The notes beneath the pieces were generated by a model that saw only the letters and a list, made by a program, of their open reading frames with translations, was not told where the DNA came from and searched no databases. Both the position numbers and the translations under genes were made by a program. From a virus, in IMG/VR virus record IMGVR_UViG_3300044729_002597, positions 1 to 47,974 of that record: a stretch of 47,974 nt of DNA. The stretch is one strand, 5' to 3'. Of this stretch, positions 1-47,974 are shown one piece after another (positions within the stretch are counted from its first letter, which is position 1; each line of letters opens with the position of its first letter).

Positions 1-30
1 CTGGCTGTGTATCCCAATCAAAGAAGAACC

Positions 31-189
31 ATGAGCCCCGACACCCTGGCAATCCTGGCCGCCTTCAGAGACAGCCCAACCCTCAACGAGGCCGTCGCTC
101 AATCCTTCAGGGCCCTGGCGCTGCTTAAGTCGGACGAACCCCTCGCGCCGGATCGGCTGTTCCGCATCGCTGACGAGCTAGACCCGTGA
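31..189 (+). CDS. Small hypothetical protein (52 aa)
   Basis: A short acidic and alanine-rich protein with no family I recognise. The ATG at 31 is preferred over the GTG at 7 because a purine-rich AAGAAG lies just upstream of it. The stop codon overlaps the GTG start of the next gene in a GTGA arrangement, so the two are probably translationally coupled. It opens a three-gene plus-strand group at the left edge. The true 5' context lies outside the window. Confidence 0.6.
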   Translation: MSPDTLAILAAFRDSPTLNEAVAQSFRALALLKSDEPLAPDRLFRIADELDP

Positions 190-860
190 CTGCATCTACC
201 GCTGATTACCCACTGACAACCACGCTTAATCACATTTATTCACATACTCACTCGCAACACAACTTTGAAGGGTTTTGGCAACGAACACTAAAGGCACTAG
301 GTAAAACGCAAGCCGATGATGAATTAATTACGTTTTTGGAAATAGCAGACAAAGTCGAATTTTGCGGTTTACAGTTTTTTGCTTTTGACTTGCTTTTGTG
401 CTTGAAGTCAGCACCAGAATACAGTAATCACTGGCGCCGATTTGCTGTTTGGTGCGCAAGACGGAAAATTCAACCAACTGATGCTCGTAGTTTACAAATT
501 TTGAATGTTGCCGAGCAATATGCGGAGGGTGCGGCATCACTTGCGAATCTAGTAACAGCTTGGAAAATTGCTGAAAACGCTTATAATGAACTTGCAGATG
601 GCTGCACAAGGGCGGAAATGGCTAGAACGGAAGCTGTTTGGGCAACTACTAGGCCAGCGGCCTGGAAAGCTGCCGCCATGGCGTTCAAGGCAGCAGCTAG
701 CGCAGAAGCAGCTCAAGAGGGTGCTGTGGCATTAACAACAGCATGGACTTCTGCATACGCTGCCGCTCAATGCCGGTTTATTGCTGCTTTTAGGCAATTG
801 GTCACAGATGGAACACTTCCGCCTCATATTATTACTATTACTGACACGTCGGAGGCGTAG
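186..860 (+). CDS. Hypothetical alanine-rich helical protein (224 aa)
   Basis: No family was recognised. The N-terminal half is mixed and aromatic-rich. Residues from about 110 onward are dominated by Ala, Thr and Glu in a pattern suggesting long helices. It starts with GTG in a 4-nt overlap with the preceding small gene. Its DNA is clearly more AT-rich than the surrounding structural genes, which suggests recent acquisition as a plus-strand cassette. No signal peptide or membrane segment is visible. Confidence 0.7.
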   Translation: MTASTADYPLTTTLNHIYSHTHSQHNFEGFWQRTLKALGKTQADDELITFLEIADKVEFCGLQFFAFDLLLCLKSAPEYSNHWRRFAVWCARRKIQPTDARSLQILNVAEQYAEGAASLANLVTAWKIAENAYNELADGCTRAEMARTEAVWATTRPAAWKAAAMAFKAAASAEAAQEGAVALTTAWTSAYAAAQCRFIAAFRQLVTDGTLPPHIITITDTSEA

Positions 861-929
861 CAGGGAGGAGGTTGTTAGCGGTTTACGTTGCCACTCTGGA
901 AACCTGGAGCACAGGCGCAATGCTCCCAG

Positions 930-1148
930 ATGATCACCCCAGTGGTTCCAGTTCAGGAGGTCATCCAAATCGGCGAGCGTTTGGTCTGGCGCATTTGCGC
1001 TGGCGTCCACTGCGTTGAGGCGTTCTCCGGCGCCGACGCCTGGCACAAGATGCGGCATCTATGCCGAGAGCACGGGATCACCCTGGCGACCACTGGTGTT
1101 ACCGAGCCAGCCGTAGGGCCCCCTCCGCTGCCAGATCCTGGCGTCTAG
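930..1148 (+). CDS. Small hypothetical protein (72 aa)
   Basis: The protein has two cysteines and a short basic-histidine segment (HKMRHLCREHG) but no recognised domain. The ATG at 930 is taken as the start; a TTG at 888 would add 14 residues and has a GGAGG-like stretch rather far upstream. Its TAG stop lies in the palindrome CTAG at 1145-1148, which also supplies the stop of the minus-strand endolysin, so the two genes converge with a shared 4-nt end. Confidence 0.5.
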   Translation: MITPVVPVQEVIQIGERLVWRICAGVHCVEAFSGADAWHKMRHLCREHGITLATTGVTEPAVGPPPLPDPGV

Positions 1149-1684
1149 CCCGCCTCCTGCAGCACCGATACCCAGATCCGACCCAGCTGCGTTAACGGAA
1201 GGATGCGGTCGCGCAGGTCAATGTTATGCAGCCGGATGCAGCCAAGGGTTGGGTGCAGGTCCTGCCTTGGCGCCCACGCCCCAGGCCAGCCGCAGGCGCT
1301 GCCACCACCATGCACCATGATGCCGTCTCGATACGGCTTGCTTGTTGGCCCCTCCTGGCCCTCTTGTCCTTCCATATCAAAGCTGTACCAGCCGTAGGCG
1401 CGACGATCGGCGGCAAACCTTGGGCGTGGATCCTCTTCGTAGTCCCGGTAAATCTTGCCGATCAGGTAAAGCCCCGGAGGGGTGTCCTCACCGGTCCGAC
1501 GCCATTCAGCATCCGCCCCTTGGCCACGGCAAAGGCATGGGATCTGCCACAACCGCCGCCCATCATGCGTCCACCCTGTCATGGTTTCGGCGATGTCGTT
1601 GGCAATCATGTGGTGATCGCCAGGCCGCAGGGTGGGACGGACCTTGGGGCCCACCATCCCTGGCGGCCAGACCGGTGTCTTCAC
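1145..1684 (-). CDS. Endolysin, L,D-transpeptidase (YkuD)-like fold
   Basis: This 179-aa protein carries the hallmark motifs of the YkuD/L,D-transpeptidase fold: a glycine-flanked histidine (MVHGGGSACGW, about residues 121-131) followed by the cysteine motif TLGCIRLHN about 20 residues later, which would supply the catalytic Cys and His. In phages such domains act as peptidoglycan-cleaving lysins, and its place at the end of a lysis block fits that role. The GTG at 1684 is chosen because it overlaps the stop of the upstream 51-aa gene as GTGA; a GTG at 1753 would give a longer reading. No export signal is seen, so release probably needs a holin. It could instead be a wall-modifying enzyme. 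Confidence 0.8.
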   Translation of the reverse strand: MKTPVWPPGMVGPKVRPTLRPGDHHMIANDIAETMTGWTHDGRRLWQIPCLCRGQGADAEWRRTGEDTPPGLYLIGKIYRDYEEDPRPRFAADRRAYGWYSFDMEGQEGQEGPTSKPYRDGIMVHGGGSACGWPGAWAPRQDLHPTLGCIRLHNIDLRDRILPLTQLGRIWVSVLQEAG

Positions 1685-1836
1685 AGCGGCCACCGAGACA
1701 CAACACGCCAGCCCCGGATTCGCAGCAGCGCCGTCGCAATGCCAGCCCGCCACGGCGGCACGTCAACAAACAGCGCCCGCGTCGGGGGATCCTGCGGCTC
1801 TTCGCAGATCAAACGGATCAACCCGCACGTCATCAT
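1681..1836 (-). CDS. Small hypothetical protein upstream of endolysin (51 aa)
   Basis: This 51-codon frame starts with a double ATG at 1836 and ends in a GTGA overlap with the endolysin start. The product is Arg/Trp-rich with an amphipathic middle (DVPPWRAGIATALLRIRGW) and no recognised family. The overlap and the GGAAAGCT leader element 18 nt upstream support it as a real gene coupled to the lysin. It may be a small lysis accessory protein, but that is only inferred from position. Confidence 0.55.
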   Translation of the reverse strand: MMTCGLIRLICEEPQDPPTRALFVDVPPWRAGIATALLRIRGWRVVSRWPL

Positions 1837-1853
1837 TGCTTAGCACCTGGCGC

Positions 1854-1861
1854 AGCTTTCC
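1854..1861 (-). promoter_or_regulatory. GGAAAGCT leader element
   Basis: A minus-strand GGAAAGCT lies 18 nt upstream of the start of the 51-aa gene. The same octamer recurs ahead of many minus-strand starts in this window (3054, 7363, 10304, 12061, 12529, 20599, 32763, 33525 and 38310, left-end coordinates). Confidence 0.4.
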
Positions 1862-1954
1862 CGGTAAACTGAGCCAGACGCCAGACGGCAGTAGTGCCCA
1901 CCGCTACTTTTTCTTGGGATGTTCAGCGGGTGTTTACTGTGCCAGGGAGGTCTG

Positions 1955-2044
1955 ATGTTGGCATCATGGGCCGTGCCTTTGATCTTCTGCCTGGTGGCAC
2001 GATGCTCAACGCCCCGTGCATCCATCGAGGGGTTGTTGGGGTGA
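1955..2044 (+). CDS. Tiny membrane peptide candidate (29 aa)
   Basis: A strong Shine-Dalgarno (AGGGAGGT) stands three bases before the ATG. The product is a 29-residue hydrophobic peptide (WAVPLIFCLVARC) that could be a single membrane segment. Its TGA overlaps the GTG of the next frame as GTGA, the coupling style used throughout this phage. It is divergent from the endolysin unit and convergent with the holin candidate. It may be a lysis or superinfection peptide; very short frames can arise by chance. Confidence 0.4.
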   Translation: MLASWAVPLIFCLVARCSTPRASIEGLLG

Positions 2045-2184
2045 CGGTAAAGATGCTCAGCGACACCAAGACGCAAATTATCAATTCTGAGCCGGTGATT
2101 ATGACTAGGGAGGACACGTCACCCAGAGACCTTGTGCCATGGCAGGAAGAGTTACTACGGTCGTTTCAGCTTCAGCCCGCCTAG
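2041..2184 (+). CDS. Small hypothetical protein (47 aa)
   Basis: This frame starts with GTG in a GTGA overlap with the preceding 29-codon frame. The product is mixed-charge (EDTSPRDLVPWQEELL) with no recognised domain. The reading frame stays open upstream, so a 72-aa version from ATG 1966 is possible. The stretch 1837-2192 would otherwise be a 356-base non-coding gap in a very dense genome, which favours something being encoded here. Confidence 0.4.
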   Translation: MTVKMLSDTKTQIINSEPVIMTREDTSPRDLVPWQEELLRSFQLQPA

Positions 2185-2192
2185 GATCATCT

Positions 2193-2402
2193 TTACGGGC
2201 CGGGGGTGCGGTTTGGCACGGCAATGCCTAGCGCTGTGGTGGCTGCACCGGAAAGGGCAACGATTGCAACGGTGCGGCTTTCAGCACAGGCTTTGCCGCC
2301 AGCATGTTTCATGCAATTCCACCAGTCAAGAACCCCGACTCCTGCGCTAGCCAGTAAGCAGAAGCCGGCAAACCCAAGACACCAGCTTATGTAGCGGGTC
2401 AC
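2193..2402 (-). CDS. Holin candidate (69 aa, two membrane segments)
   Basis: Two hydrophobic stretches are visible, at roughly residues 5-25 (WCLGFAGFCLLASAGVGVL) and 46-64 (VAIVALSGAATTALGIAV), joined by a Cys/Lys-containing loop. Size, topology and neighbours (a coiled-coil membrane protein before it and a lysin after it) match small phage holins. The GTG at 2402 overlaps the upstream stop as GTGA and is preferred over GTG 2411. Sequence alone cannot separate a holin from another small membrane protein. Confidence 0.55.
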   Translation of the reverse strand: MTRYISWCLGFAGFCLLASAGVGVLDWWNCMKHAGGKACAESRTVAIVALSGAATTALGIAVPNRTPGP

Positions 2403-2881
2403 CCCCTCCACCTCACCAGTGCTGGGGGGGTCATGGTGCCTGTTTTAGAATGCTTCATGCGATCCAGCCAAGCAGGAAGTCCAGCAAACAAAGCTCCCAG
2501 TATGCCCCCCCCAACAACGGCTAGCAACACATAGGCGGAAACGTTTTTGTCTAACCTAGCAACCGTTTTAGCGACTTCTTCATAGTCTTTTATTCGTCCA
2601 TTGATCGCTAATATTTCAATTTCGTGTTTATGCGATTGGTCTAGGTATTTTTCCTGTAAGGATTGATGCGCTTGCGCTGATCTGTCAATTTTATCTGCAA
2701 TTTGTTCTTGCCCTTTTTCTACAGCCTCAAGCCTAAAACCTATTTTAGCAATAGTTTCAAGTTTGCCTTCAAGACCATGTAAGCGATCACAGGCCGTTTT
2801 TAGTATTCCTAGAAAAGCGGCTATTTCGCTCTGCGATCCTGGCTGCGCAACTGATTCAAAAGTCTGTTGTTCTCCGCTCAC
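2399..2881 (-). CDS. XhlA-like coiled-coil membrane protein (160 aa)
   Basis: Residues about 20-120 are a charged heptad-like region rich in Lys, Glu, Gln and Ala, predicted to form a coiled coil. A single membrane helix follows near the C-terminus (YVLLAVVGGGILGALFAGL). This layout resembles XhlA-type lysis accessory proteins. The GTG at 2881 is chosen because it overlaps the stop of the 42-aa gene upstream as GTGA; the longer frame from 2968 would run across that gene. The probable site is the inner membrane, in the lysis block. Confidence 0.6.
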   Translation of the reverse strand: MSGEQQTFESVAQPGSQSEIAAFLGILKTACDRLHGLEGKLETIAKIGFRLEAVEKGQEQIADKIDRSAQAHQSLQEKYLDQSHKHEIEILAINGRIKDYEEVAKTVARLDKNVSAYVLLAVVGGGILGALFAGLPAWLDRMKHSKTGTMTPPALVRWRG

Positions 2882-3006
2882 GGCTCCAACCTCCCCCGCA
2901 TCCAGCGCCGCACACCCGGCACCGCCGTCAGAACACCCCAGGCAGGCAGAAACAACGCCAGGTGCCACAGCGTCATCGAGAGCAGATCGTCAGGTATTAG
3001 TGTCAT
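2878..3006 (-). CDS. Small membrane protein (42 aa)
   Basis: This is a 42-codon frame from ATG 3006 with one hydrophobic helix (LWHLALFLPAWGVLTAVPGV) and a basic C-terminus (RRWMRGRLEP), giving a clear positive-inside orientation. It is coupled by a GTGA overlap to the coiled-coil membrane protein. It is the first gene of the lysis block and could be a pinholin or holin partner. A GGAAAGCT leader element lies 48 nt upstream. Confidence 0.55.
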   Translation of the reverse strand: MTLIPDDLLSMTLWHLALFLPAWGVLTAVPGVRRWMRGRLEP

Positions 3007-3087
3007 CCGTTGATGGTCCCAGCCATGCGTTACAAGGGTTTACGCTCTGGCCTAGCTTTCCAGATGCCGAAGCGTTGCTATCAAGAG

Positions 3088-3423
3088 CTAACTCGCTGGC
3101 GGGACATCTTCAGAAACCTTGACCGAGATGAACTCATCATTGGGGAACGTTTCAACCCTGCCATCGGCATAGGTCACCCGGAACTCGGCTTCAAAGATGC
3201 CAGCATTGGCGATTTCGCCCGTTTGCCACTGGTATTCCACCGTTGGCGTACCAGTTGCAGTCACCACCACCGCCGCAGCGTCAATCACGGTGGCCCCGCC
3301 CCTTGACCGTCGCTGCCGCATCTGAAACCGCACCGTCGCACCGGTCAGCACCACCGATGCCGGATCTAGTGCGTATCGGATGGCGGGTGATGTATCGCCA
3401 GTTTTGATGTAAAAAGTGCTCAT
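3088..3423 (-). CDS. BppU N-terminal-like baseplate/fibre protein (111 aa)
   Basis: The protein reads like the N-terminal beta domain of BppU-type baseplate proteins: a start FYIKTGDTSPAIRY, then LTGATVRFQMR, then YQWQTGEIANAGIFEAEF and a closing DGRVETFPNDEFISVKV. Such domains attach fibres to the distal tail. The ATG at 3423 has a GGTGAGG ribosome site; GTG 3453 is less likely. Only the attachment domain is present, so it may be a short adaptor working with the fibre genes just upstream. Confidence 0.65.
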   Translation of the reverse strand: MSTFYIKTGDTSPAIRYALDPASVVLTGATVRFQMRQRRSRGGATVIDAAAVVVTATGTPTVEYQWQTGEIANAGIFEAEFRVTYADGRVETFPNDEFISVKVSEDVPPAS

Positions 3424-3430
3424 CGAATCC

Positions 3431-4282
3431 TCACCTAACGATGCGCCCGCCACGGCGTGATATACTCAGTTTGCCGCCATTGGCTGGATCGCCAGGGAAG
3501 GCAAACCGAGTGGCAAATTGAACTGGCCCGATTGCCGTTGACGTGCCGGTGATCACAAAGACTCCATCCGCTACGCCGATAACTCGGACTGCGCCTGTTG
3601 CCGACCCGCCAAGAGGCAGGTCTCCCGCTGCTGACCCGGATATAATTGCCGTAGCTACCGTGCCCGTCGCGTTACCGGTGAGCGGTAAGGTGCCGCTGGC
3701 AATCGCGCTGATTTGGGCCGTTGCGGCGCCGGTCCCGCCAAGCGGCAAGATGCCGTCCGCAACGACAGACACGCGGACAGATGCGATCGCTTCACCATCG
3801 AGCTGCAACGTCCCGTTAGCCGCGCCATTGACGCTGACCCTGCCCGTGGCGTCCCCGGTAATCGGCAGTGTCCCCGAAGCGGTGGCAGTAATCGGAGCGG
3901 TGCCGATGACGCCCGTAGCGGTGCCAAACAGGGGCAGCGTGCCATTGCCCACCGCAGATACGGCGACGGCCCCGGTAGCGCCCCCTCCAAGGGGCAGGGT
4001 GCCAGCGGCAGTAGCAGTAGCAGGGGCGTTGCCAATGACGCCTACCGCGTCTCCAGTTAGTGGCAGCGTGCCGCTGGCTGCGCCGGAGATCAAGACGGTC
4101 CCGGTGGAGTCCCCGGTGAAGCTGATCGTGCCAGATGCCGTGCCTGAAATTCCGCCACCGCCCGCAACCACAGGCGACCAGATCGCAACCCGTCCGCCGT
4201 AACCCTTCTGGGCCGACAGCGAGCCGGTCAGGGTTGAAACGAATAACCGTCCGCCGTAACCCTTCTGGACGTCTAACGTCAT
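3431..4282 (-). CDS. Repeat-containing tail fibre-like protein (283 aa)
   Basis: The middle of this protein (residues about 51-250) is a tandem array of 20- or 23-residue units built on GTLPLTGDATGxV, a regular glycine/threonine-rich beta pattern. The N-terminus holds a second short duplication (QKGYGGR twice, 20 residues apart). The start overlaps the stop of the tail spike gene by one base (TGATG). Low-complexity beta repeats next to spike and baseplate genes suggest a fibre shaft or virion surface protein. No enzymatic motif is seen. Confidence 0.6.
   Translation of the reverse strand: MTLDVQKGYGGRLFVSTLTGSLSAQKGYGGRVAIWSPVVAGGGGISGTASGTISFTGDSTGTVLISGAASGTLPLTGDAVGVIGNAPATATAAGTLPLGGGATGAVAVSAVGNGTLPLFGTATGVIGTAPITATASGTLPITGDATGRVSVNGAANGTLQLDGEAIASVRVSVVADGILPLGGTGAATAQISAIASGTLPLTGNATGTVATAIISGSAAGDLPLGGSATGAVRVIGVADGVFVITGTSTAIGPVQFATRFAFPGDPANGGKLSISRRGGRIVR
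3533..4132 (-). repeat. About ten 60/69-bp tandem coding repeats
   Basis: The repeat array encodes units GTLPLTGDATG plus 9 or 12 further residues. The 20-residue and 23-residue versions partly alternate, and the longer ones contain inserts such as APITATAS. The units have diverged at the DNA level, so the array is not freshly duplicated. Confidence 0.7.
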
Positions 4283-6264
4283 CAGGTCACCGTGATGGCT
4301 TCGACGTACCCGTTGAACGTGGTGCCACCCCAGGCGATCAGATCAAGGCTGAGGATCTGCGTCCCGCTGCCGGTCGGGGACAGCGAAAGCGTCACCGTCT
4401 CCCATGTGTTTGCCGCCGCCGTCATCAGCGCCCGCTGCTCGGTCGTGATCCCCGGCAAGCCTTCCGTTGGCATGTAGGACAGGCCCATTGACAGCCCGGT
4501 ATTGTCGCGCCGCATCCGCATGGCAATCGTTGTCGTCACCCCGCGCGTGACCTCGAACTGCCCCAGCGGCAGGCGCAGCGGTCCACGGGCCACGGCGTTG
4601 CCGCTTGTGACCTGCACGCGCCAGGACGAGGCTTGCGTGTCCACCACGGCGGTCTGCCGGGTCATCCGGCCATACGTGTGGCGCAGCGTGTCATTGCCCG
4701 CGATTTTGCCCAGACTTTCAACTGACAACAGCCCGTCGTTGCCGTTGGAGACGAAAAAGATGTCAGTAGCCTCTCTCGGGTCCGCGTTCGCAATACGCGC
4801 ATTGACCCCTAAAGCAACGAAAATTCCGCCCGACTGATTATTGAGCGTCACCAGATCATCAACACAGATAGACTCGTTTCCGGGGTTACCCTGAAAAGTC
4901 AGGCCGTACCCCCCGCTATTCCGAATGGTGAGGCCCCGCACAGGATTGCGGCCCCCGTTATAGGTCACCGCGCTCAGGTATGAGTAGATGTTTTCCAGAA
5001 CGCTGCCGTTCGGCTGGTTCGATCCGCCGAGCGAAGGGCCACCGCCCGCCGAATAACAAACATCGGCAGCACTCAGACCACTGTGGGCGAAGCCGTTGAT
5101 TGCAAAGCCGCAGGAGGTAAGGAGGCAGTTTTCCACTCGGCACCCGTCACTGCCGGGCAAAGTGTTTCCGCCAAGCGACGTGTTCATGACGAAGTTCTGG
5201 AACGTGGTGAACTGCCCACCTCCAGCCTGATAAGCGCGCGATGACAGCATGTACCGGGTCATGCCCGTGCGGCTTGCCATGTCCGCCGCCGACCAGCCGC
5301 CCGTCCACACGAATTGATTCGTCGCAGTCCCAGGCTCGTTGGTTGACCAGGTGCGGGGTTCGGTAAACGGGAAACACTGGTGCGCATAGGTGGCCACCGT
5401 TTCAGCTGCACCGTCATATCCCCGTCCTGCGCTTTCAATGCCGTTTTCCTGCGTGCCGCTGCGGTTCAGGACAACGGCTGTGTCCGACGTGACACCCATT
5501 ACCCCCAGCAACGGCTCATCTCCGGTACCATTGCCGCGCAATGGCGGGGCCGTGGTGTAGGCGGTCTTACTGACCATCGTTGCCAGCGTGACTTCGTCGG
5601 CACTGCCGGGGGCCTTGGATGCCCACAGGCAGTTGATCGAAATGGTCGGGGTGCCGGGGTCTGCCGTGGTGCGCAGGGCAATGGAACTGATGGTGCCGAT
5701 GCTGCCAATGTGCGCGATCAGGCCCGCAAACCAGACGTTGTTCAAGCCGTCTGTGAACGGCACCGACACAATCGGCACGTCGCCGTTCGCGTCCGAACAC
5801 AGGTCCAAAAACACTGTCCCCGCAGTCAGCGCAACCGATGTCCGAAACCAGACGTTGACCTGCTGAAACCCGGTCAGGTCCATCGTCAACGGCTTGTGCG
5901 CCAGCTTGCCGGTGGTAAATGCCGTACCAACTGTAAAATTCACCGCTGCCGCGCCGATCAACCGGGTGCCGGACGCTGCATTGAGTGTCACATGCGCAGC
6001 CGCGACCCAGCCCGTGTTCGCCGTCAGGGCGTCGATCAACTTCACCACGCCTGCAGGCACCGTGATCGACCGCGCACTTGCCCCGGTGGTCCAGGTGCAG
6101 TTGCCGATCAGGGTCGGGGCAGGACTTTCAATGAACCGAATTTCGTCGCCCGGTGCCACCCGTGCCGCCGTCGGCCCGCTGTTGATCGTGCGCCAACGGT
6201 TGACAAACGATAGCCCGTTGTTGGCATCGTTCCCCCCGATTGGGTCAATAAAGAATATCGGCAT
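4282..6264 (-). CDS. Tail spike, right-handed beta-helix (660 aa)
   Basis: The N-terminus (FFIDPIGGNDANNGLS) is typical of parallel beta-helix proteins, which often open with a DPxxGxDxNxG pattern. The central part has recurrent Asn/Gly/Ile-rich rungs (VRGLTIRNSGGYGLTFQGNP, ENIYSYLSAVTYNGG) consistent with stacked turns of a beta-helix. The C-terminal 120 residues look like a beta-sandwich cap. Phage proteins of this shape bind or cleave host surface polysaccharide. The 5' end overlaps the preceding gene by 20 nt. No catalytic residues can be assigned by eye. Confidence 0.7.
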   Translation of the reverse strand: MPIFFIDPIGGNDANNGLSFVNRWRTINSGPTAARVAPGDEIRFIESPAPTLIGNCTWTTGASARSITVPAGVVKLIDALTANTGWVAAAHVTLNAASGTRLIGAAAVNFTVGTAFTTGKLAHKPLTMDLTGFQQVNVWFRTSVALTAGTVFLDLCSDANGDVPIVSVPFTDGLNNVWFAGLIAHIGSIGTISSIALRTTADPGTPTISINCLWASKAPGSADEVTLATMVSKTAYTTAPPLRGNGTGDEPLLGVMGVTSDTAVVLNRSGTQENGIESAGRGYDGAAETVATYAHQCFPFTEPRTWSTNEPGTATNQFVWTGGWSAADMASRTGMTRYMLSSRAYQAGGGQFTTFQNFVMNTSLGGNTLPGSDGCRVENCLLTSCGFAINGFAHSGLSAADVCYSAGGGPSLGGSNQPNGSVLENIYSYLSAVTYNGGRNPVRGLTIRNSGGYGLTFQGNPGNESICVDDLVTLNNQSGGIFVALGVNARIANADPREATDIFFVSNGNDGLLSVESLGKIAGNDTLRHTYGRMTRQTAVVDTQASSWRVQVTSGNAVARGPLRLPLGQFEVTRGVTTTIAMRMRRDNTGLSMGLSYMPTEGLPGITTEQRALMTAAANTWETVTLSLSPTGSGTQILSLDLIAWGGTTFNGYVEAITVT

Positions 6265-6919
6265 TGTTATTTAGCCATTGACTTAGGGCGGCGGTACGCA
6301 ACATTTCATTTTCGGCCATCGGCAGCTTAAATATCGGGGCGGATTCCGTCCCGTCTGGCAGCCGAATCCGCGCCTGTTCCATTACGCCACCACCCGGTGC
6401 AGGACCAGCGTAGACCCACCCCAGTAAGGTGACGGATTGCAAAACGGCCCGCGCCAAGCCAACGGATTCCAGTGTTACCTTCACGCCGTGTACCTCGGCC
6501 CAAGACGGAGATCGGAAGGTCTGGGAGAGGATCGCTGCCTTCGTCGCTGGTGAAAGCAGTCCCATCGCTTCGACGTTATCAAACATCGCTGCAACCTGGC
6601 CTGCATCCATTTCTGGGCGAACCTGCTGGTTTCGATCTACAGCGTCAAGCATGGTCAGTATGACGGCAATCGCTTGAGTCGATAATGAAATAGCCGTGTT
6701 GTTCGGTGTTAGGTCTGCCGGTATCTCCCCTCGCGCCGCCACGATCCTCAGTGTGGCCAGCTCGCCGGATAGCGCCGCCGGGATCGCAATTTCTGGGCAC
6801 GAAAACGGCACCCGAACAGCAGGCAGGGTCGGGTCTGGGGTGTTCAAAGCGGCCACCACCTGCGCAGCGTCCAGCCCGATCATGTCTGATTGTTGGAGGC
6901 GTTCAATGAGCGTTGTCAT
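6245..6919 (-). CDS. Hypothetical structural-region protein (224 aa)
   Basis: I do not recognise the family. The protein is Ala/Leu-rich and mostly helical by composition, with a more beta-like, Gly/Pro-rich part near residues 160-185 (GWVYAGPAPGGGV). It lies between a small structural protein and the tail spike and overlaps the spike start by 20 nt. A role in spike assembly or attachment is possible but rests on position only. Confidence 0.6.
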   Translation of the reverse strand: MTTLIERLQQSDMIGLDAAQVVAALNTPDPTLPAVRVPFSCPEIAIPAALSGELATLRIVAARGEIPADLTPNNTAISLSTQAIAVILTMLDAVDRNQQVRPEMDAGQVAAMFDNVEAMGLLSPATKAAILSQTFRSPSWAEVHGVKVTLESVGLARAVLQSVTLLGWVYAGPAPGGGVMEQARIRLPDGTESAPIFKLPMAENEMLRTAALSQWLNNNADILY

Positions 6920-6921
6920 CT

Positions 6922-7323
6922 TCAGGCACCGCCAGCGGTCAGATTGAATGATGTAATCGTCACTTGTTGGCCTGCAGCAATCGACGTGTTGTCGATTGTC
7001 ATATCACCGCCGCCACCAGTGGCAGTTACGGTCCCTTGGATATGGCAGGTGGCGCCTTGGTCAATACTGAAGTGCGCTGCCGTACCAGCTGCGTCCGCTG
7101 CTACGTCTTGCCACGTACCAGACAGCGCTTTGGTGCCACCAGATGCCGCCGCCATCCAATCAGACGGGAGTACCAGTGTTGCCAGCACCGTACCAGCCCT
7201 TGCCGCTGCGCAGTTGGCGGGAACAGCGCCCGTGCGAATTGTCAGCGTCGGGGCCGTACCTGCTGCCGTTTCGATTGCGTCCAGCGCAGCGTTACGCGCT
7301 GGTACCGAAAACTGAAAAGCCAT
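6922..7323 (-). CDS. Conserved phage structural protein (133 aa)
   Basis: The protein begins AFQFSVPARNAALDAIE, contains the segment VLATLVLPSDWMAAAS and ends with a Gly-rich beta region (TGGGGDMTIDN). I recognise this as a family seen repeatedly among structural genes of tailed phages and prophages, usually without an assigned function. The ATG at 7323 has a good AAAGGAG ribosome site; the frame is open further upstream but that part overlaps the preceding gene. A head or tail surface protein is the likely role. Confidence 0.65.
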   Translation of the reverse strand: MAFQFSVPARNAALDAIETAAGTAPTLTIRTGAVPANCAAARAGTVLATLVLPSDWMAAASGGTKALSGTWQDVAADAAGTAAHFSIDQGATCHIQGTVTATGGGGDMTIDNTSIAAGQQVTITSFNLTAGGA

Positions 7324-7360
7324 GGGGAGTCTCCTTTGTTCAGCGGCAAAGATCGCTGAC

Positions 7361-7570
7361 TTAGCTTTCCACCCACGCCTCATCTGCCACGGTGGCCGGA
7401 TCGTCGGCAGCAAACCGCCCACCGGTCACCCGTGCTCGCCTGCGCTTAGCGGAGCCGGTCAGCCCCGACTGGAATGCAGTCAAGGGATCTGCAGCGGGTT
7501 CCTGGGCCTGGGGCTCGGCTGCTGGCTGTTGTAGCTTTACATCGTGGCCGTAGCCGATAGGGAAATTCAT
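7361..7570 (-). CDS. Small hypothetical protein (69 aa)
   Basis: This is a Pro/Gln/Ala-rich N-terminus followed by a basic stretch (SAKRRRARVTGGRFAADDP). No family was recognised. It lies between the putative decoration protein and the 133-aa structural protein, in the same direction. A GGAAAGCT element falls across its stop codon, ahead of the next gene. Confidence 0.5.
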   Translation of the reverse strand: MNFPIGYGHDVKLQQPAAEPQAQEPAADPLTAFQSGLTGSAKRRRARVTGGRFAADDPATVADEAWVES

Positions 7571-7583
7571 GGTGATAGATAGC

Positions 7584-7604
7584 AGAAAGGGCCCCGCAGG
7601 GCCC
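7584..7604 (-). terminator. Terminator-like hairpin
   Basis: On the minus strand a GGGCCC-TGCG-GGGCCC hairpin is followed by TTTCT, between the 229-aa gene and the 69-aa gene. The stem is strong but the U-tract is short, so it may only attenuate. Confidence 0.45.
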
Positions 7605-7629
7605 TAGGGATAATCGACCGGCTAATGGG

Positions 7630-8319
7630 TCATTCAGCGGGAACGAGTGCCACGGTGTTGGTTCCAACCGGCACAGCGGCGCCGTTGGTAACAGTTCCGG
7701 TTGCCGATGCGCTGGTGATGTTGGACTGAACGCTGGCGTACTTGAAGGTGGTGGAAGTCACCTCCGTAATGGTGAAGGTGCCATTCACCAGCGGGTTGGA
7801 GCAACCCACGGTCACAACCTCGCCGACCAGCATGGTGTGGGCGGCCGACAGGGTGATGGTCACCACGTTGGAAGCAAGCGCCACGTTGCTGATGGCCAGG
7901 TTGCCAGTGCCAGGGCGCACCCGGACCGCAGCCACCCGAACATCACCAGTCACCGAACCGGCAGCCTTGACGGCATCACGGATCTGCTTGCCGCCGACAA
8001 CGACCTCGTTGGGGTTGGATTGCCCAGTCCCAATCGCAATCACGCCGATGTTGGCGTAGGCCGAAGCGGAGCTAAGGGCGGCACCCTCGGCAACGTGAGC
8101 GGCCTGCAGGATGTAGCCCCCAGCGGAGTTACTGGACTGGCCGTAGACCACCAGCTTCCAGTTATTCTGGGCTGCCAGGTTGGTAGTGAGCAGCCGAGCG
8201 GCCCCGGTGCGAGTTTCGGCGGGACGGCCACGGGCGCCGGCCAACACGTTACCGACCAATACGGTCATTGCATCCAGTAGATAGCCCCTTCGGGGAGCCA
8301 GTCCTGTTGCGCGTGCCAT
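7630..8319 (-). CDS. Putative head decoration/structural protein (229 aa)
   Basis: The gene lies directly downstream of the major capsid gene. The N-terminal part is Ala/Gly-rich. The C-terminal third is a beta-rich module (AAHTMLVGEVVTVGC, then NGTFTITEVTSTTFKYA). Similar modules occur in the tail tube protein and the 393-aa protein of this window. Position suggests a capsid decoration or cement role. I cannot place it in a named family. Confidence 0.5.
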   Translation of the reverse strand: MARATGLAPRRGYLLDAMTVLVGNVLAGARGRPAETRTGAARLLTTNLAAQNNWKLVVYGQSSNSAGGYILQAAHVAEGAALSSASAYANIGVIAIGTGQSNPNEVVVGGKQIRDAVKAAGSVTGDVRVAAVRVRPGTGNLAISNVALASNVVTITLSAAHTMLVGEVVTVGCSNPLVNGTFTITEVTSTTFKYASVQSNITSASATGTVTNGAAVPVGTNTVALVPAE

Positions 8320-8369
8320 GAATCAATACCTCAAGGAATCAGGGGATGGATAGATAAATAGGGCAATAA

Positions 8370-9284
8370 TCAGGCGGTCATTGCGGCATTAGTGATGCCG
8401 TAAACGCGGGCAGCGCTGCGACCATTCATAATTGCAAGGCCAACAGACCATTCGATCCGGGTGCGATCCACTGGGGCATCGGATACTTCTCCGAATGCCT
8501 TTACGTCAACCCCATACCCACCAGCCGAATCAGGGCCTTGGATGCCGGTGACCTGCTGATCGCCGTAGGCGACGCAGTAAACACTGGTGGTGCTGCCAGC
8601 CTCGGTAAAGCCTTGGATGGTCACGTTTTGGGCGTTGGTGTCAGTGACGACAATCCGAGTGTCGCCATAAGTGGTGACGAGCTTGCCAAACTCGTCTCGC
8701 GTGGTAGTCAGGAATCCACCGATAGTGGAATTACGACTAGCAGCGGTGAGGCGCCGACGCATCGACTTGCCCATGTGGACAACCTTGTTGTCGCCATCTA
8801 CGGCGTCAATCAGCTCATCCAGCAAGCCAAGCGAAAATGCACCGCTGGCATTAAAGGCTTGAGAGCTGTCGGTGCCAATCCGCTTCCTGAGGCCATCAAA
8901 GCTGCGAGGATCAACCGACTCATCGCCGTTGAACATGTAATCCTCAAGCGTTAGCCGCATGGATCGCAGCTTCGCTTCGATTTGCTGAGCCCTTACTTGA
9001 GGCCCATTGTTCTTGATGAGGTGCATGTCTACATCAATGTCGCCGCCAAACGGCTTGAGGCGTTCGTACTCAGGATTAAGCACGCCGTAGGTAGCCTCAA
9101 AGGTTTCGTTGATACCACGAAACCCAACGCCAGGCAGTTCGGCTTCGGTGAGGTAGTCAATGCCACCTTGCACGTTGACAAAGGGTACGAGGCGGATTAC
9201 CTCGGATTCAGCAAGAGCGCGAATAACGGCCACCCGTTGTTGATTAGTGTCAACTTTGGCGGCCTCCAGAAGTGTTAGTCCCAT
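8370..9284 (-). CDS. Major capsid protein (HK97-type fold)
   Basis: The 304-aa product reads like a known group of phage major capsid proteins: an N-terminal arm (LTLLEAAKV), an E-loop region (LTEAELPGVGFRGINE), the segment FNGDESVDPRSFDGL, a central LLDELIDAV spine helix, and the C-terminal RTRIEWSVGLAIMNGRSAARVYGI. It would form the icosahedral shell around the DNA. The scaffold-like gene lies immediately upstream, as expected for a head pair. Its position downstream of the tail genes is unusual. The 165-base leader holds three 11-bp repeats. Confidence 0.88.
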   Translation of the reverse strand: MGLTLLEAAKVDTNQQRVAVIRALAESEVIRLVPFVNVQGGIDYLTEAELPGVGFRGINETFEATYGVLNPEYERLKPFGGDIDVDMHLIKNNGPQVRAQQIEAKLRSMRLTLEDYMFNGDESVDPRSFDGLRKRIGTDSSQAFNASGAFSLGLLDELIDAVDGDNKVVHMGKSMRRRLTAASRNSTIGGFLTTTRDEFGKLVTTYGDTRIVVTDTNAQNVTIQGFTEAGSTTSVYCVAYGDQQVTGIQGPDSAGGYGVDVKAFGEVSDAPVDRTRIEWSVGLAIMNGRSAARVYGITNAAMTA

Positions 9285-9316
9285 TTTGGGGAGTTCAGGT
9301 GAAGGTCAAAGGGGGT

Positions 9317-9390
9317 GGCATCACGCCGGGAAGACATCGCAGGGCATCACGCCGAGCTGTTTGGATTGGGACCGCCTCAGGCATCACGCC
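9317..9390 (-). repeat. Three GGCGTGATGCC repeats in the capsid gene leader
   Basis: The 11-mer GGCATCACGCC (plus strand) occurs at 9317-9327, 9343-9353 and 9380-9390, between scaffold and capsid genes. Each copy is an imperfect palindrome (GGC, five bases, GCC). The gap 9285-9449 holds these repeats and a GGCTTAG element at 9429-9434 (minus) but no convincing gene. They could be operator sites or RNA elements controlling capsid expression. Confidence 0.55.
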
Positions 9391-9449
9391 ATCAGTCGAT
9401 CCCTGTTGTTTGATGTTTCCCAGGCCCCTAAGCCGTCAGCGGGGATTAA

Positions 9450-10265
9450 CTAAAAAGCCTCCGCAATCGCCGCGCTCACAGGCATGGACATCAGGTCCTT
9501 GCTGTTGGATACACGGCCATCGCGCCCGGTGCGTGCCCCGCCACCGCTACCCATGGAGGGCTCGAAGTGAAGACCCCAGTACGGATCCGTCTGCAGCCGC
9601 TTGAGCCATTTAGTCGGCTCGTACCGCATGCCGGTTTCGGAGTCGATTTCAGGGTTGCCCTTGGCGTCAACGATCACCAGTGCGCCGTCTTCAATCCGGA
9701 AGTTGGGGCCAAACCGACCCCAGACGCCATCAAACGGTGTGGATCCGTCGAGGGGGCTGATCTCCACCCGGCCCTTGGCATTGAGGAAAGCTTTCTCGGC
9801 TTGCTGCTTCACAAGCTGCCGCTCGCGTGCCTCGCGTTCTTCGATCAGCTCTTTGTTTGACTGCTGCAGCTGGGCGCTGTATTTGGCCTCAATCTGCTCC
9901 TGCGTAATCCGTGCCTGCTGCTCGATCAGCTCCCTCCGCGCCTGTTCCTCCTTGGCCTTGGCCTCAGCCGCCCGCACCGCCTCAGGGTTGGTGGTGGACA
10001 GCTCCCGTAGCTGGGCTTCCAGGGCACCCATACGGCGATCTTTTTCGCGGTTGACCTCGCGCTCACGCTGCAGGGCATGTTTGACGCGGAAGAGGTCATC
10101 CCCTTCGCCCTCCCCCTCGCCACCGCCAGGGGCGGGATCGGCAGTCCCTGCGGCACCACCCGCACCACCCGCACCGCCACCAGCGCCACCCGCGCCACCC
10201 GCGCCACCCTCGCTGCCACCTTCAGGGCCCTGGAGGGTGAACTGATCAATCCAACGTTTCTTCAT
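9450..10265 (-). CDS. Scaffolding protein (271 aa)
   Basis: After a Gly/Ala-rich disordered N-terminus comes a long coiled coil (about residues 60-165, rich in Arg, Glu, Gln), then a compact C-terminal region (WGRFGPNFRIEDGALVIV, TDPYWGLHFEPSMGSGG). This layout, directly before the capsid gene, is typical of phage head scaffold proteins, which bind the capsid subunit through the C-terminus and leave or are cleaved on maturation. No protease motif is seen. Confidence 0.75.
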   Translation of the reverse strand: MKKRWIDQFTLQGPEGGSEGGAGGAGGAGGGAGGAGGAAGTADPAPGGGEGEGEGDDLFRVKHALQREREVNREKDRRMGALEAQLRELSTTNPEAVRAAEAKAKEEQARRELIEQQARITQEQIEAKYSAQLQQSNKELIEEREARERQLVKQQAEKAFLNAKGRVEISPLDGSTPFDGVWGRFGPNFRIEDGALVIVDAKGNPEIDSETGMRYEPTKWLKRLQTDPYWGLHFEPSMGSGGGARTGRDGRVSNSKDLMSMPVSAAIAEAF

Positions 10266-10303
10266 GTGATCGGGGCTTCACGCCCGCGAGCAACTACGTC
10301 ATC

Positions 10304-10336
10304 AGCTTTCCGGCTTAGCGGTTGCGCGATGGCTTA
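10304..10336. promoter_or_regulatory. Paired GGCTTA element with GGAAAGCT
   Basis: GGCTTA occurs at 10312-10317 and 10331-10336 (19 bp apart). AGCTTTCC (GGAAAGCT on the minus strand) abuts the first copy, giving the 14-mer AGCTTTCCGGCTTA, which is exactly repeated at 12529-12542. It lies 39 nt ahead of the scaffold start and overlaps the end of the 44-aa gene. Confidence 0.45.
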
Positions 10337-10449
10337 GGCCGCTGGCGGCGCTCCTGCTCCCGTTCGGCGGCGGCAATGCGGTTGGCGAGCTGCCGGGTCT
10401 GGACGGTTTCGACCAGGGTTTCGATGGAGTCGGGTTGGGGGGCTTGCAT
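10315..10449 (-). CDS. Small basic protein (44 aa)
   Basis: The product is a 44-residue, Glu/Arg/Gln-rich, probably helical protein ending KPSRNR. It fills the space between the 393-aa protein and the scaffold gene in the operon direction. No family was recognised. Confidence 0.45.
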   Translation of the reverse strand: MQAPQPDSIETLVETVQTRQLANRIAAAEREQERRQRPKPSRNR

Positions 10450-10461
10450 CGATTGTTTATT

Positions 10462-11643
10462 TTATAAGAATTTTAGATCGTGCTTTTGTATTGAGCTAAT
10501 AGCCGTAGAAGTGCTAAAAGTGTTTGGACTGTGATTGACAAAGTAAGCACCATTTGCGGGACCTGTGATGTCAAGAATATTGCCGCCGTATTCTAAAGAA
10601 ATCGCAAAAGTGTTTAACGTTAAACCTTCGCCGCGCACGAAATAAGACCTACCCTCGGTTAAAGGTGATGGTAAAGTCCCTTGTGTAGCAAAAAAAGCGA
10701 TTGCATCATTGGCGGCAAAGTCATGTTCAGTTGCTGTAAAAATATTAGCAGACGGGTCAATGGTCACCGCCCGTCCAAAGGAATCAACCAAGCCGTAATG
10801 AATCGCCGCATTAAAAATGCTTTCGCTATCACCGTATTTCCGGCCATCAAGACTGGTAGGCACAAATTTTAATTGTATTTGATCGCCAACTTCGGGTTCT
10901 TTTATGGTTAAATCATCAATTACAATCGTTTTCCAATTAAGAGTTATAGGGTAAAATCTAGGTTCCGGGCTTAGCACGTCTTCAGGGCCGGTGCTACGAG
11001 TGGGAGGAATGGTTGTTATTGTAAACTCTGTTGTTGCAGACTTGTTTTCGTAAAGACGGTTTGCTACAATTTCTTTTATTCTGTTCTGCGTATCAAGATT
11101 CGTTGACCAGGTAAATAAATAGGCTACAAAAGTATCTAAACTTGGTGGAGTGATAATTCCTATCGTTAATTCATTTAACTGAACCGCAATATCTTCTATT
11201 GCTTCGTAGACCGGCGATCCCAAGTACGTGTAGTTCTGAACTATGCTGTAGTAATATTTTTTTTGGTTATAATACCACATTCCAAAGTACCATCCACCTT
11301 CACCGGTGCCATCGGCTGCATAGTAGTAGGGGGCGTTAAGTCCGTCCCAAACAAATATATCGTAAAATTGTAGCCTAGGGCGACTTTTGATGACTTTACG
11401 GCTAAGGCCGCCTCCAACCACAACAACGACATAGGGTACGCGATTCTCCAGTCCCAAAACAAAGCTCGGCTCCTCCCACCGCTGCTTTGCCAGTATCCCA
11501 TTATCAACCTGCATCACCCGACGCAGTTCCTTGCCCTTTTCCGGCTGCCGCTTTTGTTTCTTTGCCCGGTTCCTCAGGATCCGCGCCTTTACCTGTTCCA
11601 GGATCTCCCACGGCACCGGATTGATGTCAACAATCAGGCTCAT
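10462..11643 (-). CDS. Hypothetical virion-associated protein (393 aa)
   Basis: The start overlaps the upstream stop as ATGA. The N-terminus is basic (RNRAKKQKRQPEKGKE). The middle is Tyr/Trp-rich (YYYAADGTGEGGWYFGMWYY). The C-terminal 100 residues form a beta-rich module (FTATEHDFAANDAIAFF, SYFVRGEGLTLNTFAISL) resembling the Ig-like modules of other virion proteins here. Its DNA is notably AT-rich compared with its neighbours, suggesting separate origin. It is probably a tail or fibre component. Confidence 0.55.
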   Translation of the reverse strand: MSLIVDINPVPWEILEQVKARILRNRAKKQKRQPEKGKELRRVMQVDNGILAKQRWEEPSFVLGLENRVPYVVVVVGGGLSRKVIKSRPRLQFYDIFVWDGLNAPYYYAADGTGEGGWYFGMWYYNQKKYYYSIVQNYTYLGSPVYEAIEDIAVQLNELTIGIITPPSLDTFVAYLFTWSTNLDTQNRIKEIVANRLYENKSATTEFTITTIPPTRSTGPEDVLSPEPRFYPITLNWKTIVIDDLTIKEPEVGDQIQLKFVPTSLDGRKYGDSESIFNAAIHYGLVDSFGRAVTIDPSANIFTATEHDFAANDAIAFFATQGTLPSPLTEGRSYFVRGEGLTLNTFAISLEYGGNILDITGPANGAYFVNHSPNTFSTSTAISSIQKHDLKFL

Positions 11644-12041
11644 CCCAGCGCTACCAGTATCTGAAAGGTCTTCGGCTGCCCCGCCTGCAGCGTCTCTGGC
11701 GTCGGCAGTAAAACCACCCGGTCGGGATAGGTGCGGCTATCAACCTGCAACACAATCGCATCGTAGGTAATTCCGCTACCGGTCGGGGTTAGCGGCATGG
11801 TGGCAAACGCTGGTAACTCGTACCTCGCGTTGCCAGAGTTAAACGTGCCGGTCCCGATCGTGCCCGTTATCTCCGCGTATCCATTGCCCGCCGCAAGCTT
11901 CACTGCATCCCAGGCACTGATTAAGCTGGCCTGGGTTAACACCGTGCCGCCACGCAGCGCCAGGAACATCCTGAAGGTCTTGCTTTCGTAGGTGAGCTGA
12001 GCCTGCTTGGCTAGCGCGTCAGGTGAGATCAAAACATCCAT
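11640..12041 (-). CDS. Hypothetical structural protein (133 aa)
   Basis: The protein has a helical N-terminus (SPDALAKQAQLTYESKTFRM) and a beta-rich remainder (YAEITGTIGTGTFNSGNARYELP), which fits a small virion protein, but I cannot name the family. It is coupled by ATGA to the 393-aa gene. A GGAAAGCT element lies 20 nt upstream of its start. Confidence 0.55.
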   Translation of the reverse strand: MDVLISPDALAKQAQLTYESKTFRMFLALRGGTVLTQASLISAWDAVKLAAGNGYAEITGTIGTGTFNSGNARYELPAFATMPLTPTGSGITYDAIVLQVDSRTYPDRVVLLPTPETLQAGQPKTFQILVALG

Positions 12042-12074
12042 AGGTGCCCCCGCTTACCGGAGCTTTCCACCCCA

Positions 12075-12506
12075 TCAAGCCGCAGCAGGTAGCGGGATCT
12101 CCCAGGTTCTGGCGGCCCATGTCATCGTGCTGGCGCTGCTTACCAGATCAACGCCGTTGTCTACGCAGCACACCAGCTCGTCAACTGAAGACGCCCCGCC
12201 GCGCGAGCGGTAGACCACCAGTCTACGCGCCGTGATCGTGCTAGCCGGCCAGATGGCAGCGCTGGTCGTGACCGTTAACCTTGGAGGTGTTGAAGCGGTG
12301 TCAAGGCTCGCGGTCAAGGTTACGGTGACGCCCCCGGCGGTGTAACCGGTACCCGTTACCTCATTGGTGACGTTGCTGCGTTTGGTGTGGGCATTGCGGT
12401 CTTCGGTGTAACCCGAAGTAGTCAGCATCGCCTTGTATGTATGCGTGGTGTTGCAGTTCCCGCTCAAAACGTCTAGCGGGAAACTGCTGAAAACGATTGA
12501 CGCCAT
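12075..12506 (-). CDS. Conserved phage structural protein, fibre/decoration type (143 aa)
   Basis: The sequence shows TYKAMLTTSGYTEDRNAH, then VTNEVTGTGYTAGGVTVT, then ITARRLVVYRSRGG. This matches a widespread family of small phage virion proteins of head-fibre or decoration type, often noted only as structural. The exact position in the virion is uncertain. A GGAAAGCT/GGCTTA element stands 23-36 nt upstream of the ATG. Confidence 0.6.
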   Translation of the reverse strand: MASIVFSSFPLDVLSGNCNTTHTYKAMLTTSGYTEDRNAHTKRSNVTNEVTGTGYTAGGVTVTLTASLDTASTPPRLTVTTSAAIWPASTITARRLVVYRSRGGASSVDELVCCVDNGVDLVSSASTMTWAARTWEIPLPAAA

Positions 12507-12528
12507 GGCTACCGGGTCAGTTCGCCTT

Positions 12529-12542
12529 AGCTTTCCGGCTTA
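12529..12542. promoter_or_regulatory. AGCTTTCCGGCTTA element
   Basis: This is an exact second copy of the 14-mer found at 10304-10317, here just upstream of the 143-aa structural gene on the minus strand. It combines the GGAAAGCT and GGCTTA motifs. Confidence 0.4.
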
Positions 12543-12570
12543 CCTATGCAACCTAGAAAGGTTGCGTAGG
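12543..12570 (-). terminator. Hairpin at the end of the tail tip gene
   Basis: CCTATGCAACC (12543-12553) pairs with GGTTGCGTAGG (12560-12570), with one wobble, across a 6-base loop containing the stop codon of the 1082-aa gene. There is no following T-tract, so it may be a processing or stabilising hairpin rather than a full terminator. Confidence 0.4.
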
Positions 12571-15500
12571 TGGAGTGAAGCTAGTCGTATAGAGGCATTC
12601 TTTACTAATGATGGCTTCATCGATGTTCCCGAAGAACTGATTAGAGGTACCCTCAAACCCGGCTCCTATGGTATCTATCGGAACGCTACCGCTAAACGTT
12701 GTTGTCGATAGCAGGTTGCCATTCAAAAAGTCCCTTAGGGTTGCTCCCTGCCTTGTCAAAGCATAGTAATTAAGAACACCAGAGCTGATGCCTGAGAGAT
12801 TATTTGCGCTTCCCATCAAGACGGAACTACCACCAAAGGAGATAAAGGATCTAACACTGCCAGCGCCATATCCGTTTAGCCGCATGATATGTACGTCGCC
12901 AATAGTAGAGCCAAATAACGTCTGGTCACGCATTATATCATCAGCACTAAACCAAGCCGCTATTGTAAAGTCTCCAGAAAGCATGATAGCCGGTGAGAAT
13001 CTTAAATAACCATTAGCCTCTCCGCGAAGGCTTGCGGTGCCAAACTTCTTAACGTTTGTTCTTGTTACTACCGACCCGCTACGCGTAATTGTTTTGGCGT
13101 ATGAACTTGAATCAGTAAAGGTTGTGCCATTATCAGCCCCATCCATGTGCGCCAACAGAAGAACAGTCCTGCCGTCACTTCTCGCTCCTGGTGTAAACGT
13201 CGTAGCAGTCGTCACCCATGCCACGCCAGGGTTAAACCCAACCCCATCGGTTCTTGCCCCCGGCGTGAACGTGGTAGCCGGTGTGACCCATGCCACCCCT
13301 GGGTTGGGTCCATTGTTTGCACCGCCTGGCGTAAACGTGGTAGTAGGTGTCACCCATGCCACGCCCTCGTTATACCCCTGGCCGTCGGTCCGCGCTCCAG
13401 GTTCAAACGTGGTGACATTTGTGACCCACGTAACACCAGGATTCTCAGCCACCGTGAAGGTTTGCAGCGTCCCGTAATTCGTCGTTACGCTCACCAACGA
13501 AAGCGTCTGCGGCGTCATGTCATAGTCCGCTGTCAGCAGCCAGCTCAGCGATCGGCTTACGCTCTCGCGTCGGACCGTTTCCGCCACCGAACCCACTACA
13601 GCAGCCTTGGTAACCGCCGCCGCATACACGTCATTCACGGCGCCCGCAGTCCCCAGGCTGCTCCAGATGTTGCCCGGTGCCGCAGGGTCAAACCCTCCAG
13701 GCGCCGCGATTGTGTTCGCTAGGGCTGGGGTGCTGTTCACCGCTGGGGTCAGGGTTGACAGGTTGGTGGCTGGTACCGCCATGGGGAACCAATCCGCCCC
13801 GCTACCGCCGGCCACCAACCCCGCCCCACCGTCAAGCATGGCGTCACAGCCGGCAACCAGCCCCTGTGCATCAAACGCATAGGTAATGCCATTGGCGCGG
13901 AACTTGCCAATGGTTCCCGAAGCCTCAATGAAGATCCCCGCCAGCGGCTCGCTAGGGATATTGCGAAACTCGGTGGTGATGGATTTGCCGTTGGCCATCC
14001 CCGACAGGATCGCGTGCAACACCTTGCCGTAGGTGTAGGCGGCAGCGCTGCTGGCACCATTGACAAACGTCATGCCGGTGCCATTGTCCCCGGCGCCATC
14101 AGCGGGCCTGAGGTAGCTGTCTGGGGCGTACTGCATGTCGTACTTGCCCGTGCTACTAGCTTCGCCCTGGCCAAACTGTAAAGTTACTGATTGAGGTACT
14201 GACTCGCCCCTTGGATCTGTTTTATCTAGGCTGCTGTTAGTTGTTACGTCGCTTTGAATGTTGTCTAGCTTGTTGTTTTGCTCGTCAACTTCTTTGGGTG
14301 GGTCGGGAATTTGCCCGCGCCCTATATTGATCACCGTTTCGCTGCCGCTGCAAACTAGCGCACTCATCCGATCAAACAGCGCTATGGTGCTTGCAATCCT
14401 GGCGGTATCATTGAATTTGCTAGCTATTTTCATTGTTGCGGAAGCAATCGTCTTACCTGATGACGTTGCTCCCCACGCTTGGTAGACGGTGGTTTTTTGT
14501 AGCGTTATATCAGATGCTTTATTCTCTGTTTTCTCAACTACAGTTTTTCTTACCAGGAAGTTGCCCTGGGCGATGTTGACACCGTTGTAGTTTTCAATGG
14601 CAAGCCCGCCCGCAAAGGCAATCAGTGGCTCGTATTCTTCTGTTACCTGCCGTGTTTCTACCGGGCCATCTTCTGTAATCTTGTAAGATTTAAAAACCTT
14701 GGTTGCTTTGACCTGCAACGCAAGGGGGGTGTAACCGCTGCCACCCTCTCGCTTTGATTTCCATTCAGTTGGATTTACGGCAGCACTGCAGGTAGTTGTG
14801 TCTGATGTTGACCTAAAAAGTACGTCTTGTTTTTGGATCTTGCCGTCCTTGTCCTTGTACTTGATTGTACTGTAAAAGCTCTGGTTTACCGACTCAGAAA
14901 CAAAACTAACAGAATCCTGAAAAGTTACCTTGGCGTTGCCAACTGTGCGTTGATATTCAATCTCGTATTTCTGTACAGGGCTGATGGTCTTTTGATATGT
15001 CCAATTCCTTGCGTAACTTGGCCCATTCTGATCATCAGTGTTCCAGGTAACCGCTTTGTCATCCGGGTTCTTGGGCTTGTAATTCGGTGGTGCCTCGACC
15101 GCCGTGTACTCAACCAGGATTTCATCAGGTGCCGCAGGATCACCGATTGGCTCCATCGTGATCAGATCACTCATCGCCAGCAATGGCCCCGTAGCGGCCG
15201 GGGCTAGCACCCGTCGCAACCGCAGCGTCTCCGCTGCATCAATGAAGCCATACAGACCGGCCTCGCCAAGTATCCGGCTGGCCACTTCCAAATAGCCATC
15301 GGATAGGTCGATGCTGTCCACCGCCTTGGCGCCCGTGATGACAGGGTTGCCGCCCGCCTGGGTGATCCCGCAACGGGTCAGGCAGGTGGCTACCACGCTG
15401 CTCAGGTGGCAGATGTTTGGAGTGGATCCTGCTGCTGTTGGCTCAACCGGCGTCCATTGCGGGTTCTCGTCGGCATAGAAGATTTCCGCCTTCACTAGGT

Positions 15501-15801
15501 CCCACTTCAGAGCCAGTAGGCACCCAACGATCAGGGTGGTCTCGTTTTTGATCGGGTTACTCTCGGCCTTGAGCACCCGCAAACGCCTCGGGAACCGGGT
15601 CAGAGTGTTACCAGGCAACCGCACCCCCAGCAGAAACTCGGCGCCCTTGGCCGGCTGGATGAGGCCGCTGATCACCACCTCCCCTTGCGTGCGCAGCAGG
15701 CCAACCCCAGGCTGCAGCGGGTCGGTGGATAACTGCCCCCCTACAACGGGCCCCAGGTTGCTGAACACCTGGGCGCAGACATCGATCAGCGCGGCGGGCA
15801 T
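12553..15801 (-). CDS. Tail tip/central fibre protein with LamG-like lectin domain (1082 aa)
   Basis: The N-terminal 600 residues are of the tail-associated, baseplate-hub type found after the tape measure gene. Residues about 787-880 hold four 22-24-residue repeats (NPGVAWVTPATTFTPGARTD). The C-terminal 200 residues are a LamG/concanavalin-like domain (LLLAHMDGADNGTTFTDSSS, FTIAAWFSADD, FFGNIDEAIISKECLY), a host-surface sugar-binding fold common in cyanophage virion proteins. It is inferred to form the distal tail tip and bind the host. The start shares one base with the upstream stop. Parts of the DNA are AT-richer than the ends, suggesting a mosaic. Confidence 0.7.
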   Translation of the reverse strand: MPAALIDVCAQVFSNLGPVVGGQLSTDPLQPGVGLLRTQGEVVISGLIQPAKGAEFLLGVRLPGNTLTRFPRRLRVLKAESNPIKNETTLIVGCLLALKWDLVKAEIFYADENPQWTPVEPTAAGSTPNICHLSSVVATCLTRCGITQAGGNPVITGAKAVDSIDLSDGYLEVASRILGEAGLYGFIDAAETLRLRRVLAPAATGPLLAMSDLITMEPIGDPAAPDEILVEYTAVEAPPNYKPKNPDDKAVTWNTDDQNGPSYARNWTYQKTISPVQKYEIEYQRTVGNAKVTFQDSVSFVSESVNQSFYSTIKYKDKDGKIQKQDVLFRSTSDTTTCSAAVNPTEWKSKREGGSGYTPLALQVKATKVFKSYKITEDGPVETRQVTEEYEPLIAFAGGLAIENYNGVNIAQGNFLVRKTVVEKTENKASDITLQKTTVYQAWGATSSGKTIASATMKIASKFNDTARIASTIALFDRMSALVCSGSETVINIGRGQIPDPPKEVDEQNNKLDNIQSDVTTNSSLDKTDPRGESVPQSVTLQFGQGEASSTGKYDMQYAPDSYLRPADGAGDNGTGMTFVNGASSAAAYTYGKVLHAILSGMANGKSITTEFRNIPSEPLAGIFIEASGTIGKFRANGITYAFDAQGLVAGCDAMLDGGAGLVAGGSGADWFPMAVPATNLSTLTPAVNSTPALANTIAAPGGFDPAAPGNIWSSLGTAGAVNDVYAAAVTKAAVVGSVAETVRRESVSRSLSWLLTADYDMTPQTLSLVSVTTNYGTLQTFTVAENPGVTWVTNVTTFEPGARTDGQGYNEGVAWVTPTTTFTPGGANNGPNPGVAWVTPATTFTPGARTDGVGFNPGVAWVTTATTFTPGARSDGRTVLLLAHMDGADNGTTFTDSSSYAKTITRSGSVVTRTNVKKFGTASLRGEANGYLRFSPAIMLSGDFTIAAWFSADDIMRDQTLFGSTIGDVHIMRLNGYGAGSVRSFISFGGSSVLMGSANNLSGISSGVLNYYALTRQGATLRDFLNGNLLSTTTFSGSVPIDTIGAGFEGTSNQFFGNIDEAIISKECLYTTSFTPPTQPF
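13162..13443 (-). repeat. Four tandem coding repeats in tail tip gene
   Basis: The DNA encodes four copies of N(P/E)GV(A/T)WVTxxTTF(T/E)PG with 22-24-residue spacing, immediately before the LamG-like domain. They look like a spacer or stalk for the lectin head and are a possible site of length variation. Confidence 0.7.
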
Positions 15802-16565
15802 CAGGCAGCCCTCCGCTTGAGCTTGACGCTGACGATGTAACGCTCGACCACTACCCCGCCGCTGACGATCCGATCCCGCTCAAGGGAGAGGCCATCCACC
15901 GGCCAGTAGTCGGTCGGGCCAGGCCGGCTGGCGATGGTGCTGATAAACCATGCCTTGATCGCCGTCCACCCGGCGGCATTGGTGACCCCCCTGATGTTGA
16001 GCACTTCGCTCGCCACCAACGGGCCCCGTGTCACGAACCCACCGGTAGACGTGGGCTCCAGGCTGGGGCCGTCTTCAAAAGCCTCTGGCTGCTCCAACAG
16101 CGCTAGGCTGGTGGCCCCCAGCGAGAATGTTCCGTAGGCGGGCAGGAAGGCATCACCCCCTAGGCGAGCCTTCTCGTTCTGCCGCAGCACTACCGCCAGC
16201 TGCTGCGCCGCGTCAATCAGCGTGAAACCTACCTTGACCCATGCCCCGGTCGTTTCGCCCGCTGGCGCCCCGGTGAACCAGCAACTCAGGCCGGTGACAC
16301 TGCGGCCATGAGCGGAGCAGGTCAGCGCCACGGTGGCCCCTACTGCTCGGCTGGTGATGGTGGGCGCTTCCAGGATCTTGGCCGCCTGCCAGGCATCAAA
16401 GATGCTGCAGCACGTCACCCACTGCGCTGGCGTGCAAAGCCCCGCCACGGTGAAGCGCCGCGCCGTCAGCCCCTGCTCAGTTTCCGCTTCGGCGTAACCG
16501 ATCGGCTGCGCCTGCAGGTAGCGCAGTGTCAGGGTCGATGCGCCGTAGGTGAGCTGAATGCTCAT
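15801..16565 (-). CDS. Hypothetical minor tail protein (254 aa)
   Basis: The gene lies between tape measure and tail tip, the usual place of distal tail proteins in siphoviruses. It starts SIQLTYGASTLTLRYLQAQP, is beta-rich, and ends WPVDGLSLERDRIVSGGVVV plus a basic tail (KLKRRAA). A Dit-like or minor tail role is plausible, but I do not recognise specific motifs. The stop shares a base with the next start (TGATG). Confidence 0.55.
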   Translation of the reverse strand: MSIQLTYGASTLTLRYLQAQPIGYAEAETEQGLTARRFTVAGLCTPAQWVTCCSIFDAWQAAKILEAPTITSRAVGATVALTCSAHGRSVTGLSCWFTGAPAGETTGAWVKVGFTLIDAAQQLAVVLRQNEKARLGGDAFLPAYGTFSLGATSLALLEQPEAFEDGPSLEPTSTGGFVTRGPLVASEVLNIRGVTNAAGWTAIKAWFISTIASRPGPTDYWPVDGLSLERDRIVSGGVVVERYIVSVKLKRRAA

Positions 16566-16575
16566 CAGGTCACCC

Positions 16576-19500
16576 TCAACGAATCCGCGCCATGGTCTGC
16601 TGCAGCTTCAGGCCAGATCCATCGCCTCGCACACTGACCCCCACGTTCCACGCTTTACGCCTCAGCTCAGCTACCTCCTGGCTCAGGTTTCCAACCGCCG
16701 CCGCCAGATGGGCCATTGCCGGATCGGATCCCACCCGCATCACGCCAGCGCCACCACCCAGGGCCCCGGACTCCTTTAGTCGGCTGGTCACGGCAGCAGG
16801 GATGACCGTGCCCTTCGATGGCGCCATCCAGAGGCTGTTTGCGGGTCGGTTGATCAGGCTCAGCGCCCCGGATGCCGACAAGAACGATTCCTGCCCCAGG
16901 CTCATCCCGCTCGGGCCGTCATTGATGCGGTAGGTCTGGCCGGCATCCACCGGGCCACCCGTGAACCGTGCAGGGGGTAGGCCGGCGGCGGCGTTCAGGC
17001 TGTTGTAGAACGACCTGGCCGCATCGGCAGCATTGCTCATGTTGCTGGCAAGTCCAGCGGTTTGACTTCTGGCGGCACCCGTAGCCTTGGCGGCACCGTC
17101 GATGAAGCCGCTGATTTCGAAGTAGCCCTTGCCGGTGTTCTTGACCTCCAGCCCCGTGTCCCTGACCAGCCCCTGGAAGGTTTTTTGCTGGTCCAGATTG
17201 AGGTACAGCAAGTCCTGAAAGCTGTTGAACTGGTCCCTAGTGCCCTTAGTGGCCTGAAAGGTGCCATCGGCAAACAGCGCTAGGTTCTTGGCGGCAGCTT
17301 CGGCCTTAATCTGGTTTTGCGCGGTTTCGTTGGTAACGCCAGCAATCAGCGACTCGATGGCCTGGGTCTTGCTGAGGATCTGGAGCTTGGAGTCAGCGGA
17401 TTGCGTGCCAAGCTCAGCAATTCTCAGCGCGAGTTCGGCTTGCTGGATGGCTTGTGCATTGCTTGACAGCGAGGCCTGTTCGAGTCCTAGCTTTGCTTTC
17501 TCTACTTCTAGCCTTGCCGAGTCTGACGCAAGCCCAGCATCTAGCCTGGCTTGTTCTTGCTGCAAGGCAAGTATCTGCCTTTGTAGGTCCTGCTGTGCTA
17601 GTAAAGCGTTAAACTTAAAAGTTAAAGCGGCTCGATCAATCTCGTCTCCTTGTTGCCTGATTGCATTGATTTCACCCTCACTTGCACCACGCTTTTGCGC
17701 TTCTTGTAGTTCATAGTTATTGCGATTGCGGATAATACTGAAACGCGAATCCTCTAGTCCTATAAGCGCTTGGCCAAGGTTGATACCGGCCTGCTGAACT
17801 TCTGCGCGACCGGCATTTTCGGCCTGAAGTGTCCTGCCAACTGCTTCCGCTAACTGAGCTTGACTTGCTAATTCTTTGACTTTTTCTTCGTTTTGCTTCT
17901 TTGCAATCGCGAGTCGCTGAGATTCGGCAGCGACGGCAGCATTGGTTTCGCCTAGTATGTCGCGCTGTTTGCTGGCAAAATCTTTGGCTAGGTCGCCAAT
18001 CTCTGTTTGAACCTGAGCAAACCGATTACCCCCTAAGTTCAGTTCACCAAACCAATCACGACTGGCCCCAGTGTTTGCAATAGCGTCACTTAGCAGGTTC
18101 TTGGCTTGCTGGTCGCTAAGTCCGTATTCCTTGGTGATGTTTTTTAGGATGCCAACAAGCTGGGTTGCTTCATCGGCCGTTACGCCAAATGACTGACGCA
18201 AGTCTCTTGCCGATACGTCAACCTTTAACCCTTCCAGCGCCCCGGCCAGTTTTACTACCTGCTGCGTAACCGTTGGCAGTAGGCTCGTTCCGAAGCTGTC
18301 CTGCAGATCTTCCCAGGCGTTTTGCAGCTTGGCAAAGTTCTGTGCTGCGGTAAGTGTTCCGCCAGCATTAGCAGTCAGATCATTTAATCCTTTGGTGATT
18401 GCTGGGAAAAACTCAGCCGATGTGAGCTTGCCAGTTTCCACCAGCTTAATCAGCGCCTGCTGGCTAATGCCTAGACCATTGGCGGTCGCAGCTAGAGCGA
18501 TTGGCAGCCTTTCCCCAAGCTGTTGGCGTAGCTCTTCCATAGAGACCACTCCCTTTGAGGCAATTTGCTGCAGCGCCACAAAGGTTCCGTTGATTCCATC
18601 ATTGGTCAACCCCAATACTTGGCCGGCCTTTGCTACTGACGCAAACAGATCTTTCTGCTGCTGCAGTGGCACGCCGGAAGCTGTTGCTGCTGCGGTAAAA
18701 CTGCCGAAGGTACTAGACAGGCTTCTGTAAGACAACCCCAACGCATCGGCGGTTTCACGAGCGAAGCTGAGAGCCCCAGCAGCCCCCTGGGCGCCAAGGG
18801 TGGCGGAGAGCTTGCGGGTGGTCGTTTCAAGCTCTGCCGCTCCCTGAATGGATCCCTTCAGAAACCCAACCACCGAATAGGTAACCCCAACAAAGCCCAG
18901 TGCATTCAAGGCGTTGCCAAGCACACCAACCGCTACGCTAGTTTTGCCAAGAGCTTGATCAACTTGTAGCTGTGTGCGTGCAATTTCCGACTGTGTTTCC
19001 TTGAATGCCCGTGATCCAATCGCTGTTTTGTCTAAGGCTTGGTTTAGCTCCGACAAGCGATTGCGTAGCCCGCTAATTGTTTGCTCTTTACCGCTGAATC
19101 CATTTAACGCATTATTGATTTCTCTTTGTGTTGTCGCGATTCCTTTTTGTGCCGCGACAAACTCCCTGGAACCAATTTCTGCTTTTTGCAAAGCGCTATT
19201 ATACTGGGCTAGTTTATTATTTAACCCTTCAATGCTGTTTTGACTGCCAGTAAACCCTTTTAGTGCTGCATTGAGCCTGTCTTGAGTTTGAGCAATTTCT
19301 CTTTGTGCCGCCACAAACTCTTTAGAGCTAATCTCAGCTTTTTGCAATACTCCGTTAAGTTCGGTTAGTTTATTGTTTAACCCTTCAATACTATTTTGGC
19401 TTCCGCTGAATCCTTTTAGCGCCGCATTTAACCTTTCCTGGGTTTGAGTGATTTCCTTTTGTGTTGCGACAAATTCTTTCGACCCAACCACGCTTTGGCC

Positions 19501-20145
19501 TAGGGTTTCATTAAGGGCCGATATTTTACTGCGCAACCCGTTGATCGTGTTTTCGCTTGCGCTAAATCCTTTCAATGCATCATTTACTTGCTTTTGCGTT
19601 GCTGCAATTCCCCTTTGTGCCGCCACAAAGTCTTTAGAGCCAATTTCAGCTTTTTGCAGTATGCTATTGTACTCGGCTAGCCTGTTGTTTAACCCTTCAA
19701 TGCTGTTTTGATTGCCGCCAAATCCCTTTATCGCTGCGTTTAACTTGTCTTGAGTTTGGGCGATTTCTTTTTGCGCTGCTACAAACTCCTTGGAACCAAT
19801 TACGCTTTGGCCTAGGGTTTCGTTCAGCGCCGCCATCTTGTTGCGCAGCCCGGTAATAGTCGCCTCCCCTGCAGCAACCCCCTTTAGCGCATTGTTGATT
19901 TCCTGCTGTGTTTTGGCGATTTCTTTTTGCGCAGCCGCAAACTCCTTTGATCCGATAGCCGCTTTGTTTAGGGACTGGGTTAACTCATTCAGCCGGCCAC
20001 GCAGCCCTTCGATCGTCTGGTCGCTGCCGGCGAATCCCTGCTTGAACTGCTCCCCCGCCTGCTTGCCTTGCTGCCCGATTTGCCGCGACGCATCGAGTAC
20101 CCCCTTGACATCGGCCGTTACCTTGACAACCCACTCGTTTGCCAT
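16576..20145 (-). CDS. Tail tape measure protein (1189 aa)
   Basis: The N-terminal 45-408 region consists of seven 52-residue repeats (core IGSKEFVAAQKEIAQTQ). A tape-measure domain follows (about 415-620: LGAQGAAGALSFARETADAL, MEELRQQLGERLPIAL, KTGKLTSAEFF-like end), then long coiled coil (about 690-960) and a C-terminal region with basic and Gly-rich parts. Such proteins set tail length and pass into the host during DNA entry. Length and position before the tail tip genes fit. The start lies one base after the stop of the upstream gene. Confidence 0.88.
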   Translation of the reverse strand: MANEWVVKVTADVKGVLDASRQIGQQGKQAGEQFKQGFAGSDQTIEGLRGRLNELTQSLNKAAIGSKEFAAAQKEIAKTQQEINNALKGVAAGEATITGLRNKMAALNETLGQSVIGSKEFVAAQKEIAQTQDKLNAAIKGFGGNQNSIEGLNNRLAEYNSILQKAEIGSKDFVAAQRGIAATQKQVNDALKGFSASENTINGLRSKISALNETLGQSVVGSKEFVATQKEITQTQERLNAALKGFSGSQNSIEGLNNKLTELNGVLQKAEISSKEFVAAQREIAQTQDRLNAALKGFTGSQNSIEGLNNKLAQYNSALQKAEIGSREFVAAQKGIATTQREINNALNGFSGKEQTISGLRNRLSELNQALDKTAIGSRAFKETQSEIARTQLQVDQALGKTSVAVGVLGNALNALGFVGVTYSVVGFLKGSIQGAAELETTTRKLSATLGAQGAAGALSFARETADALGLSYRSLSSTFGSFTAAATASGVPLQQQKDLFASVAKAGQVLGLTNDGINGTFVALQQIASKGVVSMEELRQQLGERLPIALAATANGLGISQQALIKLVETGKLTSAEFFPAITKGLNDLTANAGGTLTAAQNFAKLQNAWEDLQDSFGTSLLPTVTQQVVKLAGALEGLKVDVSARDLRQSFGVTADEATQLVGILKNITKEYGLSDQQAKNLLSDAIANTGASRDWFGELNLGGNRFAQVQTEIGDLAKDFASKQRDILGETNAAVAAESQRLAIAKKQNEEKVKELASQAQLAEAVGRTLQAENAGRAEVQQAGINLGQALIGLEDSRFSIIRNRNNYELQEAQKRGASEGEINAIRQQGDEIDRAALTFKFNALLAQQDLQRQILALQQEQARLDAGLASDSARLEVEKAKLGLEQASLSSNAQAIQQAELALRIAELGTQSADSKLQILSKTQAIESLIAGVTNETAQNQIKAEAAAKNLALFADGTFQATKGTRDQFNSFQDLLYLNLDQQKTFQGLVRDTGLEVKNTGKGYFEISGFIDGAAKATGAARSQTAGLASNMSNAADAARSFYNSLNAAAGLPPARFTGGPVDAGQTYRINDGPSGMSLGQESFLSASGALSLINRPANSLWMAPSKGTVIPAAVTSRLKESGALGGGAGVMRVGSDPAMAHLAAAVGNLSQEVAELRRKAWNVGVSVRGDGSGLKLQQTMARIR
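18922..20013 (-). repeat. Seven 156-bp tandem repeats in tape measure gene
   Basis: Seven successive 52-residue units begin IEGL, ITGL, IEGL, INGL, IEGL, IEGL and ISGL, and each carries (I/V)(G/S)S(K/R)xF near its middle. Units 2 and 4 share ALNETLGQSV, while units 3, 5 and 6 share LQKAEI, implying duplication of a two-unit block (104 residues) after the first expansion. Confidence 0.85.
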
Positions 20146-20146
20146 G

Positions 20147-20593
20147 TCAGCTTCCTGGGGTGACGACGTACTGGGTGGGGTTGGTCCAGCTCAGGGCGTA
20201 CTGATCGAGCACCCCGATACCACGGCCTGGGGGATCGCCACCGATCGGCACCGCACGGCAGCCGGGGAGCAGGCCGATGATCCGCTGCGTGAGCAACTGC
20301 AGGGCCGTGAAGTCACCCGCTGGCGACCACTCGGACACGTAAAGCCGGAACTGCGGATTGAGCGCCGTTTCACCCGTGGCGAATGCTTCGGTGGCGTAGT
20401 CGGGGTTGGCGAGGATCACCACTTCCAGGCCAGCCACGGCCACCCCCTCGGGCAGGGCTTCATTGCGCCGCACTACTGCGATGGCGGGGATGGTGGTGCC
20501 GCTGCGGGGGGTGTAGGTGCCCAGTGCTGCGCTGACCACGGCATCGGCCGCTAGCAGGTCGTATAGCTCCTGTGCAGTGGTGGGCAGGGTCAT
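20147..20593 (-). CDS. Hypothetical minor tail protein (148 aa)
   Basis: A compact alpha/beta protein (LYDLLAADAVVSAALGTY, then YVSEWSPAGDFTALQLLTQRI) located just before the tape measure gene and separated from it by one base. Its size and position resemble tail completion or terminator proteins, but those normally precede the tube gene, so I leave it as hypothetical. GGGAAAGCT lies 6 nt before the ATG and may double as its ribosome site. Confidence 0.55.
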   Translation of the reverse strand: MTLPTTAQELYDLLAADAVVSAALGTYTPRSGTTIPAIAVVRRNEALPEGVAVAGLEVVILANPDYATEAFATGETALNPQFRLYVSEWSPAGDFTALQLLTQRIIGLLPGCRAVPIGGDPPGRGIGVLDQYALSWTNPTQYVVTPGS

Positions 20594-20598
20594 GCTGC

Positions 20599-20680
20599 AG
20601 CTTTCCCAACAGGCTGGGGCGGGCGGCTTGCTGGGCGGGTGGCGCTGCCCTTGGCGAACGGCTTAGGGATGGGGTATGAT
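20599..20680. promoter_or_regulatory. Divergent promoter region
   Basis: The 184-base spacer between the minus-strand 148-aa gene and the plus-strand cassette holds a GGAAAGCT element (20599-20606, minus), a GGCTTA element (20660-20665) and a plausible plus-strand promoter: TTGGCG (20651-20656), an 18-base spacer, TATGAT (20675-20680). A GGGGT-TGC-ACCCC hairpin follows in the plus-strand leader. Confidence 0.55.
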
Positions 20681-20777
20681 CCGATCATGCGGAACAAGCG
20701 GGGTTGCACCCCCGCCCGCTCCTGGCCAATGGCCGGGCCTAATAACCCATCACCCGGCTTGCCGCCGGTATTGTCCC

Positions 20778-21596
20778 ATGAATTTCCTCAGCCAGGTCCC
20801 GCAGAGCGCAGTGGTGACCATTACGCCAGCTATTGCGAAAGAACTGTTAGCGACCAGCCCAGGTAACAGAACAATTCGCTCCCATTACGTCAAGCTTCTC
20901 GCGGTTGCCATGAAACGCGGAGACTGGTTGGTAACCAGCCAGGGAGTTGGCATAGACAATCAAGGCAGGTTGAGAGACGCACATCACAGGCTGAACGCTT
21001 GCGTCCTTGCTGACACGCCTTTTGAAACCACTGTTGTATGGGGTCTACCACAAGATGCCTATCAAGTTACGGATAGGGGTATTTCACGTAGCTATCACGA
21101 TATTCTTGATTGCGCCAAGCCCGTAGCTGAAGTGCTTCGACTTGCTGGGCAGATAATTACCGGAAGCAGCCGGCCAACGCGACGCGAAATTGATCCGTTA
21201 ATAAATGCGGGATTAAAAGACATGGTAGAAGCGCTAATTCAGTACTGTCCTTCAAAGGTTGCCTATTTTAGCTCTGCATCTTTCAAGCTATGCGCTGTAG
21301 TGCAAATCATCAATAACACTGATACTGATTTTGTTTACTCTCAGTATCGGGCCTTGGTATCTGCAAATTACGATGAAATGACCGCCGCTTCTAAAGCCTT
21401 GACTCGTCAGGTAACGACCGGAAATGGCTTGCATACTCATCACAGACAAGATGTTTATGCGCGTGCGCTGGTTGTCTTTAATCCTAGTAAGGCCAGTGTC
21501 AGCAAGATTCAAGTTGACACTGATCGTCGAATCTCTTCATCTGAGTACGTAAAAGAGAGCCTGCTTAGGTTTGTTGCTTTAAGTGAAGCGCTATGA
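20778..21596 (+). CDS. ParB/Srx-like fold protein (272 aa)
   Basis: Residues about 10-90 follow a pattern shared by a broad family of phage and mobile-element proteins with a ParB/sulfiredoxin-like fold: ITPAIAKELLATSPGNRTI, AVAMKRGDWL, then IDNQGRLRDAHHRLNACV where relatives have NGQHRL, and DRGISRSYHDIL. The family's biochemical role is unknown; DNA or nucleotide binding is assumed from the fold. The rest is helical. ATG 20778 is used; the frame is open upstream but crosses the promoter. It is the first gene of a four-gene, 4-nt-overlap plus-strand cassette with AT-richer DNA. Confidence 0.6.
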   Translation: MNFLSQVPQSAVVTITPAIAKELLATSPGNRTIRSHYVKLLAVAMKRGDWLVTSQGVGIDNQGRLRDAHHRLNACVLADTPFETTVVWGLPQDAYQVTDRGISRSYHDILDCAKPVAEVLRLAGQIITGSSRPTRREIDPLINAGLKDMVEALIQYCPSKVAYFSSASFKLCAVVQIINNTDTDFVYSQYRALVSANYDEMTAASKALTRQVTTGNGLHTHHRQDVYARALVVFNPSKASVSKIQVDTDRRISSSEYVKESLLRFVALSEAL

Positions 21597-21769
21597 GCAT
21601 CCGCAAAGACGGTCGTTGCATGATTCAGCTCACCATGGCGCCAGACCTTTACGCAGCCGTGCGTGAGCATTGCAAGCGACAGGACACACCGGTAACGGTA
21701 TGGGCGCGGGAGCTGATCCGCCAAGCCCTTTCCACTGATTCAACACCACCACCCCCAACCACACCATGA
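21593..21769 (+). CDS. Ribbon-helix-helix DNA-binding protein (58 aa)
   Basis: A short beta strand (RCMIQLTMAPDLY) is followed by two helices (AAVREHCKRQ and TVWARELIRQAL), the classic Arc/MetJ/CopG arrangement, with a proline-rich tail. It probably dimerises and represses its own cassette. It overlaps both neighbours as ATGA, so it is tightly coupled to the ParB-like protein and the next gene. Confidence 0.65.
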   Translation: MSIRKDGRCMIQLTMAPDLYAAVREHCKRQDTPVTVWARELIRQALSTDSTPPPPTTP

Positions 21770-22095
21770 GCAAAGACAAGGATTCACATGACAGCATAAA
21801 TTTTCCGCATAAAGAAAGAAAACGCGCTGAACGAATTGCGGCATTACTGAAGCTTAGTGATTGGCCACATGCTTTTGGTATTGGGCTTCATTTGGCCGAG
21901 CAACACGCTGAAGCCAGCGCCAGAGGCAAAACAGCAGTAGCTTTTTGCGCGCCCAAGTTAACGGAATTGTTAGAAAACAACCCTGAATTCATCGCAGCCC
22001 TTTGCGAGGAAGGCGTAGTAGAATGGCTGACGCCGTTCGTCTTGGCTAAATCCAAGCAAAGCAACCACCCCACCCCTGACACCACCCAACCATGA
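21766..22095 (+). CDS. Hypothetical protein (109 aa)
   Basis: The N-terminus is charged and lysine-rich (HKERKRAERIAALLK) and the rest is helical with a C-terminal Lys/Ser/Pro tail. No family was recognised. It is the third gene of the ParB-like/RHH cassette and is joined by ATGA overlaps on both sides. Confidence 0.6.
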   Translation: MSKDKDSHDSINFPHKERKRAERIAALLKLSDWPHAFGIGLHLAEQHAEASARGKTAVAFCAPKLTELLENNPEFIAALCEEGVVEWLTPFVLAKSKQSNHPTPDTTQP

Positions 22096-22436
22096 AACGC
22101 CTACTCGCTTTCCTGTTTTCCAGCCGCTGGCGTGGTGCCGCAGCCTTAGTAGAAGTACAAAAACTGCGTGACCTCTGTGCCGCAGTTTATCAAGTTTGCG
22201 GCGCTCTTGATGCGCCGGCAGACGTGCTTGATGCGTTGTCTGATGCCAGCGCAGGAAGTTATACGGGAGATCCGTTGTCCCTGCTGCCTTGTCCGCTGTC
22301 TGAAGCATGGCTATTCAAGAACAAAGAGGCCCACGCTTCTGTCATGCGCGGCCTAGGGCAAGCGCAACGGGGAGAGTTTGTCGATCCGCCAGACCTTGAC
22401 GAAGGCGAAAGGCTTGCGGCGATGATTCCCGATTAA
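22092..22436 (+). CDS. Hypothetical protein (114 aa)
   Basis: A hydrophobic-basic N-terminus (KRLLAFLFSSRWRGAAALVE) could insert in a membrane or be a helix. The rest is acidic and helical. No family was recognised. It is the last gene of the plus-strand cassette and converges on a minus-strand terminator at 22458-22481. Confidence 0.55.
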   Translation: MKRLLAFLFSSRWRGAAALVEVQKLRDLCAAVYQVCGALDAPADVLDALSDASAGSYTGDPLSLLPCPLSEAWLFKNKEAHASVMRGLGQAQRGEFVDPPDLDEGERLAAMIPD

Positions 22437-22457
22437 CGCTGAGCCATAAAGGGCACT

Positions 22458-22481
22458 AAAAAGCCCCAGCATCGCCGGGGC
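22458..22481 (-). terminator. Rho-independent terminator
   Basis: On the minus strand GCCCC-G-GC-GAT-GC-T-GGGGC forms a compact hairpin followed by TTTTT and AG. It ends the transcript coming from the tail tube gene before the opposing cassette. Confidence 0.75.
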
Positions 22482-22524
22482 CTATCAATTCAGTTGTCCG
22501 GAATTTCCGGATACCTGATTAGAC

Positions 22525-22670
22525 CTACCACTTCACCTTGTCAGCCCAGTAGGCGGCACTCATCGTGCCCTTGGCGATGTTCTCGGCATGGCGGGCCTTG
22601 AAGCTCGCACGGGGGTCCGCTTGGGCTTGTTGTAGCCCTCGAACTTCTCCCCCCGAACGGTGATCGCCAT
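22525..22670 (-). pseudogene. Frame-split remnant of a conserved small phage protein
   Basis: From ATG 22670 the frame reads AITVRGEKFEGYNKPKRTP. In the -1 frame the DNA continues FKARHAENIAKGTMSAAYW and ends ADKVKW with a stop at 22525. In the conserved phage family I recall, these are the two ends of one protein joined by a middle section of some 40-50 residues. Here the middle is missing and the ends are out of frame, as expected of an internal deletion. As written, the 0-frame gives only a short basic peptide. It lies 2 nt after the tail tube gene. A sequencing error could explain the frame but not the missing middle. Confidence 0.6.
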
Positions 22671-22672
22671 GA

Positions 22673-23506
22673 TCAGAGCAGTTCAAGCCCCGGCTTGCCG
22701 TAGCCAGCCAAGCTCACCTGATACTTGAGCACCGTGCCGGCGGCCTGCTCCGGCTGGTAGGACTCGAACATGCCATACCCATACTCCACCTGGTTGCCGT
22801 TGTAAGGGCCGATCAAGGCGTACTGGATCATCAACTTCTCGGATAGGTTCAGCTCTTCGCATAGCCGCATGGCACGCCACGCAGAAGCAGCAAAGGATGT
22901 GACCCCAGATAGCGCCCATGTCTTGTCCTTGGCGGTCGGGATCGGCGTGGCGTAACCACCCGCTTCCTCATCGTAGGTGGTGACGGATTCTTTGGTGGTG
23001 GCGTTGGCTGGCTGGGCATTGGTCAGCCCCATCAGCCGGAACGGGGGATCGGTGCCATCAAGCAGCAGCGAGGGGGCCACTACACCAGCGGCAACGGCGG
23101 CCGTGGTGATCGCAGAACCAGTCAGGGCGTAGGAGAGGGTGTGCGGGCTTGTGGTGGTCACCGATGTCACCACAAACGAACCGTTCAGACTGGCGAACGG
23201 GGCGGGGAGATCTTTGACAACGATCCTCCGGCCTACTGCAATGCCGTGGGCAGCGTCGAAGGTCAGGGTTGCGAGAGAGGTAGTGGTGACGGCATTCGTA
23301 ATCGCATGGGCGCCAACGCCAAAGGCGAAAGTATCACCCGTGCCAGCAGTGATAATCTTGGCAGTCGCGTTTTGCAGAGTGGCGTTGTTGATAAACTTGC
23401 CGGCGCCAAGCCCGCCAAGGTTGATGCGGGTCAGGTCAGCCGCCGAAGACTTGATTGGGGTAAAAAAGAACCGGTAGCCAAAACTCTGCTGCCATTCCGT
23501 AGACAT
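22673..23506 (-). CDS. Major tail (tube) protein (277 aa)
   Basis: Placed just after the tail chaperones in transcription order, the protein has an N-terminus typical of tube subunits (FGYRFFFTPIKSSAADLTRI), a central beta insertion (FDAAHGIAVGRRIVVKD, LNGSFVVTSVTTTSPHTLSY) and a C-terminal part with KTWALSGVTSFAASAW and QVEYGYGMFESYQPEQAAG. It would stack in rings to form the tail tube. The inserted module resembles Ig-like domains often grafted onto tube proteins. Confidence 0.65.
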   Translation of the reverse strand: MSTEWQQSFGYRFFFTPIKSSAADLTRINLGGLGAGKFINNATLQNATAKIITAGTGDTFAFGVGAHAITNAVTTTSLATLTFDAAHGIAVGRRIVVKDLPAPFASLNGSFVVTSVTTTSPHTLSYALTGSAITTAAVAAGVVAPSLLLDGTDPPFRLMGLTNAQPANATTKESVTTYDEEAGGYATPIPTAKDKTWALSGVTSFAASAWRAMRLCEELNLSEKLMIQYALIGPYNGNQVEYGYGMFESYQPEQAAGTVLKYQVSLAGYGKPGLELL

Positions 23507-23552
23507 TTTCGTGCCGGCATCGCCGGGGCGTTACCTCTCAGGGTGCCGCCAT

Positions 23553-23588
23553 GGCTTAAGCCTTATCAGCGGCTTAGACTGGAAAGCT
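23553..23588. promoter_or_regulatory. Paired GGCTTA element plus GGAAAGCT, divergent spacer
   Basis: GGCTTA occurs at 23553-23558 (inside the palindrome GGCTTAAGCC) and 23571-23576, 18 bp apart, followed by GGAAAGCT at 23581-23588, 5 bases before the plus-strand ATG at 23594. The minus-strand tail tube gene starts on the other side. Confidence 0.45.
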
Positions 23589-23593
23589 GGGGC

Positions 23594-23857
23594 ATGGCCT
23601 CCTATCCTCGCGGCGTCAGCCACTGCCCTCATAACAACCATCGCCCGTATCAGGCTCGGGTGTGGTGGGATGGTCGCCGTTGGTCGCTTGGCTACTTCCC
23701 GTCAATCCAGGCGGCAGCGCAGGAGGTTGAGGCGTGCTACCAGCAGATTGAGCGATGGGCAGCCATGCTCCTGCCGCCGCCCATGCTGGCGTCACAGCAT
23801 CGGGAGCGTCTGGCACAAGCAAGCTCACCACCCGCTGCGGATCCCCCGCCATCCTGA
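23594..23857 (+). CDS. AP2-like DNA-binding protein candidate (87 aa), antisense to chaperone tail
   Basis: Residues 18-50 (YQARVWWDGRRWSLGYFPSI then QAAAQEVEACY) follow the AP2/ERF DNA-binding pattern: three beta strands with Trp and Gly, then an amphipathic helix. Such small domains occur in phage and HNH proteins. It lies on the opposite strand of the last 80 codons of the frameshifted chaperone, a Pro-rich part of low constraint. The upstream paired GGCTTA element and GGAAAGCT support expression. Both strands may be coding, or the T C-terminus may simply be an accident of this gene. Confidence 0.5.
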   Translation: MASYPRGVSHCPHNNHRPYQARVWWDGRRWSLGYFPSIQAAAQEVEACYQQIERWAAMLLPPPMLASQHRERLAQASSPPAADPPPS

Positions 23858-24946
23858 AGGTGCGCACCTGGCCGGCGGCCGTATCTTCAGCCAGCAGCAA
23901 CCCCCGCCAGCCGTCCTGCTGCTCAGCTGGGGCCAGTAACAGAGCATCATCTGCCAGCAGGGCCAGCAGAGTGGGTGGGGTTATTCCCTCTCCGGCGGTA
24001 GCAAGGGCATCGTAGAAGGCCATCGCAAACCCTGGAACCTGCTGGGCCTCGCATAGGGCAAGCATCGCCGCACCAGCTTCTGCCGGCGGGCCCTGTGGTG
24101 CATCGCCAGCCGCAGTCGGCGGCAAGTGCCAGCAGAAGTCCTCCATGTTGAACGGCTCGCTGCGCTTATCGGTGTCCCGGTGTGCGCTGGCGTACCAGGC
24201 GTGAAAATTAGCGATCGGCCGTTCTGCCGCGTGCTGCCGTTCCCTCAGTATTCGGGTGCCTGTTTCGATTGCTTCCCAGACGACCGTTTCGGGGCAGTAG
24301 GCGAATCGCTCACAGGAGAAGAATTGATGGTTGGGCCAGAGGTCGTTGACCCTCCAGAAGATTGCGCCCCAGTCGGTTGGGGCAGGTCGGGCTTTCCCAG
24401 GTTTTCGGCCATTGCTTGCAAGTCGGGCGCTTCCTGATCTTTGCCCCCGCGTTGCTCTCTCAGCATAAAGTTGTAGATGGCATCTCGCAGCCCTTCGGTC
24501 ATCTTCAGGGTTTCATCATCGGTCCAGTTGGCGCAGTCAGGATCTACTTCCCCCAGTCGGTAACGGATTGCAGCAGTAACCATCCGCGTGACCCTTGCCT
24601 GAAATTTTGCGGTTTGGCACTTTTCAATTTCATGGATCAACCGGTGCTCGCGCTTGCGAATCATGGTTTCCAGTGGCTCCAGCACCACGGGAATGCCGTT
24701 GTGCGCGGACATCACCCGTAGTGCGACAAGATTGGCGGTCGGCTCGGGCAGGTTGTCCATGTGCTGGATGACCTGAGCCAAGCGCTGCAACTGGTCGGTC
24801 AGCGTGGACTGGTCTTCGATCTCTTCCATCAGCAAGCGCTCCCCGACCAGCAGAGCATGGAAGACAGGGAATTGCAGGATGCCCGTGGTTGCGTCCCCCA
24901 CGTCCTGGACCTGGACATCTAGCGCGGTGACAAACGGTAGGGGCAC
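23616..24946 (-). CDS. Tail assembly chaperone, GT-type frameshift fusion (443 aa)
   Basis: This is the full-length product if ribosomes slip -1 at GGGAAAG (24398-24392). The first 185 codons are shared with the short chaperone; reading then continues in the -1 frame for 258 codons to 23616. The shifted part begins ARPAPTDWGAIFWRVNDLWP and contains HRDTDKRSEPFNMEDFCW, matching the R(D)xxKRxxPFxxEDF signature of phage T-type tail chaperones. The C-terminal 80 residues are Pro/Ala-rich. G and GT proteins guide tube polymerisation around the tape measure in siphoviruses. The -1 segment lacks a good start of its own near 24392, so fusion is its likely expression route. Confidence 0.82.
24245..24946 (-). 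CDS. Tail assembly chaperone, G-type short form (233 aa)
   Basis: The zero-frame product starts with GTG at 24946 (PLPFVTALDVQVQDVG). It is helical to about residue 165 (EPLETMIRKREHRLIHEIEK), and after the slippery site ends in a Ser/Thr/Pro-rich low-complexity tail, as expected if the last 50 codons are mainly constrained by the overlapping -1 frame. It lies upstream of the tail tube gene rather than between tube and tape measure, a mild departure from the usual order. Confidence 0.75.
   Translation of the reverse strand: MPLPFVTALDVQVQDVGDATTGILQFPVFHALLVGERLLMEEIEDQSTLTDQLQRLAQVIQHMDNLPEPTANLVALRVMSAHNGIPVVLEPLETMIRKREHRLIHEIEKCQTAKFQARVTRMVTAAIRYRLGEVDPDCANWTDDETLKMTEGLRDAIYNFMLREQRGGKDQEAPDLQAMAENLGKPDLPQPTGAQSSGGSTTSGPTINSSPVSDSPTAPKRSSGKQSKQAPEY
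24366..24398 (-). promoter_or_regulatory. Programmed -1 ribosomal frameshift signal (GGGAAAG plus hairpin)
   Basis: The heptamer G GGA AAG (24398-24392) is in the correct zero-frame phase (Leu-Gly-Lys) and is the same heptamer used by phage lambda gene G-T. Eight bases downstream a GCCCC (24383-24379) / GGGGC (24370-24366) hairpin with an 8-base loop is well placed to stall the ribosome. The frame reached by slippage is open for 258 codons. Confidence 0.85.
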
Positions 24947-24967
24947 GGTGCCGGCGGTGCTGTTTTC

Positions 24968-25012
24968 TCAGTTTGCCGTAGTGGCTTAGGGAGTGGGGAT
25001 GGCTTACGATGG
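24968..25012. promoter_or_regulatory. Divergent promoter element, copy A
   Basis: GGCTTA occurs at 24983 and 25001 (18 bp apart); the second copy forms a -10-like TACGAT (25005-25010) with an extended TGG-type context. The whole 45-bp block aligns with 28069-28114 with few differences. It separates the minus-strand chaperone start (24946) from the plus-strand gene at 25100. Confidence 0.6.
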
Positions 25013-25082
25013 GGGAGCTGGGGCTTTGCGCTGGCGTGGGCGAGCGTCTGACGCTACGACCGCTGCCCATGCCCTAGCACCC

Positions 25083-25099
25083 ATTCACCACCACCGACC
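25083..25099 (+). repeat. ATTCACCACCACCGA leader, copy 1
   Basis: This purine-poor leader directly precedes the start codon at 25100, with no Shine-Dalgarno. ATTCACCACC is repeated at 28159 and 28681, ahead of two other plus-strand cassette genes. Confidence 0.5.
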
Positions 25100-25732
25100 A
25101 TGACCGACTTTCGTGCCTTGTGCCAAGAACTTGCTTCACTGATTCAGACCTACCCACCCACCGATACTGCCTACTGGGCTGGTCGGAAATCGGGAATACT
25201 GCAACGCGCCCGAGCCGCCCTGGACGAGCCGGAAGGGGAGGGGCCGGACCATGCAAGCCTGATCGCCTTTGCCTATGGCCGGGAGCCTTGGGCAACCTGG
25301 CTGAAGATTGGTGGCTGCCTGGAATCAGCTCATTGTGAACTGAGTGATTTGATGACGGACGTTCTTGCCCGTTGGGGCCGGCCTGCCGCGTCAGCACCGA
25401 GTGAAGCGGCATGGGCCCTGGCACAGCTGCTAGACGGCGTTCAGCGGCACGACCTGCAAAGCATGACAGGGCTTTCTGATCGTGATTGCGACCGGATCTG
25501 GGCCGCTTTGGACGAGCCGGAGATGGAGGGGCCGAGTGATCAGGAACTAGAGAGGTTCCTGGCTGATCGACACAGAGCGCGAATGGAGAGTGAATCGGCT
25601 TTTGGTTGTCCCGATTTTGACGGAGCCAAGGCCAGGGCTGCTCGGATTGCCGATGCCCACGCCGTTCTTGCCCGCTGGGGCAACTCTGCAGCCCCCGCGC
25701 CGAAGCCCATCCCGGTGAGCGAACGGCCGTAA
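25100..25732 (+). CDS. Modular hypothetical cassette protein, possibly truncated (210 aa)
   Basis: Two copies of a module are visible: an ALDEPE(G/M)EGP(D/S) box (residues about 41-50 and 135-144), each followed some 50 residues later by VLARWG. I recognise such boxes from cyanobacterial and cyanophage proteins of unknown function. The protein stops at TAA (25730-25732), yet the same frame stays open for 61 more codons with a Cys/Trp-rich domain that normally closes proteins of this type. The gene may be broken, or the stop may be read through. Confidence 0.6.
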   Translation: MTDFRALCQELASLIQTYPPTDTAYWAGRKSGILQRARAALDEPEGEGPDHASLIAFAYGREPWATWLKIGGCLESAHCELSDLMTDVLARWGRPAASAPSEAAWALAQLLDGVQRHDLQSMTGLSDRDCDRIWAALDEPEMEGPSDQELERFLADRHRARMESESAFGCPDFDGAKARAARIADAHAVLARWGNSAAPAPKPIPVSERP

Positions 25733-25918
25733 GAGCGGGACGGGTGGCGTGACACTCAAGGTCGCTGCTGGTTTTGTTATGCCTGCTCCATAGGTAGATG
25801 GAACTATCAACTCCCGCCTGACCCTGAGCAGGACTGGGGAATGTTAGGGACCGAGGCCCATTGCCTCCCGCACTGGGCCATTGCGCGACCTCAGTCAGGG
25901 GCGAAAAAATCCACCTAG
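25733..25918 (+). pseudogene. In-frame continuation beyond TAA: Cys/Trp-rich C-terminal module
   Basis: Directly after the TAA the same frame reads ERDGWRDTQGRCWFCY and ends near AHCLPHWAIARPQSGA. GRCW and the LPHWAI box are typical of the C-terminal module attached to EPEGEGP-type proteins. It has no start codon of its own before residue 35. Its TAG stop at 25916-25918 shares CTAG with the stop of the gp10-like tail gene, the same convergent arrangement as at 1145-1148, which suggests that the original gene ended here. Confidence 0.6.
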
Positions 25919-26355
25919 CCCCGCGCTACCGCCACCTGTATCCGTTGCTGCAGCCGCTGCCCCAGTGGATAGACGGGGATCCCTGGAGCTTGCACCGCGC
26001 CACTCACCGCATCTGTCCAGGGCCTGGCGGGCAGGATGGTGCCGTTGCGCAGGCGGGCACCTTCATGCACGGCAGTGGCGTAGCCGGCGCTCCAACGGGC
26101 CTCCAAGGTGTAGGGACCAATAAAGCTGTAGGTCCCGCTTTGTCGCAGGGAGCCGGTGTCAACGATGTTGCGCGGGCTGCCGACCACTCCGACCCGGCGC
26201 CGTGTTTCCCGTGGCCAGTTCCACGCCGCAGGGTTGAAGCTGGCCTGATACCGGCCGAACAGTTCGATCAGGGTATTGCGGGCAATCTCCTGCAGCATCC
26301 GATCCATTTCCCCAGGCCCAGGGCCTGTGACCGTGGTTTCAACGCGGATGGACAT
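25915..26355 (-). CDS. HK97 gp10-like tail/connector protein (146 aa)
   Basis: The segment NIVDTGSLRQSGTYSF followed by YATAVHEGARLRNGTILPAR and PWTDAV is the typical core of the HK97 gp10-like family, which acts at the head-tail junction or as a tail completion factor. Its place between connector-like proteins and the tail chaperones agrees. It ends in the shared CTAG. Confidence 0.75.
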   Translation of the reverse strand: MSIRVETTVTGPGPGEMDRMLQEIARNTLIELFGRYQASFNPAAWNWPRETRRRVGVVGSPRNIVDTGSLRQSGTYSFIGPYTLEARWSAGYATAVHEGARLRNGTILPARPWTDAVSGAVQAPGIPVYPLGQRLQQRIQVAVARG

Positions 26356-26358
26356 AGC

Positions 26359-26826
26359 TCACACTGCAGTGGATAAGGCCGCCTTGAACTTGTCCCCCAG
26401 GACCTTGCGTAGCTTGCTGCCAATCCCGCCGACTCCGAACGGGAACTCCAGGATCCGCAGCTGCCCCTGTTCGGCACCATCAGCCAGCGTGGGTAGCACG
26501 GTGAGATCGGTCAGCACTGCCTTGCCTTCTGCGCCTGGCAGCATCCCAGCCGGCCTGTAGCCGGTCTCATTCCAGCTCAGCGACGACCCGGCAACCAGCC
26601 AACTTGCGGAGCCCAGCAGCGCCCAACGGGTGAGGTAGCCCTCCAGGATCAACGAGCCCGCAACCACCCCCGGCAGATCCTGCTCACTACGGCCCTGGCT
26701 TTTGGCAAAGGCCTCGACCACCACCGCAGGGCCAGCAGCAGGCACCCCGGCGCGGAAGTTGGCAATCGCGCCAGGCGGCGTCCAGATCATCCTCAGGTTG
26801 GCATATTCGGCAAAGTTAGTGGCCAT
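26359..26826 (-). CDS. Putative head-tail joining protein (155 aa)
   Basis: The protein is beta-rich in the middle (VVAGSLILEGYLTRW, WLVAGSSLSWNETGYRPAGM) and closes with a basic helix. I do not recognise the family. Order in the operon (after an adaptor-like gene, before gp10-like) suggests a head closure or stopper protein. One base is shared with the upstream gene's stop. Confidence 0.5.
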   Translation of the reverse strand: MATNFAEYANLRMIWTPPGAIANFRAGVPAAGPAVVVEAFAKSQGRSEQDLPGVVAGSLILEGYLTRWALLGSASWLVAGSSLSWNETGYRPAGMLPGAEGKAVLTDLTVLPTLADGAEQGQLRILEFPFGVGGIGSKLRKVLGDKFKAALSTAV

Positions 26827-27320
26827 CAGCTACGCACCAGTTGCGCCATTCCGCCGCTGCCGCCGACGACCGGCTTGATCCCCAGGGACTGGAAGATCCG
26901 GACTTTTAAGTCGGCCAAACGAGCGGCGAGCACGGCGCCGGCCGTCCCACCGGAACCACCTGAGTCGTACTTCACCCGCAACAGGCTGGTATCCCACTCC
27001 AGTACGTCGGCTTTGCTCTCTAAGTCCTCGCGGGTCAGGGTGGTGCCGGGGACCGGGCCTTCGTAGCTCCCCGCATTGCCCAGATGCGCCGTGTTGTTCT
27101 CCACCCGTTCGGCGTAATCCGCCTCCAGGTTCTCGATTTCGTCGATCCATCGTTGCACCTGGGTGACGGCGGCAGCGGAGGTGATCGCCACCCGGTTGAG
27201 GATTGCGGTCAGCTCGGTCAGGTTGGTCACCGATAATGGCCAGCCGGCATACCCTCGAATCAGCTCACGGTCATCCCGTGGCGTCACCCGCCAGGCGGCG
27301 TTTAGGGTTGGGATGGTCAT
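26826..27320 (-). CDS. Putative head-tail adaptor protein (164 aa)
   Basis: From ATG 27320 the protein reads as a helical connector-like polypeptide (LTAILNRVAITSAAAVTQVQ, RWIDEIENLEADYAERVE), then a Gly/Ser-rich section. The longer open frame to 27548 is rejected because it lies antisense to a basic plus-strand frame and over another minus-strand candidate. The adaptor role is inferred from gene order only. Confidence 0.5.
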   Translation of the reverse strand: MTIPTLNAAWRVTPRDDRELIRGYAGWPLSVTNLTELTAILNRVAITSAAAVTQVQRWIDEIENLEADYAERVENNTAHLGNAGSYEGPVPGTTLTREDLESKADVLEWDTSLLRVKYDSGGSGGTAGAVLAARLADLKVRIFQSLGIKPVVGGSGGMAQLVRS

Positions 27321-27324
27321 GGGG

Positions 27325-27465
27325 CTATGCGATCTGCTGCAGGTTTCCGGGAAAGCTGCGGTAGTAATCGGAGATTCCCGTGTACGGCAAAATGGCAAGC
27401 AAGGGCGCAGGCAAAGACGCAATGGCGATGGGCAAGGGCAAGAAGGGTGGCAGCTCAATGTCCAT
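27325..27465 (-). CDS. Hydrophobic 46-aa protein candidate
   Basis: From an ATG at 27465 the frame encodes a Pro/Leu/Ile-rich hydrophobic segment (LPPFLPLPIAIASLPAPLL) and a polar end (GISDYYRSFPGNLQQIA), closing 4 nt before the adaptor gene start. It fits the operon direction. The opposite strand carries another plausible small frame (27392-27529), so only one of the two may be real. Confidence 0.4.
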   Translation of the reverse strand: MDIELPPFLPLPIAIASLPAPLLAILPYTGISDYYRSFPGNLQQIA

Positions 27466-27529
27466 GGCGATGCCCAAAAAAGCCAAGCCCGCCAAGCCCG
27501 CCAAGTCTGCCCGCTCAAAGGCCAAGTAA
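27392..27529 (+). CDS. Lysine/alanine-rich basic 45-aa protein candidate
   Basis: The frame encodes a strongly basic peptide with Gly-Lys and Pro-Ala-Lys runs (KKAKPAKPAKSARSKAK), preferring AAG and GCC codons with GC-rich third positions as in real genes here. No ribosome site is visible. It is antisense to the hydrophobic 46-aa frame, whose composition could be its mirror image. If real it might be a small nucleic-acid-binding protein. Confidence 0.35.
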   Translation: MASKGAGKDAMAMGKGKKGGSSMSMAMPKKAKPAKPAKSARSKAK

Positions 27530-27838
27530 TCAGCCTGGGGCGTGCCACTGCCTGATTCTTGCCGCCCTGTCAGAGCAGAAGAACGGCTGCGCTTGGTACC
27601 AGGCCCAGACATCGCAGTGGTTTTTCGACACATTGCAACCAGCACAGGCCGGGACTAGGTTGGCGCGGTCAGTGGTTCCCCCCTTGGCCTTGGGGATCAC
27701 ATGATCGAGCGTGACCTTCTCGGGCTGGCACCCGCAGTAGGCGCAGGCTCCATTCCAGGCGTCAATGATCTCGCGCCGGAAGCTGCTCTTTGTGAGCCGC
27801 TTGGTCACCAGCACTGTCCCCTCGATGTGGGACGCCAC
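27530..27838 (-). CDS. HNH endonuclease (102 aa)
   Basis: The core is a full HNH/zinc motif: CAYCG, then VTLDHVIPKAKGGTTDRANL, then CAGCNVSKN, giving four zinc-binding cysteines, the catalytic His of LDH and the conserved Asn. Phage HNH proteins often sit beside packaging or head genes and assist terminase cleavage, or act as homing endonucleases. The GTG at 27838 follows the upstream stop directly. Confidence 0.88.
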   Translation of the reverse strand: MASHIEGTVLVTKRLTKSSFRREIIDAWNGACAYCGCQPEKVTLDHVIPKAKGGTTDRANLVPACAGCNVSKNHCDVWAWYQAQPFFCSDRAARIRQWHAPG

Positions 27839-28051
27839 TTAGGCGAGCTTCTGCAGCCAGGCTCGGGCGCTCAAGCCGATGGATCGTTGCAACATGGCGA
27901 CGACCTTGTGCCCACTGCGTGGCGGCATGGCCACGGCAACTTCACGCAGCACCTGCCGCGTAGCCTCTTCATCCCTGGCCCCTACCGTGGCATGAAGGGT
28001 CAGGAAGGCCCGCAGTTCGGGGGGCATCGGTGCGGCCGTAGCGAGGGGCAT
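27839..28051 (-). CDS. Hypothetical protein (70 aa)
   Basis: A small helical protein (LREVAVAMPPRSGHKVVAML) with no recognised family. ATG 28051 is chosen; a second Met 8 codons later is an alternative. Its stop abuts the GTG of the HNH gene. It starts just beside divergent promoter element B. Confidence 0.5.
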   Translation of the reverse strand: MPLATAAPMPPELRAFLTLHATVGARDEEATRQVLREVAVAMPPRSGHKVVAMLQRSIGLSARAWLQKLA

Positions 28052-28068
28052 CGGTGCGTGGCGTTTCC

Positions 28069-28114
28069 TCAGCTTGCCAGGGTGGCTTAGGGAATGGCAA
28101 TGGCTTAGGATGGG
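28069..28114. promoter_or_regulatory. Divergent promoter element, copy B
   Basis: GGCTTA occurs at 28084 and 28102, 18 bp apart, in a 45-bp block closely matching 24968-25012 (CAG-TTGCC, GTGGCTTAGGG, ATGGCTTA-GATGGG). It lies between a minus-strand start (28051) and a plus-strand start (28182). A GGGGC-TGAC-GCCCC hairpin follows in the plus-strand leader. Confidence 0.6.
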
Positions 28115-28181
28115 CGGGCCGGGGTCCTCATGGGAGTGGGGCTGACGCCCCGGCACCTATTCACCACCGCAGGAAAAACTC

Positions 28182-28598
28182 ATGCAATCCCGCAGCAACA
28201 ATGATGTTGTTTTTTGGTCTGTCACGGCTATTGCCGTAATTGGCGCTTTTGCCCTGGTCTTTTTTGGTTGGCCCGTCTATAACGTTTGGACCAAGGGTAT
28301 GGGCGGCGAAGCATTGCTTCGCGAGGCCGAGTCCACCCGCCGAGTTTCGGTCCTTGAGGCTACGGCTAAGCGCGATTCTGCCGTAATGCTGGCCAGCGCT
28401 GAGATTGAGCGAGCCAAGGGCGTCGCCGAAGCAAACAAGATCATCGGCGCTTCGCTAGAAAACAATCCCCGCTACCTCCAGTACCTCTACATCACCGAGC
28501 TAGCCGAGGGGGCTGAAAAAGGCAACAAAACCATCTACATCCCCACTGAAGGCGGTTTGCCTGTACCAACTTTAGATATTCGCGATCGGAGCAAATGA
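28182..28598 (+). CDS. Band-7/SPFH-like membrane protein (138 aa)
   Basis: One N-terminal membrane helix (FWSVTAIAVIGAFALVFFGW, about residues 11-30) is followed by a helix rich in Ala, Glu and Arg (SAVMLASAEIERAKGVAEAN) and the C-terminal IYIPTEGGLPV. The helix and the end resemble the C-terminal half of band-7/prohibitin-type proteins; the beta-rich SPFH core is absent. It would sit in the host inner membrane. It may alter the membrane or stabilise host proteases or photosystems; this is inference. The leader carries ATTCACCACC at 28159 and a purine-rich AGGAAAAA near the ATG. Confidence 0.6.
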   Translation: MQSRSNNDVVFWSVTAIAVIGAFALVFFGWPVYNVWTKGMGGEALLREAESTRRVSVLEATAKRDSAVMLASAEIERAKGVAEANKIIGASLENNPRYLQYLYITELAEGAEKGNKTIYIPTEGGLPVPTLDIRDRSK

Positions 28599-28655
28599 GC
28601 GTCAACCATTTTTTTGCAAGTGTCCCTCTCCCTTTAGCGATAAGGCACTGATTCA

Positions 28656-28680
28656 GGGAGGGGGTGCCCCTCCCGTTTTT
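28656..28680 (+). terminator. Rho-independent terminator
   Basis: GGGAGGGG-GTG-CCCCTCCC forms an 8-bp GC-rich stem followed by GTTTTT. It ends the band-7-like gene transcript. The next gene's leader (ATTCACCACCACCGA, 28681) begins directly after it, so downstream genes need readthrough or their own start. Confidence 0.85.
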
Positions 28681-28702
28681 ATTCACCACCACCGATCAAC
28701 CC

Positions 28703-28924
28703 ATGCAACCACGCGCACAGCACCTTGAATGGTGCAAGAAACGAGCACTGGCCTACGTGGATCAGGGGTATTTGCAGCAGGCGCTGAGTTCGATAATCAG
28801 TGACCTTAGGAAGCACCCTAAGACCGCAGATCACCCAGGCATTGCGCTTGCCCTGGGCAGGATGGCATTTGGCGACCTGACCACAAGCGGGCAGGTGCGC
28901 GAGTTCATTGAAAAATTCAACTGA
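28703..28924 (+). CDS. Conserved small phage protein (73 aa)
   Basis: The pattern HLEWCKKRALAYVDQGYLQQ, then SDLRKHPKTADHPGI, then REFIEKFN is recognisable from small phage proteins of unknown function found near structural or early genes. It is entirely helical, with no catalytic residues visible. ATG 28703 is preferred because the frame upstream runs through the terminator and leader. Confidence 0.65.
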   Translation: MQPRAQHLEWCKKRALAYVDQGYLQQALSSIISDLRKHPKTADHPGIALALGRMAFGDLTTSGQVREFIEKFN

Positions 28925-28959
28925 TCACCACCAACTACCTACTCTACCTTCTCGGTACA

Positions 28960-29376
28960 ATGCAATCATCACACCCCTCTGGGTTCCTCGGTTTCAGACT
29001 TGAAACCTTGACGTTAAATCGTTACGATTTTGGCTCTACCAGATTTATTGATAAGCGTGATCTTTACCTGTCGATGATGGATCGAACTGAAATTCAGAAA
29101 AGAGAAGAGGAGTGCGGGCATCTAATGCGGTACAGCCTAGCAGCTTTCCTTTTCGGAAAAACCCTCGAAGCGTTTATTGTTCAGTATCCGGCGAATTGGT
29201 TTGAGCATTGGAAGGAAAACGCTTATCGACGTGGCTACTTAGGCTCATGGACTCAGCGTCGGTGGCCCGTGAAGTACGAACGGCACACAATTAACGCCAT
29301 TCAAGCCTTTCCCGATTTTGTTCCGGACAATTACATGGGACAGGAAAGCGTGATCATGCTACATCCAGAGTATTAA
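28960..29376 (+). CDS. Hypothetical protein (138 aa)
   Basis: An aromatic and basic protein with a mid-section rich in Trp and Tyr (PANWFEHWKENAYRRGYLGS). No family was recognised. The DNA is AT-richer than its neighbours, suggesting separate acquisition. It lies between two plus-strand cassette genes with short gaps. Confidence 0.6.
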   Translation: MQSSHPSGFLGFRLETLTLNRYDFGSTRFIDKRDLYLSMMDRTEIQKREEECGHLMRYSLAAFLFGKTLEAFIVQYPANWFEHWKENAYRRGYLGSWTQRRWPVKYERHTINAIQAFPDFVPDNYMGQESVIMLHPEY

Positions 29377-29411
29377 ATCGTCCCGCAACCACCCCACCCA
29401 CCACCATTCCA

Positions 29412-30176
29412 ATGACCAACCCCACCCCAGCACCCCAGCCAGCTACTCCAGTCGCGTGGTGCCGATCCGATGACTTCAGCGCTGCCCTCCAGAAGGTGCA
29501 GTCTTTCAGTGGCTGGCGTGAGCCCCACCCCGACTGCGACATGGCGCTTTATGCGCAGCCCCAGGCCAGCCCTTCCGCAGCCGCAGACCACGCAGAAGGG
29601 CCGAGCGTTGACGACGTTGTCGAGCTGTGTCAAGAGTTTGGGTTTCCTCTTGACAGCGACGACGCCACGAGCCTTTCAATCCTGCGCGACATGATCACCT
29701 CCGCCATCACCCGCTGGCGTGCTCCGGTTGCCCAGCCCGCAGCCCAGACGGTGAACCTGGCCGAGCTGCATGACCCCGATTTCTCTGGCGGCCTGACGCC
29801 AAGCCAGCACCTTGATGTGCTGCATGGTGGAGCAGATCCTCGGGCTGCTGCCACGGCCTCGCCTGGGCTCCCTCCCCGCGTAGGTCATGTCCTGCGACTG
29901 GCCGAGATCATCATGGAAGTGGACCTCAAAAGCGATCGCAACACCTTTGTATTAGGCGCTGCAGCCCTGGCTGAGGCGATCCTGGCGCATCCTGGGTTCA
30001 GCGGCTGCCACGATGGTCCCGTGGCCCTGCCAGCGCAGGGGGAGGTGGCTGAACTGGTGGCAGCGCTGGAAGCTGCCGCGGAGTGCGTGGCAGCCGAGCA
30101 ACCTGATCTGATGCAGTTGACCGACAAGCAGCTTATCCGTATCGCCGAACTCTTGAAGGGCATCCCCCATGATTGA
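29412..30176 (+). CDS. Modular hypothetical cassette protein (254 aa)
   Basis: The N-terminus (TPVAWCRSDDFSAALQKVQS, ending in MALYAQPQ) resembles modular phage proteins in which a short DDF...ALYA box opens the chain. The middle has an acidic helix (VDDVVELCQEFGF) and a Pro/Ala linker. The end has ALEAAAECVAAEQPDLMQLT, also common in phage accessory proteins. No enzymatic role is evident. It overlaps the next gene by 8 nt. Confidence 0.55.
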   Translation: MTNPTPAPQPATPVAWCRSDDFSAALQKVQSFSGWREPHPDCDMALYAQPQASPSAAADHAEGPSVDDVVELCQEFGFPLDSDDATSLSILRDMITSAITRWRAPVAQPAAQTVNLAELHDPDFSGGLTPSQHLDVLHGGADPRAAATASPGLPPRVGHVLRLAEIIMEVDLKSDRNTFVLGAAALAEAILAHPGFSGCHDGPVALPAQGEVAELVAALEAAAECVAAEQPDLMQLTDKQLIRIAELLKGIPHD

Positions 30177-30399
30177 CGCCAACTCCCCCACCTTCCGCCA
30201 GCAGTACCCCAACGGGGCCATAGTCCGCGACCGCCTCGGGCGTTTGTTGTTTGGCGTGCTGGCCTGTGACCCAGACACGGGGGAGGTGATCAAGGGCACC
30301 ATGACCGAAGGTGGGAGAGTGGAAACCCACGAGCGTTGGCCTGCCCCTCTGACGATTGAGCCTTGCCAGTGGCTCCACATCGGGTTTGACAACCACTGA
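30169..30399 (+). CDS. Hypothetical protein (76 aa)
   Basis: A small beta-rich protein (GAIVRDRLGRLLFGVLACDP, then GEVIKGTMTEGGRVE) with no recognised family. The 8-nt overlap with the preceding gene (ATG inside its last codons) suggests translational coupling. Confidence 0.55.
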   Translation: MIDANSPTFRQQYPNGAIVRDRLGRLLFGVLACDPDTGEVIKGTMTEGGRVETHERWPAPLTIEPCQWLHIGFDNH

Positions 30400-30435
30400 G
30401 CCGCGCTTTGTCAACCACATTGTCAACCATCACCC

Positions 30436-30684
30436 ATGTACAACAACTCACCACGGCTAACTCTGGACAAGTTGGAAGAACTAATCAACGCCGTCGAAGG
30501 TGGCGCCACCGTTCTGTGGACCGCTGCGGGTGACATTCCCGTGGGGTTACCAGTGGCGCAGATGACGCATGAACAGTTGATTGCTGCTCTAAAACTGGCA
30601 GCCAGATGCGAAGTGAGTTGGGCTGTGATGAAAGATTGGCTCGAAAGGCGGCAAAGTATTACCCCCCAGCAACACCCCTCCTAG
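30436..30684 (+). CDS. Hypothetical protein (82 aa)
   Basis: The protein begins with an amphipathic helix (LTLDKLEELINAVEGG) and ends in a charged helix (MKDWLERRQ). No family was recognised. It is the last gene of the plus-strand cassette, and its 3' end overlaps the 3' end of the head morphogenesis gene by 26 nt. Confidence 0.55.
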   Translation: MYNNSPRLTLDKLEELINAVEGGATVLWTAAGDIPVGLPVAQMTHEQLIAALKLAARCEVSWAVMKDWLERRQSITPQQHPS

Positions 30685-31792
30685 CCGCCAATTCCCCTAC
30701 CACCTCGCTGAACGTCCGCCCACCTGCCGGAGCATCCAACGGCGCCGATGGCTGCAGGCTGCGGGTGCGATCGGGGAATAGGTATCGCTCGCTGGCTGTT
30801 GGTGCGGTCAGGGCACGCTGCAGCAGCCCCCTGGCCCGTTCCTCGCTGATCCCCTCCGCTTTGGCCAGGGCCCTGACTCCTGCCGCTTGCTCCTCCCGCC
30901 AGAAAGCGTTATCGAGCAGGGTGTCACGAATCACCGGGTCAGCTTCCAGCACCTCATCAGCCGGCAACGGGACCGGCGTACATCGGCATTGTGGATGGGC
31001 TGGGATGACCACCTGATCAGATGGGTAGATGCGCCCATGGCGGCTGAGGCACCAGCGGCAGGTGCGCTCATCGGTGGCGGCCACCCAGCGGATAAAGCTG
31101 AAGCCCTCGGCCAGGTTGTGATCAATGGCCCCACGGACATAGGCATTGGCCAGTTCTGACCGGGCGATCACCTCGGCACGCTGGCGGAGCCCCATCCGTG
31201 AGGTCTTGCCCGTGGGGTCGGTTGTGCCCTCTAGCGCCCCAACGATCTGCCGTTCAAGCCGCTTGGGGCCCCAGCCACGGGCGACCCCTTCGCCGACGAT
31301 TTGCGCGATCTGATCACGGAACCGTGCGGATTCACCCGACATGAAGGCAGTAGCGGTCTGAACGGCGGCACGGATCGCCAACGGATTGGCCCCGGCGAAG
31401 GCGGCGCTGGTACCGGTGACGATCGTCTGCAGCGCGGCCGCAGCTTCACCGCCGATGGCCAGAGCCTCGACTAGATCGGTGGTGAACTGGCGCTGCCAGC
31501 CGGCGATCTCTTCTGGCGGCAGGAACTGCTGAGCGTCCCGTAGGATGGCCTGGTACTTGGCGGTTGCTTCGGCGGAGCTGTAGGCGCCGGGGGCCCTGAT
31601 GGGATTGCCCTCAGGGTCAAGATCGGAGGGGCCCACGGCGTTGAGGTAGGCCGCATAGTGCCGCTTCATGTCACCTAGCACGCGATCCAGGGCGGTGCGC
31701 AGCATGGCGGTGGTGTTGGCCAGCGTGCGTGCTTCCAACTGGTCAAGGATGGCGGCGTAGTCGTCAACGACTCCGACGATGCGGGTGGTCAT
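30659..31792 (-). CDS. Head morphogenesis protein, Mu F / SPP1 gp7-like (377 aa)
   Basis: The C-terminal half holds the Mu-F signature: ARSELANAYVRGAIDH, WVAATDERTCRWCLSRHG, and PAHPQCRCTPVPL, with conserved Cys and His residues. The N-terminus is a long helical region. Proteins of this family are minor head components, often encoded after the portal, and may be ejected with DNA. Here it is separated from the portal by small genes but lies on the same strand. Confidence 0.82.
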   Translation of the reverse strand: MTTRIVGVVDDYAAILDQLEARTLANTTAMLRTALDRVLGDMKRHYAAYLNAVGPSDLDPEGNPIRAPGAYSSAEATAKYQAILRDAQQFLPPEEIAGWQRQFTTDLVEALAIGGEAAAALQTIVTGTSAAFAGANPLAIRAAVQTATAFMSGESARFRDQIAQIVGEGVARGWGPKRLERQIVGALEGTTDPTGKTSRMGLRQRAEVIARSELANAYVRGAIDHNLAEGFSFIRWVAATDERTCRWCLSRHGRIYPSDQVVIPAHPQCRCTPVPLPADEVLEADPVIRDTLLDNAFWREEQAAGVRALAKAEGISEERARGLLQRALTAPTASERYLFPDRTRSLQPSAPLDAPAGGRTFSEVVGELAARRGVAGG

Positions 31793-31795
31793 CGG

Positions 31796-32740
31796 TTAGC
31801 GGCGACCCTTTCGACCTTTTATGACTCGTTTTCTTGCGTTTTCCAGATTTGCCTCTGCCCTATTTCGATTACTTCCTGAAAGACCGGTCATTATACCAAT
31901 CGGCCGGCGTACAACTGCAGGGCTTAGTCCTATAGCTTTTCCTACTGCTCTTTGACGGTTGTAGATAGCGTTTGCAGCACTGCGAACCACGGCGCTTCTT
32001 GCGTTCAGCTTGTTACTTAAATAGGTTGAGTTCTTCGGGGCAAGGGCACGCTGCCTTCTGTCTTTAACAGCGTTCATGCTTGTATCAACCTTCTTCACCG
32101 GCTTAGCTGCTACAGCCCTCGCTTTCACCCTCGCCGTCACCGCCCCTTGCTTCAACCCCTTGGGCTTGGCCACGGTGCCCCTTGATGCCGCACCTTTCAC
32201 CGCCGCACGATTCCGCTCCTTGCTGGCCTTCAGGTAAGTACCAGCCCGCGTGACCGCCCCACGCTGGGCTGGTGATGCCCCAGGACCCGCCTTCGCCCTG
32301 GCACGCCTGAGGCTGGCCCGTGCCGCCAGCGTCCCCCCAGTGCTAAGCGGTTCTGCGCTCTTACCAGGCTTGATGCGGCCAAGCATCTGCCGCTGAATTG
32401 CCATCGTTTGCTGCCGTTGCTGCCGCGCCTTGCCACGCTTGCCGGCGCCTTCGTTCATTTTCTGGCCCGATAACCGAGCACGGGAAACACCGCCAACCTT
32501 GGGCGCCTTGATTCTGGAGCCTGGGGCCTGAGTCGGCTTGACGGTAGCGGCAGGTTTGGCCGATCCCCTCGCCTTACCACCCTTTCCCACGGTGCCAGCC
32601 CTAGGCGCTGCCGTCATCTGACTGGTCTGCGTCGCTCGCTTGTTCCCGGTTGCGGTACGCAGCCTGCCGCCCCGCGCAGTAGCTCCGGTGCCACTACTGG
32701 CAAACCTGCCACGGTTATCCCTGGAGTATTTCCTGGCCAT
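31796..32740 (-). CDS. Highly basic head-region protein, paralogue 1 (314 aa)
   Basis: Extremely rich in Arg, Lys, Ala and Gly, with hardly any acidic residues. The first 39 residues (RKYSRDNRGRFASSGTGATA then GGRLRT) are nearly identical to those of the neighbouring gene at 32773-33495, while the rest differs. The RDxxGRFA opening recurs in phage head-region proteins. A DNA-binding or capsid-internal role is likely by charge. The stop lies 3 nt before the Mu-F-like gene start. Confidence 0.55.
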   Translation of the reverse strand: MARKYSRDNRGRFASSGTGATARGGRLRTATGNKRATQTSQMTAAPRAGTVGKGGKARGSAKPAATVKPTQAPGSRIKAPKVGGVSRARLSGQKMNEGAGKRGKARQQRQQTMAIQRQMLGRIKPGKSAEPLSTGGTLAARASLRRARAKAGPGASPAQRGAVTRAGTYLKASKERNRAAVKGAASRGTVAKPKGLKQGAVTARVKARAVAAKPVKKVDTSMNAVKDRRQRALAPKNSTYLSNKLNARSAVVRSAANAIYNRQRAVGKAIGLSPAVVRRPIGIMTGLSGSNRNRAEANLENARKRVIKGRKGRR

Positions 32741-32762
32741 GCCGATCAGCCAATTCTACCCA

Positions 32763-32770
32763 AGCTTTCC
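32763..32770 (-). promoter_or_regulatory. GGAAAGCT leader element
   Basis: The minus-strand GGAAAGCT lies 23 nt upstream of the paralogue 1 start codon, between the two paralogues. Confidence 0.35.
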
Positions 32771-32772
32771 TG

Positions 32773-33495
32773 TCAACCTTTCTTGTTGCGACGCCCTTTC
32801 TTTGGTGCCCCAACAGTGTTTCGTGGCCCTGGGCGCAGATTGTTCTTCCCTCTTGACGGTTTACCAGGCCCCGTAAATGCCAGCTGGTTGCCATAGGTCA
32901 CACGGGCTCTGGCCGCAGGCTTGCTACCCTTTTCTGCTGCCGCTGTAGCTCGCTCCATGCGACGCCGAATCGCCTTGGCGCCATATCTGCTGCCGATTGT
33001 TCCCATTTCAGCTTGAGATATTAGGCGATCGGTTGGGTCCTTGGAGAATCGATTGATAATTGATTTTGCATTGCTGCGCTCAAAGCTTCGACGCGCTTTA
33101 TCAAGCTTAGGTTGTACCTTTTTTATTCTATCATTAAAGCTGGTAATAGAATTTGTGACATCTTTAAGCGAGGTATCTATTCTTCTGTCAATCTGCTTAA
33201 ATTTTGCCTTTGTGGTAGCTGCATTATATGGCTTGATATTGTTTGATGGTGACTTTTTCGCTCTGCTTAAAGGTCGGACATTATTCCTTGCGTTGATAGG
33301 TTTTGGGGATGCAACGACCTGGCGAGCCTTGCCGCTTTTTCCTACGGTGCCATCCATAGGCGTCCGCGCTATTTTCTTGGTCTGCGTGGCCCGCTTGCCG
33401 CCGCTTGCGGTCCGCAGCCGTCCCCCGCGTGCCGTCGCTCCGGTGCCGGCGCTGGCAAACCGTCCGGCATTATCCCTGGAGTATTTCCGTGCCAC
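32773..33495 (-). CDS. Highly basic head-region protein, paralogue 2 (240 aa)
   Basis: It shares the N-terminal RKYSRDNAGRFASAGTGATA and GGRLRT block with paralogue 1, then diverges into a Lys/Asn/Ser-rich AT-rich middle with helical content (DVTNSITSFNDRIKKVQPKL) and a basic end (GAPKKGRRNKKG). The GTG start sits one base after a terminator-like T-tract, with no ribosome site, so its translation start is unusual. Duplication of the N-terminus with replacement of the body is the simplest history. Confidence 0.55.
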   Translation of the reverse strand: MARKYSRDNAGRFASAGTGATARGGRLRTASGGKRATQTKKIARTPMDGTVGKSGKARQVVASPKPINARNNVRPLSRAKKSPSNNIKPYNAATTKAKFKQIDRRIDTSLKDVTNSITSFNDRIKKVQPKLDKARRSFERSNAKSIINRFSKDPTDRLISQAEMGTIGSRYGAKAIRRRMERATAAAEKGSKPAARARVTYGNQLAFTGPGKPSRGKNNLRPGPRNTVGAPKKGRRNKKG

Positions 33496-33527
33496 AAAAA
33501 AGCCCAGCCAGAGGGTACCGACTGAGC
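33496..33527 (-). terminator. Terminator-like hairpin with T-tract
   Basis: On the minus strand GCTCAGTCGG pairs (with wobbles) with CTGGCTGGGC around a 6-base loop, followed by TTTTTT. The GTG of paralogue 2 begins one base later, so this may act as an attenuator controlling the basic proteins and downstream head genes. Confidence 0.65.
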
Positions 33528-33546
33528 TTTCCGCTGTATTGCGCCG

Positions 33547-33651
33547 CTACGGCTTCTTGATCGTGCCCTTGACGCTGGGGCCGTTGATCACCTTGCGGAC
33601 GCCGTCAGGCCGAATCCGGCGACCAATGGCGGTAACGACCGGGGCGGTCAT
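33547..33651 (-). CDS. Small basic protein (34 aa)
   Basis: A 34-codon frame starting at ATG 33651 in an ATGA overlap with the 72-aa gene upstream. The product is beta-like and basic (GRRIRPDGVRKVINGP) with a Lys-Pro end. The overlap is the main reason to accept it. Confidence 0.5.
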   Translation of the reverse strand: MTAPVVTAIGRRIRPDGVRKVINGPSVKGTIKKP

Positions 33652-33866
33652 TCACCCACCACGCCGTCGCTTTCAAACTCGCCGACAACTTCCTCGGACG
33701 CGAAGTCGTCGGATTCATCTTCATCGGCAGCTAGGGATTCCAAGGTCAGCTCGGACTTGACCACTTCGAGTACGCCAACAACCTCGAACAGGCTGCATTC
33801 CGACACCTCAATCAGGTCGGTAACGGCCTCGTGTAGAGCTTCGGCAGGGGTGATGAGTTCGGACAT
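33648..33866 (-). CDS. Acidic hypothetical protein (72 aa)
   Basis: A strongly acidic, probably helical protein (SECSLFEVVGVLEVVKSELT, then an Asp/Glu-rich tail) that contrasts with the very basic proteins encoded just downstream. No family was recognised. Confidence 0.55.
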   Translation of the reverse strand: MSELITPAEALHEAVTDLIEVSECSLFEVVGVLEVVKSELTLESLAADEDESDDFASEEVVGEFESDGVVGE

Positions 33867-33887
33867 GGGGGTGGCTTGCGGTGCGCC

Positions 33888-34124
33888 TTAGTCTACCGCT
33901 TCCTGCTCCCGTCGTCTACGCATCCTGGATCGAGCAACCCGGTCCGCCCGATCGGCACGCCCCGCGTCGGTGTGCAGTCGCCAGCACTCCCAGCAGTGAT
34001 CACCGTGGGTGCCGGTGTGCTGGCGGGGGCAGCAGGTGCAGGGCCGTAGCTCTGCAGGGGGCAGCAGGCCGGCCTGACGGTCGCGGTAGCGGCGCTGACG
34101 GTCGGCTCCGGTGGGGTCAGGCAT
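33888..34124 (-). CDS. Small Cys/His-rich putative zinc-binding protein (78 aa)
   Basis: An N-terminal arginine-rich stretch (ADRQRRYRDRQAGLLPP) is followed by CTCC, an HTGTHGDHCWEC segment and a basic end. The spacing of cysteines and histidines suggests one zinc site, as in small phage zinc-ribbon proteins. This frame is preferred to the overlapping 33893-34132 frame because it keeps the cysteine pairs. Confidence 0.55.
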   Translation of the reverse strand: MPDPTGADRQRRYRDRQAGLLPPAELRPCTCCPRQHTGTHGDHCWECWRLHTDAGRADRADRVARSRMRRRREQEAVD

Positions 34125-34302
34125 TGGAGCACTTGAGCTGGGATGCCATCTTTTCCGCCATGAGACAGGTGTCTAGTTCACGCCAAGCAAGGGGGAATCC
34201 CTCGCCGGTTTCCATTGCCTCTTGATAGGCCGCTTGTGAACGCTCTGCGGCGCATCGACCGATGTTTGCCCAGGCGGATGCTTGCATGGTGGAGTCAGGC
34301 AT
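34117..34302 (-). CDS. Hypothetical protein (61 aa)
   Basis: A small helical protein (IGRCAAERSQAAYQEAMETG) of unknown family. Its ATG at 34302 overlaps the preceding stop by one base (TGATG), and its 3' end overlaps the zinc-binding gene by 8 nt. Confidence 0.5.
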   Translation of the reverse strand: MPDSTMQASAWANIGRCAAERSQAAYQEAMETGEGFPLAWRELDTCLMAEKMASQLKCSNA

Positions 34303-34598
34303 CAATCGTCGCCACTTTCTGGAGCTGCTTCTAACGCTTCAAGCAATGCTTCCATGTCAAGCAGGAATCGCTCTGCTTCACAACGAATGGCAGAAGCTGC
34401 GGTTCCTTCAGGGGTTAAATCCTGGAGAAATTCGCCAATGAAAAACACGACTTCGCCACGGGGCTTTCCGCTGGTCTGTTTCAAGAGCGGATCTTGGCCG
34501 CCTGCTTGTTTTTCGAGCTGCCAATACACCTGTTCTGTGTACATGCGGCGAGCGTCAGCAAAACCAGGATCCATGGCCGGGGAAGTTGAAGTGTTCAT
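34302..34598 (-). CDS. Hypothetical protein (98 aa)
   Basis: A helical, acidic protein (CEAERFLLDMEALLEALEAA at the end) with a beta segment (GEVVFFIGEFLQDL). No family was recognised. It is coupled to the next gene by TGATG. Confidence 0.5.
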   Translation of the reverse strand: MNTSTSPAMDPGFADARRMYTEQVYWQLEKQAGGQDPLLKQTSGKPRGEVVFFIGEFLQDLTPEGTAASAIRCEAERFLLDMEALLEALEAAPESGDD

Positions 34599-34623
34599 GG
34601 CGGGAAAGCGAAGGTGGATTGTT

Positions 34624-34639
34624 GCCGGGAAGCCCCGGC
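34624..34639 (-). repeat. GCCGGG hairpin, copy 1
   Basis: GCCGGG-loop-CCCGGC lies between the 89-aa gene stop and the 98-aa gene start. Related hairpins are at 35204-35222 and 35742-35760, each in the same position between small genes. Confidence 0.5.
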
Positions 34640-34649
34640 GGGCTGGGGG

Positions 34650-34919
34650 TCAAACTTCCGCGTAGCCTGCCGCTTTGTTCCATGCCTCGTAAGCCCGCCA
34701 CCACTTGTGGCAATGACGCTGAATCCTGCGGCAGCGTTCTTGGCCGGGCCCTGGTTCGGTTGGGCGGTTGGGGTTGGCGGTTCTGAATGGCCGACCCTGA
34801 AACAGGGAAACACGCGACCAGCGGTGATCGTCGGCTCGTTCGTTGTCAAAGGCTTTTGCTTCACTTTCGCTGGCGAAAAGCCAGACGGCCTGTTGTTCTT
34901 CGACTGAATAGATAGCCAT
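34650..34919 (-). CDS. Hypothetical protein (89 aa)
   Basis: The N-terminus AIYSVEEQQAVWLFASESEA reads like a small phage protein; the rest is Arg/Trp-rich (CRRIQRHCHKWWRAYEAWNK). No family assignment. It lies in the small-gene stretch between head and portal genes. Confidence 0.5.
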   Translation of the reverse strand: MAIYSVEEQQAVWLFASESEAKAFDNERADDHRWSRVSLFQGRPFRTANPNRPTEPGPGQERCRRIQRHCHKWWRAYEAWNKAAGYAEV

Positions 34920-34994
34920 GGTCTGAGGGTGTCGATGGTGGATAGCAGCTGAGCGCTGCAGGCTGGCCGAGGTGTCAGGGCCAGCGGGCAGGGG

Positions 34995-35174
34995 TCAAGC
35001 GGCGGCTTGCCAGCAGGTGGGGCTCCAGATCGGGTCTGGCTGGGTTGCCCCAGTGCGCTGCTTCCAGGCGTTGAACGCGGTCAAGTCGGGCAGGTTGGGG
35101 CAGGTAGCGGGACAGTTCGTCTCACCGCAGTAGAGAGAGCGGCAGGAGATGGGGAAGAAGCGTTTTTCAGGCAT
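34995..35174 (-). CDS. Conserved Cys-rich small phage protein (59 aa)
   Basis: The protein has SCRSLYCGETNCPATCPNLP, a four-cysteine pattern followed by FNAWKQRTGA and DPIWSPTCW. I recognise this as a small phage family of unknown role, probably zinc-binding. ATG 35174 is chosen because the longer frame runs through a hairpin and another gene. Confidence 0.6.
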   Translation of the reverse strand: MPEKRFFPISCRSLYCGETNCPATCPNLPDLTAFNAWKQRTGATQPDPIWSPTCWQAAA

Positions 35175-35203
35175 GACTGGCTGCTGAGAGGATTGGATTG
35201 GTT

Positions 35204-35222
35204 GCCGGGATAAGCTCCCGGC
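35204..35222 (-). repeat. GCCGGGA hairpin, copy 2
   Basis: GCCGGGA-TAAGC-TCCCGGC, a perfect 7-bp stem, lies between the stop at 35233 and the next start at 35174. It has no T-tract. Confidence 0.55.
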
Positions 35223-35232
35223 AGGCTGGGGG

Positions 35233-35391
35233 TCAGGCATGTAATTTATTGAGAACAACTTCAACCGCGACTTTGTTGATTTGGTTGTCAGACCAGTTGG
35301 GGTGGCATTCCTTAATGTCAGCGAAAAGCCGCTGCCATCCCTGAAAAAGATCATCAAGTGCGTCGGCTTTTTCTTGGCGGGTCATTGTCAT
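35233..35391 (-). CDS. Hypothetical protein (52 aa)
   Basis: A helical 52-residue protein (RQEKADALDDLFQGWQRLFA, then NQINKVAVEVVLNKLHA) starting at ATG 35391. No family was recognised. It lies directly downstream of promoter-like repeat copy 1. Confidence 0.5.
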   Translation of the reverse strand: MTMTRQEKADALDDLFQGWQRLFADIKECHPNWSDNQINKVAVEVVLNKLHA

Positions 35392-35434
35392 GGCTGGCGG
35401 TGCAAGGTGGTGGCGGCTCGGGTTCCCCCTTGCC

Positions 35435-35465
35435 TGTCTTCATACTGTAGCCGGTCCGTTACGGG
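35435..35465 (-). promoter_or_regulatory. Promoter-like intergenic repeat, copy 1
   Basis: Minus strand: CCCGTAACGGACCGGCTACA then GTATGAAGACA. It is nearly identical to 36186-36215 and related to 36711-36740. In copies 1 and 2 a TTCACAGATTGT box stands at the same distance (24 bases) on the upstream side (35489-35500 here). It precedes the 52-aa gene. Confidence 0.6.
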
Positions 35466-35509
35466 ATGGCGAGGGGATAGTGGACCGGTTCACAGATTGT
35501 CGCAATCGG

Positions 35510-35686
35510 TCAGATGCGGAACCCGACCCGCGCTTCGGCCTCCTGCTGCCAGCGCCTCAGATCGTGGCTGCGTCGCCTTGCAGCATCCCTCTCCCAGTCC
35601 TGCGACGCCTCCATATCGTCGGCTGCGGTGACGCCGTGGGCCAGGCTGGTTACTTCGTGGGCGGGAACAATGACTAGGTGATTCAT
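35510..35686 (-). CDS. Hypothetical protein (58 aa)
   Basis: The start is beta-like (NHLVIVPAHEVTSLAHGVTA), followed by a charged helix (DWERDAARRRSHDLRRWQQE). No family was recognised. It lies between hairpin copy 3 and promoter-like repeat copy 1. Confidence 0.5.
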   Translation of the reverse strand: MNHLVIVPAHEVTSLAHGVTAADDMEASQDWERDAARRRSHDLRRWQQEAEARVGFRI

Positions 35687-35741
35687 TGCCAGGGTGCTGG
35701 GTTGTTGGCTGGTTAGCTGGTGGCGGGAAAGGTGATGGGTT

Positions 35742-35760
35742 GCCGGGATAGGCTCCCGGC
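35742..35760 (-). repeat. GCCGGGA hairpin, copy 3
   Basis: GCCGGGA-TAGGC-TCCCGGC, a perfect 7-bp stem, is placed just after the stop of the 100-aa gene. It is flanked on the left by the same GGTTG as copy 2. Confidence 0.55.
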
Positions 35761-35777
35761 GATTCGCAGGGGGGAGA

Positions 35778-36080
35778 TCAGTAGATCAGCTCAATATCTG
35801 GGCTGTAACCCTGCTTGAGTATGCTTGCGTATTGCTTGCGGGCACATGGCTTGAGCGATGTGCGGCGCTGACCGTCATAGCTGGATTCAAAGGTGCGGCC
35901 ATTGGCCAGCAGAAACAAAGTTTTGCCAACAATACTTACAGCTTCTTGTTGATCGGTAGTTTCAAAGATCACTACATCTTGAGTTGTAGTGCCTTCGTTG
36001 TTGATTTCTGGCTTACATGCCAGCACGGCACGGGTGACATTGTAAGAGCCGTAGTTGCTGCGAAAGGTGGTGACGGTCAT
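35778..36080 (-). CDS. Hypothetical protein (100 aa)
   Basis: A beta-rich protein (FRSNYGSYNVTRAVLACKPE, EAVSIVGKTLFLLANGRTFE) of unknown family. ATG 36080 is used; extension to 36122 has no support. A GCCCCC/GGGGGC hairpin lies just upstream of the ATG, and promoter-like repeat copy 2 lies beyond it. Confidence 0.55.
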   Translation of the reverse strand: MTVTTFRSNYGSYNVTRAVLACKPEINNEGTTTQDVVIFETTDQQEAVSIVGKTLFLLANGRTFESSYDGQRRTSLKPCARKQYASILKQGYSPDIELIY

Positions 36081-36185
36081 GGCTGGCTGACGGAGGGTGG
36101 TGGTTGGTTGCCCCCGGACCACTGGGGGCGATTCGGCCCGGTTTTACGCCTATGGCCGGCTGGCGATCGGCGGATCTCTCCCCCG

Positions 36186-36215
36186 GTCTTCATATAGTAG
36201 CCGGTCCGTTACGGG
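36186..36215 (-). promoter_or_regulatory. Promoter-like intergenic repeat, copy 2
   Basis: Minus strand: CCCGTAACGGACCGGCTACT then ATATGAAGAC, including a -10-like TACTAT in an extended GGC context. TTCACAGATTGT stands at 36239-36250 (plus strand). The repeat runs through the last codons of the 158-aa gene and precedes the 100-aa gene. Confidence 0.6.
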
Positions 36216-36666
36216 TCAGGAGGGGGGAGACGGGACAGTTCACAGATTGTTGTGATTGGGGGACCGGTCGGCTTGCCAAACGCTCCCGCGCCTTGCGACC
36301 CTCCTGATAGCCATCTCTCCAGGCCTCAGAGCACTTGCAAAAATAGTTCCAATGCACGCCTCTCTTGCCTTTGTAGCCACGCTCAATTCCAGCGCGATAT
36401 TCATCGTGAAACGCTTCATCGAAAACAATAGTGAAGTCTCGACATAATTGATTCATCATTGAGCCGCCAAAATACTCACCACCACTTACTAGTCGCAGTA
36501 GATTGTCAACTAGTACGAATCCTTTGTATTCCCCATTGCTCGGCAAACTACTTCCATCGGTTGGGGTAATTGCATAGCGTGTTCTGCAATATGCACCAGG
36601 TAGATCGTATGGTTCGTAGCAGCTATTCCAAAACCCGTCACGGATGAAGATTGTTTGAGTTTGCAT
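36190..36666 (-). CDS. Hypothetical protein (158 aa)
   Basis: A Cys- and Tyr-containing protein (FWNSCYEPYDLPGAYCRTRY, then FDEAFHDEYRAGIERGYKGK, then KCSEAWRDGYQEGRKARERL) with no recognised family. The DNA is AT-richer than the portal gene next to it. The 3' end is overlaid by promoter-like repeat copy 2. Confidence 0.55.
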   Translation of the reverse strand: MQTQTIFIRDGFWNSCYEPYDLPGAYCRTRYAITPTDGSSLPSNGEYKGFVLVDNLLRLVSGGEYFGGSMMNQLCRDFTIVFDEAFHDEYRAGIERGYKGKRGVHWNYFCKCSEAWRDGYQEGRKARERLASRPVPQSQQSVNCPVSPLLTRNGPATI

Positions 36667-36710
36667 GACCGGAAGGCGGCGGTTCGGTGGCGGTGGCCAG
36701 GGCCTTGCCC

Positions 36711-36740
36711 TGTCTCCACATAGTAGCCGGCGCGTTACAG
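36711..36740 (-). promoter_or_regulatory. Promoter-like intergenic repeat, copy 3
   Basis: Minus strand: CTGTAACGCGCCGGCTACTA then TGTGGAGACA. It is more diverged than copies 1 and 2 but keeps GTAACG, CCGGCTACTAT and GAGACA. It lies between the portal stop and the 158-aa gene start. Confidence 0.5.
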
Positions 36741-36785
36741 CTCAGCAGCAACCAGCCCGCACACTTGGCAATCCGTCACAATCCC

Positions 36786-38282
36786 TTAGTCTTCATCCTC
36801 GCCCGGTAGCTCCTCATCCAGTGGCATGGTCAGGTCGTCCCGCTCCGGCGTCGGTGCCCCCAGCATCGGCCGCTCCCGGTTGATCCGCTCCATCTCATCC
36901 TCTGCGCTGGTGGTGATCCGATTGAAACCGCCCACCTGCAACATCTCGACCGCGCTCTGCTGGCTGATCAGCGGCTCGCCACCGGCCAAGTCCATCAAAG
37001 CCTTGGCGGCCTGCGAATCCAGTGGCGCGGCGAAGGCATTTTCGTCAACCGTCAAGCCAGCGCCTACGGCCAACTGCTCCCCGGTGTAGCGGCACCAGAT
37101 GTCAAATATGGACTGCATTACCGACTTCTTGCGTTCACTCATCGCTCTGATGCTTACCTGGGTTCGGCCGCCTTCGAGCTGGGACTGGGTGGCGGTTTTG
37201 GTGATTTTGCTTTCACCGGTCAGGAAGCCGAGCAACTGCTGATCAATCAGCTCCTTCACTTCCTTGATTTGAGCCCGCTGCTCAACCAAGGACGTGGCCG
37301 ATGGCTCGGAGAAAAAGAAGTCCCCGTCTTTGTCCACATCGACAGCCGTGTTAGGACCAATCACCAGCGGTGTGACTGCTTGGCCAGGCATTGGTGGTAA
37401 GGCACCCTTGCGCACCGGCACCGGCATGGCGCACTTGTGGGTTTTCTCCTCTAGATCGCTTGACTTGCGGAAATGCTGGAAGCAGTGCTCGACCACCTGC
37501 CGCAATGGCAGCGCACCATGACCGAAGCCGGCTTTCTCGGCCGAGTACCAGACCACCGGGCAAATGGTGAGCGGTTGCTGCCGTGAGTCTAGGTACTGCC
37601 CCTCGTCCACCACCTCCATGACCATGGAACCATCGGCACGCTTGATCAGCCGGTAGAGCGTCCATTTCCCCGGTTCAATCACCCGATAGCGCTCCTCATA
37701 TTTCACCCCAAAATCACCATCCTCGCTATCAACTTCCGCCCATTCCAGGAACGTGCAGCGGGTCACCACCTCTACAGATCCGACTACGGCGGTCTTCCAA
37801 TTCAGGCAGGTAGCACGGGTGCGGCTGACCAGGTACGGGCGCCGCTTTGCTGCTGCTTCACTGGCACCATTGGTGGGTTGGCCGTCTGGCATCTCGACCA
37901 GGATCGGGACGGCGCCATCGCGCAGACACAGGGGATCCACGGTGAGCCAGAAGGCCTCAAGTGAATTGCCCTCTAGGTCTACGTTATCCCTGTTCGCCTC
38001 AAATATTGGCGGCGGATCTTTCAACTCGGAGCGCGATAACACCCCGGCAAAACCCTCTAGACCAGCCCTGAAAAAATCGGGAAACACAGCACGGCCTAGC
38101 CGGCCCTGATAGGCTTCGGCTGGCTCGGCTGGTTCGGGCGGTAGGTACTTGCGCTTTACCTCATCGCCCTTGAGGCAATACCAGGCGTCATAGGCACGCT
38201 CCAGATCTTCCTTATGCTCCCGCAGTACCGGGTGCTGAAAACTCGGCAGCTTGGGGTCAGTTCCAGGATGACTCGACTGCAC
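36786..38282 (-). CDS. Portal protein (DUF4055-type, 498 aa)
   Basis: The sequence follows portal proteins of the DUF4055 type: ERAYDAWYCLKGDEVKRKYL near the start, AGLEGFAGVLSRSELKDPPP, DPLCLRDGAVPILVEMPDG, and a C-terminal helical region with SERKKSVMQSIFDIWCRYTG. It forms the dodecameric ring through which DNA enters the head. The start is GTG (38282), with a GGAAAGCT element 28 nt upstream. It is separated from the terminase by the sigma factor gene and three small genes. Confidence 0.82.
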   Translation of the reverse strand: MQSSHPGTDPKLPSFQHPVLREHKEDLERAYDAWYCLKGDEVKRKYLPPEPAEPAEAYQGRLGRAVFPDFFRAGLEGFAGVLSRSELKDPPPIFEANRDNVDLEGNSLEAFWLTVDPLCLRDGAVPILVEMPDGQPTNGASEAAAKRRPYLVSRTRATCLNWKTAVVGSVEVVTRCTFLEWAEVDSEDGDFGVKYEERYRVIEPGKWTLYRLIKRADGSMVMEVVDEGQYLDSRQQPLTICPVVWYSAEKAGFGHGALPLRQVVEHCFQHFRKSSDLEEKTHKCAMPVPVRKGALPPMPGQAVTPLVIGPNTAVDVDKDGDFFFSEPSATSLVEQRAQIKEVKELIDQQLLGFLTGESKITKTATQSQLEGGRTQVSIRAMSERKKSVMQSIFDIWCRYTGEQLAVGAGLTVDENAFAAPLDSQAAKALMDLAGGEPLISQQSAVEMLQVGGFNRITTSAEDEMERINRERPMLGAPTPERDDLTMPLDEELPGEDED

Positions 38283-38324
38283 CAGCGCCCACCATTAGCC
38301 TGCTACTGGAGCTTTCCTGCTGGG

Positions 38325-39416
38325 CTATAGCTTTACCGCCCTAGGGTGCGGCTTGCGCTGGTTGCGGCCGAACAGCGACGGCTGAACTGCCGAGGTAACG
38401 GCGGGCCGGGGCTGACGCGGGCTGCGGGCCTTGGGTGCTGGTGGTGCGGTTGCCACGTCAAGGCCGAGCATCCCCTGGCGGAACTGCTGTAGGGTCTTAC
38501 CGCGCAGTTGGATCTTCAGTCGGTTGTGGAATTGAGCCATCGACCCATAAGGGTAGGGTCGCTTGAACGGATCGGCGGACCATCGCTCCAGCAAGCCACG
38601 ATCAGCGGGCCGCAGGTTGTTAAATGCCTGTTCAGTGAGGCGGAACAGCGCCGCCGCTACGCTCTCATCCATGACCTGGGGCTGGTGATCGCTGAACAGG
38701 GTGATCTCGTCTTCTAGCTCAACAGTGCCGATCATGGCACCCATCATTTCGGTGATCTCAGCCTCGGTGAAGGCGGGAATGGCCTCTACTATCTGGGCCA
38801 GGCTCAAGCCTTCGGCCAGCAACCGGCGCACCTTGGGGTAGTGCTCACGCCACTTTGACGGCATCTTTATATCGTAGCCATGATCCCTAATGTGATGTTT
38901 GATCTGCCCCTCAATGTATTGGCAGACGCAGGTAGAGATGGCATACGGGCGACCGGTACCAGGGTTGAGGCGCTCGGGATCGTAACGACGGCAGCCGTTC
39001 ACCAGCCCCTCCATTGCAGGGCCAATGAAGTCGTCATAGGGCCGACCGCACATCCTCGACCATTTGTTGGCGGCCTTGCGGGCAAGTCCCTGGTTTTCGA
39101 CGATCAGTCGCTCTGATAGCTCGGTGCGTGGCGGGCTGCCGGGTTTGGTCGGCTGTTCAAGGGGTTCTCTTGCACGAACAGCTCGCCGCGATCGAGTAGT
39201 AAGACGTGGCTTGGCGTCAGGTAGATCTTCACCGCTGGCGATGGTGGCGTCCAGCTCCCCCCGAACCGGAACAGCTCCAGGTGGCTCCCCTGCGACGACT
39301 GGCGAAGTCGCCACGTCCCCGCTACCGGCATGCCGATCAGTTGGGACAAGGGAGCTGGCGGGAGCTTCAGGGTTGCCATCGGTGGGCTGTGGTTGCGGGT
39401 TGGGTCTGGTGGTCAT
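38325..39416 (-). CDS. Phage-encoded sigma-70 family RNA polymerase sigma factor (363 aa)
   Basis: After a disordered Pro-rich N-terminus of about 95 residues comes sigma region 2: ENQGLARKAANKWSRMCGRP, then YDDFIGPAMEGLVNGCRRYD, then YIEGQIKHHIRDHGYDIKMP and SKWREHYPKV. This resembles cyanobacterial group-3 (SigF-like) factors. A region-3-like helix pair follows (LSLAQIVEAIPAFTEAEIT), with a diverged region 4 (NLRPADRGLLERW, then MAQFHNRLKIQLRG). It would redirect host RNA polymerase to phage promoters. It is last in a 4-nt-overlap run after the large terminase. The ATG at 39416 overlaps the upstream stop. Confidence 0.82.
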   Translation of the reverse strand: MTTRPNPQPQPTDGNPEAPASSLVPTDRHAGSGDVATSPVVAGEPPGAVPVRGELDATIASGEDLPDAKPRLTTRSRRAVRAREPLEQPTKPGSPPRTELSERLIVENQGLARKAANKWSRMCGRPYDDFIGPAMEGLVNGCRRYDPERLNPGTGRPYAISTCVCQYIEGQIKHHIRDHGYDIKMPSKWREHYPKVRRLLAEGLSLAQIVEAIPAFTEAEITEMMGAMIGTVELEDEITLFSDHQPQVMDESVAAALFRLTEQAFNNLRPADRGLLERWSADPFKRPYPYGSMAQFHNRLKIQLRGKTLQQFRQGMLGLDVATAPPAPKARSPRQPRPAVTSAVQPSLFGRNQRKPHPRAVKL

Positions 39417-39637
39417 GGCTGGCGGCAAGACTCACGAACACGATCGGCGGAACTTGCCGCAATCTCGCGGGCAGACTGCAGGCTGTCGGCGTACTTGATC
39501 TCCAGCAAGGCGGTATAAGCCTCGCCAAGGGCATCCCATCGGCGTAGTTCACGATCCGAAGCTGGCAGGTGGAATGGGACTAGCTGTTGGGCGAGGGCGT
39601 ACAGGCGGAGCTGGCGGAATAGGCGGAAGATGTTCAT
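39413..39637 (-). CDS. Hypothetical protein (74 aa)
   Basis: A helical protein (IFRLFRQLRLYALAQQLVPF, then AYTALLEIKYADSLQSAREI) of unknown family. ATGA overlaps join it to the 92-aa gene before and the sigma factor after, so it may be co-translated with the sigma factor. Confidence 0.55.
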   Translation of the reverse strand: MNIFRLFRQLRLYALAQQLVPFHLPASDRELRRWDALGEAYTALLEIKYADSLQSAREIAASSADRVRESCRQP

Positions 39638-39912
39638 GGGTTGCGTGCCTCAGCATCCTTGCGCAAAGCGTCCAGCGCTTCGACGGGTAACAAGATATGA
39701 CCCCCATAATCTTCGCCAAATTCAGGGCCAGCCATCTGGTATGCCCACAGCCTGCTCTTGGTCATACCGTGAGGTCTTGCCCCTTCATATTGAATGCTGG
39801 TAATCGGGATCATCTCCGACCAGTTCTGTTCCAGCAGCCAATCAACGACCGCAGGGGGCGGAAGGTGCGGGTCGCGGGGGGTGTCCATCGGTTGGGTGGG
39901 TTGGGTGATCAT
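39634..39912 (-). CDS. Hypothetical protein (92 aa)
   Basis: A small acidic/aromatic protein (VVDWLLEQNWSEMIPITSIQ, then YQMAGPEFGEDYGGHILLP). No family was recognised. It is coupled by ATGA overlaps on both sides between terminase and sigma factor. Confidence 0.55.
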   Translation of the reverse strand: MITQPTQPMDTPRDPHLPPPAVVDWLLEQNWSEMIPITSIQYEGARPHGMTKSRLWAYQMAGPEFGEDYGGHILLPVEALDALRKDAEARNP

Positions 39913-40292
39913 TTGCTTTCCTGCTCAGGATGGTTGGTCAAGTTATAGGCTTGCGCCAAAAGTAATACGCTAACAGCGTTACACGCACCAGCAGCGTGTA
40001 CCGCAGAAATATCAGTTTCCAGGCATTGCGCCAAAATCCTTTGCATCAGATCTTCTTCCGGGTCTGGGTCAGCATCCTGCTCAGGATTTGGGGTCACAGG
40101 CGGCAAAGCGGCAATTCTCAGCCCCCAGTTCCCGTCTTGTCGTTGCTGCCATTCACCAATGCGGATACTGCGCCCGTCGTCGGTTTCAACCTCAATAAAT
40201 CGGGGGCCCTTTGGTCCCGGCGGACCGTCGAAAACGATGTTGATCGGTGCAGGGGTGTCCATGGGTGTGTCCTGGGTGGGTTGGGTGGTCAT
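39909..40292 (-). CDS. Hypothetical protein (127 aa)
   Basis: After a Thr/Pro/Gln-rich start the protein shows INIVFDGPPGPKGPRFIEVE and SIRIGEWQQRQDGNWGLRI, a pattern I have seen in small phage proteins of unknown role. The middle is acidic and the end helical. ATGA overlaps connect it to the terminase and to the next gene. Confidence 0.6.
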   Translation of the reverse strand: MTTQPTQDTPMDTPAPINIVFDGPPGPKGPRFIEVETDDGRSIRIGEWQQRQDGNWGLRIAALPPVTPNPEQDADPDPEEDLMQRILAQCLETDISAVHAAGACNAVSVLLLAQAYNLTNHPEQESK

Positions 40293-41836
40293 CGAAAGCC
40301 GGGGATAGTCGATCGCCTAGGCACCGGCTCCCGTGGGGACGGGGCGGCGGCGCCATGGCCGTAGGTGGCGGTGGTGATGCGCATCGGGCCGGTGCCCTGC
40401 ATCGCATTGATCGCCTGGCTCAAGGCGTCCACCTGGTCGTCAAAGGTATCGCCAGGGAACTTCAACAGCTGCGACTTAAGCAGCTCGGTCAGCGGGTGCC
40501 ATCGAGGCAGGAACACTCGGCCCTTATTGAACTCAGGCGTAGCGGCATTAGCCCTGGCCACCTTCCCACCTACCGGATCGACGGCATGAACAATAAAGCC
40601 AGCGGCGGCACGCTTCAGGGAGCTGATAACGGCGCTGCCATTTGCCTTGTCCTCAACAAACAACTCGCCAAAGTTCCATGTCGGCCACATTGCCCCAACG
40701 GTTTCTTCGGTTTTAGCGAAGTCCATCCGCTGATCCAGCAGGTCAACCAGCCACGCCCCAGAACTGTCCTGGCCCCATAGCTGCATGGCCACCATGTCGC
40801 TGCCAGCGGTGTCCTTGAAGGTGCAATCAAGGCTCGCCAGTTTGCGTACAAAGCGATCGGGCAGTATCGCGTCACCTTCCAGTCCAGGGCGTTCGCGGGT
40901 GCCATAGAAGCGGAACATCCCCGCATTGAACACCGTGCCACCTGCCGGCTGCGGGCGCTGCTGGTAAAGGGCTGCCCAGTCTCGATCTGGGGTGTTCAGC
41001 TGCTTTTTTCGTGCCCACTCGGCATCGTACCTATCGGGGTCCAGCGCTTCACCGGGCTGGCGATGGTCAGGCTCCAGTGTGAGTGTTGCCGGCACCGCAA
41101 CCTGCACCGGCTCGGCGATGATTGACATTTGAATTACATGCCACGGTTCGGCCGCGTCTGCGTTGCCGTCGCGCTCCAGTTCCTCAACCTGAGTGATCAA
41201 CCAGCCGATCAGGTCGGCATCGGCCCATCGAGTATGGGTGATCAGCTTGAGGCAGCCGGGTTCTTCACGGGTATTGAGCACCGTGGACCACCAGTCGTAA
41301 AGCTGGCGGCGATATGCGGCAGATTCGGCCTCCTGCCGGTTTTTGATCGGGTCGTCAACATTGATGAAGTGGGCGGGCAGGCCGGTGCCTTTGCCGACGC
41401 CAGCACCCCAGAACCCGCCAAGTTGGCCAGCAACCTTCCAGCGGCCTTTACCTGAGCTACTGGGATCAAGGATGCCACCAGAGGCGGTGAAGTAATCACG
41501 GGCCGCCTGGCCGAACTCTTCGGCGAGAGGCTGGCTGTGGGCACCCTGGCCCCATGTGCGATCGGGATAGCGACGGATGAACCAGGACGGCAGAAAACGG
41601 CTGAAAATGGTTGACTTGAAATGCCGTGGCGGCAGCATCAACAGCAGTCTGGGGATCTCGCCAGCGCCAACCCGCTGGCCAATCTCTACGAGGCGGGTGT
41701 TGTGTCGAGTGAAGGGGAATTTAGGGTAGACCGCTGCGATGTGATCACCGAAGGACCGGGTGTAGGGCTCCTGTGGGTTGCTCGTTGAAACCGGCGGCTT
41801 CAGGACATGGCCAGAGCGGGTGCCGCAGATCGTCAT
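40289..41836 (-). CDS. terL: Terminase large subunit (515 aa)
   Basis: Packaging ATPase motifs are visible: a Walker-A-like LLMLPPRHFKST (from about residue 63), a Walker-B-like HFINVDDPI, and a coupling segment KLITHTRWADADLIGWL. The C-terminal nuclease half has SLDCTFKDTAGSDMVAMQLW, LFVEDKANGSAVI and FDDQVDALSQ, with the acidic metal ligands. It drives DNA into the portal and cuts concatemers. ATG 41836 is chosen for its ATGA overlap with the small terminase; the longer frame overlaps that gene. Confidence 0.9.
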   Translation of the reverse strand: MTICGTRSGHVLKPPVSTSNPQEPYTRSFGDHIAAVYPKFPFTRHNTRLVEIGQRVGAGEIPRLLLMLPPRHFKSTIFSRFLPSWFIRRYPDRTWGQGAHSQPLAEEFGQAARDYFTASGGILDPSSSGKGRWKVAGQLGGFWGAGVGKGTGLPAHFINVDDPIKNRQEAESAAYRRQLYDWWSTVLNTREEPGCLKLITHTRWADADLIGWLITQVEELERDGNADAAEPWHVIQMSIIAEPVQVAVPATLTLEPDHRQPGEALDPDRYDAEWARKKQLNTPDRDWAALYQQRPQPAGGTVFNAGMFRFYGTRERPGLEGDAILPDRFVRKLASLDCTFKDTAGSDMVAMQLWGQDSSGAWLVDLLDQRMDFAKTEETVGAMWPTWNFGELFVEDKANGSAVISSLKRAAAGFIVHAVDPVGGKVARANAATPEFNKGRVFLPRWHPLTELLKSQLLKFPGDTFDDQVDALSQAINAMQGTGPMRITTATYGHGAAAPSPREPVPRRSTIPGFR

Positions 41837-42156
41837 GAGCAAAGCTGCGCCAACCGGGCAGCGGTGTTGATTGCACCTAGGGCGATGTGTAACTGGCCAG
41901 CTTTGCGGGCTTCTAGCTGCAAGGTTGAGCACTGAGCCAAGAGGTCAGCGATCATTTGGGGGCGCTCCATGTCCCAATCAGCGGCAAGCTGATCACGGGC
42001 AATGGCTAGGTAGTTGTCAGCGGTGCGACTGCTTACCCCCCAGTTTTTTGAAGCGTACTGAAGGCAGTCCGAGCGGCGGCCACCATTGGCGATAATGCGA
42101 GCGAAGCGTGCTGCGCGTTCAATGGTCTGTGCCTGGGTGCTGCCTTTGGCTGCCAT
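41833..42156 (-). CDS. terS: Terminase small subunit (107 aa)
   Basis: A helical DNA-binding protein with an HTH-like segment (CLQYASKNWGVSSRTADNYL) followed by a coiled oligomerisation part (RPQMIADLLAQCSTLQLEAR). Immediate coupling to the large subunit by an ATGA overlap strongly supports the call. It recognises the packaging site. Confidence 0.75.
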   Translation of the reverse strand: MAAKGSTQAQTIERAARFARIIANGGRRSDCLQYASKNWGVSSRTADNYLAIARDQLAADWDMERPQMIADLLAQCSTLQLEARKAGQLHIALGAINTAARLAQLCS

Positions 42157-43208
42157 CAGTCGTACTCAATCCCGAACCACTGCCGGCCGATTTCCAGCGC
42201 CACCCGCTGCGTCATGTAGGGCGGGACGGACATGCCGCAGACGTAGCCGGCGTGACGGTCTGCGGACTTGCCATATTTGTAGTCGTCAGGGAATGACTGA
42301 ATCCGCGTCAGTTCAAGAGCGGAAAGGTTGCGCGGCTCCTGATCATGCATTGTGTGCCAGCTTTGCGAGATCGCAGTTCTGGCTGGCAGAGATTGATTAA
42401 TCTTGTGAACCTGAAGACCCGTTGATCCATAGTCGCGGCCCGCTTTACCGGGCGGCACTTTCGCCCATATCTTTGCGTAGCACGGCGGCAGCGCATCGCC
42501 TTTTTGTTTTGGTAGATCAGCCCATGCTTGCCTGAGGGTCGTGACAGGTTCCTCAAACTTCATCTCCAACTTTCTCCATCCCAGATCCTGCCGCCGTGCA
42601 ATAAAGAACGTTCGCTCTCTGGCTTGCGGCACACCCATCCGCGCAGCGTTGAACAGAAACAACTGAGCGTCGTAACCTGCCTCCCGGAATGCTGCAAAGA
42701 TTTCTTTGACGTATCCCTTTGCATTGCCGAGGATCAGTCCCTTTACGTTTTCAGCCACAATCACTTTCGGCTGCAGCCGCTGGCCAACCTCGATGAAGTG
42801 AAAGAACAAGTCGTCTAGTACCTGCTTTACTTGCCCTTCGCGGAAATGGTGAGCATCGCCCCATTTCTTTTCCCTGCTGCCAGCCACGCTGAACGATGAA
42901 CACGGCGGCGATCCGTCCAGTAGATCCAGGTTTTTTAGCTCATCGGGGATTTCTTCTAGCGGCAGCTTGTTGAACTGCTGCACTCCCATCAGATAGCTGT
43001 GCTTTGGCTTGTGATTGGCCCGATAGATCGCCATCATTTCCGGGTCAATCTCAACACCACCAAGCATCTGAAAGCCTGCCAGCTTGTAGCCCATCGTTGA
43101 GCCGCCGCCGCAATGAAAGCAGCTAAAAGCTGTCAGCCCGTTTTTTGGAACGGTAGCTAGGTCCGTTAGCTTCCATGGCCCGTGAAAGCGTCGGAAACGA
43201 TTTGTCAT
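42156..43208 (-). CDS. DNA (cytosine-5) methyltransferase (350 aa)
   Basis: Motif I (FSCFHCGGGSTMGYKLAGF), motif IV (GSPPCSSFSVAG, with the catalytic Cys), motif VI (VIVAENVKG) and motif VIII (QARERTFFIARR) appear in order, and the C-terminal motif X region (YMTQRVALEIGRQWFG) closes the fold. It would methylate phage DNA, most simply to evade host restriction. It shares one base with the small terminase at one end and with the ParB-like gene at the other. Confidence 0.88.
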   Translation of the reverse strand: MTNRFRRFHGPWKLTDLATVPKNGLTAFSCFHCGGGSTMGYKLAGFQMLGGVEIDPEMMAIYRANHKPKHSYLMGVQQFNKLPLEEIPDELKNLDLLDGSPPCSSFSVAGSREKKWGDAHHFREGQVKQVLDDLFFHFIEVGQRLQPKVIVAENVKGLILGNAKGYVKEIFAAFREAGYDAQLFLFNAARMGVPQARERTFFIARRQDLGWRKLEMKFEEPVTTLRQAWADLPKQKGDALPPCYAKIWAKVPPGKAGRDYGSTGLQVHKINQSLPARTAISQSWHTMHDQEPRNLSALELTRIQSFPDDYKYGKSADRHAGYVCGMSVPPYMTQRVALEIGRQWFGIEYD

Positions 43209-43717
43209 CAGTTAAACTCAAACTTGCATCGCGGGCAAGTGTGATCAAACTCAGAGAAGCTTTCCGGGTCTAATTCTTTTGATCCTTCGTGTTCCTTGGC
43301 TGCAGTTGTCATTTCCCCTTCTTTACCAATCAATGACGCTAAGTCTTCGGCTTCAAACCAAGGGGCAATGTCGTGCGTCTCGCTTAGCTGCTGCAGCATC
43401 AGCCCGTCCCACTCGCTGAGATCGCTGGTGCGGTTGTCGGCTAAGGCTAGGCCGATTTTCTGCTCTTCTGTCAGCCCAGTGCGTCGCACGGCAACGATCT
43501 CGTCACCCTCGGTTTCGATGATCCGCACCTTGCTGATGCCTGCGGCCTTAGCCCCTTCAACGGTGCCGTTGCCAGCGAGGATCCTGCCGTCTTCGTCAAT
43601 CACGATGCTGCGGGCAGCACCAAACCGCTGCAGCGACTCCTGAATCAAGGAGGTTGAGCGGTCGGTGCGCTTTCGGGCGTTGCGGGGGTCAGGCTTGAGA
43701 TCCCTGATGGTTGCCAA
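43208..43717 (-). CDS. ParB-like nuclease-domain protein (169 aa)
   Basis: The N-terminal 100 residues are a ParB/Srx-type domain: LKPDPRNARKRTDRSTSLIQ, then IVIDEDGRILAGNGTVEGAK, then a helical LTEEQKIGLALADNRTSD. A short C-terminal zinc-like motif (CPRCKFEFN) closes it. Such proteins often accompany phage DNA methyltransferases, as here with a one-base overlap, and may help choose or modify sites. No transcription partner is seen upstream, where 43718-43798 holds a promoter candidate. Confidence 0.78.
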   Translation of the reverse strand: MATIRDLKPDPRNARKRTDRSTSLIQESLQRFGAARSIVIDEDGRILAGNGTVEGAKAAGISKVRIIETEGDEIVAVRRTGLTEEQKIGLALADNRTSDLSEWDGLMLQQLSETHDIAPWFEAEDLASLIGKEGEMTTAAKEHEGSKELDPESFSEFDHTCPRCKFEFN

Positions 43718-43732
43718 GGTCGGGCCTCTATG

Positions 43733-43761
43733 ATTGTAGAAAGTCTAAGCCATTATTGCAT
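43733..43761 (-). promoter_or_regulatory. Promoter candidate upstream of ParB-like/methyltransferase/terminase run
   Basis: On the minus strand GGCTTA (43751-43746) is followed by a -10-like TACAAT (43738-43733), 16 bases before the ATG at 43717. It would start a transcript covering the ParB-like gene, methyltransferase, terminases and sigma factor. Confidence 0.5.
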
Positions 43762-43798
43762 ATTGAGAAGAGCAATGCAGGAAATGTAGCTGCCGAGT

Positions 43799-44080
43799 TC
43801 ACGCCACCGGCCCCACGCGATGCACGGCCCAGTAGGCGGCTTGCCCAGGGTGATGGCTGGCATCAATCAACTGGGCACCCAACAGGTCCGCCATCCGACG
43901 GCTTGCCTCAAACTGCGGACAGCCCCAGCGGGTTGTCAATTCCGACATGGCGACATGTGGTGTCAGACCGGCGGCAATACGCGGGGCCAGCCAGGTGGCA
44001 AGGTCAAGGCAATCGAGCAGGGTGTTGGCTGGCACCCACGGGCGGCGGGTTAGGACGGTGCGCACCAGGTCGGGGGTCAT
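43799..44080 (-). CDS. Hypothetical protein, possibly HTH (93 aa)
   Basis: The chain has an HTH-like section (MSELTTRWGCPQFEASRRMA) and a hydrophobic N-terminus (ANTLLDCLDLATWLAPRIAA). It may bind DNA but the match is weak. The ATG overlaps the dTMP kinase stop as ATGA. Confidence 0.5.
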   Translation of the reverse strand: MTPDLVRTVLTRRPWVPANTLLDCLDLATWLAPRIAAGLTPHVAMSELTTRWGCPQFEASRRMADLLGAQLIDASHHPGQAAYWAVHRVGPVA

Positions 44081-44733
44081 GCCCTTCCCTCAAACTGGCG
44101 GACCATGGCGCGGCAACAGTCCTCCGTCGCGGCAGCTACGGGCTGGTTTGCATCGATGCGGGTCCATCCACGCTGTTCAGCCAGGTAGCTAAAACCTACC
44201 CTCACGTGGCCCAGGAAGGATTCCCCTTCCGCCTCAATGCGGTCGGCCATTTGCCCGCCACGGCGCCGGATCGACTCGGCCACGGACGCATCCAGCCAGA
44301 GGGTGAGATCAGCCTGCAAACCGCCCGTAGCCAGGTATTCCAGTGCTCCAATCAGGCCCAAGTCCAGGCCCCTGCCATAGCCCTGATACGCGGCTGTCGA
44401 TCCAGTAAAGCGATCACATAACACCCAATCCCCCCGTTCCAACGCCGGCAGCAGGACCGTTTCGACATGCTGGGCACGATCGGCGGCATAGAGCAGCAGC
44501 TCTGCACGGGGCACCGGGGCCGCTTCCCCAGGAGGGCGCAGCAGCAGCTCCCGCAGTGCCTTGCCCAGGGCGGTGCCCCCAGGCTCTCGGCTCACGATCA
44601 CGCGGGCGCCAGGGGGCAGCAGGCCGCTGGTGGGCAGCCATTGGCGCAGGGCCTCCAGCTGGGTGGTCTTGCCGCAGCCGTCGATCCCCTCCAGCACGAT
44701 GAAGCGGCCACGTGGTGGGGTTGGGCTGGTCAT
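44077..44733 (-). CDS. tmk: Thymidylate kinase (dTMP kinase, 218 aa)
   Basis: Complete kinase motifs are visible: P-loop FIVLEGIDGCGKTTQ, the REPGGTALG loop, the DR motif in VLCDRFTGSTAAYQGYGRGL, and a lid-like RRGGQMADRIEAEGESF. It phosphorylates dTMP to dTDP for DNA synthesis. Its length is normal for the family. It lies in a 4-nt-overlap chain with a hypothetical protein and an HTH protein, and near the dCTP deaminase, suggesting a nucleotide-supply group. Confidence 0.92.
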   Translation of the reverse strand: MTSPTPPRGRFIVLEGIDGCGKTTQLEALRQWLPTSGLLPPGARVIVSREPGGTALGKALRELLLRPPGEAAPVPRAELLLYAADRAQHVETVLLPALERGDWVLCDRFTGSTAAYQGYGRGLDLGLIGALEYLATGGLQADLTLWLDASVAESIRRRGGQMADRIEAEGESFLGHVRVGFSYLAEQRGWTRIDANQPVAAATEDCCRAMVRQFEGRA

Positions 44734-44948
44734 CCCTCCCCCTCCACAGATTGCGGCAGTGGCTCCATATAAATGTCAGGCAGCCATTTCCAATCGTGAT
44801 CAATCAAGACGTTTTTTCCTGCCACTTCCCGCAAGGTGCCATTTGCGGCCCATGCACTGCCCCAACGGAGTGGCCACCACCTAACCACTTGCCCGATGAA
44901 CTTACGGGCTTGCGCAGCTTTTGTGATCCGGTTTGCGTGATCGTTCAT
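44730..44948 (-). CDS. Hypothetical protein (72 aa)
   Basis: A Trp-rich small protein (FIGQVVRWWPLRWGSAWAAN) with no recognised family. ATGA overlaps tie it to the HTH protein before and the kinase after. Confidence 0.55.
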   Translation of the reverse strand: MNDHANRITKAAQARKFIGQVVRWWPLRWGSAWAANGTLREVAGKNVLIDHDWKWLPDIYMEPLPQSVEGEG

Positions 44949-45487
44949 CCTTCCCTCTCACCCTCAGGTGTTTCCAGTCCACGGGCATTGATCTGCAGCA
45001 TCACCCGACGCTCAGCCTCCGGCGTCAGGCCAGCGGCGGCGATGGCATCAACCACGGCGGCGATGGTCTTGCGCTCGGTGCGACGTTCGGCGGCGGCATC
45101 GCTGAAATGATCGCGCAGCCTGGGGTGATGGGTCAGGAGCCAGGTTGCTGCCCAGAGGTTCGGAGATTTCTTTTCCTCCCCTTCCGATGGCTTAGGCGGC
45201 AACGCTGCATCGCGCAAGCAAGTGACAAGGTTTTTGCACTCTTCCGCATCCGCTATAAAGATGGCACGCCGAAATTGGTATTCAAGGCTTTCTTCGCCTT
45301 TGACTTCAGCATCACGAATCCAGGTCTGAGCGGTCCTTCGGCCGATCCCAAGCCGGTCAGCGATCAATGCCAAAGGGAGCCCATGCGCCGCTTCCTGCCT
45401 GGCTTTTGTTACCAGCTCGGTTGTGAGCTTGCTTGGGCGACCAGCGGGCACGGGTTGTAGCGGTGGCGAATGGTTGCCGGGGGACAA
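44945..45487 (-). CDS. Helix-turn-helix DNA-binding protein (180 aa)
   Basis: Residues about 15-65 give a clear HTH: RPSKLTTELVTKARQEAAHG, then LALIADRLGIGRRTAQTWIR. The rest is helical (FRRAIFIADAEECKNLVTCL). Similar phage proteins are labelled small terminase or transposase-like HTH; since a small terminase already exists beside the large one, a regulator is more likely. The start is TTG at 45487 or GTG at 45451. A GGCTTATGAT promoter element lies upstream. Confidence 0.6.
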   Translation of the reverse strand: MSPGNHSPPLQPVPAGRPSKLTTELVTKARQEAAHGLPLALIADRLGIGRRTAQTWIRDAEVKGEESLEYQFRRAIFIADAEECKNLVTCLRDAALPPKPSEGEEKKSPNLWAATWLLTHHPRLRDHFSDAAAERRTERKTIAAVVDAIAAAGLTPEAERRVMLQINARGLETPEGEREG

Positions 45488-45548
45488 GTCGGGTTACCCC
45501 GCCTGCCGATTCAGCTATCGGGCCCGATAGAAGAAACCCGGCTCCCAT

Positions 45549-45560
45549 ATCATAAGCCAT
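45549..45560 (-). promoter_or_regulatory. GGCTTATGAT promoter element
   Basis: On the minus strand ATGGCTTATGAT followed by ATGGGAGCCGGG matches the right half of elements A (25000) and B (28101). TATGAT would be the -10 box of a transcript for the HTH protein, kinase and downstream genes. Confidence 0.55.
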
Positions 45561-45589
45561 TCCTGCCGTCTACGAAAGGCAGCAAACCG

Positions 45590-46273
45590 TCAAACCTTCG
45601 CCAAGGTCACACCAGCCGCCTGCTTTTGGTACTTGCCCTCGCCGTAAGCGTTGTCACATGGCAGCCCTTCGTAGAACAGCGCCTGGCAGATGCCTTCGTT
45701 GGCGTAGATGCGGCAGTCAGCCCCAGATGAGTTGCTGATTTCCAGGGTCAGGTAACCTTCCCAGCCAGCTTCACCAGGTGTGAGGTTCACGATGATCCCA
45801 CAACGGGCGTAGGTGCTCTTGCCGATAAACTGGGCAGTGACGTTGGGCGGGAGCTTCAGTCGCTCGATCACCACCCCAAGGGCATAGGTGTGACCGGGAA
45901 GGATGAAGTAGTCGCCATCCTGCTCATGGTGGTGCAGATCTGCGTGAGCCAAGCAGCGGTCATCAAAGGCCTTGGGGTCAACGATCAGGCCAGGAACGTG
46001 CCGGAAGATGCGGAATTCCTTAGGCGAGAGCGTGAGATCGCAGCCGTAGGAGGAGCAGCCGAAGCTAATGACCGGGCGCTTGTAGGTGTCCCACGGGGCG
46101 CCGGGAAAATGCGCCTCCACCTGCCGGATCTTCCCCGGGCAAAACGGGCTGATCATGCCCTGCTCCGCAAGCTGGCGGATGCGCCAATCAGGGATCGGGC
46201 CGGCTGGGCTGGGAATGTGGATCGGGCCGTGGTTTGGGAGGATGGTTTCTTGTTGCTCGGGTGTGGCGGTCAC
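45590..46273 (-). CDS. dcd: dCTP deaminase family protein (227 aa)
   Basis: Core motifs of the dCTP deaminase/dUTPase superfamily are present: VISFGCSSYGCDLTLSPKEF, GHTYALGVVIERLKLPPNV, GKSTYARCGIIVNLTPGEAG, and WEGYLTLEISNSSG with the catalytic Glu. It would convert dCTP to dUTP, feeding thymidylate synthesis together with the dTMP kinase encoded nearby. GTG 46273 is chosen for its GTGA overlap; the longer frame is a shadow of the next gene. It is slightly longer than usual at the N-terminus. Confidence 0.88.
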   Translation of the reverse strand: MTATPEQQETILPNHGPIHIPSPAGPIPDWRIRQLAEQGMISPFCPGKIRQVEAHFPGAPWDTYKRPVISFGCSSYGCDLTLSPKEFRIFRHVPGLIVDPKAFDDRCLAHADLHHHEQDGDYFILPGHTYALGVVIERLKLPPNVTAQFIGKSTYARCGIIVNLTPGEAGWEGYLTLEISNSSGADCRIYANEGICQALFYEGLPCDNAYGEGKYQKQAAGVTLAKV

Positions 46274-46452
46274 TTGGTGCTGGGGGTGATGGGTTCGTAG
46301 ATGGTGCGGGATTGGTGCTTGGCGATCTGGCGGAGGTCCGTCCAGTAGGGCGCTTCGTGATCGGGGGGCAGTATCAACGCCTCGGGGATGCCGGTGGTGT
46401 TGCGCACCCTGAGGATGCGGAGGCCCCATCCGGGGGTTTTGGTAATGGTCAT
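46270..46452 (-). CDS. Hypothetical protein (60 aa)
   Basis: A small beta/basic protein (TITKTPGWGLRILRVRNTTG) of unknown family. It is joined by an ATGA overlap upstream and GTGA downstream to its neighbours. Confidence 0.55.
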   Translation of the reverse strand: MTITKTPGWGLRILRVRNTTGIPEALILPPDHEAPYWTDLRQIAKHQSRTIYEPITPSTK

Positions 46453-46706
46453 GGCTGAGGTAATTGGTCGGGTGGGCTGACGCAATACCAAGCGGTCATC
46501 ATGCTTCGCCCGGTATCACGCACACCACGCCATTGGGTGTTCTTGGGCTTGGCCACACTGCGCAGCCTGGCAAGCCCGCTGGGTTCAATCTTGTCCACCG
46601 TCCAATCTTTCAGTCGCGGTGATCGCCAAACGTCGCCAAGGCGGAAACGGTCGGCAGGGGGTGGGGTTTCGGTTGTGGGGTTCATTAACCGGTCAGGGGT
46701 CAGCAT
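46449..46706 (-). CDS. Hypothetical protein (85 aa)
   Basis: The segment FRLGDVWRSPRLKDWTVDKI followed by VAKPKNTQWRGVRDTGRSMM suggests a small beta-barrel-like protein, but no family was recognised. It is coupled to the next gene by ATGA. Confidence 0.55.
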   Translation of the reverse strand: MLTPDRLMNPTTETPPPADRFRLGDVWRSPRLKDWTVDKIEPSGLARLRSVAKPKNTQWRGVRDTGRSMMTAWYCVSPPDQLPQP

Positions 46707-46709
46707 GGT

Positions 46710-47003
46710 TTAATCTTCAAGGGAAAATGAAAAGTCAGTCCACAAGGCAACCGGATCAATACCGCTGCCATCTGGCACGTCCTGCGGGCACCACAAGGCG
46801 GCGTCTACCGGCAGCCGTCCGTCTAGTTGCCGGTAGCGGCGAACTGACCATTGCGTAAAGTCTTCGGCCAGGTAAGGCGGTGAGTTGCCGGGATCGGATT
46901 GCATGGCCAACGCTTTGGCCTTGCCCCTGGTTTCCGTAAACACATAGCCGACGTACTCATCCCCAACGGGGCGAGCTTGGAAGCAAAGCGCGGGGGTGGT
47001 CAT
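46710..47003 (-). CDS. Hypothetical protein (97 aa)
   Basis: The pattern CFQARPVGDEYVGYVFTETR, then KALAMQSDP, then RRYRQLDG is seen in small phage proteins that describe no known domain. ATGA overlap at its start with the 131-aa gene. Confidence 0.55.
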   Translation of the reverse strand: MTTPALCFQARPVGDEYVGYVFTETRGKAKALAMQSDPGNSPPYLAEDFTQWSVRRYRQLDGRLPVDAALWCPQDVPDGSGIDPVALWTDFSFSLED

Positions 47004-47395
47004 GGTTCAATCCTCAATTCACATTCAAAAGCAATGATCGGCGGCGGTTCGATCACCCCATCAGCTGGGTCTGGCCGGGTTCTGCGGAGGCAATCCTCGC
47101 AGCCCTCGCGCCAGGCCCAGCGGCCATCCTCGCTGTAGCCATTGCCGGGGCAGCCCAGCACCTCCCAGCCGTGGGCGCGGACGTGGGCGGGTCTTTGGGG
47201 GCTATGGCGATGAAACCGGATGCGACCGTCATGGCGCATAGCCTGGAGTCTGCAGTCAATTCGAGCCGCCTTTGATCCGCCCCAATCCCCGCCAGGAGGC
47301 GTCAAATTGGGGTCAGAAAACGGATGCACGTCGCTATCCCGCAAAGACAGCCAGATCAGCCAGTCAAGCTCATCGTTTAAAACGGGATCAGGCAT
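47000..47395 (-). CDS. Hypothetical Cys/His-containing protein (131 aa)
   Basis: A Trp/Asp-rich N-terminus (LDWLIWLSLRDSDVHPF) precedes a His- and Cys-bearing region (HRHSPQRPAHVRAHGWEVLG, then CEDCLRR) that could bind metal. No family was recognised. It overlaps the upstream gene's stop by 8 nt. Confidence 0.5.
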   Translation of the reverse strand: MPDPVLNDELDWLIWLSLRDSDVHPFSDPNLTPPGGDWGGSKAARIDCRLQAMRHDGRIRFHRHSPQRPAHVRAHGWEVLGCPGNGYSEDGRWAWREGCEDCLRRTRPDPADGVIEPPPIIAFECELRIEP

Positions 47396-47768
47396 CGGGC
47401 CCCCTTAGCTCACGGGCAATAGCAAGCGCGGCCGTCTCCTTCCCTGGGTCAATCGGCGGCCACATTCGCGGGTCCTGCCTGCGCTCCAGGGCTCTCCATC
47501 CATCCTGGATAGACGGCTCGGCGTCGGGCTGGTGGCAACCAACCCCATCAAGCCAGTCGGCAACTTGAACACATGCCGCTGCTATAGCACGCAAGTAATT
47601 GCTGTCCCAGTAGGTTTTTATGACATGCTCACATTCGGCGTCGTATGTATAGCCTTTAACCATTTTTTTAACAGGATCCAAAGTCGGCTGAAATTCGCCA
47701 AGATCTTTCATCACGTCAAGAGTGTCTTGGCTTAATTCATCCCATTCGGGCGGTTTAGAGTTTGACAT
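47388..47768 (-). CDS. Hypothetical protein (126 aa)
   Basis: An acidic helical start (EWDELSQDTLDVMKDLGEFQ) is followed by a mixed region with two Cys residues. No family was recognised. ATG 47768 is chosen; the longer frame to 47915 lies over two small coupled frames. Confidence 0.5.
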   Translation of the reverse strand: MSNSKPPEWDELSQDTLDVMKDLGEFQPTLDPVKKMVKGYTYDAECEHVIKTYWDSNYLRAIAAACVQVADWLDGVGCHQPDAEPSIQDGWRALERRQDPRMWPPIDPGKETAALAIARELRGPDA

Positions 47769-47859
47769 TGGGGTGGCAGTTGTGTGTGGGGTTCGATTGA
47801 GCCATTGATACGGACCACACCGCCAGGGCGATGCAGTCAGAGAGGGTGAGGTCAGCCAT
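47755..47859 (-). CDS. Tiny hydrophobic protein candidate (34 aa)
   Basis: A 34-codon frame (ADLTLSDCIALAVWSVSMAQ start) whose ATG overlaps the upstream frame by 8 nt and whose stop overlaps the next gene's start. It may be a small membrane peptide; chance cannot be excluded. Confidence 0.35.
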   Translation of the reverse strand: MADLTLSDCIALAVWSVSMAQSNPTHNCHPNVKL

Positions 47860-47974
47860 TGGCCCCCTCCAGCTCGGTGGCAATGGCGAGCATTTCGGCG
47901 CGAATCCGCATGCACTCCCCAGACATCGGCGTTGCCAATCGCGTTAGCAGAGGCATAGGAGCCACCTGGTCAGC
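47852..47974 (-). CDS. Partial or small hypothetical protein at window edge
   Basis: The frame is open from the right edge to a stop at 47852 and contains a helical segment (RIRAEMLAIATELEGANG). An ATG at 47956 could start a 34-aa protein, or the gene continues beyond the window. Confidence 0.35.
   Translation of the reverse strand, partial: ADQVAPMPLLTRLATPMSGECMRIRAEMLAIATELEGANG

Follow-up and report, generated by a model that had tools for sequence, protein, structure and literature searches.

A putative lambda-type programmed -1 frameshift in probable tail chaperone genes of a family of mainly uncultured siphoviruses

On the minus strand of a viral DNA of 47,974 nucleotides (IMG/VR record IMGVR_UViG_3300044729_002597, positions 1 to 47,974; this whole stretch is called the window below) two reading frames overlap around the heptamer GGGAAAG. 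The locus raises the question of whether the two frames are separate genes or whether they jointly encode a tail assembly chaperone made in a short and a frameshifted long form. The original prediction, made from the letters of the sequence alone, was of a frameshift in tail chaperone genes, and it is supported by the comparisons described here. The best explanation of the sequence is a programmed -1 ribosomal frameshift of the lambda (G/GT) type at G GGA AAG, to which we assign a probability of about 0.93.

The slippery site and its two reading frames

The putative G-type chaperone gene occupies the zero frame at 24245..24946 (-), from a GTG codon at 24946, which aligns with the ATG of its relatives, to the stop at 24245, and codes for 233 aa. 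As predicted, the slippery heptamer GGGAAAG (24392..24398, -; read from 24398 to 24392) lies in the right phase near the 3' end of this short gene, the codons CTG GGA AAG conforming to the X XXY YYZ pattern. The AAG of the heptamer is codon 185 of G, and the zero frame continues past the heptamer for 48 codons and a stop (24245..24391, -), overlapping T. The constraint on the protein encoded by this tail is weak, and its length is nearly constant among close relatives. The T-type segment, which would be reached by the shift, lies in the -1 frame at 23616..24392 (-) and comprises 258 codons followed by a stop (23616-23618). The openness of the -1 frame over 258 codons is thus as anticipated, but its beginning exactly at the heptamer is not, since in the window the frame is also open over 40 codons upstream, a stretch devoid of a start codon. 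An upstream opening of this kind is found in 16 of 70 close contigs; the remaining 54 have an upstream stop 4 to 14 codons away. The first ATG, GTG or TTG codon of the T frame is the ATG at 24146, 82 codons in, in line with the expectation that no start would be found until well inside. A conventional ORF call therefore gives a T of 176 aa (23616..24146, -) and loses 82 residues, close to the 80 or so foreseen for an annotation of separate ORFs, and the predicted 443 aa of the G-T fusion is the sum of 185 and 258.

The heptamer by itself is not rare in this DNA, GGGAAAG occurring 9 times in the window versus 7.8 expected. In 53 greedily chosen ORFs of the window there are 45 in-phase XXXYYYZ sites, of which the one described here opens onto a -1 frame of 258 codons, well ahead of the next longest, of 99 and 76 codons. 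What stands out from chance is the combination of an in-phase heptamer and a long -1 frame, not the heptamer alone. The 99-codon frame belongs to a second in-phase GGGAAAG (34602-34608, +), located in a plus-strand ORF of doubtful reality.

According to the proposed mechanism, most ribosomes would continue to the G stop and give a G protein of 233 aa. With tRNA-Gly and tRNA-Lys placed over GGA AAG, a minority would slip one base back to GGG AAA, enter the T frame and produce a G-T fusion of 443 aa. By analogy with lambda, the tape measure protein would be coated by G and the major tail protein recruited through the T moiety of the fusion, and neither G nor G-T would stay in the virion; these roles of lambda G and G-T are described in the available part of the review PMC5009743. 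The slippage itself, its frequency and the chaperone role are what we infer from the sequence comparisons.

The lambda record carries G GGA AAG in phase, as the original prediction stated, and the likeness extends to the position of the identical heptamer near the 3' end of G, the -1 overlap and the location in a tail module. The two systems differ in the length of T, 258 aa here versus 144 in lambda, and in the extension of G past the heptamer, which is 48 codons here and fits within 18 nt, stop included, in lambda. The same kind of recoding event is described for an HK97-like tail chaperone cluster, likened here by its description and not by sequence comparison; the available part of PMC3711429 gives a measured efficiency of 7% for it.

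Three phages with GenBank genomes, P-SS2, S-CBS2 and S-CRES3, whose T proteins are 33%, 33% and 29% identical to that of the window, resemble it in having an in-phase GGGAAAG or AAAAAAG and T in the -1 frame. In S-CBS2 the heptamer is AAAAAAG and the G stop follows it directly, in S-CRES3 it is GGGAAAG with the G stop one codon on, and in P-SS2 it is GGGAAAG with the G stop 117 nt on and the tape measure gene about 18 kb downstream. In all three, G and T are annotated separately despite the in-phase heptamer linking them (P-SS2, GQ334450, 34537-35765; S-CBS2, GU936714, 9251-10413; S-CRES3, OQ587941, 36772-37913). A literature search, outside which the main papers on such frameshifts lay, returned no paper on this frameshift in cyanosiphoviruses, and neither "frameshift" nor "chaperone" is present in the texts of PMC2784084 and PMC6157547.

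The tail module and the probable role of the products

Upstream of G lies a conserved gene (25915..26355, -), possibly coding for a head-tail connector, whose product matches phrog_37577 (function unassigned; E 4.4e-9) and reaches only E 0.33 with phrog_5 Neck1. Directly 3' of T is the gene of a probable major tail protein (22673..23506, -; phrog_38654, tail protein, E 3.4e-25), which has a 35% identical match inside an S-CRES3 CDS annotated as "major tail protein". The tape measure gene is at 16576..20145 (-; phrog_2335, tail length tape measure, E 3.2e-42). Just before it there is a conserved tail-module gene (20147..20593, -), terminator-like by position only. It is matched in 50 loci, with some contigs entering twice and S-CBS2, P-SS2 and S-CRES3 among them, and has no family match in the PHROG and Pfam searches. 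The G-T pair thus belongs to the tail module, adjoining the probable major tail gene and preceding the tape measure gene. It lies outside the usual place of chaperone genes between the major tail and tape measure genes, a place taken here as non-defining. Unlike in lambda, with the order V-G-T-H, the pair is located upstream of the major tail gene. The major tail gene is downstream of T in 73 of the 74 loci containing both (some contigs counted twice); the one miss is L001, because it is the opposite-strand copy of the window and must fail the test as written.

This gene order is one of the points in favour of the alternative that the frameshift is real and G/GT is not a tail chaperone but a two-form factor with another role in the tail or the head-tail region, lambda G-T being placed before the tape measure gene. 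A second point is that T carries an additional conserved C-terminal part, lambda T being of 144 aa, and a third is that no family of known chaperone function is credibly matched by G of the window, or matched by its T. For window T there is no match in Pfam or NCBIfam, and it is most similar to PHROG 34388 (function unassigned; E 1.6e-27), reaching only E 0.1 with phrog_5297 ("tail protein"), a family matched by 10 of 25 aligned T proteins (best E 0.0072). G of the window also lacks a Pfam match and does not reach the cut-off of PF06894 (Phage_TAC_2, the family of lambda G, which itself scores 206.9 bits); among 24 G proteins the best match to a chaperone family is that of one member to phrog_37198, "tape measure protein chaperone", at E 0.26. 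Profile searches against solved structures returned nothing for T and three matches for G, the best at E 0.056 and none credible, and the AlphaFold models, with mean pLDDT of 42.8 for G and 44.3 for T, both below 45, are too poor to use. Homology of the window proteins to lambda G or T is thus not seen with Pfam, nor does the T profile match that of lambda-like T proteins in hhalign (probability 0.6%).

The original prediction considered the -1 segment, with the residues HRDTDKRSEPFNMEDF, typical of T-type chaperones and proposed a profile search against their families. The likeness is borne out only weakly, and in a homologue: T of P-SS2 matches Pfam Phage_tail_T (PF06223) at E 6.4e-4 and 20.5 bits, under the curated cut-off of 25.9 bits, over a stretch which includes the counterpart of HRDTDKRSEPFNMEDF, while for window T the search gave nothing, so that a lack of similarity to tail chaperones is but weakly excluded. 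T of S-CRES3 gives E 0.17 and 12.7 bits with the same family, T of S-CBS2 no match, and lambda T 54.1 bits. At E <= 1 the Phage_tail_T search also matches in 6 of 14 control genomes, and unrelated Pfam matches arise too, with 8 of 25 T proteins hitting one such family (best E 0.019). Since the cut-offs of Phage_tail_T and Phage_TAC_2 are not reached, the window pair is not placed in either family.

Against a role other than that of a chaperone speak the lambda G-T architecture, matched down to the heptamer, the weak Phage_tail_T matches in P-SS2 and S-CRES3, and the gene content of L046, the one relative examined in this respect, where the ORFs of at least 50 aa between the major tail and tape measure genes comprise the terminator-like gene and short ORFs, with no second chaperone candidate. 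Moreover, G and T are not among the listed virion proteins of P-SS2: in the available part of PMC2784084, ORFs 063 and 066 are detected in the particle proteome, and the table lists neither ORF 064 nor ORF 065, identified by coordinates as G and T. Such absence is as expected of chaperones, with the reservations that small or rare proteins can be missed and that it concerns P-SS2 only. In the S-CBS2 record G and T are labelled hypothetical and most of their near neighbours structural. Taken with the place in the tail module, these points make a chaperone role likely for G/T and a different tail or head-tail factor improbable.

Several other features of the region deserve mention. The tape measure gene (16576-20145, -) contains tandem units of 156 nt (52 aa), with repeats at 19139-19800. 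Among the contigs caught by the ELETTTRKLS pattern, the part of the protein N-terminal to this motif is 437 aa long in the window, 333 in L022 and 125 in L010 and L069; the differences from 125 aa are exact multiples of 52 (6 and 4 units), which suggests that tail length may vary naturally. Plus-strand ORFs at 20676-22436 and 25100-25732 lie within the minus-strand tail module and occur in only some of the relatives: compared with T, found in 84 loci (window and repeated contigs included), 20676-21596 is found in 11, 21766-22095 in 21, 22092-22436 in 5, and 25100-25732 in 31. The first of these ORFs matches phrog_5931 (function unassigned). Two neighbouring ORFs elsewhere in the window, 31796-32740 and 32773-33495 (-), have near-identical starts, MARKYSRDN-GRFAS-GTGATARGGRLRTA, and are apparently a tandem duplication.

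Conservation of the heptamer and selection on the T frame

Relatives were searched in IMG/VR by peptide patterns of the T segment, with the heptamer not included, which gave 71 loci; further scans added more distant ones. One further scan for distant relatives contributed 80 of its 93 relatives. Counting each contig once by name, the set comprises 98 records: 94 IMG/VR contigs, P-SS2, S-CBS2, S-CRES3 and the window. Left out were L069 and L084, which do not span the site, L001 as a copy of the window, L182 as the same genome as S-CBS2, and also L076-L083 and the loci of that further scan which repeat contigs already counted. A scan of genome contigs with T of the window yielded no relatives and hence neither a host genome nor a prophage, and a viral-contig scan with P-SS2 T likewise yielded no relative. 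The host is likely a cyanobacterium, as Synechococcus or Prochlorococcus are the hosts of the closest named relatives. One relative, L006 (IMGVR_UViG_3300044642_000803), is a contig of 66,886 bases whose proteins around the site are 100% identical to those of the window; it may represent the same virus in a longer form.

The heptamer and the open frame are kept in relatives, as the original prediction required. T is at -1 to G in all 80 loci containing both parts (window and P-SS2 included; eight are second copies of contigs), and 79 of these have an in-phase GGGAAAG. Among the matches listed, 97 of the 98 records carry an in-phase heptamer, GGGAAAG in 81 and AAAAAAG in 16; counted by distinct 250-nt context it is present in 66 of 67 (53 and 13, respectively). 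In 72-nt stretches of these contexts the XXXYYYZ pattern occurs 67 times in phase versus 2 and 10 times in the other two phases, one of the 67 being an additional CCCTTTG in S-CRES3. The sole record with neither heptamer in phase is L017 (2888-2894), whose GGGGAAG changes the Gly codon silently and reflects either natural mutation or faulty assembly.

Codon usage at the site was analysed in 46 distinct sequences with complete G, a set excluding P-SS2, S-CBS2, S-CRES3 and the distant contigs. G codons 183-185 are CTG in 46 of 46, GGA in 45 of 46 and AAG in 46 of 46. It is mainly GGA that is telling, because AAG and CTG already predominate among the upstream codons for Lys and Leu (78.8% and 57.2%, respectively), while GGA makes up 4.5% of the upstream Gly codons of G. 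Of the conserved upstream columns, 1 of 63 with at least fourfold degeneracy, and 10 of 92 with any degeneracy, reach 97% of one codon. The near fixation of a rare codon, set against this variety, therefore indicates that the DNA letters are kept and not the protein alone.

The protein encoded by the overlapping -1 frame is conserved from about the heptamer on, with no conserved start codon. In the 39 of the 46 sequences with 144-nt spacing, pN/pS between the G stop and the first T ATG is 0.22 in the T frame versus 1.75 and 2.37 in the other two frames, i.e., T is under purifying selection before its first ATG. Within the G/T overlap the T frame, with pN/pS of 0.46 versus 0.90 for the G frame, is the more constrained one; pN/pS of the last 60 G codons was not used, indels being possible in that stretch.

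These data bear on the possibility that T is a separate gene starting internally, at ATG 24146 or at a non-standard start, with the heptamer as a relic. Such a start is available in the window, and in GenBank T of S-CBS2, P-SS2 and S-CRES3 is a separate CDS whose start lies past the heptamer. Certain distant relatives even have a start codon close to the heptamer or before it: a possible T-frame start precedes the heptamer in S-CRES3, L095 and L097 and follows it by one codon in L093, and for this reason separate initiation of T is less excluded in the clade of these four. However, purifying selection acts on the conserved residues ahead of ATG 24146, the position of the first start codon varies among close relatives, from 14 to 108 codons past the heptamer, GGA is fixed at the synonymous level, and a relic would not stay in phase in 97 of 98 records. 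An independent internal start is thus very unlikely as an explanation of T.

It is scarcely credible that the fusion is made by transcriptional rather than ribosomal slippage. RNA polymerase does slip on long A or T runs, in the available part of PMC3711429 on those longer than 7 and 8, respectively, but the runs of GGGAAAG are of only three bases and that of AAAAAAG of six A, and the codon phase is kept, which such slippage would presumably not require. Single-base indels are common in homopolymers, but an assembly or sequencing indel within one gene has a negligible chance of being the cause of the frame break, since it is refuted by the relatives, which show the identical break in 80 of 80 loci, in many assemblies, in three cultured genomes and with two different heptamers.

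The sequence 3' of the heptamer and the position of the G stop

The original prediction also pointed to a GC hairpin 8 bases downstream of the heptamer. A GC-rich hairpin, UGCCCCA/UGGGGCG, is present at this place (24365..24384, -), with a stem of 6 bp (24383-24378 / 24371-24366) 8 nt past the heptamer, or of 7 bp at 7 nt if a U-G pair is counted. Its function as an element is unsupported, its stability being no better than the T protein predicts. Compared with dinucleotide shuffles the window hairpin has a z of -1.40, 15 of 200 shuffles being equally stable; with synonymous shuffles keeping the T protein, the mean z over 33 distinct sequences is +0.30 and none has p < 0.05. In the covariation alignment (42 of the 46 distinct sequences) the window stem has standard pairs in 87.7% of cells, above its slid versions, and no two-sided (compensatory) change was found in either of two stem registers. 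The change of GCCCC to GCUCC was considered as compensatory and rejected, as the register changes instead. Folds 3' of the heptamer are not clearly above shuffles in the three cultured relatives (z of 0.06, 0.75 and -0.82; lambda -1.83). The hairpin as a frameshift stimulator is thus unsupported by both shuffles and covariation.

The position of the G stop divides the family. A midpoint-rooted FastTree tree of T proteins was built for 33 hand-picked records of the 98, comprising some close relatives and the distant ones minus three near-identical copies. In the first clade (16 sequences: the window, P-SS2, L179, L180 and close relatives) the G stop lies 117 to 402 nt past the heptamer, while in the second (17 sequences: S-CBS2, S-CRES3 and IMG/VR contigs) it abuts the heptamer in 14 and is one codon on in 3. 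The longest distance is that of L028 (4995-5406), with the G stop 402 nt past the heptamer instead of 144 and, as a result, a G of 322 aa. GGGAAAG and AAAAAAG are each found in both clades, with the phase kept. Because both types occur in each clade, the heptamer was replaced at least twice with the shift kept, in a tree with low support, down to 0.095, at several inner nodes. The gene order, the natural swaps of the heptamer and the stop-abutting form in the sister clade are the unusual features of this system.

A joint reading of these data, which we regard as tentative and rather doubtful, is that no conserved RNA structure on the 3' side would be involved in setting the G:GT ratio of the family: it would be set in the window clade by nothing but the heptamer, after which the zero frame continues as a long tail under weak constraint, and in the clade of S-CBS2 and S-CRES3 by a stop directly 3' of the heptamer, with termination set against slippage. 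Together with the move of the pair upstream of the major tail gene, this might define a distinct architectural class of frameshifted tail chaperone.

The programmed -1 frameshift at G GGA AAG, the reading preferred here, extends a classic recoding event, long known from lambda, to a siphovirus family that is mainly uncultured and probably infects cyanobacteria. Three cyanophage genomes in GenBank carry the same arrangement under separate-gene annotation. With its swaps between GGGAAAG and AAAAAAG, and with the G stop placed in two different ways, the family offers ready-made comparisons for what sets the chaperone ratio.
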